From: Tremella fuciformis
Lineage: Eukaryota; Basidiomycota; Tremellomycetes; Tremellales; Tremellaceae
DNA: 64,000 nt
Direction: 5' to 3'
NCBI GenBank assembly: GCA_032768795.1
Contig: CP136491.1
Span: forward strand, 682,001-746,000
Under the pieces are notes generated by a model, which saw only the letters and a program-made list of their open reading frames with translations, made no database searches and was not told the DNA's origin. Each line of letters begins with the position of its first letter. The stretch's first letter is position 1. This document shows positions 1 to 64,000 of this stretch, one piece after another. Both the position numbers and the translations under genes were made by a program.

Positions 1-2091
1 GTACCAACTTCAGGCGATGCAGGACTGAAGTGAGCTCGGCTCAGCATGGGAGGAGAGTCTCACACTGTACGCTCTTCAATAGACTTTTGGCAAAGTCCTG
101 GATATGTCGCTCGGGGAAAGGTTGGAAGGCATTTTGCTTGAGAAAGTCGAAGACACTCATGCCGTAGAGCTCGGACACCAGACATGGGTGATTCCGGAAA
201 TCAAAGTATTCCTCGAGATGAATGCACTTACTGCACTCGTCAGCTCATTGTATGTGAAACTGGGTGGGGCCTACTTCTCGTTCCCAGGATCGTTCTTCCG
301 CAATGTCTCCAGCACTCTGATCTCGATTTTGCTGGCATCGCGATACTTCTGCACCGCTCGAATGACCTTGATGGCGACTTTGCGGCGTGACTCGATATGT
401 CTTGCTTCGACTACCTTGCCGAATGTGCCCTGACCAAGAAGGCGAACGATTTTATCTGCAGGATCAGCAACTGTGCTGACGAGAGAATTTGGACTCACAT
501 TTGTTCGCAATGACATCGTCTGGCTTGACGATGTAGTGACCTTCGGGATCGTCCCAGGTGACCACGCCATTGGTTTGCGAAACATTATTGACTGGTGGTG
601 GCTTCGTGACCACCTGATGTTGTAGTTGAACAGGCTAAGACGAGGTCAGCCGATACACGCCGCGATGTGGATAGGACTCACTACTGCTGCTTTCGGTTTC
701 GGCTTCTTTGCGCTCCCCGCATCAGACTGTTCCTCGACTTTCCGCTTCTTTGCGCTGCCCTGAACACTACCAGTCCCATTGACACTGCGACCATTGGTTA
801 AGCCTTTGGACGACCCCACATAGCTCCCCGTGCTGGCATTCGCGGCCTGAGCTTCGGCCGCGACTTGGGCTCTGGTTCTTTTTCTTGGCACTTCAGGCGT
901 CTGGGAATCGTCAATGACGATGATCTCCTTCTGCTTGCCGAGGACCGAATCGTAGGTATGCTCCATCGTCCAGCCATTCCCCTTGTGCTGTATCTTGCGC
1001 GATCTCGAGTCGCCGAGAGACGAAACCGTCTGGGGTGTGGACGACGACCCGAGGATGCCGTGATTGGTGGTCGTCATGGTGGACGCCGTCGCCTTTTTGC
1101 GCGGCGGCATGGCGAGGTCTGGCGGTGTGGCCGAGTAGCGAAATGTGAGTGGGCGAGGGATGAGCACGGGCGGACTGGCCCGTGTCGTGATGGGAGGCAG
1201 GTAGGGAGGCGCCGAGGGGAAGGCGAGTTGAGGATGGTGGTAAGGGTGCTGATGGTACGGCGAGGTGATGAGAGGCGGTGAGAGGTACGACGGGCCCGGG
1301 ACCGAAGGGCCGTCGACGATGGGGCTCGAGAAGAAGGGTCGACTGCGTGCGTCGAACCGGTCTCGATCCGTGCCGATGCCGAGACCGACTGCGGTCGAGG
1401 CGCCGGCGTTGGGGTCGAGAAGCTGCAGTGGCGTGGGCCAGAGGTGCGGCGGCTGCAGGGAAGCGGTGAGCGGCGGGTGGGGCGATCGCAGCACGCGTTC
1501 GCCGAGCGAGCTGGACGACGAGGCGGAGAGGGGGTGAGACGGGTGCAGGAAGCCGGGTGCGTAGGGCGAAAGGGTCGGGGGCGAGGTGTACTGGGCCGAC
1601 AGGGGCCGTGGGTCGAAGGGGGACGAGGGGATGGGGTAGGCCTGCTGCTGAGTTTGAAAGGCGAGCTGGGTGCGCGAAAGGTGGCCAGCGCCCGGCGGCG
1701 GGTCCTGGTAGCTTCTCGGCGGGATTCTTATCGACGGCAGCGAGTTGGGCTGCTGCTGTTGTTGCTGCTGCTGGTGGTGATGCCGCAGGTGATACCTCTC
1801 GCGCGGCGCGGGCTGCGTCGACGACGACGAGGTCGCTGCGCCGTACGAGTCCTCGAAGGGGCCGGCCGGGTGGTGCTGCAGCTGGTGGGGCGGATTGTAC
1901 AGTGCGACAGGAAACGGGTGGGAAGAGGACGAGGCGGGAGAAGCGGTGGACGGTGTGGGGCCGATGGCGGCGGCGGCGGCGATGGCTGCTGCGGGAGCGC
2001 TGTGGGCTGCCGTGTTGGTCGTGGTCGTGGTGGTAGCGGCAGTGGTATATGAAGAACGTCTCGAGTCGCCTTTATGACTGGTGTTGCTCAT
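1..2091 (-). CDS. KNS1: LAMMER/CLK-type dual-specificity kinase (3' part outside window)
   Basis: This is a CDC2-like LAMMER family kinase, a group that phosphorylates SR splicing factors and acts in growth control. The start is the ATG at 2091. The first exon encodes about 470 residues of low-complexity sequence (Ser/Thr/Pro/Ala, a His/Gln run near residue 105, and a basic KKRK stretch near the end that could be a nuclear signal). A 47 nt intron (635-681) follows. The kinase domain then begins: glycine loop LLGQGTFGKVVEA, the VAIK lysine, and a helix C with KYRDASKIEIRVLE, all typical of CLK kinases. The last visible exon (about 90-230) encodes EYFDFRNHPCLVSELYG, the start of the hinge region. 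The catalytic loop and the EHLAMMER motif lie beyond the left edge, so family assignment rests on the N-lobe. The long disordered N-terminus is usual for fungal members. Confidence 0.88.
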
Positions 2092-3120
2092 AGAGATCGT
2101 CCTTTGCGTGCACGACCGACCTCGACCTCGACCCGACTGGCTGCGAATCGGCCGCGAGACGGTGTGCGTTGGGTGTGGGGCGTGTCGTCGAGCTGGTCGT
2201 CGAGTAGAGTAGACAGGCAGGCAGACGGGACAAGCTAGCTCCTGCTCTTGGCCTTTGCAGCCTGGCTGGCTAGCTGGCTGGCTGGCTGGCTGGCTGGGCT
2301 TGGGTGTGCGAGATGTGCCAGCTCGGAGGATGAGTGGGCCTGTCTCGTTCCCCTAAAGACAGGCAACAGGAGGGCCAAGTCAAAGCAGAGGGTAGTGGTC
2401 AATACTAATGGATACTAATGACAGATTACGCGGATACTAATGGCCCCGGACCGAGGCGAGGCGAGGCTTCTTTTCGTTTCGCCTCACGACAGACAATACG
2501 ACTCGGTTGACGCTGCTGATGCTGATGATGATGATCCAGTAAGCCTCGGTAGTGATGAGAACGCTCAACCTCCCGACTGCACGTCCCGAGTCCAGGTCAA
2601 AGCACAAAGCGCAAAGTGGGGTGAGAGACCGAGACCGACCTCCGCGACGCACCAGCCTCTCTCTGTTCGGGGTAGCAGACTGTCGTGTCGCGTAGCAGGT
2701 GAGTGTGACACGCATCCGCTTCATTGTCTCTGTGTCTGCCTGTACCAGAGCTGCGATCGCCAATCTGGCATGACCCGCTCTCGATAGGCCAGGGGGTCGT
2801 ACGGCCTTCTTCCCCGTCTTGGATTTTCAGGAGGCGACAATGTAGAGCAGGCTCTGGTCCTTTGACATGACCCCGCAGTTGACATTAGACGTGTGTGGAT
2901 CGACTGGGACGTGGAGACATCCCCTCCATGTCAAGGGGGTTGGACGTTTCAACCATGTCACGGGAGATCCGTGACGTCCCACCGTCACGACATGGATGCG
3001 ATTGTGTGCTGCATGCAATTTACCATTCTAGCTGGGTCATCAAGGTCGTCAAAGATCGTAAACTCGTAAGACAACCTGGGGTATATGCGGTGCAGGATAT
3101 CCGTCGTTCGCCTGCTCTCT
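2092..3120. promoter_or_regulatory. Intergenic: kinase promoter and kinesin 3' flank
   Basis: There is no convincing gene here. It should hold the kinase promoter on the left and the downstream region of the kinesin gene on the right. Visible repeats are a GGCT microsatellite at about 2263-2299 and three copies of A/GATACTAATG (2401, 2411, 2433). Short open frames on both strands show no recognisable protein and disagree with the codon pattern of the flanking genes. Confidence 0.5.
2263..2299. repeat. GGCT tetranucleotide microsatellite
   Basis: The unit GGCT is repeated about eight times with one interruption (GGCTAGCT), about 170-210 bp upstream of the kinase start codon. Confidence 0.8.
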
Positions 3121-6100
3121 CTACACATCACAGCTTGCGCTGATGACGCTCATCCACTCGTCCATCTCTTTCTGGTTCACCGTGCGCAGGATGTAGGAGT
3201 TCGTCGGCGTGAAGATCGTGAAGGCAAAACGATGCTACTTGTCAGTCCACCTCTACTTCTACGACAGAGACAACGAACGCCAAGGAGCATCTCGACATCC
3301 GGGCTTTGCGCTACATGACCGTGGCTGAGATTGATTATCTGCTTCTCCCTCTCGTTTGGACCGCCATGGATGCAGAGGTACGGCCGTCGGAGTACAAAGT
3401 GCAGTTTCTCCCATTGGTTCGCCTGCGAATCTCTCAGCAGCATCATCGTGCCCTGCTTGGTCACAGTATGCCTGCTCATCAGCCAGATCGCCGGAGCGAT
3501 AATCTCTTACTCACGTCAGAGCGACTTGCTTGACAGTCGGGATCAACTTTGGCTCGAGATCGGGAATCATCTTCCGGAACTTCTTGGCCACTGCGGCCTG
3601 CTCAGCCGTCTCGCGCGAAAAGTCATGCTGGACATCAGTTTTCGAATCAACACCCGCTGGGTAACATACCCGAATCCGATGTTGCATCGCCTGATGCCAG
3701 TACTTGATGCACCGCCCCAGCAGCTCTTCGCGCTCATCGTCGCTAGACTGTGTCGGTGGAACGTCCCCCATGAGCTCCAGGACAGCCTTGGTCGTCTGCA
3801 CATCGGCCAGGGCGATCTCGGTGCGACCCAGTCGGGCAAAGTCCTCCAGAAGCGACAAGCTACGAGGCTTCCAATCTCCCAGACCCTCTTCACCTCGGAC
3901 ATGCTTCTTGCTCGTGTCCAATCGCCAGAGATCCTGAGTCGAACGCACCAGTGGAGGCGTCAGATTAACGGCGTACATAGCGGTGACTTTGTGGTAGATC
4001 TTGCTGGTGCTGAAAACTGATAACAAGGACGAGCGTTTCGCATCTCGGCCAATGACACGAAGCGGGAGGTCGAAGCACATTATGGCAGGTTCGTCAAGAG
4101 ACTCGACCTCCACCGCCCACAAAAGGCGGACGAGGACGTGTTGGTCGGATGGCGTCCGCTTGTCCAGATGTGGTGAATAGTGTGAAGCCGAATCCCAGAA
4201 GCCGGCGGCAGTCAAGGTGGTGGTGCCATCCGCGTGGAACTCCACCCTCTGGGATGACAGCCGCAGTTCCACCTCAGGCTTGCTGACGCTGGAAGGTTGT
4301 CCCTTGGCGACGATCCGAATGTCGCTCGTGCTGACATGACTCAGCTTTTGCCAGGGTAAGGACCGTCCTGAGGAGTGTTTGAGGGAGATGCCAATTCGGC
4401 GCTGCAAGCCCTGATGAAGCTGAAAGACGCCGTCAACGACTTCTGCCGGGACGTAGTCGCCGTTGGACGATAGTTCTCGAATCTCCAAGATCGCGAGCAC
4501 GTCGTGATGCTCTTCCATCACGAAATCCGTCTCACATCGTCGCATAGTAGGACGCAATTCTCCAGATCGAGCGGGTGTGCCAGTACCGGAGGAGGGCGGC
4601 GATATCTCTCGATTGCGGTCCCATCTCTCAAGCTTGGAAAGAAATTCTGGTCTCACATTCGCGAAGAAGTCTACATTGGCATATCCGTCGTGAAGGTATG
4701 AGAGGATGTCGTCTGTGACGATGATGGTGATGGTCTTCCTGAGCGATAAGTGGGATACGGACGACTTGGTGAGATCGACGGGGAGTGACGCGAATGTGTC
4801 GTCGGCCTCAATCGACGGACCAACAAGCGATGACAAGCGAGTCTGCGCGTGCACGAGCGTGTAGTCCGCAGACGTCAGACCTCGAACTTTGTCGACGTGC
4901 ACGGTGAAGGTGAATCGGCCGCCAACTTCCAAAGGCTCGCCGAGCAAGCGATGGGCGGATTCAGGAGTGGCAACTCCAGACCCAAAATTAGACGCTTGCA
5001 CCATGTTGAAGGATACCTGACAGGATCCTAATGCCTCCATAGTGTAGGGACACGTGATGGGGATAGTCGCCACGTATGGTATTTGCAAGGCGAGTAGGCG
5101 CAATGGGACACGAGACGCTCCGATCGTGGAAAGCTTAGGGGGTGGAACCTCGGCGAAAGAGTCGTCGATTCGGAAATGCAAGGTATAGCTCGGACGTTCT
5201 TTCAAACTCATTATGTGGCGGATCTTCGTAAGCTGTTGCCGGAAGCGAGTCCAATTCCACAGGTATACAGCTGACATTAGGAATTCTTACGAGTTCGGTG
5301 AAGTTCAATGTGCTCACATTTTGACTCTCGATCGAGTACTTTGACCATCACGCTTGGTCCCAAGGCTGATCCAACCGAGTTTGAGACATCTTCGAACTCG
5401 ACCACTCCGTTGATGCCGTCCAGAGAAGACACTGATCCTGCTGAACCCGCCCGGACCACCAGCAGATTGTAAGATATGCGTTTCCCCATCTCATGCCTGC
5501 TGATCAGCCTCAAATGCATCCCTCAAAGCACTGACTGACGCGATGACATTGGCCTCCCGTACTTCGACCGCGCCTTTGAGGATCTGTTCGGCCATCGTAA
5601 ATGCTCTGAGCCGTTTCCACTTCGCGATGGCGCAGGCCACAAGCCGCAATTCTCTTGCAGACCAATCCGCTGCCTCGACTACCATAGGCTCAAGAGCGTT
5701 TGCCACAGCTGCCTGTGACCGGGCGATGCGGACTTGTTGAGCCATCTCGCGAAGCTGTTTCGCGAGATGTTCTTGCTCTAAAGCCGTATCTGCTGCTTGG
5801 ACAGCCGACAGCCGAGCAGCCGAGCCGGTCACGATGGGCAGCTCAGTATCTGCCTCTGAACGCTCGTCAACGATGTTCTTGTCATGCTCGGGGGGTCCAG
5901 GCGTATGGGCGCTGTAGCTGGTCATAGTAGTGCCCTGCGCACCTGCCCAAGGGTTTGAGACATCATTCAATGACTCTTCCGTTACCGAGCGAGTCATCAG
6001 TCGAGACTCGAGCTCGGCAGCTAGATCGATCCTGCTGTCCGGCCGTCCACGCTGGGTTCGCACTTTCATGATATCGTCAAACAGTCGATCGAGATCATGA

Positions 6101-8717
6101 TCACCGAGCTTTTCGATATCCGCCACCTCTCGTCGAGCAGCTGACCAGTCCATGAGCTCTCCTTCTGCCTTTCCATTCGGCGAGTCTGAGCGAAAGCCCG
6201 GCGAAGCCTCGCCCGACAGATTGCCCAAACTAGCCGATTCTCGAAGCTTAATTCGCTGAGCTCTCACCGCAGCCGGATCATTGAAACGAAAAACGTGGAA
6301 ATCGCCAAGAATGACTCGAAAGCCAGAGAGCAGTTTGACTGGTGATTGGGGCGGCACGCGTTTTCCGTTGACGAAGGTCCGGGCGTCTGGCATGGCCTCG
6401 ATGCTGACAATGCCGTCTATGTTGGTGAAGACGCAGTGCTCAGCCAGAATGTGTGACCCTGACAAGCGAATCTGAGCCTTGCCGCCGTCTAGACTTCCGG
6501 CAGTCGTCGTGCCAGGTTTGAGTTGATACACCAAGCACTGCAGGCATCAGCAGATTCGGAACTGTGCTGCCACGATCTCGCACCTCCGACATCAAGGGGT
6601 CTTCATTCAAGTTGACAAGGGAAGGATGCTTCTGAGGCGCATGCACTCCGACGACCTGCGCTTTCAACGACAATCTAGTCCGCCAAGAGCGATGTGACTG
6701 ACATTTTTGTCTATGCTGATGCCCATCTCCTCCAGAGCCTTCTCTCGTTCTTGATGTATCGCCTGGGTCGTTGCCATCTTCTCCTCCCACGTCTGGTTGA
6801 GGGAGTCCATGAGCTTCTCGGAAGCTTGCAGCTGATCTTGGAGCTCGAGTTTAGTGACTTTGCGTATCTCGCCTTCTTTCGTGCGATAAGTTACAATCTG
6901 CTTTTCGGGAGGAACTGTCGGGTCAAACGTCGACTCCTCCAAGCCGCCGCCACCGGCCACACGACTACGCAGCACTGTCTTTTAGCCTACATGAGGCGAC
7001 CAACCCACGGCAATACCAACGCTCAAGTTCCTCTTTGAGCTCCCTGCTAGTGAGTGTAGTCCTACTCATATGTCATGGACATACCGAATTAGCTTGGCAT
7101 TGGGATCTTCGTTGACGACCGCGTGGGTCTTGATCTTCTTTGCGGCGTCGGCGTACCGAAGAGTACTGAGAGCTCAGCGTTTGGTTTGCTGGAAGACATC
7201 ATGCCGGACCTCAGCGTCTCTTCATCTGCACAATTCAGCCTGTGTCCTGCTAGGAAGTGGGATACTGACAATCTGCAGGCGAGATCGCTGCGATCATAGC
7301 GGTTTTGGAATTCCCTCCCAAGCTCTCCTTCAGCAACCACGTCAACACCGAGTCTCGGTAAGGTATGTGTTCGTCTTTCTTCTTTGTCTTGGCATTGCTA
7401 GCTTGAGCGAGAGCAGCTATGACCTTTCCCAGGGTGGTCAAGGACTTGTTGATGTTGGCTCCTTCCCTAAGTCGTGTGCCCTGACCGATCAACATGAAGT
7501 CTGAGCTGCCACTGCCCACGCACAGTAGCTCCCGTTGACGCCTGACGCTCACTCCCAGCCAAGTCAACAAGGGATATCTTCGAGACTTTCTCGCCGGTCA
7601 TGTTCGTTTGCTGGTCTAATCTTTTCTGTGTGAGCTTGGAGGGTCAGCACCGCCCCGCCACCTGCCTGAGGACCGACGATGAGAGTGAACACAGCGTGTG
7701 ATCTCGAAGACGTTTCGTTCATGTTGGTCGACGCGACCGTTCTTGCCTCGCCAATGAGCTGAATTGGACACCTCGAAGCCAGATTACCTTGTTGCCTTCG
7801 TCCATCAGAGTCATCATCTGGCTATAGTTCTCCACTACTAGCCGGCTTAGGTCTTCCACATACGGCCCGAGGGACGGGTGCTCGCGGACTCGGAGGTTGC
7901 CCTTGTTTTTGGGATTGAGCAGATCACGTACTCTGACGCTCAGTTGGAGATGATTGAGCCGGGAAACGGTCACCGACTTCTCGTTGTAGATTTCAATGTA
8001 GGACACCTCGACGGTATACGACAAATTCGGGTCGGAGGCAGTGCGACTCTCGACCCTGCCGAACAGTTCAGACGTTGTTAGAGGTATGATGCCCTTGTCC
8101 GCGCCATACCCCATCATCGAGTCTTCAGTCAGCTCCAGTCTGGCTCCTCCAGCACCTCGCTGGCCTTACACGATTTGCCACTGCACGTCAGCCGACCCTT
8201 AAGTCTTAATACTTGCAGCTCACCTTCCTGTCTGACCATCTGCGGCCATCAGCGAAGGGTTGTACAGTAGTATCGACTTACAGGCGAAGATGCAAGTGTT
8301 GAACCCTTCAAAGCTGTGATCCAGAAGCTCCACCCCCAAGTCCTCGTACAGAGTCTGTTGCGAAGCATAGCCTGGCTCGTTTCGAGGTCCAGCGGACCAG
8401 TAGCTCTTGTCTGCCGGATGAGCTGTCTTCGTAAAGAGAATGGCAGAGGTACCGAAAGAGAACACTTGTGGCTTCTTTCCATGGGCTTTTGCAGAGACAG
8501 AGACGTCTTCGGGGGGCTCGAGAATGGTTTGCGTCCCTTCCATCCGGATGAGCCCTTTCGCGCCACGGGCCAACTCTGCTCCATTAGCTGGTGGAAGCCA
8601 GAATTGGGGCTAGCTGACCCCTTGAGTTCAGTGGGCGACATCTGCGCGATCAGTCGATGGGGTGAGAGATAGCGGAGTGGCTCACCGGACCACCACTTTG
8701 ATGTTGCCGCCAGACAT
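3121..8717 (-). CDS. UNC104: Kinesin-3 (Unc-104/KIF1-type) motor protein
   Basis: A plus-end-directed microtubule motor that carries vesicles, endosomes or mitochondria. The ATG at 8717 opens [11 protein letters not shown], the kinesin beta-1 strand. After a short intron [15 protein letters not shown] follows. Further exons give [28 protein letters not shown] and [16 protein letters not shown] (switch II helix region), with KIF1-type loop sequence. An FHA domain lies at about 6250-6540 ([19 protein letters not shown]). A long region at about 3510-5280 resembles the KIF1 DUF3694 stalk domain. A C-terminal PH domain at about 3121-3470 begins [10 protein letters not shown] and ends [15 protein letters not shown], with the stop at 3121-3123. 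Motor, FHA, stalk, then PH is the diagnostic kinesin-3 order. The gene has many 45-60 nt introns, and the protein should be roughly 1,500-1,650 residues. Exact exon borders in the motor were not all resolved. Confidence 0.93.
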
Positions 8718-9028
8718 GTCTGAGGAGCTGTTCAGGCGAGGTCTCAGGAGTAAGATTGGAGCAGCGACTGCCCGCTACGCGGCACGAGCGGGGTCTGTTC
8801 CGTTGCTCGTATGTACATGGAGAGACTATGAGCTGAGTAGGGAGTGACGAACAGAGCAAAAGAGAGGGGGAAAGGCGACGATCAGTGCGCAAAGGGACAT
8901 TTTGGTTTCAATGTCATGTCATTGACGCGTGGTGGACAGTCGAGGTGGAGGTTCACAATGAATACCAAATGACCTTGACTGACTGCCCACAGCCATGCAT
9001 GAAATATATGTGTACTGTACATCGGACC

Positions 9029-10711
<1,683 letters not shown>

Positions 10712-10970
10712 ACAGTCAGCGTGCAATTAGCGCCTGGCTTCCCTGCGACACGGACCATGATGAACGTCCCCTCCAGTGTTTCGCTCTCAGGTGACGGAAT
10801 GCAAGGCGAACAGCTCGAGATGTACTCTTGCCCATGGCCGAGAAGAAAGCAAGGACGTAGAATATTTCCTGAGCCTGATTTCTGCATTTATCCCAGAATC
10901 TTTGGTCCACTCTGCTCTACTTCTGCCTCCTTTTCGAGCAGACGGTAGACGTGTAGCGCACGACAGCGCC
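10712..10970. promoter_or_regulatory. Bidirectional promoter RVB2/TRM6
   Basis: A 259 bp gap between the RVB2 start (minus) and the TRM6 start (plus). Both are essential housekeeping genes in other fungi, so a shared divergent promoter is likely. No TATA box is obvious. Confidence 0.5.
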
Positions 10971-12583
10971 ATGGAGGTGGACATTGGTTCTGGCACAGCA
11001 GGGGGAATTCCCGATGCCCCCTTAGGCGCGATGCTGCCCTCCGAAGACGGTCCCACCGCAGGACCGAGCACACAGAAGCGACAAAGGCGACCCGATGTCG
11101 AAGACGAGGAACCGCTGTCCGAGTCACTGTTGCGTCGCGTCACACGGATCAAAGAGGGCGACAATGTACTCTTGAGACTACCGAGCGACTCGATCAAGGC
11201 TGTCGTAGCTACGAAAGAAGGCTTGCTGCAGTTGGGCAAATACGGCGCCGTACCTTCCGCTCAATTGCTCGGATTGCACTATGACATCACGTACGAGATC
11301 ATACCTTCGACTATCATGTCTAGGCCGACCACGCCAGCAGAAGGGGTCGACGAGGAGCTAGATGACCCAGCACCGCAGGGCAAAGCCAAAAAGGCAAAGA
11401 AAGACAAGGGCAAGGCGAAGGATTACGTGTCAAACTCGCATCCCGGTTGGACCAATGTTCTACGAGCGCTGAGACGGCAACCGTTGGTGGAGGCGGTTCT
11501 AGGTGCGCCTCAGCGATCTGTCTCGCTCTGACGCTGATTTCAAGAGGACGTGAGAGAAACGAATGAATTCATCGACGATACCGAGGATGCTCGCCAAGCG
11601 CTTCTGTCTCAAGAAGAAATCTTAAATCTGCGGGCACAGGGCATCTCGGCGGAAGAGATGATCCGACTTCAAATGGCCCGACACGAGCGCTTCGAACTCA
11701 AGACCGACTTTTCGAAAGAGAAATGGCGCAAGAGGAAAGAGAAGAAGTATTCGCAGAGCATCACGCCCCTGGCTCCTTCGATACCCAATATCCTCGCGCA
11801 TTACTCCGAACGGTCCCCTCAATCGATCCTATATCTCAGAGACGACACTTTGTCGCAAATGTTGGTCATGGCGAACGTTCGCCCCGAGGGGAGATATCTG
11901 ATGGTCGACGATACCGGAGGACTTGTCACCGCCGCAGTATTAGAGAGGATGGGCGCGGAGGGGAGGATATTGACATTCACCGAAAATGACAGTCCGCCTG
12001 CGTGGGGCGTACTGCAGACCATGAATTTCGGTGCTCGGGAGCTGGAGTGCATAAAGCCTATCAACTGGATGGAGGCAGAAGAGGGGTATCAGCGGCGTGA
12101 GCTCGCGATTGATCGACTGCCTCAATTACTGATGGTAGCGCCCCCACCCCTTGATGACGAAAATGGCGAGATCTCGGCACAAAAGATTCAGACCAAACTT
12201 CGGCGTTACAATGGCCAGGTGAAGGAATTGAACGGGATCCGCGACGATCTGCATAGGGGAAACTGGGACGGGTGTGTTAGAATCTGCTTGTATCGCATGT
12301 TGGGCTGACAGACAGGCTCATTATCGCTTCAGAATTATCGCCAATCTCCATTGTTTCCCGTCTGCTGCCATATCTTGCTGGCTCGGCTACTATAACGGTT
12401 TACTCGCCGTATCTACAAGTACTGGCAGAACTGCTGCAATTTGCGAAGAAAGATCTCCAATTTCTTGGTCCAGCTTTGACTGAATCCTGGACACGGACGT
12501 ATCAAGTCCTACCGGGCCGAACACACCCTATGATGATGACGAGTGCTACGGGGGGCGCCATCTTCCACGCGCATCGGATGTGA
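10971..12583 (+). CDS. TRM6: tRNA (adenine58-N1)-methyltransferase non-catalytic subunit
   Basis: The Gcd10/Trm6 partner of the catalytic Trm61 subunit; the complex makes m1A58 in tRNA, including initiator tRNA-Met, in the nucleus. The start is the ATG at 10971 (MEVDIGSGTAGG). IKEGDNVLLRLPSDSIKAVV near the N-terminus is the family's first conserved block. A 40-50 nt intron near 11500-11546 joins to EDVRETNEFIDDTEDARQALLSQEEI. The Rossmann-like region has DDTLSQMLVMANVRPEGRYLM and a degenerate cofactor site, as expected for the non-catalytic subunit. A second intron near 12272-12314 joins RGNWDG to LIIASELSPISIVSRLLPYL. The protein ends TGGAIFHAHRM with TGA at 12581-12583. It is about 500 residues, near the usual fungal length. 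Confidence 0.92.
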
Positions 12584-12795
12584 GCCGAGCAATGCTGTCG
12601 CAGTAGTGACTGAATGTCTAGCTTCCCAGGCACATTCGAGCCAGGATCAAAGCAAGCCAACCGGAAGCAGAAGTTGAAGCCTGTAGTCCATGACGAGGAC
12701 GCACTTTGACCTCGATCGAGCGACCAAGCAGCGAGCATAAAGCTGACCATATGCATAGTGCGATTGTGATCGAAGGTGTCCGTTTTGGAGTACAA

Positions 12796-14073
12796 CTAAT
12801 CTGTAGGAGAGGGATCCTCACCGAAAAGGTACTCATAGGCTAGGAGATCCCATTTACTTGTATACGGTAAAGGGAGCTCGACCGACCGAGTCGATGTTTC
12901 GATTTCTCGAGAGAGCTGATCAGCTTGCGAAACAGTCTTCCCCGGGTCACTTGGGGACTGTTGGGGTGCTGCATGTGAACCCCTTGGTCTCGAGCCCCCC
13001 TGACTGGGGGCCATCGTAGGAGGTTCGTCGATAGCGACCACAGTCTGCCGAGGCAGTCCCGTCCGAGTGCCGTAGTGACCAACGTCAGTGAGACCAGGCG
13101 AATCGTTTGTCGCAGTCGGAGCGCGAATAGATTCTGGTCCCATCATTCTTTCTGTCATCGTGGACGAGTCAGACTCGCTCGAGCCCTGCTCGTCGTCAGG
13201 CGTCGGAGTGTCATCGTGGGATGTCTCTTGTTGAGCGTCGACTCCGGGTTCGGGAAGATCTGCACCCGGTCGGATACTGTATTTGCGTTCGTATGGCTGA
13301 AGATTGTCTGGGTTAGTGTACTGTGTCGCGTTCTTTGATGCAGAAATAGCATAATCAGCTTCATTGGTACCTGCAAGTGAAGCACGGAGGAACGTGGCTC
13401 CCTGCTCCGACGCAGATGACAGATTTTCCAACTCTACAGGTCCCAGCGAGTATCGCGAGATCGACAGATCTCTGAAAGCGCAGGTGTCTCGGTGCCGAGT
13501 GCATTCTCGGCATGACGGGCCGTGAGAACCCATGGCGAAGTCATTGCATTTCACTTTCCGTCTTACACAGTTTGCGCACCTGCCTGGGCAGGGTGTACTC
13601 TTTGACACTTGTGAGGACGATGTGCCTGCAGTCGTGGCCTTCTGAGATGAGGCCAACAGATGGCCTTTCTGCCCGCTTCTGGGAGATTGGTTATGAGGAT
13701 CACTCTTGGAGAAGCGTTCGGGCGGCATCACTTCACACTGTAACTCGTGACAGGGCGGTCGTGCTTGAATAAGGCCGTACTGAGATGTCCTCTGAGGGAA
13801 GGGGCAAGCAATGCGATGTTCTGAGGAGGTCCAGACACTGTCTGCGCTGTGTTCAAGAGGAGCGTAGGAGGACCTAGAATTGTTCGCGTCCTCCCCCTGA
13901 GATTCTTCGGCGTTTGGACGAAAGAAAATCAAAGGATTCCATTCGATGTTTGCCCTTGCAAAGCCCAAGGTAAGAGTCGGAGTGCATGTAGAGCATGAGT
14001 TGCAAGATCTCTTCCCTTGTTCTGTGGCCCAGTATGTGTGAGAAAGGCTGTCACGCGTCACAGCATGACGCAT
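12796..14073 (-). CDS. Zn2Cys6 zinc-cluster protein, no middle homology domain seen
   Basis: A single open frame of 425 codons from an ATG. A canonical fungal binuclear zinc cluster lies in mid-protein: C166-x2-C169-x6-C176-x11-C188-x2-C191-x6-C198, with the basic stretch VRRKVK in the first loop. The rest is Ser/Thr/Pro-rich and looks disordered. No fungal_trans helices are visible. The C-terminus, AYEYLFGEDPSPTD, resembles the AYFSYFGDTPDT tail of the zinc-cluster protein at 16.4 kb. DNA binding is known for the family; the target is unknown. An upstream exon cannot be excluded, because clusters are usually nearer the N-terminus. It is one of six such proteins in the window. Confidence 0.68.
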   Translation of the reverse strand: MRHAVTRDSLSHTYWATEQGKRSCNSCSTCTPTLTLGFARANIEWNPLIFFRPNAEESQGEDANNSRSSYAPLEHSADSVWTSSEHRIACPFPQRTSQYGLIQARPPCHELQCEVMPPERFSKSDPHNQSPRSGQKGHLLASSQKATTAGTSSSQVSKSTPCPGRCANCVRRKVKCNDFAMGSHGPSCRECTRHRDTCAFRDLSISRYSLGPVELENLSSASEQGATFLRASLAGTNEADYAISASKNATQYTNPDNLQPYERKYSIRPGADLPEPGVDAQQETSHDDTPTPDDEQGSSESDSSTMTERMMGPESIRAPTATNDSPGLTDVGHYGTRTGLPRQTVVAIDEPPTMAPSQGGSRPRGSHAAPQQSPSDPGKTVSQADQLSREIETSTRSVELPLPYTSKWDLLAYEYLFGEDPSPTD

Positions 14074-14769
14074 AACGCTTCCGGGGCACTGTTGGCATCA
14101 GGGAGGAGCATTGTCGGGTTCGAGCACCGTTAACGCTTGTTCACCTTGGCTGTGCTTGCGGAGCGGATGGGTCCTTCACTCCTCACAGCACTAGCCGTTG
14201 AGTGGAGGGCCTTACAGAACAGCTTCTTCAACGATTCGCATTTCGCGTCCGAGCCCAAAGAGGGACTTCAGCTATTGTGGTCGTGCGCACGGAACACTTC
14301 GTTTCGACTGATTTCCTCGTCCGCCCCACAGACAAACGTCGGGGTATTTTGATGAAGAAACGGGAATTCTCAGACACATATTTTTAGTCCCACGAGTCGC
14401 GGAGGTCTCGAAGGTCTCTTCAACATGGGTAGAGCAACATCAAGCCTAGTTTCCGCCGAAGGGGAATCATTCTCAACGCACGTAGCGCAGCACGGGCCAA
14501 TTCCAAAATGTTCATTGCCGAGCTCCCCAATAAATGACCCTCGGAGACGCGGCGAACGCTCTGGATACTCCGAAAAGGTGTGTAGGACGGGACCCCTCAA
14601 CAACCGCACACTTCAGAGTGGCTTCAACAATAGACGCTGAAGTCAAGAAACGACTAGGTTATCCGCGCAGTCCTGATTACACAGTAGTCTGCTGAAAGTA
14701 GGCGCAGTACTCGAGACGAACACTCTTCAGGGAGGAATGTACACAACGGCCCAACGGTCAGACTGTTCA
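14074..14769. other. Intergenic, no supported gene
   Basis: Contains the upstream region of the zinc-cluster gene to its left and the 3' flank of the one to its right. Open frames up to 79 codons exist on both strands but none shows a motif or a consistent splice structure. Confidence 0.4.
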
Positions 14770-15558
14770 TCAGTCGAGAGATCGCTCCTCGGCCACTGCG
14801 ACGACCGAGGCGTCCTCCTGGGCTGGGCTCTGAATTGAGCCTGTGAAGCGATCGGTCGCCGCCTGGGACTCGGTCGACGTAAGAGCTTCACGAATACTAT
14901 CACGAACGAAACGATGCCGTGTCGGTCCGGTCCTGGTGCATGGATCTCCATTGCTTGGGAAACGAATTGGAAAGCCTGACCTTGAACATCTTATGGAGAC
15001 TCTGGCGCAGCGCTTGCATGTGCCTTCTGCGAGCCATGCCAGACACTCCCCAGTGCAGGTGCGGCAGCGATCTTCTGGAGCCATGACCTGCCGAACTGTA
15101 TATTCGAGCGGCTCCGGCTTTGGCTCTGGCGTTTGCGCCCACGTGCTCTCTGGTTTCTGTTCTGGTGCTTGCGCTTGCTCTTGCTGTTGCCCCTGCCCCT
15201 GCCCGGGCCTTGGCTTCGACTCTGACCTTGACTTTGCCTCTGTCTTGGTCTCGCTCCCTGTCCCCGTCTGGGTCTCCCTCTTTCCCCCCTGCGTAGGCTT
15301 CAATGTCGTCATTTCTTGTTTCCTACAGGTTTGCGAGGAATCGCTGGGATCAATAAGCTCTCCTTGTGAGCGGTCATGGGTGGAGGGAACGGGCTGTCCA
15401 GCTGTGCTTGTCCCACTGGGTATTGAGACAGTAGTGGGAAACTCTTCCCAATCTTCGCTTGCGCTTTGCATGGTAGTTGGACGAAGAGCAGACTTTGGCA
15501 TCGGCCACGGACCTCGCGAGTCTGGCGGTCCATCAGTGTTAATGTAAGTGAATCGCAT
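14770..15558 (-). CDS. Zinc-cluster-like protein with atypical spacing
   Basis: The first ATG in frame is at 15558 (MRFTYINTDGPP), giving 262 residues; the frame is open further upstream, so an additional 5' exon is possible. Residues about 90-150 are a charged Lys/Glu/Gln/Pro-rich stretch. A six-cysteine cluster follows: C165-x2-C168-x3-C172-x8-C181-x2-C184-x6-C191. The second half matches a Zn2Cys6 cluster. The first loop has three residues instead of six, so metal binding may be altered. The stop is TGA at 14770-14772. It belongs to the same local group as the genes at 12.8, 16.4 and 20.5 kb. Function unknown. Confidence 0.55.
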   Translation of the reverse strand: MRFTYINTDGPPDSRGPWPMPKSALRPTTMQSASEDWEEFPTTVSIPSGTSTAGQPVPSTHDRSQGELIDPSDSSQTCRKQEMTTLKPTQGGKRETQTGTGSETKTEAKSRSESKPRPGQGQGQQQEQAQAPEQKPESTWAQTPEPKPEPLEYTVRQVMAPEDRCRTCTGECLAWLAEGTCKRCARVSIRCSRSGFPIRFPSNGDPCTRTGPTRHRFVRDSIREALTSTESQAATDRFTGSIQSPAQEDASVVAVAEERSLD

Positions 15559-16404
15559 GATGTTTGGCACATCCACTTCTCCTACCGATTGAATGTCGCT
15601 CCCAGGGGTGAACGAGGTCGGCAAGGCTGATATCCGTTTTGATTTAGGCTGGTATGCTGCCCGTGGGCGTACAGTAGGTGCAGATGCCCAAACCCGAGGA
15701 GGCTTCGCATGCGCTCAACTGAGTCTGGACCAGCGAAGCCGGGGCTTGCATTTTATGTAGGGGTTTTGCACCGCGCTTCTTCCCTCATCCAGACTCTCTT
15801 CCAAAGCGGGCATACACCCTTTGTCAGCTGTGAAGCCTTCCTTTCCCAGACGATTCGACACTTGTTTGACCTCTTGGCCTTCTCAAACAAGCGCAACCCC
15901 AGGATGATGTCTGTCAAGAGACCTAGAAAGCGGTCACGTCAAAGCAGGAGAGAGCATGGATGAAATAGTCTCGTTGCACGCATAGGCACCCTAATCAGAA
16001 TTTTCCGTTCATCCGCGAGTAACACGCATAGGTACCTGAAGCAGGCATGAATTGCAGCACATTGGCACGGATTGAACCCACACGAGACCTCAAGATTCAA
16101 GATCATTGCAACTGCCTCAAGATGCAAGAAAGACCGGATCCGGGAGTGAACTGGACAGTCGTCCATTTGCGCTTCAAGTCGAAGCTGTCAGTATGTACAT
16201 ATTATGGGTGAGCTAAAGTAGACAGTCTCTCTCACAACTGGGCCCTTCTTTACAAGGAGTTGTGACTGAGTTGCGAGACTCCTGTACATGTACGAGATAT
16301 ACGAGAGAAGGATGGCTGTGAGCAAGAAGCGTGCGCTCCTCCGGCGGAAGTGGACCTCCATGAGATTGCCGAGGGTCACTGATCCATGTCTCCAGCTCGA
16401 CGTG
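15559..16404. other. Intergenic, no supported gene
   Basis: Between two zinc-cluster genes in the same orientation. I see no protein motif or RNA gene. A stretch at about 16060-16090 looks faintly like a tRNA T-arm on the minus strand but has no matching acceptor stem. Confidence 0.35.
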
Positions 16405-17340
16405 TCAAAACATAGTGCCTGAATTTTGGGTGTCGGGAGTGTCGCCAAAATAGCTAAAATAGGCTTGACCAAGGTGGCTGTTGTTTCGGAAGTCGTTCAC
16501 GCTTTGCGGCGTGTTCGAGTCCGCGAGGTCAAAGTTCCCGGCTGGTGATCCCCCTGGCAGAGCGTTCGTACTCGCTGGCCAAATCACTCCACCCTCTTGG
16601 TAAGAGGTCTCAGGTATAGCCGGAAATGGCACCGATGATTGCCCAACATCGAGGAATTCAGGACGGCTTGGCGGATTGGGAGCAAACGCATAGTCATTTG
16701 GATTACCTGAGCGCGTGTCTGTTGAGAGGCTGTGGGCTGTAGACCACGGGGGAGTTACCATGGACGGATCGAAAGCCGAGGAATCACAAGAACCTGTGTC
16801 ATGACGTGGTATGTTGACGTTGAGTGCGTCCATGGGATTGCAGTCCCTGATACTTGCTACGCCTGCGCCGTCCTGGTGTGGTGTGCGGTTTTCGGGTGTC
16901 CAACAACTTGTACTCTCAAGCTGCAATGCTTGCCAATCGCTCAGAGGAGGAAATACATTGAGATCAGTCAGACCCGGGCCGACATTTGCGTTTGGCGCCC
17001 CGTCGACCATCATCCCGTCATGCCAGGGGGGCATTTGTCCTTCAGGTCCGTTTATCGGAAGCATGGGTTTGGCAGCATGCTGACTGGTCTCAGCATTCGG
17101 ACGGCTCCAACTGCACTCTTGGTTTGTCCTTCTACAGCTTTCGCAGCAGCCTGATTTCTTGTCCCCCTCGCAACGCGATTTACGGCTCCTACATCGTTTG
17201 CAGGCTGATCTCCCTTGTCTCTGCCCGTTCTGGCGATGCTTTCTCGCAGGGCTGCTTGTCTTCGAGTCATGGCTGTTGCCTTGGTCGGGCATCATCATGA
17301 CCGGCTGATCTGTACTCTGGTTGCTCGAGTAAGCAGACAT
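16405..17340 (-). CDS. Zn2Cys6 zinc-cluster protein
   Basis: 311 residues from the ATG at 17340 (MSAYSSNQSTDQ), preceded by a CT-rich leader. The zinc cluster is near the N-terminus: C47-x2-C50-x6-C57-x8-C66-x2-C69-x6-C76, with the basic loop RSRKSR and a preceding basic segment (ARKHRQNGQRQGR). An extra Cys at 65 precedes the fourth ligand. The remainder is rich in Pro, Asn and Ser without a visible regulatory domain and ends YFSYFGDTPDTQNSGTMF. This has the layout of a normal Gal4-type DNA-binding region but is shorter than typical fungal regulators of 600-900 residues. The stop is at 16405-16407. Confidence 0.7.
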   Translation of the reverse strand: MSAYSSNQSTDQPVMMMPDQGNSHDSKTSSPARKHRQNGQRQGRSACKRCRSRKSRCEGDKKSGCCESCRRTNQECSWSRPNAETSQHAAKPMLPINGPEGQMPPWHDGMMVDGAPNANVGPGLTDLNVFPPLSDWQALQLESTSCWTPENRTPHQDGAGVASIRDCNPMDALNVNIPRHDTGSCDSSAFDPSMVTPPWSTAHSLSTDTRSGNPNDYAFAPNPPSRPEFLDVGQSSVPFPAIPETSYQEGGVIWPASTNALPGGSPAGNFDLADSNTPQSVNDFRNNSHLGQAYFSYFGDTPDTQNSGTMF

Positions 17341-18794
17341 AGATGATTGGGTGATTTGGTGTTCAGGAGGAGAGGTGGCAAATTTGATGCCTAGCACTGT
17401 GAGCACCGCCTGGCCCATATGCGCACCTTTGAGGGTCCTCTGAAGGTTCAACTATCTGATTGACTGACTTCCGAACGTCGATGTCTCTTTTCTCTGCTAG
17501 CCCCAAGGCTGACAGAGTTTCGACGACGCAATGAGAGCGCGCTTCTAAGCGAGACAAGTCAGGCGTAACAGCAGGCCTTCGGAAGCTTGATGAGAGGGCT
17601 GCGGCTGCTTGAACCTTCACTCAAACGCGTTTCAAGGTTCTGTTCCGCGGGTGTCGAATTGTGGGCGACTGTGTTATAAAGGATCCGCGTGCGCAGCAGT
17701 GAAAGTCGGATGTCTTTCACTCCAATTCACTCGTCTCTTTCGTGCATTGCTGCTCCTTCCTTATTGTCGCCACTCGAAGGCCTACCTGACTCGACAGACG
17801 CGCTGCGTGTCTCTGGCTTGAAGAGGTTCTGACCGTTTGCGCGAGAAGCAATTCCTCTGCTTGGATCAGCGACATTTTGTGATATGCAGTCACCTCTGAA
17901 ACTTTCTCGGTTCAACAGTGCTTGATGAAGGTTGCCTGAAAATGTATGGAACGCGTGCGCATCATGATGGGGAAGAAGCCAAACTCAATACTGAGCAGCG
18001 ATCAGCCGCCCAATTGAGAGGCAAAGCATGGGTGCAGCTGCCGACGCTTTCTTTCGCCCCTTGGCAAGTCACAAACCGCTTGTCGTCCACTTTAGAGCAG
18101 ACCACTCGCCGAGTAAGGTGACAAGACATACGGGCTGTAAGCACTGTGCACGGTAAAACGCCTCGAGCCTAGCATCACTCTGAGACAGGCTCTCGGCATT
18201 CCGGCCGAATCTACGTCAAAGCAAGTGAAGTCCAAGGCCTAGATAGTAAGGTCTGTTGTCGACGGAGTGTCTGTGCCGGTAAATGTAGACAAAGGCGAAG
18301 CCAGTGCACCCAGCACCGTGCCGGTCTTTCGAGCTGGCAGCACGCAAGATGCGCCCTTCCAAAGTCCACGACTTAGAATCGGGATCTGACTGATCTACAG
18401 ACGCCGCCCCCGCTCCGTTGCCGATGCCGCCTGGCCGATCGAGCCTCAGGCTATTGGTTCCTTTCTAATCGGATCCAGCTCACCTCTTTCTCTTCCTTTC
18501 GTACCTGTACCGCTGACCGGGCGGTGGTGAGGCCGTTTGCTATAGCGGCCCTTGGATGGGCTGACCAGCTGTCCGTGCGACCGCATCACCGGACTCGTTA
18601 TGCGTGAAAGGTCGGCAACAGGTGTGCTTAACGTCTTTGTTCTGGGAAACAGACATCTCCCGAGTAGAAAAGGGTATCAGAGGCATACGCCTAGGGGAAG
18701 AGGCTGCAGTAATCAGGTCCATCAACGTCGACACCGGAATTTGCTCTTTCCCCAGTCGATCTCAGAGCTCGAGCTCAAGCATCTAAAAAACAAA
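17341..18794. other. Divergent intergenic region, no supported gene
   Basis: About 1.45 kb between the zinc-cluster gene (minus) and the membrane-protein gene (plus), presumably both promoters. Short open frames of 60-85 codons on both strands have no motif. I see no repeat longer than about 15 bp. Confidence 0.35.
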
Positions 18795-19626
18795 ATGGAC
18801 ACAATGAGCCCTAAAGGGGGATCGGACCGCTTTTCAATCCTTACGCGAGCGTCTCTATGGGGCATGACATGCGGTCTCGGTCTCCTTTACCTGCACTGTA
18901 ACGGCACTCAAGTGTCATCCTCCCAATTCAAGCTCGGCTCCGTGTCAGCTTCCGATCATCCGACCCACGCCATGGGATGGCCCGCGACGCCCGATCACAA
19001 TCGTTTGCTCATCCTGGAATACCGAGACGTCGCTGCCGACCAAACGCAACTGGGCGCAAATCTTTCGATCTCGCTGAAAGATTACGCTTTGGACAAGGGG
19101 TACGACTATCTCTTCGACTCTGCTTCGTATTTCCCCAGCGAAGCCAACGCGTCATTTATCAAATTCATAGTCAGCGATGAGATTTGGTTGACCGACCGAC
19201 TGTATCATCCGTCCATGAACCGTGTGGCAGCACTGCTCCGTGCGCTCTTGGGGGAGATGAGCAAAGAAGTTCATGAGCGGCCACACTGGATTTGGTCAGT
19301 GTATCCTTCTCATGGTAGAGTCCGCACTAAAGTCCAGGATGCCCAATGCTGCCAAGGTGCATGGACCTTCCCCAATGGTGTGTGACGAAAGACGACTTGA
19401 CCACACGAACTCGAGCTCCCTCCTGTGGCTTGGAGAGCGGAGTTTTGGTCAGATCGACTTCGACCATCTGTTGCATCGGGTTTCGCTTGAGACAGCGGCG
19501 TTTCTGGGCGCGGTGTTGGCATTGGAGCAAGAGGCGTATGAGGAGACAGGTGCTTACCTATCGGGAGAGACGGTCTTTAGCATGGCCTTGAAGCGTCACC
19601 CCGCGTACGAGGAGCGCTTCGGATGA
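18795..19626 (+). CDS. Predicted type II membrane protein, possibly glycosyltransferase-like
   Basis: The start is chosen at 18795 because AAACAAAATGG is a good context and an earlier in-frame ATG adds only a Cys/Arg-rich leader. Residues about 18-36 (SLWGMTCGLGLLYLHC) form one hydrophobic segment, suggesting a signal anchor with a lumenal body. The body includes NRLLILEYRD and DKGYDYLFDSASYFPS, then PHWIW just before a splice site. A GTCAGT donor near 19293 and an AG acceptor near 19338 join to MPNAAKVHGPSPM and a helical C-terminus ending KRHPAYEERFG. The order is loosely like GT34-type Golgi glycosyltransferases, but no DxD motif is visible, so this is only a suggestion. I do not firmly recognise the family. 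Confidence 0.5.
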
Positions 19627-20073
19627 CACGCCACGGTACCAGATACCATGCAATGTGCCGGTGCTGCGCTAATGTTTCGTCCGAGAGCCTTGGAGAAGAG
19701 CGAGTAAAGCCGGTACTTACGGACCTTGCGGGCCAGTATTGTTGAGCGACGATGGCCCACTGGCCACGGTCCCCTACTCTACTCTTCGGTTGTCCAGGTG
19801 ATAGGAGCTAGACCATAGAACCAAACAAATCGAGCAGGTGTCAGGGCGAGCGATCGGCCCATAAGTGTACAGTCTGAGGACACCGGAGCGATGAGTGATG
19901 ATCCTTCGCCCGTAGGAATGCGCAATTGTGAAGCGTACTGGAAAGAATGAAGCAGACGCATGTGCAGGAGATCAAGTGCATGGAAAGGGATGAAGTATAA
20001 CAGGATCTGCGTGTGCAAGCACGACGTCGAGATCCATTTCGGGACATAAATGGCAAGGGGAGAGTAGGTGCGC
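19627..20073. other. Intergenic, convergent genes, nothing seen
   Basis: Lies between the 3' ends of the membrane-protein gene and the zinc-cluster frame. No motif, RNA gene or repeat was recognised. Confidence 0.35.
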
Positions 20074-20460
20074 TCAAGTTTCCGGGAAAGAGGCCTCAGG
20101 CTGATCATAAACGGGGTTCAAATATGCCTCCCAGGCGTCGTCATCCATGGTTGTGGCAGGAGAATAGGGTCCCGCTTCCGCCTGGGAGAAGGCGACACCA
20201 CCGGTCGGAGGCAGTGCCCTCTGACCAGTGTCATAGTCCGCGAAAGTTTGAGTCGTACCGTGGGGTATCGAGGCCCGAGACTCGTGGTAAAACGCGCTGT
20301 TGAACGGTACTACAGAAGCATCACCAACGAGTCCATCTCCGAGGAACGTTGCTTGGGGATATGTAGTCGATCCAGGTGGGGGCAAAGCGTTTCTAGCTTC
20401 GCCGTCGTTGAGATGGTCGCTCAGTTTCGTCTCCAATCCGTTATCGAACAGGAAATCTGG

Positions 20461-20997
20461 TTAGTCTTTGGGCCCAGGATCGTTGAAGCTGATGTTATCT
20501 TGGCCAGTGGCTATGGGAGCGGTGCCATCCTGCTGGGAAGACTCTTGTGAAGTCCCGGATCCGTATGCCTCCTCTTCCGTGACCCGTCTCCGAGCCGTGA
20601 GGTCATAATAGTGTGGAGGCCGACGCTTGGAGCCGAATTTGACCACACACGACCAGTTCTCTTCGGTGCAACGCTCGCAGGGGTCGTTCTCGGACTTTTG
20701 GTCACAACGAGCAATGCCTTTGCAGTTGATGCACGGGTGCATATTTCGGGGCCGCTTCTTCGGCGCCTCTGATTCTGGTTGGGAGTGGATTGCGGAGGAC
20801 ATGGCTCCCGAGCCGTGCGGTTCGGGATCACCAGTGGGCACGGTTGAGGGACGAGGGAGAACATCTTGGTCGACCATTTGAGATTGCTGGACTGCGTTGA
20901 GCTGTGACTGGAGACTGTACCTAGCAAACAAGAAATCGAAATCGGATGTCTTATATTGCTCCTCTGGTGTGATTTCGCGGGATTGATCTTTAGACAT
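20461..20997 (-). CDS. Zinc-cluster protein with open in-frame extension past its stop
   Basis: 178 codons from the ATG at 20997 (MSKDQSREITPEEQ). The six-cysteine cluster is C89-x2-C92-x5-C98-x8-C107-x2-C110-x6-C117, preceded by the basic KKRPRNMH; the first loop is one residue short of canonical. It ends GPKD then TAA at 20461. The same frame stays open after the stop for about 128 more codons (PDFLFDNGLETKLSDH... to a stop at 20074). I found no GT-AG intron that removes the TAA and keeps the frame. The gene may have lost its C-terminus by a nonsense mutation, or use an unseen splice. Membership of the local zinc-cluster group is clear; function is unknown. Confidence 0.6.
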   Translation of the reverse strand: MSKDQSREITPEEQYKTSDFDFLFARYSLQSQLNAVQQSQMVDQDVLPRPSTVPTGDPEPHGSGAMSSAIHSQPESEAPKKRPRNMHPCINCKGIARCDQKSENDPCERCTEENWSCVVKFGSKRRPPHYYDLTARRRVTEEEAYGSGTSQESSQQDGTAPIATGQDNISFNDPGPKD

Positions 20998-21775
20998 GGC
21001 AGATTGAGCAGATCGACTTCAATCGAGCTAAGAGAGGCATGAAGTATGACCGGTCGTTCGGCCGACCATGTCCTGTGGGCCTTGACAAGACTCCACCTAA
21101 AATGATGCGTTGATTAAAGGAGGGCTCTGATTCGGAGCTAACAGAGAAGCGATTAGCATATTTTGTGTTGACATTTATGCTGCTTGATTCGATATTTAAG
21201 CAAAGGGAGGACACACTCAAATGTTCAAAGTCACCTGCAGCATATGATCGATCAGTCGCGACGTGAGGGGAAGCTGTCGGCCGCCGAGCAAGTCCCGAGG
21301 CGCGTAATCGCGGATGCAGGAAGCGTTGCAGCCACTTGCAATGGACTGTTCCAAACAATGCAGGGCTTTTTGGATGTCGGTGCGTGGGGACTCGATACGA
21401 TTGGCGCCGGTCTCCGTGGATATCTCATAGGTCTGGGCTACGGGCCGTTTTGGTGAAAGACAGCATGGGCGCAAGGGCGTGGCTCGGCCCGGCTCGTCGC
21501 GACAAAGATTTACTCTTCGCCAGTGGCTGTGGAATGCGTGCGAAAGTTGAGTGCGGCTTCTGGATTGAGATCAGGCCTGAAGACCTTCAGAGAAGAGCAG
21601 CTCGCCCTATGTGTCAACAATCACGATCCTTCTTGTCCTGCAGGTTATGAGGCCTTCGTCAGCTTCGTCAGCACGGCTATATTACCTGTGCATACACCTA
21701 GATACAACCCGCAGGCGCAACAAGTCCTCATCAATGCCAAGAGAAAGCGTCCAGAGAGCGTGTCAGTCGGATCAG
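20998..21775. other. Intergenic, no supported gene
   Basis: Upstream of the zinc-cluster gene and downstream of RAD51. Open frames of about 90-105 codons overlap on both strands but carry no motif. Confidence 0.35.
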
Positions 21776-23216
21776 CTACATATCTGTCTTCAGCTCCTCC
21801 GGCTCGCCAATACCGTTCGGACTGTGGAGTCAGCTTTGCATGAAGGTCAACAAGGCGCTTCTTACTTGATAGCGAAAATCGCCTCTGCTTCCGGCAAACA
21901 TGGACTGTCGACGATTTTGCACACTCGCGATGATCCTCTGCCTTTCCGCAATTGTAGGCGTGTGGTTGATGCGTGAGCCATGATGTTGCCTCCTCTGGCC
22001 TGTCAGCTTGTTCCCAATCTGGCCAGACCACTAACATGGGCTTCTTCGCGTCTGGCCCAGCGAACTGTCCTCCATCTACCTGCGCCACGACCTGGTTGGT
22101 CACAACGACAGCAACCCCGAACTGCTGGTCAGCTTCAATGATCGATTCCTTGACTCAGCTGACTTCATCTGCCAAGCGTTGCAAAGTGCGAAGGAACTTG
22201 GCAAGATGCGTTTGCCGTGCTGAGAGCTCGCCTCGACCTGAGAAATCTGTCCGGTACAGCGAAGTACAAGAGTCGACTATCAAGAGGGCGAATCTCAGAC
22301 GTCAGCTGCTTCTGAAATGCCAAAGAATTCTGGAAGCTTACCTCGATTCAGCCATCATGGCGCTAGCCTGGATCAGGAGCTGCAATTGATGGTCCGCGTT
22401 GTACGCTCGAGCATATGCAATGTTGTCCAGTACCTCTTCGCCATTCAAGCCGTATCGTTCTGCTACAGCCAACATTCGGACAGGCCGGAAAGTGCCTTCC
22501 GTATCGATATAGAGACATTTGCCCTCTCCACCACCCATGGATATTGGAAGCTACAAGTCAGCTTTTGACGCGTAGAGTGACCGGCAGCTGACTTGACAAG
22601 TGACGGCGAGCTGATGACATATTTGCGATTTGCCCGTCCGAAACTCGCCTGGACGTCAAACCGGCCCGCCGCATATCCATGGCACCACTCACCGAAAAGT
22701 TCTGTGATAGCTCCCGTCTCAATACCACCTACCAGTCAGACTAGTGATATCAGGCTCAGCCGAGTGGGACCTACCGCCAAGGATGGTGTCCAGGCCCGTC
22801 GAGCCCGTAGTCAAGTGCACCAGCTCCGACCGCCTCGAATGTATCTCCGTCGCCGTCGTAAAGCCCATCGGCACCATCTTGCACGCTACCATCAGCCTCC
22901 CTTCCCATCACCGCACCAAGCGTAGGGTAGCTCCTCACCCTCGGCCAGGATCTTGTCCGCCTTGGCCTCCGAGATGCCCTTGATGGTCAAGAGCTGCTTC
23001 TTCGGGGTGAAGGCGACGGCCTCGACGGTGTGCATGCCAGCTTGGATGAGCTTGTCCGTGTCGGACTTGCTGATTCCCGCTTCCTGCCTGTCAGCCGTCT
23101 GGCGAAAGGAATCATAGCGAGCGGACCTGGAGTTTTGCCACCAGGAGCGGGGCGAGGATGAGGGACTCGTCCTCCTCTCCCTGTCCATCGTAGGGTGCCT
23201 CTTCTTGTGTGACCAT
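21776..23216 (-). CDS. RAD51: RecA-family recombinase
   Basis: The strand-exchange protein of homologous recombination in the nucleus. The start is the ATG at 23216 ([18 protein letters not shown]). The N-terminal helix-hairpin-helix region shows [16 protein letters not shown] and [15 protein letters not shown]. Walker A is GEFRTGKSQ, formed across an intron (LFG joined to EFRTGKS) near 22635-22690. [14 protein letters not shown] and [19 protein letters not shown] follow. The Walker B region (ALLIVDS-type) lies around 22290. [20 protein letters not shown] is loop L1/L2. The last introns join [13 protein letters not shown] and [18 protein letters not shown], with TAG at 21776-21778. At least six introns are present. 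All core motifs are intact. Confidence 0.95.
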
Positions 23217-23423
23217 ATCGTGCCGATACTCAGAGTGCTCGTCAAGTAGCAAGCAAGATGAGTGCAAGACTCTGATACTGTCTCGAAGCAAACAGAAGGA
23301 ACAATGATGAAATGAGAACTGGTTGACGTGTGTTGCGTTCGGAAAAGAAATCAGTCCCCGGGCACAGATCGCGACGCGTCCAACGGAAATTTGATCCCGT
23401 CTCACTATGCCATGCCTATGCAA

Positions 23424-24906
23424 CTACCTCTTGACCTCTAGCATGTATCTATCCCATAGCTTCTTCTGCTCTTCCGTGCCCTCCCATGCAAAATTGACTG
23501 TGCGAACCTCCTCGAAACCCTCGTCTTTCTCGGGCTTCTCAAATGCACCGTGAAAGGTATAAAATGCCGACATGGGCAACAATGTCCTTGCGGGCTCCTC
23601 GGGGGGTGCATAGCATGCGCGATACATGTTGTTGTGGGTGGCGAGCTCGATGGGGCACGCAAAGTGAAATATGCGGATAGGGACGTTGAGCTGATTCGCT
23701 AGAGCTACCCAATATGCCCTGGTCGCCCTGTTTCGATTCGTGTTGTCTGCAAGGAGTCAGACTGGCCCACATGGGCTTGGGTGCACTGACCGACGACGAC
23801 CGACTTGCCAGACTTGAGCAGGGCTTCTGCGACTCGCAGACACTTGTCGCGTGTGCCAAGCGTATCTTGGTTCACGTGCTCGTATTTTGCCTGGAAGTAT
23901 CGGCGGAAAAAGCTGGTCTTGCCCGATGCGCTGTGGATCAGCTTGAGCTTATGCAGCCTCGAATGACAACTTACGGTGGTCCGACAAATAGTACCAGCTC
24001 TACCTCTTCACGAGCAATCGGAGAGTTCGACGGCAAGACGCGTGGTACTGCCCTGTTCAGCTCAGCTACTGGCCTGCCGTGGCACCCGTGACTCACGAGT
24101 CGTCAGTATGCTCTTACTAGGCTTGAACCCATTCGGCGGATCCGGAAAGCTATGCCTCGCCTCTTTCAAAAAGTGCTCTTCGGGCGTCACAAACTTCAGC
24201 CCAACATTGAGCGCCAGCTTGAAATCGGTATCGCCGTGATCCTTCTTCCTGGAGGCGGTCGACATTCTCCCGGCGGCATCACCAACATACACACTGCGTT
24301 CGACATCGACCTCGAAGCCTTTGCTGCGGTACAGATCGACGACCGTGTCGAACATGCCGCTGTTAGGCTTGCGATAGACATCAAACTTGCTAAGCGCGGC
24401 AAGGATCCGGATTGGGACGCCCTCGGGCATCTTGGCCGCGACGAGAGGCAGCTTGGCGCGCCATTCGGCGCGGATCTTCTCGCGACCATCGCCTTGATTC
24501 GACAGAACGACAATATGCTTGCCTTCTTCGTGCTCTGCCTTGAGCGCGGCCGGCACGGACGGGTGCCACCACTGCCAGTCGTCTCGCCCAGCTGGGAAGT
24601 CGCCGCCTTTCCGGGTCTTGATGAGCGTTCCGTCTAGGTCGTAAAAGACGACTGGGATACGGGACGAGGAAGGCGGTGGGGCTTTCGAGCTGGACGGCGC
24701 GAAGGGGTCGAGGTGGAGAAAGTGGATGAGGGTAGGAGGGGAGGGGAGAAAGGTGCCCGGCGGACTGACCCCGGCGGCACTGAAGAAGGGGTGAGCTGGG
24801 AGTCAGCCTTGGCGCGGGAGGAAGCAGGGAAGGACCGACGCTTCTTGGACGGCGGCGAGGTCTCAAGGCCATTTAGCGCCGCGCTGGGCCGCTTCGCCGG
24901 CGGCAT
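23424..24906 (-). CDS. PNK1: Polynucleotide 5'-kinase / 3'-phosphatase
   Basis: A DNA end-processing enzyme of single-strand and double-strand break repair. The ATG at 24906 gives [15 protein letters not shown] and a basic PSKKR. A 44 nt intron whose acceptor is just after GGCTGACTCCCAG most likely joins this to [14 protein letters not shown]. The HAD phosphatase domain has [16 protein letters not shown] (the DxDGT nucleophile) and [11 protein letters not shown], then [14 protein letters not shown] and YVGDAAGR. The kinase part has a P-loop ending [12 protein letters not shown] near 23905-23940, then [13 protein letters not shown] and [19 protein letters not shown]. The stop is TAG at 23424-23426. 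The order, phosphatase then kinase without an FHA domain, is the fungal arrangement. It lies directly upstream of RAD51 in the same orientation; both are repair genes. Confidence 0.92.
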
Positions 24907-25106
24907 CGCCAGTGCTCGTCGAATCGTTCAGACCTTAGAAGCGTTCAGAGCCTGCCAAAACGCGTACAGGTCCTGTCAACTATCGTCTCCGGTGGAGGTA
25001 GTGGCGGAAGCAAATCCACGTGCTCTGGCCGAGATATCATAATGGAGTCGGACTGATGAGATATCAGAGCAGTTTGATAAAGCAAAACGTCAAAAGCAGC
25101 AGCGAG
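24907..25106. promoter_or_regulatory. Bidirectional promoter PNK1/TRP4
   Basis: A 200 bp gap between divergent start codons. No distinctive element is visible. Confidence 0.45.
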
Positions 25107-26500
25107 ATGCCACACGAAGAGGGCAAGTACTCGCCAGAAACCTTCAAGGTCCTCTTGAAAAAGTTGGTGCAGCAGCCAGAAGAGTTCACGCCCGAAGATT
25201 GCGCGGAATGCTTCGAGCACCTCTGCGCCGAGGCGGCGGCCGAGGCCCAGGCGAGTCCTCCTGCCGTACTGGGGCGCCCTCCACTGACATGCCGCAGGCC
25301 GGTGCATTCCTCACTGCGCTCACGCTCTCCGGTCTCGAAGCCTCTCCCGAGATTGTCGCAGCCTGCGCGTCGGTCCTGCGGCGACACGCGCTGCTCGTCG
25401 CCGACCTGGAGAAGGACACCTTCTTATCGGCGGGCGAGGCGCTCCCGGACGGGCAGTGGGACTACCGCCCGACCGACAGCCAGGGGGACGGCTACACCGG
25501 GTGCGTCGACATAGTCGGTACCGGCGGCGACGGGCACGACACGTTCAACGTCTCGACGAGCGCGGCGATCGTCGTCGCTGGCGCGGGGGTGCGAGTGGCC
25601 AAGCACGGCTCGAAAGCCGCGACGTCGTCGTCGGGGTCGGCGGACATCCTCATGAGCCTCGGGTGTCGGCTCGCCTTCCCTGTCGAGCGCATCCACGCCT
25701 TCCTGCCGCGCTCGCCATTCCTCTTCCTCTTTGCGCCGCACTACCATCCTGCGCTCGCGCACATCGCGCCCATCCGCCGCTCGCTCAACTTCCGCACCAT
25801 TTTCAATGTCCTCGGCCCGCTCATCAACCCCGCCAAGCCGGGGCGGATGCTTCTGGGCGTGGCGAAGAAGGAGCTGGGCGAGACGTTTGTCGAGGTGCTC
25901 AAGCTGCTCAATGTAGATAGGGCCCTGGTGGTCTGTGGCAAGGAGGGCCTGGATGAGATCAGCCCGGCGGGAGAGTCCTGGGTAGGTCTCACTTCGACTC
26001 AAGGGGTGCTGAAGAGCTCATGGCAGATCTGGCGGTTACAAGATGGGCAGATCACCCACTCGACCATCCACCCGACCGAAGATTTCGGTCTCCCCCTACA
26101 CCCTCTATCGAGCGTACGAGGCTCCACACCGTCGCTCAACTCGACCGCGTTGACCGCGCTCCTATCGTCATCACCTCCACCACCGCACCTCTCCGCACCC
26201 GCCTCACCCGACTCGCCATCCATGGACGCAATACGCGACTACGTCCTGCTCAATGCTGCGGCGCTGCTACATCTCTCTGGCCGCGCAAAAGACTGGAAAG
26301 ACGGCGTGGCAATAGCCCACGAGAGCCTCGAGAGCGGCAGTGCGCTACGGGCGTTCGAGGCGTTCAGAGATACGAGCAAGCTGGCGATGGGCGAGGCGCT
26401 GGTCAAGCCCGAGGACGACGGGGGCGTCGCGGCCAAAGACGGCGAGGTCAAGAGCTGGCTGCATCTCAAAGACGGTCATGTGGACGTGGGTGGCAAGTGA
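25107..26500 (+). CDS. TRP4: Anthranilate phosphoribosyltransferase
   Basis: Transfers phosphoribosyl from PRPP to anthranilate, the second step of tryptophan synthesis. The ATG at 25107 opens [20 protein letters not shown]. Exon 1 ends EAAAEAQ at 25250. The intron 25251-25297 (47 nt) starts with GCGAGT, a GC-AG intron, and exon 2 resumes [18 protein letters not shown] in the same phase. The PRPP site [17 protein letters not shown] and the [17 protein letters not shown] block are complete, as is [19 protein letters not shown]. The protein is about 450 residues with an insert before the C-terminal helix, as in other fungi. An in-frame upstream ATG at 25055 would add 17 residues. TGA is at 26498-26500. 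Confidence 0.94.
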
Positions 26501-26685
26501 GCGGATGTTGCATGCTGTGTGCAGTGCACAGTGTATGGTCTACCACAATAAGGGACAATTGACATGCTACAATTACTACTGATGATGCTAATATAGGGTA
26601 CATGCGAGTGTCCAGCCAGGCATATGAACGAATGTCCACTTCAGAATCCACTGGAAGCAATGTCCAAGCGACTCACCGACCTGGG

Positions 26686-28651
26686 TCAAGCAAGGAAAAT
26701 CTCCCTGACGAGTGTCTGCACCTCGGCCCAGAACCCTTCGATCACTCCTGACTCGAAGCCATTGACGTCGTACCCCAGTGACAGCCACAGCTTGCCGCAG
26801 AACGTGTAGGCAAACAAGAGCAAGGCGCCCGGCCTTTGTCGAGAGCCCGTCGTCAGGCTGGTCAAGCGGATGGACGGGTATGAGGCGTGCGCGTACATGC
26901 CGTCCAGGTTGCCGAGCATCGACAATCCCATCAGGGCCTTCTGCGGCGCGGCGGTCGCGGCAATCGCAGGCGTACTCGGCACTGCTGGTGTGGAGGCGAT
27001 GGCTTCCTTTGGCGACGCTTCAGGGGTAGGCAGCGGTTTGGGCATTTGAGGTGACTCCACCGATTCGGCCTTGACGATGGCGCCAGAACGGTCGGGGATG
27101 TCCCAGCCCAAACCCAGGCCTTGCACCTCGGCCTTCTGCGCTTTCTTTCTCGCCTCTTCGGCATCGTCGATGGCGGCCCATCTGATCGCGCGCTCTCGGC
27201 GAATGCGGTTCGTCTCTCTAGCACGCGACACGAGGAAGGGCGACTTGACCGCTTTGATGGTCTGCTTCCTGGTCGCTTTCGCGCGGTGCCAGAAGATGTC
27301 CTCTAGAGACGACTCGGCAGGAAGAAGAGTAGGAAGGATGATGTTGAAGTATCCCACGGCGAGGTGAAAGAAAGAGCCGGCCTCGTGGACAGGAGACATC
27401 TGGGGGCGGAGGTTCAGGGCCGAGTAGATCATTCTGCAATGTCAGTCTTTCTCCGTTAAGATGCAGGAGATGTGCTCACGTCGGATCAGCGCGATTATCG
27501 GTGCGCCGCGCCCAGGCGATGTTGCACAGCGCAAAGACGGCATGTGCAATGGTGACGCCCTTGGCCTTGCACTTGCTCAAGATCGCCTTGGTCTCCGCCT
27601 CGGTGTACGCAAAAGTCGGCACGATCGTCCTCCTCTCCCTGCCTTTCACCCCGGAGAACACCTGACCGCCGATCAGCCTGTCTTCGGATCTCCGGTGCTC
27701 TTCCTTTCTCGCCGCCCGGGCAAGTCTGGCCGCTCCGAGCGGCAGGCGATCCTCGAGCGACGGCGGGATCTTCTGTGGGACAGCGAGCAGTGGCTGGGCA
27801 AGCTCGGCAAAGTGGGCCGCTTCGTCGTGCAAGAGGGTGTAGAAGTCGTTCATGAAGGTATGGAGGGCCATGCCGTCGCCCAAAAAGTGCGTGGCGCATA
27901 GCATGACTTGGTACGACCCGTGGGTTGGGTGCTCAATTTGAGTTTGGACCACATCTTCGGTACCGTTCATCCGCAGATCAGGGCTGATCGGCGGTGTGGG
28001 CAAACCACCTGTTGCCGCTGCGGCAGCATTGGGAGGGGAGGCGATTACAAGCATGGCGAGCCGGTCGTTGGACAACGATCGAGCGCCGTTCAAGTACGTG
28101 TCGATGATGTTGGTCCCGATTTCAGTGAGGCACAGGCGGTCCTCCGCCATCGAGAGCGCTTCGTCGAATGTTGCCGGCGGGCTGTTGGTGAATCGCACAT
28201 CTTCATACGACCCAGCGGTGATCGTGCTGGCTAGCAAGGGGTGCCGGAGGAGCATGAGCGCCCATAGGCCCGCGATGCGCTGGGGCGTGAAGAGGCGCTG
28301 GGGGGCCTCGAGGGTGTGGTGCAAGTACATGTCGTTGACGCCATCCTGTCGACTGGGAAGGTAGTACGACATCTCGTTGTCGCTGAGCAGCCTCTCCTTG
28401 ATTGTCCGCGCATTGGCCGCGAGGTCGAGGCGCGCAAAGTCGACGCCGGGAAACGGGCACGACTCGAGGCTGGTCCGCGGAGAGGGTGTGTCGGGCGGTG
28501 TGAGCGACGAGTGGGCGGCCAAGCCTGACGAGGGGAAGCGGTAGGACGATGTTGCGGATGCTGAGCGCTTGGAATGCGAGGGGAGGTGCGAGACGGGTGC
28601 GAGGGGCGGGGTGAGCAACACCGGCGAGGGAGGCGAGGCCCAATCGGACAT
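26686..28651 (-). CDS. CoA-dependent acyltransferase superfamily protein (HxxxDG)
   Basis: A chloramphenicol-acetyltransferase-like fold shared by alcohol acetyltransferases, BAHD enzymes and NRPS condensation domains. The first ATG of the frame is at 28651 (MSDWASPPSPVLLTPP). After a Ser/Pro-rich leader comes a substrate-side half with DVRFTNSPPATF. The catalytic motif is HFLGDG within ATHFLGDGMALH (His and Asp-Gly present). An intron at about 27433-27478 joins RTDNRADPT to MIYSALNLRPQMSP, the typical C-lobe start. A DFGWG-like motif is replaced by LSLGYDVNGFESG. The protein is about 640 residues. It is convergent with TRP4. Substrate unknown; acetylation of an alcohol or sesquiterpenoid-like molecule is only one possibility. 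Confidence 0.78.
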
Positions 28652-30543
28652 GGCGCCGGATGGGGGGTGAGGTGATCGGCAGGGGAATAGATGAGGGGAA
28701 GGAGCGTAGCTCTGGGATGGAGAAGAGAAAGAAGGAGGTGGTGATACTTGTACTCTACTAGACCTGTGACTTTCTATAGTGACCGCCAAAGGTGTGTGTG
28801 TGTATCTGCGGTCTCGAGCGCAAGACCGAGTGTGCGCCGTGCGACTACATCTTTAACACCCCATTCCTCGTGCCCCATGCCCCATGAAACTCTCGACCTT
28901 GCTCTGCTCTGCTCTCTTCCTCTTCGCCTCTTCTTCCATGTCGTCGTCATCAGCGGACAGGACAGGACGGCGGACCGATCCTTCCATCCCCTGGACGTCC
29001 TGCCCTGCGGCGAGGTCGTGCGGCAGGGTAGAGCATGCTGCTGCTGTGTAGGTGTGGTGGTGGGTGCGCCATGGCTGCCCCACCTTGTTACGCTCGCGCC
29101 GAGACGAGGCGCTGTCAGGTGTTCAGTTCAGGTGTAGGTGTTCAGGATTAAGCGAGTGATGCGGGGAGAATAGAGTCTGCCTATGGTCTGCAAGAGCAGG
29201 GTGCGGGGTAGTAGGTCAGTACTGTATTGCGTAGTACGAGGTAACGGCAGTCAGCAGCAAAGAAATGAGAAAACCAGGAAAGAGGAAAGTGGGAATCGGG
29301 ACCCCTGAGCTACCAAGAGTCAGGTATGTCACCGGCGTGCCGTTATGCATCGCCCAGTGCTCGCAAGAGCGCCGCACTGCACACGACCACCCTCCCATCT
29401 CCTCTCCGCAAGCTCGGTTCCGTGCCCGCACCCCGCACTCTGCTCCAGCTATGGATCCATGGAGAAAGAGATGTGCGACGGCGACTACGAATTGAGCGGG
29501 ACAACCTTTTCTACCCACCTGCGGCCACTGCGGGGAAGGATGACGTCCGTCTGCCTGATGGTGACGGCAGGATACGAGAGGTCAAAGGATGTTTCGGGTA
29601 GTTTGACAGGCACAGCGGTTCGCCGGTCCGCCTAGATGAAAAGGAGGCGCAGGTCCAGCGCCGAGTGGCGGTCCGCCAGCCGAGAATGACGACCGCTCTG
29701 CGCACTGACCGCCTGCAAGAGGAATTCATAGCGACCGGCTCGCGGCTCGGGATGATGTGTGCATTACGACTCGTGGTACGTACGTCCACCGAGAGTTGGT
29801 CAGGTGACTGTACCCGCTCTCTCTTTCTCTCTGCGTCTCTGTGTCTCTCGATCCAGATCGTACATCTGCACTTTTGTATATTGAATAGGGAACGATGACA
29901 AGGTTGGATGGGCGTGGTACTCCGAGACATTGGATCGAAGGGAAGAGGATCAATCAGGGATCCCAAGGGAGAGTGATCCATGGATCTCGCTTGTTCAAGG
30001 TTTGCAGCGGGAACATGTAGTCAAGTCACGCGACTCGAGCGAAATGCATAGCATAGCAGAGGTCGCAGTTGTTCAGGGAACGGATCTCCTCTGACATTCC
30101 ACTAGACCACCCTCATCTCCGTCTCTCCTTCTCCTTGACATGACGCACTACTGCAACAGCGGGTCACGCAGCGGAGCGATGCCACTACCGCTATGCTACC
30201 GCAGAAGAGGGTGCCGAGTACTCCTCCTCCCGGCCGAGCAAGCGAACTACTGGCCACTGCTCTCCGCGTGTACTCCGTTGAAGAGCTGCGAATGACGACT
30301 CTTGACTTTGCGAGTCTAGAAGACACAACCATCACTATCACCACACACCATCTCTTGCCTCGCGATTCCAGGCCACCTCGGGACTAGCCTCGGTCACTCG
30401 GTCGTCGTCTGCCCTTCGCCGTCGAGCACGCTTCTTGGAACTACCCATCAAACCGCCATCGCTTCTGGCGTGCTCACCGGCCTGCGGTCCTCTTCTCTTT
30501 CCGCCTCTTCACCCATCCTGAGCCTCAGCACCATCCATACACC
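28652..30543. other. Long divergent intergenic region (1.9 kb)
   Basis: Lies between the acyltransferase and the sugar-nucleotide transporter, which are transcribed apart. Frames up to 156 codons occur on both strands, but they overlap each other, are Arg/Ser-rich and show no motif or splice logic. A GTGTGTGTGT run is at about 28792-28802 and CT-rich tracts at about 29810-29850. The size suggests extended promoters. Confidence 0.4.
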
Positions 30544-31799
30544 ATGCACGCGCCCGAGCCGCAGCCCCAGGCGCCCGTGTGGAAAGTCGCCGCCGTCGTC
30601 GGGTTCTACATGGCCGTCGCACTGGTCATGGTCATGGTGTGCGTCCCTTTCCTGGCAAGCACCCACACAGGTGGCTGACGAGCAGGAACAAATGGGTCCT
30701 GACCAACTCGTCGCTCCCGCTCACCTTCCTCCTGCTCCAGCTCAGCATCGCCGTCGTCCTCCTGCACGTCTCCGCCCGCATCCCCGCGCTCGAATTCAAG
30801 CCGCCGCGGTGGTCGCGCGCCATCGTGCGCGCCATGGCGCCCGTGTGCGTCGTCAACGTTATCGGCCTCGTGTTCAACATCTACTGCCTCAAGCTCGTCG
30901 ACGCGTCCTACTTCCAGGTCGCGCGCGGCCTCACGCTGCCCATGACCGTCGTGCTGCAGACGCTCTCCACCGGCGAGCGCCCGACCGGCATGACCATCCT
31001 CTCGTGCGGCCTCGTCACGTGGGGCTTCACCTACAGCTTCATCCCCAATCCGTGGGGCGCGGCGCGCACGACGAGCCTGGCGGCCGGAGGGTGGATGGGG
31101 AGCAGCGAGGCGCCGATGCTGGGCATGTTCCTGGGCGTCATGAGCGCCGCCATGGTCGCTGTGCACGCCGTGCTGGTCAAGAGCGCGCTCAAGGTCGTCG
31201 ACGGGCGCACGATGGACTTGGCGTACTGGCAGAACGCCCTCAGTGCGCTGGCGCTTTTGCCCGGTATCGTGGGTGCCGGCGAGCTCAAGGGTCTCGTCAA
31301 GCTCGTCAACGGAGAAGGAGGCAGCTTGTCCTCGTTCGTCATTGGTAGCGGCATCACCGTGAGTCTTCCGACTTTAGCGCTCCTCGTACGTACGGCTGAC
31401 AGCAGGGTGTCGTGGGATTCCTCATCTGCCTCGCCGGGCTGCTCAGCATCAAGGTCACCTCGCCAGTGACGCACATGTTCTCGGCGGCCGTCCGCTCGGT
31501 CCTCCAAACCATGCTGGGCGTGTGGCTTTTCAAGGACGTGCTCAACGCGTACGGCATCTTCCCTCGGTAGATGGTCAATGTGGCTGACTCGCAGCTCCCG
31601 CATCATGTCCACCGTGCTCATCATCCTCGGCGGCGTGCTGTACACCTGGCACAAGGCGCAGCAGCACGTCAGGTCAACGGTGCCCGGTTCGCCGAGCCAG
31701 GAGCCGCTCTTGTCGGAGAAGCAGGTCGCGCGGGACGAGCGGGACGAGGAAAAGGCGGTCGGTGCGCGGCCGTACGCTGCGTCGTATCCCCGGCCGTGA
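30544..31799 (+). CDS. Nucleotide-sugar transporter (TPT/SLC35 family)
   Basis: A Golgi antiporter of the triose-phosphate-transporter fold with about ten membrane segments. The ATG at 30544 gives MHAPEPQPQAPVWKVAAVV. Intron 1 (GTGCGT donor near 30639) joins to NKWVLTNSSLPLTFLLLQL. NVIGLVFNIYCLKLVDASYFQVARGLTLPMTVVLQ is the family core and most resembles the SLC35C/GDP-fucose group, with KVTSPVTHMFSAAVRSVLQT near the C-terminus. The last intron is best read with donor GTACGG (46 nt), giving DVLNASRIMSTVLIILGG. The tail is hydrophilic (SEKQVARDERDEEKA), ending at TGA 31797-31799. The substrate (GDP-fucose, GDP-mannose or other) cannot be told from sequence alone. Basidiomycete yeasts need several such carriers for wall and capsule glycans. 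Confidence 0.8.
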
Positions 31800-32002
31800 T
31801 CTGTCATTGATATAGGCTCGAAGCGGACAGTGTCTCGCGCTTGCGCCGAATGTACAACGGACGCTCTCATGTAGATTGTGCTGGACATATTATAGGTGAG
31901 ATGCATGACCGTGTATCGTAAGTATCGTGTCGTATCGTAGCGCAAGCATCACAGCGTGTATGTCCACCTCCTCACTGCCTCGCCCCGCTCTGCCTCGCGC
32001 AT

Positions 32003-33563
32003 CTACACCGCGCCCAGACCCAGCGCAGTTGCATCGCCAGGCGCGCCGCCCCTGACGAAAGAAACATCCCTCCACCCGCCCTCAGCAGCCACAGGCCACT
32101 GCGTTTCCGCCGGCCCGGTCCCGGCCCCGTAAGCAAAGCGCACCTCGCCCGTGGGCGAGCGGTGGAACAGCGACGTCGAGCGCGGGAGGAGGACATGGTT
32201 GAAGCGAAAGTCCCATAGCGCCGCAAAGGTCTTGCGGTACGCGACGACCGCGCAGAGTGTGCCGACGCACGCGCCGCCCAGGCAGTCGTACCAGTTGTGA
32301 AACTCGTCTACCGTGAGGCTGGCCGCGATGAGTGAGGCGCCGAGCAGTGGCGCAAGCGTGAGGATGAGCTTCCAGTACGCGGGGCGGTGGTCCGAGGTGG
32401 TTTTGAGCTGCGCGTTGAAGTACAGGGCGAGGTACTGCCGTTAGCCGGCCGAGCGAGCGAGGCTCCTCCACCTCAGTAGAAGACTCCATGTGACGGAAGG
32501 CAGGGAGAGGCTCACGACGAAACCCCTGCGCGTCAGCATGATTCTGTACTTCGTCGACTGGGGCTCACGCGAACGCCGCCGTCGAGTGGCCCGACATCCA
32601 GCTCTCAAGCGAATCGTCAATCTCGCTCTTATCCCTGCGCCTCCTCAGCAACCTCTTCCTTTCGGTGAAGCATCGGCTCACCCCGTGCAGATACTCCTGT
32701 CGTACATGATACGCTGGAAGCCGTTGCCCGTAAAGGTCAAATTGGTCACGTCCGGCTTACACACGTCGAGAAAGTGGGGTCTGCCCTCAGCCCATCCTCA
32801 TCTCCCTCCGGCAAGAATGGGCGACGCACCTCAGCCCCCCGATGAGCCATTTGTGGAATACCTGGAAGACGGCAGCCGTGACTGCTCGTCAGCTCGGCCT
32901 GACGCTGGTGGCGAACGACGCGCTGAGCGACTCGAGCAGGCCCATGGTGGTGCCGAGCAGGAGCTCGGCGCTGCGCAGGCGAATTTGGAATAGCACGAAG
33001 AACACGAATGGGCAGATGAACGCGAGCAGCGCGGCGAGCGTGCGTGGTCAGCTGGGTGTGCATCACTGTAGCAGAGGGGGGCGTATCAGATGGGTATGAT
33101 GTTCTTCCGCAGCTGCGCGTCAGCCATATCCAATCGATTCTTCGCTGCCGGCTGTGGGCGACAGCGGGAGAGGGAGAGACTCACAGGGTAGGCAAACTCG
33201 GGATAGGCGATGGAACCATCGACGTTGTACCTGCTCTCAGACCCCTGTTGCTGATGACACACAGTGGACCTACACGGGGAAGGACCGTGATGGTGCTGGA
33301 TCGGCCTCGTAGACCCCGAGTCCGATAGCGCCCATGGCAGCCATAGTGAGCAAGTCGACCGCGTGCAGTCTGAGCCAACCCATGGCCGAGAATCCAGCCA
33401 TGAAGCCTCTCCTTTCCCCACTGTACCCTCCTGCACGGGGTCCGCTTGCCATGCTGAGATCGTTTATTGCGCGAGCCGGCTTCTCTCGGCCATGATGATG
33501 CGGCAGGACGCCCCCGTCGGCTGGAGGAACGGCCGTGTTGGTTGTGCTTGCAGACTGAGCCAT
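32003..33563 (-). CDS. PAP2-type lipid phosphate phosphatase
   Basis: An integral membrane phosphatase of the LPP/DPP1 group acting on phosphatidate or diacylglycerol pyrophosphate. The ATG at 33563 gives MAQSASTTNTAVPPADGG. The first membrane segment contains HAVDLLTMAAMGAIGLGVY. Small exons give YNVDGSIAYPEFAYP, LRKNIIPI, LLAFICPFVFFVLFQIRLR and then HKWLIGGLRPHFLDVCKPD, motif 1 (K-x6-RP). Motif 2 is SWMSGHSTAAFA. Motif 3 reads SLTVDEFHNWYD: His and Asp are present but the usual Arg after Ser is Leu. The stop is TAG at 32003-32005. Six or more introns are present. The boundary between the third and fourth exons near 33085 was not resolved to a clean GT donor. Confidence 0.82.
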
Positions 33564-33920
33564 CTCGTTAGGGCTCAACAGCGGAGATGGCGAGGAGGTA
33601 TGCAAGAAGATGGAAGTGCATCAGCTCGCAGCCCCTCGTTCTGGCTACGTGCAGTTAGTGACGTCTTAGTCCAGTAAGGCAGGCATCCATCAATACCCAT
33701 GTCATAGTCCAAAGTGAAAGACGTCAAACCAAACGACAAGTCTTGGCATTTCTTCGGCGAGGCAATGACGTCAATCCCTTCCCATCCCATTCCATTGACA
33801 GAGCCAATTTTGTAGAGCAAGATGCATGCCGGATTTGTATTGTCACAGAGGGACGACTATGTATACAGAAGAGGCGGCGAGGCGGCCCAGACCACAACCA
33901 TATGCTCTGCCGCGCGCACT
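33564..33920. other. Intergenic, nothing recognised
   Basis: Upstream of the PAP2 gene and downstream of the DenD-like gene. No gene, RNA or repeat seen. Confidence 0.35.
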
Positions 33921-35167
33921 CTAAGCGAGACCCTGCTCGACCATCTCCTTGAACCGCCGGACGACGGGGACCATGCCGCCCTCGTCGACCTGGAAGCCGA
34001 GCGACAGGGGGTAGGCGTTGTCGAAGCGCGGGGGCCAGGAAGAGACGACACGGCGGTTGATAGGGTCGTCCTGCATGTCAGTACGCTATTCCGATGGAGG
34101 GGGGAGATGCTCGCCTTGAAGGAGACGAGCTTGAGGGCTTCAGGGCCGGCGACCTCTGCGAGGGCGTCCAGCTCCTCCTTGACGGTGGTGGTGAAGCCGG
34201 GCAGGTAGACGACGCGGGTGTGCTTGAGGAACGCGTCGGACGGGACGTGCTTGGCGCGCACAAAGTTCTTGATGGTCGTCTCGGGGCTCGCGACCCACGC
34301 GGCGAGGTTGGTGAGCTCGGGCGACTCGAGGCTGTCGCCGACGGGGCACAGCGCCTCGACGCCGTGCAGCGGCTCGCGGATGATGCCCGAGATGAACGCC
34401 GACGTGGCGGCCGAAGGCACGCCGGGCCGCACGACGATCGTGGGCAGACGCAGGATGCGGCCGTCGACAAAGCCGCGGCGGGTGTACTCGTTGACGAACA
34501 TCTCAGAGATGAGCTTGCCGGTCCCGTAGGCGCCTTCGGGCGTGGCGATCGTCGACGGGGTGACGGTGTGCGGGAGCTCGCCGCCGTACACGGCCAGAGA
34601 CGAGGTGAAGATGAATTTGATGGGTTTGGGCGAGGCATGTTGACGGGCGCGGTTCAGCATCGAGCGGATAGAGTCGACGTTGACCTGGGATCAGCACCTG
34701 GGCGGCAGCTATCCTGCGGGCCAGACTCACCTTGAGACCCAGGTCAAAGTGGTCCTCGGATCCACGGCTCATCACGCCGTGGAAGCAGTAGATGGTATCG
34801 GGCACGCCAAACTCGGTCTCGAAGAGCGCATCGACCTCCTTGTCGTCGGTCAAGTCGGCTTTGCGGGTGATGACGTGCTTGGCGGCTTTGGGCGCGCGGG
34901 GCTCGACAATGTCGCAGAGGACGAGCTTGACGTCGGGGGTCTCGGGGTCGGCAAGCAGCGCCTCGGCGAGCTGCCATCAGCGTCAAGCGCACAGCGGCTA
35001 TTTTGGGACGGAGCCAGCAGCGAAGCAGGTCGAAGCTGCAGCAGGGGGCGAGGAGTAGAGGGGGGACTCACGAGACCGCCGAGCCACCCGCCGGCGCCGG
35101 TGATAAGTACGACGTTGCTGGACGAGCCGTTGGCATGGCCATTGGCACCGTTGGTAAGGGCGACCAT
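33921..35167 (-). CDS. denD: DenD-like NAD-dependent dehydrogenase (D-erythronate dehydrogenase family)
   Basis: An extended short-chain dehydrogenase. The ATG at 35167 gives MVALTNGANGHANGSSSN, then the dinucleotide motif LITGAGGWLGGL before an intron. LAEALLADPETPDVKLVLCDIVEP follows, then TIYCFHGVMSRGSEDHFDLGLK. Catalytic residues are FTSSLAVYGG (Ser) and AYGTGKLISE (Tyr-x3-Lys). RILRLPTIVVRPGVPSAATSAF, SGIIREPLHG and the C-terminal ASPETTIKNFVRAKHV follow the bacterial DenD pattern closely. The last exon reads DDPINRRVVSSWPPRFDNAYPL and ends MVEQGLA with TAG at 33921-33923. In bacteria DenD oxidises D-erythronate to 2-keto-D-erythronate. The fungal substrate is inferred. It shares a 611 bp promoter region with the isomerase gene. 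Confidence 0.82.
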
Positions 35168-35778
35168 TGTGCTGATAGGTGGTGTGGTGGGAGGTGAGAG
35201 GTGGGGCGGGAGTGGCGAGGACGCGGGGTGGGGTGTTGTGGAAAGACGAACGAGGCCTCGTGAGCCGTATATAGCGTCCTTTATCTATCCAGCGACGTCC
35301 GTCTTGTGTCCGTCGAGCAGCGAGAGAACCCCGAGCCCCGCGCAAGGTGGTCAGCTCGCCCCGTCCCCCTGAGGCGATCGCGCGACGTCCGGCAGAGGGG
35401 AAGCATCTTCGGGACGTACGGGCGGTGAGCTCGACGGTCCGGGACGATGGAGACATACAATGGGCCCGACGGTGCGGCCACGTGGTCGCAAGGGCGTGGC
35501 GTCGGTCCGAGCGGATCATTGATGGATCCCAGGCACCAAAGGAGGGATGGATTGCTGCTGAAATTACTAATTTGTCTCGCTGTGATTAGAAACCTCTGCG
35601 ATGTCTTTAGTAGATCGATCGGCCCGACCGGCCCGGGCCATCTGTTCCTACAGTCTCCTTTCAACAGCCCGGGGCGGAATCCACGTCACGATTCCAGCTG
35701 AGCCTTCGCAAGTCGAGAGAAGTCAAAGTGAAAGCTTGAACGTGCACACTCCCACTCACCCACCCTCCCTCACACACC
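35168..35778. promoter_or_regulatory. Shared promoter of DenD-like and isomerase genes
   Basis: 611 bp between divergent start codons. It contains several CGG and CCG triplets, including CGGTCCG near 35438 and CGGCCCG near 35626, which are the half-sites Zn2Cys6 proteins recognise. The regulator gene lies next door. Binding is inference. Confidence 0.4.
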
Positions 35779-36411
35779 ATGTCGCCCAGCTGGAAGATCG
35801 TGCTCGGGGCCGACGAGGCCGGCCACGGGTACAAGAGCATCATCAAGGCCGACCTGGAGAAAGACCCGCGCGTGTCCAAGATCCTCGACGTTGGCGTGCA
35901 CGAGGGCACCGACAAGACCGCCTACCCCCATGTGGGCGTGGCGGCCGCGCGCAAAGTCGCCAGTGGGGAAGCGGACAGGGCGTTGTTGATCTGCGGTACG
36001 GGTGAGTGGCGCCTCCCCACCCAGAGCTTCCGGCCTTGTTTCCGCGAAGGACAGAGGCGGTGGCGAGTGATGAGTAACGAGTGGGTGCTGATATCAGGTA
36101 TGGGTGTCGCTATCAGCGCCAACAAAGTTCCTGGGATCAGAGTGAGCTCTCCTCGTAGCGCATACTGCAAGGGCACTGCTCATGACCAGGCATGTACCGC
36201 CCACGACTCTTTCTCGGTAGAACGGCTCGTCCTGTCCAACAACGCGCAGGTCCTTTGTCTCGGCCAACGGGTCATCGGTGTCGAGCTAGCACGGAAACTG
36301 GTCAAAGAGTGGCTAGGCTATGTGTTCGACGAGAGCAGCGCCAGTGCCGCCAAAGTCGCCGTCATTGGCGAGTACGAGACCGCCGACAAGGTGCCGGGCG
36401 CGGACGAGTAG
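35779..36411 (+). CDS. derI: RpiB/LacAB-family isomerase, DerI-like (erythrulose-phosphate isomerase type)
   Basis: The ATG at 35779 opens [62 protein letters not shown] (the catalytic Cys and anion-binding GTG loop), [21 protein letters not shown] and [19 protein letters not shown] follow. Two introns are removed: 36002 to about 36098 (after LICGTG) and about 36140-36189 (after PGIR). The tail [18 protein letters not shown] is a signature of the actinobacterial DerI/LerI group that interconverts D-erythrulose-4-P and D-erythrose-4-P, rather than of plain ribose-5-P isomerase B. The N-terminal DEAGH replaces the usual DHAG. TAG is at 36409-36411. Its neighbours support a four-carbon sugar role. 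Confidence 0.8.
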
Positions 36412-36517
36412 CCGCTGCAGTTGTAACGTTACATGCATTGGAACAACATTGCACGACTCTTGCTAAATGCAATGACAAGCCATTCACCGACCCCAATGAG
36501 AAAGATCCTACGCTCAA

Positions 36518-39497
36518 CTATCGAAAACCTTGACTAGGGGGCGGAGGAAGCGAGTTGGCATCTTGACCCAGCCCACCGTCTGCGACCTTGTCCACTTGCT
36601 CAAAAAAGCTCTTCGGGATCAGCTTTCCTTCGAAGGACGACCGCAAAACTCACACTCCACTCGTTCCAATTGAAGCCCGACATCGGCAGGCCGTCCAGCA
36701 AAGAAGTGTCAAACGCGTTCGAGTTGTTCAGGAAGCCGACGATCTGTTCAGTCAGCCAACTGTCACTGGAACCCCAGCTGGTAGGCTCACCTCTGATGAT
36801 TCCACCTGCCCACCCTGAAGAAGGTCGGCAGTGTCCCCGAAAGCATCCGTATTCATCTGAGGATTCAGATTATTCGCGGCCATTTGCATGCTTTGGAGCA
36901 GTTCGGTCTGTTGATTTGGTTGTAGACTCGTCTCGGACGGCAGATCGGGTTGTGACCGTTCGCCGATCACTCCCATTTGCTCGTCCGAGGCAATCACGAT
37001 ATCCCCATTCTGAAGACCCGCCTGGTCCAGCTCATCTGCATCTTGCGCCACATAGATCCCTCCACCAGGTCGAGAGGGGTCCTTGACCCATTTGGCTTTC
37101 CCAAAGGCAGGTCGAGGATGAACACCTGCAGTAGGGTTGATAGCCGGCGGACGAGAGGTTGTATCGTTCTCGTGGTCTGGCCGAGTCTTGAGAGCGGCTT
37201 CGTAGAGCAGAGTCATCGTCTCGCATGTCTTGCGTCGAATGGACATCTGGTCTGACAATGAGCTGCGTCTCACTCCCGAGCAATGACAACTTACCGGGCT
37301 GGACGATGGCTTCCCATTTTTGGGCAGTCTCTTTGATTGTCCTTAGGCAGTTTAGAGCATCTTGATCTCTCCGTTTGGCCCATGTATGATACTGCACCAA
37401 TGCGCAACTCGTAGCAGCGTACGAGAAGATGAAGACCGAGTCGAGCGTGTCGTCATTCGCTGCAAGCCATTCAATCGATTCGGCTGACCATCGGACGAGG
37501 CGGGACCAGCGCTCCACTTCGACGCCAATTTTGATCTGGGGTGGCAACGTATGCGTAATACGCATGAAAACTCGCCAAAAGAGGAACTGCAGAGCACAAT
37601 AGCCCATGTGCAGCATCCCGACGATATGCGAGGATGTTTTGCCGTGGAAGCGCAGATCCGACGGAAGATTCTCCATCCAGCTTTCCATATCGGCCAACAG
37701 CGTCCGGAGCTGGTCCTCTGTGGTCAATTTTAGGCCCGTAGGACTGTAGATGGTCTTCAACACCCTCCCCATAAGAATTGACAGTTTGAGGTGTTCCGCA
37801 AGTCCGATATAGGACAGGTCGATATGCCAGGAGCCAGGATCAGTATCTGGGATGATATCGTATGGTGCTGGCAGGAGAACATCGCAGTCCAAGAGGTCAA
37901 CCAGGAGAGGTATACCGAGGGCCGAGCCGTACCACCTGTCCAGGATCACGCAAGCAGCCCATATTCTCCTTCGAAGTTCGACATAGGCAAGGTCCTGCGC
38001 AGTTTGCGCTCGCAAGGTTGACTCGCGATGTAGGCCAAGATCTTGGGCCATCCGCGTGGCAGTTCCGGTGCGTATCAATGCAGCACTTGCAGTTGCAGCG
38101 GTAGGCTGCGCATGCAAGTCGCCGACTTGGGACAGCAGCAGCTATCGGTCAGCTCAGCTCCCTTCAGCGGCCGACAAACCTACCAGGGCCTGAACGTTCT
38201 CCAGCCGGGCATCACTCAGAATGTCATTCGACCTCAAGAGACCATTGATCATACCTCTTACCCCGGCGAAGACCTCTCGCGGGAATTGCCGTCTGGTAGA
38301 ACCCAAGCCACAAATGGCGTACAGCAGAAGCGGACTGGGATTCTGCTTGGATGCAAACTCTGCACGCGAAATGATTGGGAAGAGGGGGCATAAATGGTCG
38401 AAGTAGGCGTTGACCAGATGAGAGATCGTCTGAGAGGACAAGAAAGGCCTGTTGAGTCTGCCATGCCCGAGAGTGGGATCCGGCGGTTGCCCATTCTCAT
38501 CTGGCATTATTGGAGGCGCCTTGACCCGAATCAGACCATTGCCGTCCTCCGTCACCTCCCATGAGGTATGATTCCGCAAGTCGTAGGCTTCTGATGTACT
38601 CGAGGGCACAGTGGTATGTAGTAGGAAAGAGAGGGATGTAGGCCCTACGAGAGTCAGCTTGGCCGCAGGTCGTCCAGGAAGTGCTCACCCTCTACCCGAT
38701 GCTGCGCTTCTTGTGGCTTTGCGGGGCTCGTGTCGACTGCACCAGACCGCGCGGATACATCGTTCGCCTCATCTGTTCCGTCAACACCAGTCGCAAGCTC
38801 CGTCTGGTAGGACTGACCAGCTTTCCGCTTCTTGAACCTGGTCTCCGTGATGGGCAGGAAGAAAGTGCACTCGAGATTGTATTGCTTGCAATGGGCGCAG
38901 ATAGGCTGCGCGTCGCCTGACGCCGATGGCGAGGGGGACTTGATCAGAATATCACACCTAATCTTTTTGGTCCGCTGGTGCTCAGCGCAAGCTTGACGAT
39001 AAACGCAGACCGGGATTCACGCAAGCATCACATGCCCTTCCTGTCTTTGTCCGTTTCTCCTTGTCCCCGTCCCCAGAAACGCTGGCATCCTCTACCTCCA
39101 TAACGGACTTTTTCCGCTTCTTCTTGCTGGCCGGAGCCTTCTCGACCTTCGTCGGAGGAGTATCCGCGGCACTATCCACACCAGTCGTGACCGTCCCTTC
39201 GCGCCCGGCCGGGCTAAACCTCTGGACGCTTGGCTGAGCCGCATAGGTATTTGAAGGGGTGACGTTCATGGCTTGCGGAGCGAAGCTGCCGTTCGAGTGG
39301 CTGGGACCAGGCGGTCCTGGCATATACCACCCTCCGAGTCCCTGGGCCGTCTGCTGTTGGCCATGTTGCGGCAAGCTCTGAGGGGCATATGTGGGGTACT
39401 CTGTTGTCTGCCAGCCCGACAGATCACGCCCGTCTCTGCCTGCATCGCCTGATGGAGGAGCCGGAGGAGGGTAGCCATACCCTTGATTGGGGAACAT
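36518..39497 (-). CDS. Zn2Cys6 transcription factor with fungal_trans domain, likely cluster regulator
   Basis: The ATG at 39497 (MFPNQGYGYPPPAPPSG) opens a Gly/Pro/Gln-rich leader, a basic KKKRKKS and then RACDAC at an exon end. A short intron (about 38984-39021) joins RTKKIRCDILIKSPSPS, then ICAHCKQYNLECTFF, completing the six-cysteine cluster with a long third loop. The next exons hold the fungal_trans middle region: FFDHLCPLFPIISRAEF-like sequence at about 38340-38400, AQDLGLHRESTLRAQ and RRRIWAACVILDRWYGSALG. C-terminal exons read IVGFLNNSNAFDTSLLDGLP and FFEQVDKVADGGLG, with the stop at about 36518. It has full regulator architecture, unlike the small zinc-cluster proteins elsewhere here. 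Its position among catabolic genes suggests local control. Confidence 0.82.
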
Positions 39498-40221
39498 TGC
39501 CGCCGGCCCCAGGCGTCACGGCGGCGCAATACGAAAGGAACGCGGGGAAGGGTAAGAAGACCGTCTCCTTCGGCAGTGCAGGTGCAGGTGATTCCAGCAA
39601 ACCGTCAGGCCTAGTGCCGGAGATTGCAAGGCCGTCGGCGTCCAGCAGGGCGCGTCGAGGGGTGCCGGCGCCGCCAAGGGGTGATCTGGTATCAGGTGCG
39701 GCGTGCCGAGAGGAAGGAGCCCAAGTGCCGAAAAAGGTGGAGGTCAGATCGATAGGGGCGACGGAGGCCTTTCTCGAGGGGCTTTGGATGCCAAGAGGAG
39801 GCTGTGAGGATGGCAGTTGGGCAAGGATACGGGCTGAGACGGCACTGGAGTCGAGATGTAGTGTATGTATAGGAGAAGAACACGGCTCTGGGAGGGAGAA
39901 GTTGTCTTTGGACGATGACGTGTGGAGGTAGGCGGATTCAGGGGGAAAGAGGGGAGCTATGGTCCGAAGGCTGACGGAAACCTTCGGCTGCTCATGCATG
40001 ACTACTAGTGCATCACATGGGTACTGGTCGCTCTCTCTGGAAGGTCCTCGCCCAGACTCAAGTGTCGTGGAGATCCGACAACGGAAGCTATCACATAGCT
40101 TGAGGTTTCGCACCTTGGGCGCCTGAGAAAGTAGCGTTAGACAGCGTGTCGCGCACAGAAGAATTGCATTTTTGTCGACTTCTGAGCCAGATGATATGCG
40201 ATGCATGCATTACTAGACTGC
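39498..40221. other. Intergenic upstream of the regulator
   Basis: 724 bp. A frame of about 260 codons on the minus strand runs through it and overlaps the regulator start in another phase, but it is Ser/Pro-rich without motif, so I do not call it. Most likely promoter and 3' flank of the aldolase gene. Confidence 0.35.
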
Positions 40222-41461
40222 TCAAGCCTTGCCTGCCGACCCAAAGAGATGGAAGAATCGCTCGCACTCCTTCTCGAAAGCCGCTGTGGCCTCGTCCATG
40301 GCATCAGGGAAAGGCTTGCTCAACAACCCTTTACCGAGCGCCTCGGCGTAGGGGTCACGGCACCAAGAGTTGACGTTGATCTGCACTCAGCAAGGTCGCC
40401 CTGTTAGGCTTGTCTTGCTCACCTTGCTCACACCACTCTTGATGATCTTTCGGAAGAGCTCGTCCGGCAATTCGTCGGTGCCGTGGGCTGCAGCTTAGCG
40501 GGGACCTGTACTGCCGCGAAGAGGCATACCACACAAAGGCACACGTCCCTTGAACCTTTGCGAAAGCTCGTCCATGCTAGCATATCAGCAGCTTGCCGAC
40601 CGTGAAGAAGTAGACACATACATTTCTAGCTTCCACTGCGATTCAGGACCTCCTGCGAACGGCTTGTACGAGCCATGTCGGTCTGAACAATCAGCTTGCA
40701 CAACTTGGCATTTGCCATCGAACGCACTTCCAACGCAAGGTGCGAGGATGTGAGCACCGGTCCTGGTCGTCAGTAATGAGTTTGTGCGAGCGAAGCCAGA
40801 CTCACTCCTTCATGAAGGTCTCGGCTTTGAGCGGGTCGGTGTAGATGGTCCCCTCAATCTGCCTCAGACCTGCCTCTCCACCTTCCAGCCGGCCAAGCTC
40901 AACTTCGGTCGCAACACCTGCGGCTACACACCGCTTGATCCAGGGGATAGCGATTGCAATGTTCTCATCGTCGGTCTGGTGCATCAGTCCTGAGTCCCTC
41001 CACAGAAGCGAGTCATCCCTCACATCTGCGTGGCTGGCGTCCACCATGATACTGTCAAACTTGATGCCCTTCTCCGCGAGTCCGACTGCCAGCTCGAGCT
41101 GTTCTTCATCGGTGGCGTGGTCCAGGTGTACAGAGATGGGTACCGAGGCGTTGTGCGCACTGCACGTCAATTGCACTCTCGCCCTAGAACGAATCCACCT
41201 ACACATCGAGGCAGAACCGGAGGAACTCGCCCTGTCCGTACTTCAAGGTGACAGGGAAGAGCTGGAGGATGGCGGGCGAACGACATCGCTCAGCAGCTCT
41301 GACGAGTCCGATGGCTGATCCCCAATCGTAGCAGGTCTGTGCAAGGATGCCATCTGAAGGGGTCAGCTTGACCCTCCGACGCGGCAACAGTCTTTCAACT
41401 CACATCCTCCCTTCTCGGCTTTCTCGAGGATGTCGAGGGTGAGGTTGTTGGGTACGGTCAT
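40222..41461 (-). CDS. Class II ketose-bisphosphate aldolase (FBA/GatY family)
   Basis: A zinc-dependent aldolase. The ATG at 41461 gives MTVPNNLTLDILEKAEKGG, joined by an intron to YGILAQTCYDWGSAIGLVRAAE and SPAILQLFPVTLKYGQGEF. The metal and catalytic region is SVHLDHATDEEQ (zinc His and the Asp of the LDHA motif). FDSIMVDASHADV follows, then VATEVELGRLEGGEAG (zinc Glu). The third ligand is in LHGTDELPDELFRKIIKSGV, followed by SKINVNSWCRDPYAEALG. The protein ends HLFGSAGKA, TGA at 40222-40224. At least six short introns are present. The sequence differs clearly from the glycolytic fungal FBA1, so a catabolic aldol cleavage of a non-glycolytic sugar phosphate is likelier. It is divergent from the MFS transporter. 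Confidence 0.86.
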
Positions 41462-42333
41462 TGTGTCTCTGATGCTTCGATGTCGTCAAAGGCAGCCAAT
41501 AACGCACAGACTATATTACTTTGATGGGTTGATCCAGCCAAACGATATAATGCCTGAATAGCAAGCATCCTTTGGCCTGTTGGCCATGTCCGTGCACCTC
41601 CACCGCTCGATTGGCCCCGCTTCGGACTTTCAACCATTGGCTCCATTGGCTTGAGCTTTCCACCCCGGACAGCTTCCGAGCTCGTCAAACGGAGGGTCGG
41701 GCCGGTGAAATGCGGGCTCATGCGTCATGGAAATCGGCAACTGCGCGCACAACGGCCGAAGCAGATCCATCCGGCTGGCTGGGTTCGGACTTGGTCGTCG
41801 TAAATCCATCTGTTGAAATCCCTTGGCACTTCAAAGGATGCTCGCCACCGCATGAGCCGCTACCATCACTGACCCTCTGGTCTGACGCCTGACGCGCCTA
41901 CTCCCGCTTAAAGCCAAACCGCATTAGCCGATCTCTCCTGTCGTCAGCTGACTCCATTATTCCGCGGCACAGATATTGGCCCGGACGGGTGCTTTGTTTC
42001 GCTCCTCTCTATGTAGTCGACGCAAACGCTGGCCCTCGAGCGTCGCGCGAGCCTTCGCCAGCCTGCGCTAGCCTGGAGTCCCGTCGACTGCAGGGGGGCC
42101 CGTTGACTCCCCGCAAAGATCCGGCTTCGATGGAGTCTGGATGGAATCTACCCAGCCTTGTGGCCAAACCATCCGGGCTCTCCGTCTCGTTTGCGGGTCG
42201 CCAGCGACATACATAAGGTCGCCCCTCGCGGGTCCCACTAGCCCCATCCGACCTCGTCGAACGCAATTATCTCGACAATCCCTTTTCTGAACTCGTTTGA
42301 TTCCCTTTGCCACCCACCCAGCCTTGGCAAGCC
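41462..42333. promoter_or_regulatory. Shared promoter of aldolase and MFS transporter
   Basis: 872 bp between divergent starts. A CGG-N7-CCG inverted pair is at 41668-41680, the type of site a Zn2Cys6 dimer could use. No gene is supported within it. Confidence 0.4.
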
Positions 42334-43019
42334 ATGAGCCATCACATATCCGCCGCCTTCGAGCCCGACCACAAGATGTCTCACGAGTGGAAGGACAAGG
42401 AAGGCTCGGTCGTCGACGGCCACGTCACCTCCGACCCCAACACCGTCGCCCTCGCGGCGAACTACACGCCCAACACCCCAGAGGAGAAGGCCCTCATCTG
42501 GAAGATCGACAAACGCATCGTTGTGAGTCAACCCTCCTTTGGCCATCACGTGACGTGGCTGACCTCTTAGCCTTGCATCTGGGGTCTCTACACGCTCTCT
42601 TACCTTGACCGCGCCAACATCGGTAACGCCAAGACTGGGGGATTGCAGAAAGACTTCAACCTCACCTCGGACCAGTACTCGGTCGTCCTCCTCGTCTTCT
42701 TCATCAGCTATGTCATCTTCGAAATCCCGTCCAACCTGGCCCTTACCCGTCTCCGCCCTTCCCTCTATCTCTCAGTGCTTTGCATCATCTGGGGCGGTGT
42801 CTCCGCTTGCATGGCTGCCACCAACAACTGGTTCGTCGCCTCTTAGAGATCAGCGACCGACGCTCTGCTTACACCGTCAGGAAACAGCTTGCTGCCGTCC
42901 GTTTCTGTCTCGGTGTCGTCGAGGCCGGCTTCGCTCCTGGTGTCGCATTCTATCTCTCATCCTGGTACAAAAGATATGAGTTGGCGTCTCGATTCAGTCT
43001 TTATTACACGGCGACCGCT

Positions 43020-46000
43020 TTATACATGTTCTAGGCGTGGTGGGACGAAAACCCTGTGGGAAACCCTTCCACTTGTAATACTACTGACTACAAGAAACTA
43101 CGAGGACCATGCGGACCAAGTCCGATAGTCTGATCTCTCTCTCATCACAACTCCTTCAACCAAACCAAAGGCTGCTGCCCTGAACTTCACTAACGCGACA
43201 CTGACGCACTGGCGGAGAAAGCTGGCGCTTCCAATGGGCATCTGGCGGCAGATCTTCTCGAGCATAACGATCGTAGATTTCTCGAGATAGCCGCCGGCCG
43301 ACAGAACGAATGGCTGAAATGCAGTCGGGCCGATTCGATCCCTTGGGAGTTGAGCGATGGTCTTCTCTGCCAAGTTTGTCAAGCCTTGGTCCGCATATTT
43401 CTTGGCGCCGGACCAGAGGTCCTCATCACTGATTCGACGATTCGCAGCGAAATTATGTTGGGCCGAAGACAACGCTGTCACTTTGATATCAAACTCCATG
43501 GGCGCAAGGCGGGACTGCAACGGAGGAGTGAAGCGAATGTCGTTGATGCGGTGCCCGGCGCTAAGGTCGGAGTGCAGTATAGTGGGTTCGATCTCGACTT
43601 GCGAGCCAGCAATAGCACGCAGAGCGTGCCCCAGCGCCATCTTGATTGCAGTGTGGCGCTGGGAACGGATAGCCGCCACTTTGTTGCAAGACTCAGGGTG
43701 GAAGATCGTGACGTCGGTGACACCACAACCCCGACAGACGCTTGTTTGAGGTGGGACGAGCGTCCGAGATCGCAGGGCCGCAGCAACCTCAGCATCCGAC
43801 AGCCAAAGCCTGTAGGTGGAGGGTATGACGGACATCCAGCGACGTCCGACTACACTCGCATTCTCGAAAACAGCGACTCTTTCGGCTTGGTCCAGGAGCG
43901 ATAAGAGGCGTTTCTGGTGTTCCTCAAGCATCTCTTCACACCTTCGTCGCTGGGATATGATTGTTGTTGGTGGGACGACGAGATCGGTGATGGATGCGAG
44001 GACCAGGTCTGCTGATTGCGCGGATGCTGCAGCTGCGTGAGGGCAGGCGTCTTCAAAGGACAGAAGACCCAAACCCCCTTGTTTGATCGGTAGAGTGACT
44101 AGGGCGTGCTCTATGAACGGGTCGCCGGGACGAGGACCGGTCATGCGGAGGGTGGATACAGCCGCTTTGAACAGGTCATCCACTCTTCGCCAGGTGTCTC
44201 TGGTGACAGATGGGTCAAGGGTCCGGAGGAGGTGTCGCAACTTGGGCAAGACACACATCCGGAGCAGGAGAAGAGCGTGCTGCGACTTCATGAGCGGTAA
44301 GAGCGATAGAGACTGAACAAGGTCATCGACCTTGCGGTCGAGGAAGGAGCGGACACGGTCGGCATCACCCGCGATGGAGCCGAGGAGCTCGAAGCCGTTC
44401 GCTCTAATGTCCTCCAGCGTGGCGGAGCGACTCTTGTCGACGTTGAAGGAGAAAGGGGAGTCGCTCGCACGAAAGGACTCGATGGCGTCTTGGATTGTGT
44501 CCTGATCGGGGCCAAAGATAAAGATGTCGTCCAGGTAGGCGACGACTCTGTATCTGGGGCCCAGACGTCGAGCCAGCTCTTCAAGATGAGGCCTGAGAGC
44601 GATGGAGAAGAAAAGTGCGGCCAATGGATCACCCTGGCGGAAGCCGCACCGTGACCAGAGTACGGTCGTTTTCGTACCGTCTCTCGCTAGGAGGGGCGTG
44701 CGCTTGCCATAAGTGGACAGATAGACCCTGTAGAGCTCCGGGGCCTTCTGCAAGACAAGGTGAGCCGTAGGGAGACGATGTGGGGACCCAAAAGCGTTGA
44801 CAGCGTCCATGCCCGTGAGGCGTTGGACGTCTGTGCCGAGCTCGCCGCGGAGTGCTTTGTCGACCAGTCGAACTATGGGTTCGGCTCCACTGGCCGTGGA
44901 AACCCCAAGTTGACAAGGCGCGAGCATGTCGGGGCGGATAACCTTGTTGAGGCAGGTCCGCGTGACGAGCCGATAAAAGAGCTCACCGACGGCAACCGGT
45001 CTCACATTGGGCGCAGAAGGATCAATGGGTACACCAGGCGGGTCCTTGTTGAGAGGCGTGAGGCGCGCCACACAGAGGAGGTCCATGCCCGGGATCTCTG
45101 CATTAAGGAGCGAGTCACAAAGGAAACCCAGGAAGGATTGAAACCTGTCATCCCGAGCTGCCAGTCGTAGAAGATCGACTGTCCAGCCCGAGGGGCCTGG
45201 AGCGGTGTCCGTCTTGAATGATTTCATCACCACCTGGATGTCGTCAATGGAGGGAGGCTCGATCACAGGTGTGGTGGGAGGCGGTGCCTCCGTGAGGATG
45301 GTGTCTGGGCCTGGGAGGTTTTTCGCATCCAGAGCACGTACGACCTCAGGCGAGGGCTCGTGAACTACGGTCTTCGCCTCAAGTGCGCGCATCGCTGCAC
45401 CCAGGCGACCCTGCTCCACGAGTCGGGAGGCCGTTTGTACCGGAGTCCTTATGGCCCTGCTCGAGGTGTCGGGCAAGGTCCGTTCGACCAAAGGGAAAGC
45501 TGCAAGTCTTGCTTCCGCATTCTTCTCTCGTAGGCCAGGTATAAGGCCAACCTTGACCAGGGCGAGGATGTCAAGGAGGCCGTTGGAGGACGGCTCATTG
45601 ACATAGGCCTCCGTGACCCTGGCTGCGGCCTCGATGAAGGGTGCCGTCAGCCTCTTCGGGAGATGACTGTACCGTGGGGGCATGGCCTCCAGGTACGCTA
45701 GGGCCTCCATGTCATCTAGACCCTCGCGCCAGGAAACAGGCTGCGGAGTGTCGGATGAGGACTGGCCAGGGAGGTTGTCGTCGGGGCCCGGAAGGCCTGG
45801 TGGCGCACCAGACGAGGGGCGAGGAGTGTTCCGAGCCAACTGGGCCGACGGAGTACGACGTGACGGGGCTGGTGAGGCGTTCGAGGCAGTGGATCTTGCC
45901 TGAGAGGGTATCGGCGGGATTGGAATGACAGTGGGTCCTGTGGCGAGGACACCTTTCTGCGGGCACGTTTTCCGATGAGTGCCATGACCTCGGGGGCGGC

Positions 46001-46468
46001 ACAGAGCGCCACAGGAGCAGAGGAGGATCCCCATCTGTTCCGCTTGAGAGGGAGAGATTGTGGTACCCGCGTGGAACAGGCGGAAGTGAGCGTGGACTTG
46101 AACGCCCAACGGCGCACGACAGAGCACACACTTGATCTGCTGCTCGGCTTCCGATCCTGAGGGCGTCTCGGGTCGAGGAGGAGCTCCCCCACGAAGCCGG
46201 AGGACAGGAGGAGGGTGAGGAGGGTCGAGATCGGGGTCGGCGGTGAGGTACACGCTACTTGTGTCACTCTCGTCCCCGCTGTCGAGGCCTTCAGCGTAGT
46301 CATCACCACTTCGGTAATCTGTATCGCTGTCATTGTCACCCTCGAAACCGATGTCGCTGCAACTGCCGTCCTCAGTGTACCAGTCCGAGTCCGTGTCGCT
46401 CTCGGTGTCCCAGCTGTCTTCGCTAGGGGTGTGCGAGGGGCAGCCACCTCGAAGACGTAGAACGGGTC
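43020..46468 (-). mobile_element. Non-LTR retrotransposon with restriction-like endonuclease, 5'-truncated
   Basis: One long frame on the minus strand, open from the 5' junction (near 46468) to the stop at 43098. It starts in an acidic Ser/Asp/Glu-rich segment bracketed by two VLRLRGG heptapeptides (46463-46443 and 46205-46185). Two zinc fingers follow (IKCVLCRAPLG...HFRLFH and LLCSCGALCRPRGHGTHRKTC). The reverse transcriptase has GFRQGDPLAALFFSIAL and AYLDDIFIFG (YLDD at 44526-44537). The C-terminus has a CRGCGV...FHPESC knuckle near 43700-43740 and a PD-(D/E)xK-like block, HRINDIRF...MEFDIKV. This order is that of RLE-type (CRE/R2-like) elements. There is about 78 bp of 3' UTR, with no poly(A) and no clear target duplication. 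The missing 5' end and open first codons indicate 5' truncation on insertion. Confidence 0.88.
43098..46468 (-). CDS. Retrotransposon polyprotein: acidic region, zinc fingers, reverse transcriptase, endonuclease
   Basis: About 1,120 codons are open without a stop; no ATG is needed at the visible 5' end because the copy is truncated. Following the first VLRLRGG are 63 residues rich in Asp/Glu/Ser, then VYLTADPDLDPPHPPP and the second VLRLRGG, then APPRPETPSGSEAEQ and the zinc fingers. Counting from the GTG codon at 46253, YLDD is near residue 572 and the knuckle plus nuclease at about 835-925. All catalytic motifs appear intact, so only the 5' end makes this copy non-autonomous. The encoded enzyme would nick a target and reverse transcribe its RNA from the nick. 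Confidence 0.8.
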
Positions 46469-47386
46469 GTTAGTGGTGCGTTTAGCGGCCTCCTTGCTGG
46501 TTTGATCACCCAACACCTCGACGGCAAGCGCGGCATCGCCGGATGGCAGTGGCTCTTCATCATCGAAGGTGTCGGCTCGTCCTTCTTGGGCTGCTTCACC
46601 TGGTACTTCATGCCCGACTGGCCGTCCACCACCAAGTTCCTCAGCCCCGAGGAACGCCTACTCGCCGCCCAGCGCCTGGCGTACGACGGTCTCGCAAACA
46701 CGCAAGGTGCTCAGGGTCATCTTGGTCACTGGGAGGCTTGCAAGATGTGCTTCCGTGACTGGCGCACTTGGATTCTCGTCGTCATGTACATGCTCTGCAC
46801 CGGCGCCCAAACCATCCAGTACTTCGTCCCGACCCTCGTGGCGAATCTCGGTTGGAAGAGCTACAGCGCTCAGTACCACACCATTCCCCTCTACGCCTGC
46901 GCCTTTGTCTGTATCCTCGGCTTCGGCTTCGGTGCCGACTACACTCAGCGCAAACCTTACTTCATCGCGGCTGGCGGCATCATTGCCTGCATCTGCTTCA
47001 TCATCGTCGTCACCGTCCAACACCACATGGTGCAGTACGTTTTCATCATCTTCGCCTTCGGCTGCGTCTACGCCATCTGCCCCTTGACGCTCACCTGGGT
47101 TCCCAACATCATATCCTTCCCCGCCGAGAAGCGTGCTGTCTCCATCGCTCTCGTCAACGCCCTCGGCAACTCTGCCTCCATCTACGGTGTCTTCCTCTGG
47201 CCCTCGACCGATGCTCCCCGCTACGTTCCTGGCTTCAGCGCGACCACCGTGTGGCTCTTCCTCATTGCCGTCCTCGCTCTCGTCATGAACTTCCTCATTC
47301 AGAAGTACCCCCTGGAGGCGCCCGATGCCGAGGCTGTCGTCCAGCAGGAGATCGAGAAGCAGAGGCAGAGGGGCCTTGTCGTGTAA

Positions 47387-47716
47387 AACTCGGGTCTAAT
47401 CTATACCGCAACAAGGACGCATCTGCCATGTCGTAGTCATGGTCTCATAGTTTTTCAACATGATCGTTCGTGTCTGCATTCCCGGGTGTACAGTAGGCAA
47501 TATGCAATGTCATGAGCAGAAACAGAACATTGCGCCCTGAATATATTCAACGCATACAAATGGCCGTAGCTGAGGTGCACGGACCGCCCATGGCACGCCT
47601 AAATCTTTTGGTTCCTTCCCTTTAAAAAGGCGCCTACTCCTACGCAAGGTGGATTTCCCTTCGCTTGAAGTAGTCTTTCGCTGTACTTCTTATCACTCGT
47701 TGGACGCAGTCTCACA
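47387..47716. promoter_or_regulatory. Intergenic, CLF1 promoter
   Basis: 330 bp between the transporter stop and the CLF1 start. A TATA-like CTTTAAAAAGG lies at about 47621-47631, 85-95 bp before the ATG. Confidence 0.45.
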
Positions 47717-50344
47717 ATGGCGGACCCTCGTGACCGTGGACCGCGCGTCAAGAACAGGGCTCCTGCACCCATCCAGGTGAGGACCGATCCCGCCCTGGTT
47801 TATGACCCCAGCGCAGATGTGGGACTGACAGTCAGATCACTTCTGAGCAGATCCTCCGAGAGGCGCAAGAACGCCAGGAGCCCGCTTTCAAGGCCCCCAA
47901 ACAGCGCATCCAGGATCTCGAGGAGCTCTCAGAGTTCCAAGGAAGGAAGCGTACGGAGTTTGAGGGGCGCATCAGGTACTCGAGGGATAACATCCGCGGT
48001 CAGTTAGTTGTCGAGTATTTGGTGCGTACTAACGATCAGCTTGGATCAAATATGCCCAGTGGGAAGCCAGCCAGAATGAATTTGACCGCGCAAGATCGGT
48101 GTTTGAGAGGGCGATGGACATTGAGCCGCGCAATGTCGACTTGTGGATCAAGTACACGGACATGGAGCTCAAGGCGCGAAACATCAACCATGCGCGGAAT
48201 CTCTTCGACAGGGGCGTGACTCTGTTGCCCCGGGTGGATCAGGTATATCGCGCTCGACGACTCTCACGCATGTCTGGGCTGACTTGCAGCTATGGTACAA
48301 GTATGTCTACCTCGAGGAGCTCCTTCTCAACATTCCCGGCGCGCGACAGATCTTCGAGCGATGGATGCAGTGGGAGCCGAACGACAAGGCTTGGCAATCA
48401 TACATCAAGCTCGAGGAGCGGTACAACGAGCTCGAACGAGCCTCTGCCATCTACGAGCGGTGGATCGGTGTGCGACCTATTCCGAAGAACTGGGTGACTT
48501 GGGCCAAGTTCGAGGAGGAGAGGGGCAAGCCAGACAAGGCTCGGGAAGTATTCCAGGCAGCCTTGGAGTTCTTCGGAGACGAGGAGGAGCAGGTGGAGAA
48601 GGCGCAGACCGTATTTAGTGCGTTCGCCCGCATGGAGACGCGCTTGAAGGAGTTCGACCGAGCAAGAGTGATCTATAAATTCGCGCTGGCACGACTCCCT
48701 CGCTCAAAGTCGGCCTCCCTTTACGCATCATATACGAGATTCGAAAAGCAGCACGGCGATCGTGCCGGCGTGGAGTTGACCGTGTTGGGGAAGAGACGGA
48801 TACAGTACGAAGAGGAGCTGGCCTACGATCCGACAAATTATGATGCCTGGTTCTCGCTCGCAAGGTTGGAGGAGGACGCCTATCGGGCAGACAAGGAGGA
48901 CGGGGAGGAGGCAGACCCAGCTCGCGTTCGTGAGGTCTATGAGCGAGCGGTCGCGAATGTCCCGCCGGCCACGGAGAAACGGTTTGTTCACCGCGAAGTC
49001 GAAGGGCTAGTGCTGACAGCAGTTATTGGCGGCGTTACATATATTTGTGGCTGCAGTATGCGGCTTTTGAGGAGATTGATACGAAAGAGTACGATCGTAC
49101 AAGGGATGTCTACAAAGCAGCAGTCAAGCTGGTACCACACCGGGAGTTCACCTTCGCCAAAGTGAGTCGACTCAATTCTTGTGGCGATGGAGAATTGCTG
49201 ATAGATCAGCTATGGCTGTCATATGCCTACTTTGAGATCCGCAGACAAGATGTGACTGCCGCACGCAAAGTGCTTGGAGCGGGCATCGGCATGTGTCCAA
49301 AGCCCCGCCTGTTCTCGGGGTATATCGAGCTGGAGATGCGTCTGAGAGAGTTCGACCGCGTGCGGATGTTATACGAGAAGTTCTTGACGGTGAGGCCATT
49401 CATCCTCCCATTGGAAAATGGTCTGACAAGTAGTACGACCCATCATTGAGCTCTGCTTGGATTCAGTGGACTCAGGTCGAATCCGCTGTTGAAGACTTTG
49501 AGCGCGTCCGAGCTATCTTCGAACTGGCTGTCCAACAACCCCTCGACATGCCAGAAATTGTGTGGAAAGCATACATCGACTTCGAGGCTGGCGAGGGTGA
49601 GCGAGAGCGGGCGCGACACTTGTACGAGCGCCTACTGGAGCGGACATCGCACGTCAAGGTATACATTTCGTATGCCCTCATGGAGGTCTCGGTTCTTGGC
49701 GCTGGCGAGGACGAAGACGGCAATGAGATCGAGGGTGAAGCGGGTGATCCTGACATGGCTCGTACGGTATTCGAACGAGGCTACAAGGATCTGCGGGCGA
49801 GAGGCGAGAAAGAAGACGTAAGACATCTACGTGCTCCACCGACAAGAGGTGCTGACTGTCTCAGCGAGCATTACTGCTCGAAGCTTGGAAGGCGTTTGAG
49901 GCTCAACACGGCTCGGACGATGAGATTGCCAGAGTCAACGAGATGATGCCTGTGACACGCAAGCGGTGGCGAAGGGCAGAGGATGGCAGTGGCAACCTCG
50001 AAGAGTGTACGTCGCAGATATCCTTTTCCTGAAAGAGCGTAGGCGCTGATCAGGCAGACTGGGATCTGGTGTTCCCAGATGACGAGAAAGACGCGAACCC
50101 CGCCACGCATAAATTCTTCCAAGCCGCACAGGCGTGGGCCGCGCAACGGACCGAGCTGGGCGGGGGTGGATTGTCATACGATATGCCAGACTCCGACGAG
50201 GACGAGGACGATGACGAGAATGAGAATGAGGACGATGGGGATGGGAATGACGACAACGTCACAAGGGGGGAGGAGGGCGCTTCATCATCCAGAGAGCTCC
50301 GGGGCGTGCTCAACGGAGCTGAGGACATGGACCAAGACGAGTGA
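47717..50344 (+). CDS. CLF1: Crooked-neck-like HAT-repeat splicing factor
   Basis: A scaffold of the NineTeen/Prp19-associated complex in the spliceosome. The ATG at 47717 gives [20 protein letters not shown]. Exons then encode serial HAT repeats: [80 protein letters not shown], and so on to [16 protein letters not shown]. The C-terminal exons hold [20 protein letters not shown] and [15 protein letters not shown], with a highly acidic tail ending [11 protein letters not shown] at 50342-50344. At least eight introns of about 40-60 nt are present. The length is near 750 residues, close to other fungal Clf1. The order and number of repeats look complete. Confidence 0.93.
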
Positions 50345-50776
50345 TGCAAGCCGTCTCTCAGGGTTGCTTCAATCGGTCATCAATCGGTCCCTTCACTCGG
50401 AGCTGCTGAAGTGGGTCGGCGCCTGGTTTGCTAACGTAGATTCCTTGTCAACCATCGAAAAGCTCTCGCAGCTTCGCCTTATTCCAGCCCAGAGCTCCTT
50501 CAGCAAGGGGGCCGGGTCTTGGGTCTCGAACGCATGTCCTCCCCTTCAACCTTTCTCAATGACGCACTGCAGCTGTCGTTGATTGAGGCTCCGCTTCTTG
50601 GCACTGGTTTTCTGCCGCTTCTCCACTCCGCTCACAAGTCTCGACCCACTACTCGCTCGCGCACGGCTTCCTATCCGTCCCGAGGGTTTAAATACCCGAA
50701 AGGTAGATGCCCGCAGCGCTCACTCAAACTTTCAAATCGATCTGATATTGCGGTTCTCGGAGGCCAAAATCTCAAC
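50345..50776. promoter_or_regulatory. Intergenic, 3' flank of CLF1 and promoter of zinc-cluster gene
   Basis: 432 bp. A TATA-like TTTAAATA is at about 50687-50694, some 85 bp before the next ATG. Open frames through it continue into the next gene but lack support. Confidence 0.4.
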
Positions 50777-51955
50777 ATGACTGACCGGGAGACTTACGTC
50801 TTCAAGAAGGGTAGAGAAGGAGCAGACGAGGTCGTGCAGTTCGCGTACAGTCGTAGTTCGTCTTCCCCCCAGGAACGTTCCGAGCGCAAGAAAGGCCCAC
50901 CGCGCAGGCGGTCAAGTCGTAACACGGCCGGGTCCAAAGGGTCGTCGAGACGCCCCAGTGCCGGCAGTACCGCGCATCACAGCGCATCACGGTGCCTGGC
51001 CTTGCCCTGCGATGAATCCGACGCCGGATCAGAACAGTTGCAGGGACATATTGCAGGGGCCGTTGATGATGTGACTCCAGAAGTGGCGATGCCTGCGCAA
51101 GTGTCCGGAATTCGATCTGGTGCACATTCCGTCCAGGCCAGCGAAACAAGGGCTGCTGACAATTACGGCGCGACGGCGTCTGCCATGCTGTTCAGCGGAG
51201 CCTCCCGTACGAATAACGTCGATTACCTCGGAGGCACCAGCGGATTCGAAGATGTTGACACCCAGGGTGGAGGAGTGGCCGCTCGGGCCTTCAACGACAG
51301 CTCTCGCATCGGACCGAAGCAACACCTCGAGGGTGTGATGAGCACACCCGGCGGAGGAGTGAAGGAGACACCCCAGCCCGCAGCTTCTCAACAGGCCATG
51401 TTGCAGTATCCTGAAAGTGCTGCCTCATGGGAATGGGTCGGAGGTGATGCTCCCTCTACCAGAACCTGGACGCCTCCCAGAGTGCTTGCGCCGGCCGATC
51501 CGAAGCGGAGACGGGACGCAGACGAGAACGACAGGATGACTTTTGTAAATCGTACGTCTGTCTCGCGCACTCTTCTCGCGGCGCAGCTTCTCAGTTGACG
51601 GCCAGGAACAGCCTCTGACGTCGAACAGATGGCAGGTGAGAGCTGTTATTGGTGCAAATTCTATAAATTGCGGCGCGCTCCTTGCTCGCTGCGCGGGACA
51701 GCTCAACAGGGCATCGGGACCTGTGATCTCTGTCTCACGCGCGGCAAAGACTGCCGGTGGACTTCGTGGACCGACACGACGCGATACCCTACACGTTGCG
51801 ACTCGTGCGCCACTCGTAAGATCCCTTGCCTGTCCGCATCGCGTTCGGAGTTGGTTCAGGGTCCGTGCATTGGATGCACTGATCTCAAGAAGGATTGCCA
51901 TGCCCGTTGGCCGACAGATACGATATACGCTTTCCCTCGAGGTTCAGCCATCTAA
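50777..51955 (+). CDS. Protein with two tandem C-terminal zinc clusters
   Basis: Exon 1, 50777-51544 (256 codons, MTDRETYVFKKGREGADE), is Ser/Gly/Ala-rich with a basic ERKKGPPRRRSSR. The intron 51545-51628 (84 nt, GTAAAT donor, CAG acceptor) is phase 0. Exon 2 has 108 codons with two six-cysteine modules: C262-x2-C265-x9-C275-x12-C288-x2-C291-x6-C298 and C313-x2-C316-x6-C323-x12-C336-x2-C339-x6-C346. The second has canonical Zn2Cys6 spacing; the first has a longer first loop. Two clusters at the very C-terminus of a 364-residue protein is unusual for fungal regulators, which have one at the N-terminus. No fungal_trans region is visible. DNA binding is presumed. Confidence 0.65.
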
Positions 51956-53053
51956 AAGTCGCCTGGAATCCTTGTCGACCCATGAGCGCTCGTCTACTGT
52001 GTAGCTCTACGATCACATGCTGCTATATGAGGCCTCGGGCGAATTTTTCGCCGTCCCCGCTCCTTGTGCCCAAACATACTGAACATCCTTTTTTCATTTC
52101 GTCCCGATATGAGATACCTGATCGACATGGCGATTGATGCTTCTTCTCACCTGTACAAGACTTTCTCCATATTATACCGTCAGAGGACAAACACCTTCAC
52201 AGTATCAGGATCGAGTGGCCCCAGCAGATACTTGGGCATTGGGATCGCTAATGTCAAGACACACAAGTATCGCCCGATGCGGCGCAGGTGCTTAAATCGT
52301 CGGTCAAATTCAACCACGTCCTACTGCGGGTTCGATCTTGCGGGGTTCAATCTTAGCTACTCCGACATTGTAGCCCAAGAGTCGTCAAGAGCGCGATCTT
52401 ATCTGCGAGCGTGCCAGGGGTTGAGTGCGGATCAGATACGTCATTGCCGTTCCTTGGGAAATTGATCCATCCACCATCGAACTGTATCGATCCATAGCGA
52501 ATGACCGGAGTACGAAATAGCGCACGATGCAGATGCTGCGATGACGCCGAAGCCGGAAGCGTACTTTGAAACCCGATACCCGTCTCATGGCGCTACCCAT
52601 GCATGTCGATGTTGGGTTCTCCAGTGCCATGGTTAAACCTAAAGCTTCAAAATCACTTACACAGACACACTGAGACGCCCATAAGTCGATAGTGGCTGTG
52701 CAGTATGAGCACTGTCCCTGAAACGTCGACACGCAAGGCTCCTCTGAATGCCCTTCTATAGGGACGCCCTCATCACTCTCCGAGGCAAGCCGACATGAGT
52801 CGCCTTTGCGCGATTCTGAAAGATGGTGCAACACTGATTCGTGGACTGATTGACGAAGGAGGGCAATCCCCTGCTGGGAGGACATGGGCTGTGCGTCAAT
52901 ATGTGACACGCAAGAGGAGAAGGTGCCTCCTTTTGTGAGTATGGGCTAAAAGGAGGGCGCGTACGAAGCGCACAATATATTTATCGAAGTCTTCGCCACT
53001 CATTAAGCTCTGCCGCACTCGAGCTCAACTTTCTGAGAACGCTGATCACAAGA
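51956..53053. other. Intergenic, weak minus-strand frame only
   Basis: Contains a minus-strand frame at 52385-52909 (175 codons) with CSYCTATIDLWASQCVC, which looks vaguely like a broken cysteine cluster and is followed by a GTAAGT. It could be a decayed relative of the neighbouring zinc-cluster genes. I would not call it a gene on this evidence. Confidence 0.35.
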
Positions 53054-53566
53054 ATGAACAATTCTGCCAGCAACACATCCGCGGGTCCTGAGAACTTGTC
53101 ACGTCGGACTGAGACCGCCTCGCAAATGCTTTACGAAACGAACAAGAAACAAAACTCTGCCCTTCAATCCCCCTACGAGCGACATGAATCATCAATTTTG
53201 TCCAATGGCGGTCATGTTGCCACTCGGCTACCGTTTCCAGCTCTTGAAGCCGAGCCTCAGTCGAAGGTGCTCCCAGTAAGCGCATTACTATCGGAGGAAC
53301 GCCACTCTTTCCCGCCGCGCTCTGGTGCAGACATCAGTGGAGGCACACACCCTCTTCCTGGACCATCCGGTCCCGGCCGTTACACGTGGAATCCTCAAGC
53401 CGCTATCACGTCAGATGCTGGAGAGCCTACGGTTATGGACTCGTCAAGCACGCGGATCAATCTGGACATGAATCCCGGGGAGTCGTCCTTTGTTCACCAT
53501 GCGTCTAACAGCGGGATGGTTGGACAAAGTCAATCGCCCCCAGTCCCTTCGACGACGCAAGGTTCT

Positions 53567-54022
53567 TGTCACGTAGGTGATTACATAACACAAGGAACCT
53601 TCTGATTCATACTAAACCAAAAGGAAATCTGTGGCCAAGCTCGGGTTAATCACCTCCGGACTCGACTCATTATATAGGGCTACCTTGGCGATGTGTCATT
53701 CATGACACTATCCCCACATTCACCACAGTGATCGACCTCGATCACTGCATTTCCTCCCCTCCTCAGGGTGCCGGTATAAATAGACAGGCTGCAGTATCTT
53801 TCAACTGCCGGGTGCGGTATCTCTCAACCGCCGGCGAGTGCCCCCTCGAGGATTTGAACCGTGGACTAAGATTTCCTTTACTGTCACGTAGGTGATTACA
53901 TAACACAAGGAACCTTCTGATTCATACTAAACCAAAAGGAAATCTGTGGCCAAGCTCGGGTTAATCACCTCCGGACTCGACTCATTATATAGGGCTACCT
54001 TGGCGATGTGTCATTCATGACA
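53567..54022 (-). mobile_element. TRIM element 1 (456 bp, 141 bp LTRs, TSD GTTCT)
   Basis: Two identical 141 bp direct repeats (53567-53707 and 53882-54022), each TGTCA...TGACA, flank 174 bp of non-coding DNA. The target duplication GTTCT is at 53562-53566 and 54023-54027. Comparison with the element at 58.1 kb shows its sense is the minus strand: the internal part then starts GTAAAGGAAATCTTAGTCC directly after the 5' LTR and runs into a tRNA T-arm-like GGTTCAAATCC. It has no coding capacity, so it depends on another element's proteins. Identical LTRs indicate a recent insertion. Confidence 0.92.
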
Positions 54023-54279
54023 GTTCTATCCGTGGACAGGGGGCGAGAGGTCTTCAAGAGGTCAGGAGTCAAGCAGAAGCTGTAACGGCTTCGCCCGACC
54101 TCAAGAACAGAATATCGCAGAATGGATCTAGTATATCAAGAACAGGATCCTCTTCAGCAGAAAAGAAACGGACTATCAGCTGGAACAAATCTTGTACCCG
54201 GTGTGCGAATCACCAAATCAAGTGCGCCAAAAATGTTGGGGTAGGTGTGTGTAACCGATGTGAGAAATATGGCTTGACG

Positions 54280-54956
54280 TGTTACGACTCGAACCCGGCG
54301 GCCTTGATGTCCGGCGACGAGTAGACGGCGGCGGTCGTACGTGGCGAGCTCGGGTTGTACCAAGGACGAAGTGGGTACAACCACTGAACCTTGTGACTTG
54401 GTCGACGGCGAAGGTAGGACTGGCCTCACACGGAGATAGGCGTCGTGGAGGTTTGGTGGTGGTGCTCGAAGGATCCCACGGAGATAGGCGTCGTGGCGAG
54501 CGGAGGTGGCGGAGCGAGCAACGATGATAAAGTCAAGTGCAAGGCTCTAGGACTAGGGTGTAACGTATGACTGTCTAGATTGATAGAATTGATCCTTGGG
54601 GAAAAGGATCCTTGGGGCTGAACGTGCGGTCTTATATATGCCTCTGACCCGTTCAGGTGAACGCTTGGGCGTTCACATGAATTGTCCTTCCGTTCAAGTG
54701 AACACTTCCCCTTCCAGTAATAACTTCTCCTGTTCACTGAACGCTCAGGGTGTTCGCATGAACAGTTTGGTGTTCAGGTGAATGCTTGGGTGCGTTGTCC
54801 AAGGGGTCGGTTGTGCTCGGGTGAACGGCGGTGGTGATCGAGTGAACGGAGTTTGATGATCGGTGTTGATTGGGTGAACGGTTGGTGATCGGTGTTACGA
54901 CCTGCAGTGGCGAAGACTGGCGGTGTTGCAGGTGGGCGGTGTGCAGGGTCGTAACA
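54280..54956. mobile_element. Solo LTR (677 bp, TSD TGACG)
   Basis: Starts TGTTACGAC and ends with its exact 9 bp inverse GTCGTAACA. Direct copies of TGACG flank it at 54275-54279 and 54957-54961. No internal domain or second LTR is present, so it is best read as the product of LTR-LTR recombination of a full retrotransposon. It contains a TATA-like CTTATATATG at 54631-54640, a direct repeat ACGGAGATAGGCGTCGTGG (about 54429 and 54479), and a phased array of GTTCA/TGAAC palindromes (54651-54783). Orientation was not determined. Confidence 0.85.
54651..54783. repeat. Array of six GTTCAnnTGAAC-like palindromes in the solo LTR
   Basis: Imperfect palindromes start at 54651, 54671, 54692, 54732, 54752 and 54772, with centre spacing of about 20, 21, 40, 20 and 20 bp. 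Further GTGAACGG half-sites follow at about 54821, 54842 and 54875. Confidence 0.75.
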
Positions 54957-55003
54957 TGACGTGTGAATATGCTCTACGGAAGCCACGGGAAAGACATGCA
55001 TGA

Positions 55004-56102
55004 CGGATTCGGAAAGTATTTAGCTGTGGAGTGGAAGGACAAGGAATTTGTTTAGCAGATCCCTTCCTCGAATGTGTAGTCTAATCGGTATCCAGATAGC
55101 GGATGCTGTCCTTGTCATGACGGACCCTGTAAGCTCCCAGACCCTCTGTTTATATTGTCTCAGTGTCATAGTTTGGGAGGCCTCTCGCATAGTCCCCCGA
55201 TGTAGGACCAGGATCTCTAAAGGCTGACCATGCCGTGGCCCAAGCAGATTAGCTAGGTCAGGGCGCGCTCTCTCACGAAAGACGCAGACAATAAGAGTCG
55301 ACGTGAAATTTATACCACTCAAGACTGTGAGGCCAAGTCATCTACTCAACGCCCCATACGCACGGAGCTTCAGGCTCAGGGGCTGGGTTTCTCCCTTAGG
55401 GGCGGGGAGAGGGCGGCGAGAATGCGATTATTCTTGTTTTGTCATGGTCGGCCCACTCACAATCCATCCTGAAATCTGAACCCTTCAGGGTGCCTCATTC
55501 TACGATGTCGGCAGCGTAAACATGAAACTCAGACGAGCGACGCAGAGAGTGACTTCGAGCTGGAGGCAGGACAGGGTGAATTCTTTGAGCGGCCCCCTTC
55601 CCTGGTAAGAGATATGAGGGCATGGAAATATCGACAGCACGTGCAGTATGGGAAGATAGTATTGTCAAAATACACGTGGTAGCAGTGATACATAACGTCC
55701 CGCACCTCCTTATGCGGCCTCCCAGTCTCCCTGGTAGTTCTTCATTGCTTTCTACAGAGCTAAGAGCTACCAGGTGAGTCCTGCCACCATGCATTGCTTT
55801 CTACAGAGCTAAGAGCTACCAGCTACCGGCTACCTGGGCCCTGACTGCTCTTGCGATCACGTCTACCGACAAGTATAGCCTCGCAGACGTTTCCCTATTG
55901 TATCACATGTTCTAAGCTCACTTTTGCCTTGACATTGTGCCGTTCATCCAAGACACGATTCCTAATCTGGGCGCTAAGCCAACTGTCTATGGGTGTCTTC
56001 GGGATGCTTTCGACCCACTGCGTGATTGCAGGCATAGCCTCAGAGTACTTTTTCCAACGGCGAATCATCCCTTGATCCTCCTTTAGGGAATAGCTTGACT
56101 TA
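55004..56102. other. Intergenic, transposon-rich surroundings, no supported gene
   Basis: Contains a 31 bp direct duplication (55743-55773 and 55792-55822). Short frames only. The segment just left of the mariner (about 55920-56090, minus strand) encodes TQWVESIPKTPIDSWLSAQI, possibly a remnant of an older gene into which the mariner inserted. Confidence 0.35.
55743..55822. repeat. 31 bp direct duplication, 49 bp offset
   Basis: CATTGCTTTCTACAGAGCTA and the following 11 bases occur at 55743-55773 and again, identical, at 55792-55822. Confidence 0.8.
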
Positions 56103-57487
56103 CAGTGGGGTTTGGGAACAGATTGAACACGTGATTTCCGTGCGCAATTCATGATGTTGTCGCGCCATCCTGAATAGCTCATGCATGCAAAGAGCTAGAA
56201 CTCTGCAAATCAGCCCAGATGTCAAGTAGGACGCACGGAACACAATGGCAGTGCTGTTGACGCACCAAAATCAATATTTTGTAACAAAACCTCGCCTCTC
56301 CTTCACCTGCCTTATTCTCTGTGGCATGCTGTCTATTGCCCGGTCGATAACTGCTTGAGGAATCTCTTCCCACAGCTTTTGAGCCACCTCAAACAGCTCA
56401 TTCTTGTCGGTTGGCTTCCTTGGTAGCTTGGCAATCTGTCGCTTGAGATATGCCCATACATTCTCAATAGGATTGAGGTCTGGCGAGCAGGGGGGGTGAT
56501 CAAGGTATTGGAATCGTTGCTGCTTGCCACAATCGCGATTCAGATCGGTTTTATGAAGAGGAACATTGTCCTCAAGTATCCTAGCACCGCCATAGGCCCT
56601 CCAGCTGCTATTCACTCGCTGCCAGGCATTCTTGAGCTCGCCTTTGGTGATCTGATCGCGATAAATGATGGAGTTGACCTTTTTCTTCTTTGAGGTGCTC
56701 TGAGATACGTCGAATTTGTGGAGCTTTGAGCGCCCTCCATGCCAGACTGCTCCCCAGACCATGACAGACGACCAACCAGAGGTCAACCTTGGCACCACAC
56801 ACTCTGGCAACCATTCTTCCCCAGGCTGGCGCGTCACCCATGTCCTCAGCTTCCCATTGTTCTTCAGAGATGCCTCATCGGTGTATATGGTCCTTCTCCA
56901 GTCGTTTAAGTCGTCCTGCAGGTGTGCACAGGCATACTGGTAGCGCAGCTGGCGGTGGCGGTCGGTTAGGAAGGGTTTGACAAGGGCAACCCGTCGTTTT
57001 AGACCCAAGAGGGCAAGGATATGTCGCAGGGTGGTGAGGGCAATGGTGAACCCAGAGTCTCGAAGTGTTGTGACAAGTTGAAGGGGTGTCTGACGGCGAT
57101 TGCGCTTGATTATACGCCTCATGATGCCAAGATCTTTTAGACTGAAGCGTGAGGGTCTTCCATGCTTGATAGGGGGTTGATTGGTGCCGGTCTGAGCGAG
57201 TTCCTTGACCAGGCGCGCCACTGTCCCCACAGAGCACCCCTCCTCAAGAGCAACCTGCCGATATGGGCTCAGTGCCCCCTTCTGCGCAATCCGCGACCGC
57301 TTTCGAGGTGTAAAGGGTGTCCCAGGCATGACAAGGTGTCAATGTACATTGTAGAGAAGTCTAAGCGCCCATGCATCTGTATTGAGAGCATAAGACGCGT
57401 CAACAGAGAGAGCAGTCACTAAAAGAGTGGCGCGTCTGGGCGCGAAATAGGTACGAAAAGTGTTCAATCTGTTCCCGAACCCCACTG
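56103..57487 (-). mobile_element. Complete Tc1/mariner transposon (1,385 bp)
   Basis: Terminal inverted repeats of 28 bp (56103-56130 and 57460-57487) begin CAGTGGGGTT and differ at one position. TA dinucleotides at both ends (56101-56102 and 57488-57489) are the expected target duplication. One intact transposase gene is inside. Confidence 0.93.
56271..57329 (-). CDS. Tc1/mariner transposase (DD34E)
   Basis: 352 codons from the ATG at 57329 (MPGTPFTPRKRSRIAQKG). Helix-turn-helix DNA-binding regions lie at residues about 20-110 (EEGCSVGTVARLVKELAQ, TTLRHILALLGLKRR). The catalytic triad is Asp in IYTDEASLKN, Asp in ILEDNVPLHKTD, and Glu in SPDLNPIENVWAYLKRQIAK. There are 34 residues between the second Asp and the Glu, the Tc1 spacing. 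VMVWGAVWHGG is the conserved core strand. No stop or frameshift interrupts it, so the enzyme may be active. It cuts at the TIR ends and joins into TA. Confidence 0.92.
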   Translation of the reverse strand: MPGTPFTPRKRSRIAQKGALSPYRQVALEEGCSVGTVARLVKELAQTGTNQPPIKHGRPSRFSLKDLGIMRRIIKRNRRQTPLQLVTTLRDSGFTIALTTLRHILALLGLKRRVALVKPFLTDRHRQLRYQYACAHLQDDLNDWRRTIYTDEASLKNNGKLRTWVTRQPGEEWLPECVVPRLTSGWSSVMVWGAVWHGGRSKLHKFDVSQSTSKKKKVNSIIYRDQITKGELKNAWQRVNSSWRAYGGARILEDNVPLHKTDLNRDCGKQQRFQYLDHPPCSPDLNPIENVWAYLKRQIAKLPRKPTDKNELFEVAQKLWEEIPQAVIDRAIDSMPQRIRQVKERRGFVTKY

Positions 57488-58118
57488 TACATATCTGGAA
57501 TAAGGGTGGCGGGCTGGAAAACGCCCCTTTGAACAACCCCTCAAAGCCACAGAAGTGTTTTACGTTCGCTGGCTGCTCCGACGCCGAGTCGATGGCCGAT
57601 GATCCATGGAAAACCTTTCCAGACCATTCGTCCGCAACGGGATCAACACCTATGAGGCTTGCTTTTGCGACACATCCGGCGGGAGCAGAGAGTCCGGCCA
57701 TTGGTTGAGAAGTCTTTGGCACCGTAAATGTGAAAACACCTCATCGGTGCAGCATACGCCTGTATCTCGCCTTCTGGCCGTCTTGGAACTCCGGCGCTCC
57801 TTTGCGCTGCATGAGAGGAAAGACCCTCTATGCTTGCTTTGTGCTCATCAGCGTAGCTCTTACGGTGCTGAATTCTGCGGGTGTCCCTGGAACGAAAACG
57901 GTAAGTGGGGGGGCCAAATAAAAATTTTCCGGCAGGCTGGGTATAAGGGTGGAGGGGACTTTGAATTTTCATCCTCATCCCCCTCTCTACTCAAATCTGG
58001 CGAAGCCCTGGCAGTTTGACTGTTTATGTGGGGGGATCAAATAAAGAAATTCCGGAGCACTTAGAGATTTCAGGCTGCCTGGCTTGCCTTGCACACCTAA
58101 TCTTCTCACTTCCTATTG
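57488..58118. other. Intergenic between transposons
   Basis: No gene recognised. Two related 28 bp blocks, GTGGGGGG(g/a)(c/t)CAAATAAA followed by AAATTTTCCGG-like bases (about 57905-57932 and 58028-58055), could be traces of another repeat. Confidence 0.35.
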
Positions 58119-58497
58119 TGTCATGATGGGCATGACACGTCCAAGGTACCCTTGATAAACCGAGTTCAGGTTAGGGATTAACCAGAACTTGGGGCGCAAA
58201 TATCCTTTTGGGATATTATTCCTCACCTTGAAAGACCTTGACCTTGACCCTTGTTACAGTAAAGGATATTTCAGACCCGAGTTCGAATCCCGGCCTGGGC
58301 TGGGAGGGGAGGATATGCTGAGGCCCGAGGGCGGGCCTCGGTGGGGAAGGTGGATAGTGTCATGATGGGCATGACACGTCCAAGGTACCCTTGATAAACC
58401 GAGTTCAGGTTAGGGATTAACCAGAACTTGGGGCGCAAATATCCTTTTGGGATATTATTCCTCACCTTGAAAGACCTTGACCTTGACCCTTGTTACA
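58119..58497 (+). mobile_element. TRIM element 2 (379 bp, 140 bp LTRs, TSD TATTG)
   Basis: Identical 140 bp LTRs (58119-58258 and 58358-58497), TGT...ACA, flank 99 bp of internal DNA. The TSD TATTG is at 58114-58118 and 58498-58502. The internal region begins GTAAAGGATATTTCAGACC and continues into GAGTTCGAATCCCGG, a tRNA T-arm-like block. LTR and leader are clearly related to TRIM 1 read on the minus strand (shared TGTCATGA, CCAAGGTA, GATTAACC and TCCTTTTGG). Confidence 0.92.
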
Positions 58498-58502
58498 TAT
58501 TG

Positions 58503-61500
58503 CATGCCTAACTTTGGACCCACTGTAAGTCGCCCATTCTTCTGTCATGCATGCATGGGCTGATGAGTACAGCTGAACTTCTTGCAAGTTGATGCATGAT
58601 CAAGTGTTGGCTTGTCCATAACATCAATGTGAGCTTTGCCTTCAAGCGATGCATGCACATACTGATGCAGAAAGTCCCAGATATTGCAGCAATGCACTGC
58701 TCTCGAGGCCAACGCTGTTTGGGTCAGCACACAACTCTCAATGGTGATCACTTTCGGAAGGCTTCTTCAGGGCGGGGCAGCAGCGACTTCTTCAAAACAT
58801 GCTCCTTCTGTCGCAAACAACCGCCAGTCCCACTTGCAACACCCCGGTCACGGCATGGTCATGCTGAGTGCATCAAATGTGGCTTCACCTTTGCCACTCC
58901 TCGATTTCGAGACAATCGAGGTCGCCCACGCAACACATGCCAATCTTGCTTGGAGCAGCATCACTCCCAATCAGCGCCAGGCACACCCACTCGCACAACC
59001 CGGCCATTGCCACCAGTCACCCCAGGCTCTCAGCCTACGCCTGGTACACAGAGAGGTCTTCCACGCCCGCGCCATGAGGTCACCTCACCAACACCACGTC
59101 GCAACCAGGATCTACATCCTGTAGAGCTTGGCCGCCCCACACGAACCAGACGTGCACCTCAACTGCCCTACGCCACTCCGCCCAGCCCGCCTCAAGGTGC
59201 TGCACACCGAGTCACAGAACAGCCACCAGCCCCACCACCACGCCTGGATCGCCATGCTGGACAGTCACGCTGCTTCAAGTGCAAGACCTGGAAAGAACAT
59301 TCCGAGTTTCTCCAAGCAGGGACAGCCTCTCGCCGCTTCAAGACTTGCAGCACCTGTCGCGAATCCTCCAGAGCAGCCTATCATCGTCGACAACAGTCAA
59401 CTCAGTCATCCCTCTCAGTCGACATGCTGGGCAATGCCTTCCTGCCCATTCCTGCAACACCCAACGATCTTGACGACATCTGCCTCTCTGAAGCTGCCAT
59501 TGGGTGTATTGGGGACTTCCACTCAGCAATGGCAGCTGAGACGATGGAGACTTGCGAGAACTGCAATGAGAAATGGTTTGGACTCAAGGTCCAACAGGGT
59601 AAATGTTCACGTTGTCAAATTGATGGGGAGAAATGGACATCTGCCAACTGTATGGATCCAGGTCAGTGTCCAGGATTGTATGTGCTTCTCATGACTGACT
59701 TCACAGGTCCTTCTCTGCAGGAACTGTGCCGTGCAGCTGGCAGAGCAGTCCCTGACTTGCCCTCACAGGTGGAAGAGATGCTCCTCTCTCCCTACCATGT
59801 GCTGCTTCAAACATGGCGCGTTGGTGGTGGACAAACCAAATACGGAGGCCACACCTGTCTCTATGCCCATGACAGTGGCAGATTCCTCTCTCGACTTCCC
59901 CTCACCGTCACCGACCTTGATGTTCTCATCATCAAGCCGACAAATGCCCAAGCCCCCGCCAACGCTGCCAATCCCTCAGAGGATTTTGCACGCCGACCAG
60001 AGTTCCAAGTCCAGCGGTCACGCATTCTCGCAAACCTGCAAGCACTACAACACTTCCATCCAGCCTTTCAGAATGTCGAGATCAACTGGGAAGCAATCAA
60101 TTCCCTTCCTGAAAACGGTTCTGTCTTCCATCAGCTGCGGTCTGTCAACTTGGAGGAGGTGCAGTACAGCGCACCTGAGCCTGACACTGGGCCAGTTGAG
60201 CAGGAGTCAGCAGAGGAGACAAGCTTGCCAGAGCTGGCTATACCAAACCTTGGAGAAGGCAACAATATTGTGGAGGAGATCCGGGAAGCACTGGAACAGG
60301 TGGTGGATGGAGGACCACCAGCACCCCTGCTCCTCACTGGACCTGTGCTGCATTCCACTCCAATCAATGAGCACGACATCAGCAACCCATTCCTCACCAA
60401 GGCCTTCCCCTTCCTCTTCCCCACCGGCCAGGGGGATCTGCATCAACAACGGCCTACCACAATACGTGATTCAGACTACTTCCGTCACCTGCTCTACTAT
60501 CAGGATGGAAGGTTTGCAAAACACCCTCGATTCCGGTGAGTGCATCTCTCAGCATTAAGCCAAGCTGACAGTCAGCTATTATGCCTTCAACTGCATCATG
60601 AGGTGGCGAGCAAAACGGCTCTCCTGCTTCTATGTCAGCCGGAATGAAGAGGACCGAGCCCTCTCTGCTGCAGACATTGCTGCCATGGTGTCCGACCCAG
60701 CCAAGCAGCTGGCATCTCGAGTGCGACGATCAGCAGCCACCTTAACCGGAACACCACCCTACTGGGCACAGCAGAGTCGCAATCTTGCTGCAATGATCCG
60801 TCAACTGGGCACTCCACATGCTTTCATCACATTCTCAGCTGCGGATCTTCAGTGGCCAGATCTCCACGTCCACATGCCGGACCAAGCGCTACCAACTATG
60901 AGCGAACCTGATCGACAACGCATCAATGCCAAGAACGTCAATGAGAACCCAGCAATTGCAGCTTGCTGGTTCTATCGAAGATTTGAGCTGTTCTTGGCCA
61001 AGGTCCTCAAACCCCTGCTTGGAATAGAGGACTGGTGGTATCGCTTTGAATGGCAAAATCGAGGCTCCAGCCATGTCCATGGACTGGTTTGGCTCAAGGG
61101 GGCGCCATCCCCAGACACCCTTGATATCAACAATCCGGACAGTGTCCAGGAATTCCTTGACTTCTGGTCCACCAGAGTGTCAACCATCAATCCTGGAGAG
61201 GACATTCCGCCTCATCCAAAGCACCCCTCTGCCCACAGTAGCGACGAAATCATCTTTCGCTTCAAAGATCTGGCACAGATGCTCAACCGTGTCCAGAGGC
61301 ACACGAGGTGCACTGCCTATTGTCTTCGCCGCCCAAAAGGATCTCCTCCCAACAGTCCGCTTGTCTGTCGCTTCAAGTTCCCCAAGGAGCTGGAGACAGA
61401 ACTCCGACTGGTTGTCAATCCCAACAGAAACAAGCAACTCATCACACCACGCAACGACACCCACCTCAACAGTTACAATGCAGTCACTGCACTGGGATGG

Positions 61501-64000
61501 CGAGCCAACTCCGACATCAGTCCATGCACAGATCCCCGTGCAGTTGCCTCCTACATCTCCAAGTATGCTTCAAAATGCGAAAAACCATCCAACAACTTTG
61601 GCGAGATAATGCAGGCTATCTCAACCCGCCTGGAGCAAGAAACATCTTCACGAATTGTCTTCCAGAAGATGCTCAGCCGCATTGTCACCGAGAGGGATTA
61701 CAGTGCTCAGGAAGTCTGTCATCAGCTCTTTGGTCGACATATGATGTCTGCATCACGAGAGTTTGGCACACTCTGCATACTGGAAAAGAGACAGAGACGC
61801 CTGAGGCAGAGGCAGGAAGATGAGGGACTGGACCAAGGTGTGGAGGAGCAAGACTGGCACGATGCCTACTTGGCACGCCAGCCAGAGCATGAGGGCATCA
61901 GCCTGTACGAATGGTTTCAATTCTACCGGAAACAAGGTCGCAACGCCACTCGAAGGAAGCACCCAAAGATCATCATTCTCTGGCCGCTGTATTATCCATC
62001 AGACCCTCAGTCTGAGGATCACCAAAACTGGTGCCGGGCAAAGTTACTACTCCACCATCCTCATCGACACCCTTCAGAGCTCAAGCTTGATGACGAATCC
62101 TGGACAGAAGCTTTTTCTCGCTGTACTGAGGACCACCCAGAGGGGCACCAAGACACATTGCCCAAGCGACCCATCCGTCAACAACAGGGTGACAATGAAA
62201 ACGACAGTGACTCAGAGTTTTCTGAGGGTGAAGAAGTCAATGACCACGAGCTTGATGACTGGCAAGTTCTGGCTGGAATGGGCCCTCAGTTTGATGAAGA
62301 TGGGTGGAATGGGCCACTGCTTGGAGCACGTGATATTGATACTTCCCACGATTGGGAAGCAGTGGGGAGGGAGTGGGGATCAGATGGTATAGGAGAGAGG
62401 GCAAGCTACTTAGAAACCGAACGCAAGAAGGTGAGCAGTGGCCTACAATCCACTGCATACTGTGAGCTGACCAAGCAGTCTCAGCCTTCTGTAGCTCGCA
62501 ACACTGTCGATCCCCAACTACTCAACACCACACAGCGCCTCATCTTTGACAAGGTCTTGCGCCATGCCAACCGTCTGCTCTCTGGAGAGTCAGTCCCTCA
62601 AATACTCCTCAACATCGATGGGACAGCAGGAACAGGCAAATCCTTCCTCATTGACGCCATATCCCAAGCTCTTCAAGGGCTCCAATCTGGGCAGCACAAC
62701 AATCTCGACTTCAGCACAAATCCCATTGTCCGCCGGCTTGCCCCCACGGGTGTGGCGGCATTCAACATTGCTGGTTCAACATACCATGCTGCCCTTGGTC
62801 TTGGAGGCTCAATAGAGGAAAGTCATGACAAGCTTGGAGAGGGAAAGCTTGCCAGCCTCCAGGAAGAGTGGCATGGGACACGATACCTCATCATTGATGA
62901 GAAAAGCATGGTTGGAAGGGCGGCCTTGGGGAGAATCAACCTTGCTCTTGGTCAAATCTTTCCGTCGACAGCGTACTTGCCCTTTGCCGGTCTGTCTGTC
63001 CTGCTCATTGGCGACTTTGGTCAACTGCCCCCTGTGGGAGACACTCCACTGTACAACACTGCACGCTCGACAAAAACCTCCTATCTAGGCAGGCTCAGCA
63101 ACATTGGCCGAGATATCTACCTTGCTTTCACTGAGAGCGTTCAGCTTGATGCTGTTATGAGGCAGGAAGGCTCCGACCCTACCACCACTGCCTTCAAAGC
63201 AACCCTTGCTCGCCTGCACACCGGGACACCTCAACAGGAGGACTACACCCTTCTGTCCTCTCGCTTCTGGGGGAACCTTTCCCCGGCATCTCAGCAGGCC
63301 TTTCAAGATGCTGTATGTCTTTGTGCAACAAAGCAGAGTGTCTCCGAGATCAACCTACACACTTTGGCTCGCTCTGGACAGCCTGTACTGCGCTCTCTGG
63401 CTCAGCACACAGGGGTAGGAGCAGCCCAGGCTTCAGAGGAACAGGCACAGGGGCTTGCTCCTGCTGTCTTCCTCATGATTGGTGCTCAAGTCATGCTTTC
63501 TCGCAACCTCTGGATCGAGCAGGGATTGGTCAATGGCACCAGGGGCACAGTATATCAGATTGGGCTCTCACCATCTGAGCCTCCTCATCAATCTGTTCCT
63601 TCTGTGGTCATGGTCGCCTTCCCATCCTACACTGGACCAACACCCTGGCACACCACAGACAACATACCACTGGTTCCCATTGTGCCCCATACAGCCAGAT
63701 GGGAGACAACAAACGGGCAGCGGTGCTCTCGACGCCAGCTGCCACTGCAGCTTGCATTTGCTATCACCATACACAAATCACAGGGTATGACGCTGGACAA
63801 GGCAGTGATTGATCTTGGTTCAGCCGACTTCTCAACGGGATTGACATTTGTGGCAATCTCAAGAGCAAGATCTCTGGAGGGCCTTGCTTTCAAGCCAGGC
63901 TTTGATTGGGCAAGATTGAACAGCTTGAACACAGAGAGTAGAAGGGGGGGAGTATCAGGACGTGTATTGGCAGCAAGGGATGCGTCTAGACGTCAGATGC
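58503..64000 (+). mobile_element. Autonomous Helitron (right end outside window)
   Basis: Carries a Rep/helicase gene from 58596 to beyond 64000. The 5' terminus (TC) could not be placed; the TRIM at 58119-58497 lies directly upstream and may even have inserted in the Helitron's 5' flank. The 3' CTRR hairpin is outside the window. Confidence 0.82.
58596..64000 (+). CDS. Helitron Rep/helicase protein (partial, 3' end outside)
   Basis: Exon 1, 58596-60535, starts [19 protein letters not shown]. It holds Cys pairs ([26 protein letters not shown]; later RCFKCKTW and KTCSTCRE) and the Helitron-like N-terminal domain, ending FAKHPRF. The intron 60536-60575 (40 nt) joins [11 protein letters not shown]. 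The Rep domain has [15 protein letters not shown], the HUH motif [14 protein letters not shown] (61072-61080) and two tyrosines in SYISKYASK (61552 and 61564). A SF1 Pif1-like helicase follows: [15 protein letters not shown] (Walker A, about 62618-62643), [27 protein letters not shown] and [14 protein letters not shown] near 63760-63795. The frame is open to the window edge with no stop in the helicase, so the copy may be functional. The initiator codon is uncertain. Confidence 0.88.

Follow-up and report, generated by a model that had tools for sequence, protein, structure and literature searches.

The window analysed here, a stretch of 64,000 nucleotides of Tremella fuciformis DNA (contig CP136491.1, positions 682,001 to 746,000), contains a 5′-truncated, R2-like retrotransposon inserted inside a host MFS gene. 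The features of the locus, in window coordinates, are the following:

43023..46471 (ends approximate), minus strand: 5′-truncated RLE-type non-LTR retrotransposon, delimited by the break in the MFS profile and recognised by its ORF and RT
43098..46469, minus strand: open frame of 1123 aa plus stop, in the order motif, acidic spacer, motif, CCHH finger, linker, RT, CCHC, RLE
46443..46463, minus strand: first VLRLRGG, residues 3-9, followed by Cys
46206..46442, minus strand: 79-residue acidic spacer, predicted disordered (25 D/E, 1 K/R, pI 4.05)
46185..46205, minus strand: second VLRLRGG, residues 89-95, followed by Ala
45960..46130, minus strand: CCHH zinc finger and CxCG...H..C knuckle, where the confident predicted fold begins
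44418..45008, minus strand: reverse transcriptase with YLDD present (Pfam RVT_1, residues 488-684, 30.5 bits for a cut-off of 29.6)
43470..43736, minus strand: CCHC knuckle and restriction-like endonuclease motifs (conserved residues; chain-wide fold match to R2 proteins)
42879..43022, plus strand: one flank, with part of the interrupted MFS gene (MFS_1 profile 86-132, sub-threshold at 22.1 bits for a cut-off of 33.4)
46472..47386, plus strand: opposite flank, an open frame with the rest of the interrupted MFS gene (MFS_1 profile 133-346, 55.8 bits, match to about 47188)

In the plus-strand flanks the MFS_1 profile is broken between its positions 132 (at about 43022) and 133 (at about 46472). 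Because it resumes at about 46472, the DNA of the element must start at most about 10 bases from the first motif, and the 5′ truncation with its junction at the first copy, postulated in a preliminary description of this DNA, is borne out. A stop codon lies directly upstream of the frame (46469-43098, minus strand). Three traits of the RLE-type non-LTR group (R2/CRE) are present, namely a non-LTR RT, a C-terminal CCHC with an RLE, and an N-terminal zinc finger on ORF2. The solved proteins nearest to the window protein, by sequence and by fold, are R2 retrotransposon proteins, the best fold matches by E-value being 8gh6, 9nl3 and 9dou, with an alignment that spans most of the chain. Pfam gave no separate endonuclease match for the window protein, and the residues C912, C915, H924, C928, D977 and D994, invariant or nearly so in our alignment (A1), are those that we take to belong to the CCHC knuckle and the RLE motifs. 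Nor was there a Pfam zinc-finger match in this protein, in which the finger is seen by its spacing pattern and by alignment. The AlphaFold model of the window protein has a mean pLDDT of 80.2; residues 1-110, which include both copies of the motif, fall below 50, and a confident fold starts from about residue 112.

The heptapeptide VLRLRGG is thus found twice in one frame, on either side of a markedly acidic stretch, just as the preliminary description had it. The two copies are written with different codons (GTT CTA CGT CTT CGA GGT GGC for the first, GTC CTC CGG CTT CGT GGG GGA for the second), which differ at six of the seven positions, every change being synonymous.

Relatives were collected by three protein searches, each of which scored about 8000 candidates, so that further clade members may exist; together with the window protein and L027, a same-genome relative, they make up a set of 110 proteins. 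Besides Tremella, the set includes proteins of Cryptococcus neoformans (P0043-P0045, presumably Cnl1), Kwoniella shandongensis and Aureobasidium melanogenum. Six distinct proteins other than that of the window carry the motif: P0001 (identical to P0004), P0003, P0005, P0006, P0029 and P0030. In these seven clade members (7/7) the sequence LR[LI]RGG, which corresponds to the last six residues of ubiquitin apart from one L-to-I change in L027, occurs in nine copies, followed by A (six copies), C (two) or S (one). All nine share the first Leu and the two glycines. P0003 resembles the window element in having two copies around an acidic spacer, here of 55 residues (17 D/E, 1 K/R).

LR.RGG is the sole 5-of-6 pattern common to all seven linkers, which were cut by hand for this test, P0004 being left out as a duplicate. 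When the linkers were shuffled 2000 times, the best pattern was common to one linker in 281 cases, to two in 1717 and to three in 2, and never to more than three of the seven. Neither LR.[RK]GG nor L.L[RK]GG was found in the 102 outside proteins, which together have 106,506 residues; many of these proteins are without the N-terminal region, and 25 show the finger pattern. A looser pattern matched eight outside proteins (P0056, P0057, P0058, P0079, P0088, P0090, P0092 and P0097), none of them as LR.RGG.

For the tree, 59 of the 110 proteins were chosen by hand and two ORF2 frames of this genome were added; four of these 61 rows had no RT anchor and were dropped, leaving 57. The seven motif members lie on one side of a single branch (support 100/96, recovered in 100% of 200 bootstrap trees), and their RT domains differ by up to about two changes per column. 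Retention of the motif in every clade member agrees with the selection on the peptide that had been suggested from the codons. The motif and the extension that accompanies it most simply arose once and were then kept; since all carriers belong to one clade, they count as one evolutionary event and not as repeated proof.

L027, which is P0001, is a single frame of 1526 aa, 44% identical to residues 94-1122 of the window protein, and P0004 is the L027 protein from its Met onward. It reads PVLRIRGGS ahead of the CCHH finger, one amino-acid change (L to I) away from the second copy of the window. The sequence LFRLRRG, also in L027, was considered as a decayed second motif and set aside, as its score was reached by 2077 of 5000 shuffles. 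At L027:490-1461 lies a separate ORF1, basic at its end and unmatched in Pfam, which stops 12 nt before the ATG of a 1522-residue ORF2; a comparable upstream frame in L029 overlaps ORF2. As L027 has an ORF1 of its own, ending just ahead of the ORF2 ATG, a fusion of ORF1 with ORF2 was dropped as the origin of the seam, and the zinc-finger part upstream of the motif is an extension of ORF2. A degraded copy, L031, is 72% identical in DNA over 976 bases and is uninformative on the motif, since the aligned part is all downstream of the motif region. L028, L029, L030 and L032 represent a second RLE-type lineage in this genome, without the motif and with frames broken in places. A search of viral contigs found nothing.

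What distinguishes the place of the motif is best seen from the finger that precedes the RT. This finger pattern is present in 32 proteins (P0004 left out), eight of which have at least 120 residues ahead of it; six of these eight carry the motif, and the two that do not, P0025 and P0060, are both distant. Among the 24 proteins with fewer than 120 residues ahead of the finger, the motif occurs in the truncated window protein only. We inspected 21 of the 25 starts of outside-clade proteins with a finger: all begin with Met, as predicted in the source, and the first finger Cys falls at residue 3 to 37 in 19 of the 21, the exceptions being P0047 (96) and P0069 (72). In the clade, the counterpart of the window's second VLRLRGG is, by alignment, the only motif of each other member or the last one. 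From the end of the motif to the finger there are 5 residues in P0006, P0029 and P0030, 18 in the window protein, 29 in P0003 and P0005, and 48 in P0001. With a gap that ranges between 5 and 48 residues, contact with the finger is no requirement for the motif, and a cut after GG would yield a protein starting near the starts of the outside-clade relatives. Alignment and predicted fold are both consistent with the earlier suggestion that the motif is suitably placed for releasing a zinc finger-RT-nuclease protein.

Upstream of the motif, four or five C2H2-type spacings can be recognised by eye in P0001, P0003, P0006, P0029 and P0030, and the N-terminal alignment has Cys and His columns that never vary and that fit, again by eye, the spacing of C2H2 zinc fingers. 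Pfam C2H2 matches above the cut-off occur there in P0006 only. P0005 has 138 residues before the motif and no finger match in them. The distant relative P0025 has a long extension with neither the motif nor a 2A sequence. The 2A motif D.E.NPGP is absent from the clade and, among the 110 proteins, was seen in P0060 alone, a distant relative extended at its N-terminus, where it lies at residue 95.

How might this arrangement work? We propose, with little more than even confidence, that LR[LI]RGG is a putative cleavage site, cut after GG, which parts the zinc-finger extension from the RT-nuclease. In one R2/CRE-type clade, ORF2 would have been lengthened at its N-terminus by a part with four or five C2H2-type fingers, and a linker with LR[LI]RGG and then a small residue (A, C or S) would form the seam between this extension and the ancestral ORF2 protein. 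An enzyme that recognises the ubiquitin tail, either a host deubiquitinase or one from another mobile element, may then cut after GG. Such a cut would free a zinc-finger protein and a CCHH-RT-nuclease protein that starts near the start of the outside-clade relatives; in the elements with two copies, the acidic spacer would come free as well, as a peptide of 79 residues (window) or 55 (P0003). The cleavage, its enzyme and its benefit are what we infer, and the sequence features expected of a cleavage site are seen, as all nine copies have A, C or S next and the window copies lie in predicted disorder. A narrower form of the proposal, in which a bare ubiquitin tail without the fold serves cellular deubiquitinases as a processing site, giving a zinc-finger targeting protein and an RT-nuclease, plus an acidic peptide in some elements, is possible, and we hold it only tentatively. 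If true, retrotransposition would necessarily pass through the ubiquitin system of the host. Deubiquitinases contact ubiquitin chiefly through its folded body, and most of them cut short RLRGG peptides poorly; as no ubiquitin-like sequence lies upstream, this counts against cleavage at the motif.

Candidate enzymes are encoded by the host genome, with 29 match rows for USP (counted exon by exon) and four for UCH. One USP frame, at L072 (G000:C4:1809300-1812700), has matches of equal score and span at C1:8169208 and C8:1534792, and the frame adjoining it gives a weak SWIM match below the cut-off (E 0.0044). L072 is possibly a Mutator-like element with a deubiquitinase, perhaps with a Ulp1-like end, the latter seen by eye only. 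P0083 and P0091, two distant RT proteins, have a USP domain (PF00443) in the same chain, partial in P0091. By analogy, these USP domains, the 2A sequence of P0060 and the ubiquitin hydrolases of other transposons may be taken as supporting analogues of cleavage at the motif.

Two other origins of the motif can be judged from the sequences at hand. The first is a chance likeness to ubiquitin in a GC-rich frame rich in arginine and glycine. It is true that the codon pattern for [LF]R[LF]RGG with CGN arginines is common at random, with 29 matches in the 28-Mb genome for 25 in a reversed control, so that a single isolated match would mean nothing. By position, eight of the 29 are in ubiquitin genes and two are the window's own; of the remaining 19, 14 were inspected by eye and look like unrelated or antisense frames, among them a cluster on C7 and one on C8, and the other five start with a Phe codon. 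However, the same motif stands at the same place in all seven clade members, none of the 2000 shuffles comes close, and none of the 102 outside proteins has it. Two same-frame copies, together with the same motif at the same place in six diverged relatives, are beyond chance, and we regard the probability of a fortuitous likeness as negligible. Alternatively, a whole ubiquitin domain could have been captured and then eroded until its tail was left. The last six to seven residues are indeed those of the host's own ubiquitin, and the preliminary description had suggested that full-length elements could start with a ubiquitin moiety. Instead, the five longer members (P0001, P0003, P0006, P0029 and P0030) have C2H2-type spacings upstream of the motif and nothing ubiquitin-like by Pfam (E up to 1), blastp or hhalign. 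With residues 1-70 of this genome's ubiquitin, blastp gave a best E of 0.86 over 8 residues in P0001 and nothing in the other four, and hhalign of this ubiquitin against the upstream parts gave a probability of 0.0. Judged by such comparisons, no beta-grasp ubiquitin fold ending in LRLRGG was found upstream, and an upstream ubiquitin domain was rejected. Furthermore, two copies would need two captures, or a duplication followed by erosion, and an eroded ubiquitin thus appears very improbable. The preliminary description had also named what would speak against its own interpretation, longer copies that lack upstream ubiquitin and have not conserved the heptapeptide: the former proved to be the case, whereas the heptapeptide was kept. 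As a whole, this interpretation is partly supported.

The main rival to cleavage is an arginine-rich arm placed before the finger, which would bind nucleic acid or serve nuclear import and would never be cut, its likeness to ubiquitin being a convergence. Five outside proteins that form one group in the tree (P0011, P0042, P0047, P0049 and P0051) read R.RS[AG].G.C at the corresponding position close to their start, from which the motif could be a modified arginine arm, and in P0006, P0029 and P0030 the motif ends just ahead of the finger. Such an arm, however, has no obvious need for an invariant first Leu and two invariant glycines (9/9). Also against it, the motif is kept at 18 to 48 residues from the finger in the window protein, P0001, P0003 and P0005, and two elements have an additional copy 55 or 79 residues upstream. 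We therefore consider it rather unlikely, if still a serious competitor. Less probable still is a docking role, in which the motif stays uncut and is bound by deubiquitinases or other proteins that read the ubiquitin tail, for instance to spare the RT protein from degradation. A ubiquitin tail in a linker predicted to be disordered in the window protein would suit this role, the USP domains of two distant relatives suggest that the pathway matters to such elements, and portions of PMC2836005 discuss how ubiquitin hydrolases are linked with transposons. Docking nevertheless leaves unexplained both the position near the ancestral ORF2 start and the small residue after GG. Moreover, some readers of the ubiquitin tail require a free GG end, which also weighs against an uncut peptide. 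Cleavage at the seam is the reading that we retain. Against it, Pfam at E up to 1 revealed no protease domain in any of the seven clade members (the window protein being truncated), whose matches are to RT and zinc-finger types, plus weak ones below the cut-off and of no clear meaning.

The ubiquitin-tail motif at the seam of this R2/CRE-type ORF2 is real and conserved, and cleavage there is the function we infer for it. Reinitiation and 2A are the main known ways in which one non-LTR message gives separate proteins; a ubiquitin tail conserved at the seam would be a route that depends on a protease, tying the element to host deubiquitinases. Should short tails be cut in the absence of the ubiquitin fold, expectations of deubiquitinase specificity would change as well. 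We found no earlier report of LR[LI]RGG in a retrotransposon in the open-licence literature searched, which is weak evidence of novelty.

Excerpts of PMC12810828 and PMC12857005 place Cnl1 of C. neoformans near MoTeR in the R2/CRE group. Like Cnl1, MoTeR and FoTeR, the window element has an N-terminal zinc finger, an RT, a CCHC and a restriction-like endonuclease. Unlike them, its clade has an additional array of C2H2-type fingers at the N-terminus and the LR[LI]RGG seam. The copy in the window is inserted in an MFS gene, and neither the window nor L027, L028, L029 or L031 showed a tandem TTAGG-type repeat. In non-LTR retrotransposons such as L1Tc, a short 2A motif parts an N-terminal portion from the remaining product (PMC4981915, in part). 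Both 2A-carrying elements and the present clade thus have a short motif at an N-terminal boundary, but 2A acts on the ribosome, whereas LR[LI]RGG would need a protease.

Another parallel comes from coronaviruses, whose polyprotein sites (LXGG) are cut by a papain-like protease. According to sections of PMC11670956, LRGG is the cleavage sequence of this protease, which also cuts ubiquitin and ISG15. The viral LXGG is likewise a ubiquitin-tail-like site in a polyprotein, but the virus encodes the protease, whereas no protease domain was found in the clade. Parts of PMC2836005 describe transposons, among them Ginger1 and Mutator, that carry an OTU, Ulp1 or peptidase C19 domain. These elements too are tied to the ubiquitin pathway, but from the other side: they encode the enzyme, whereas the present clade encodes a substrate-like motif.
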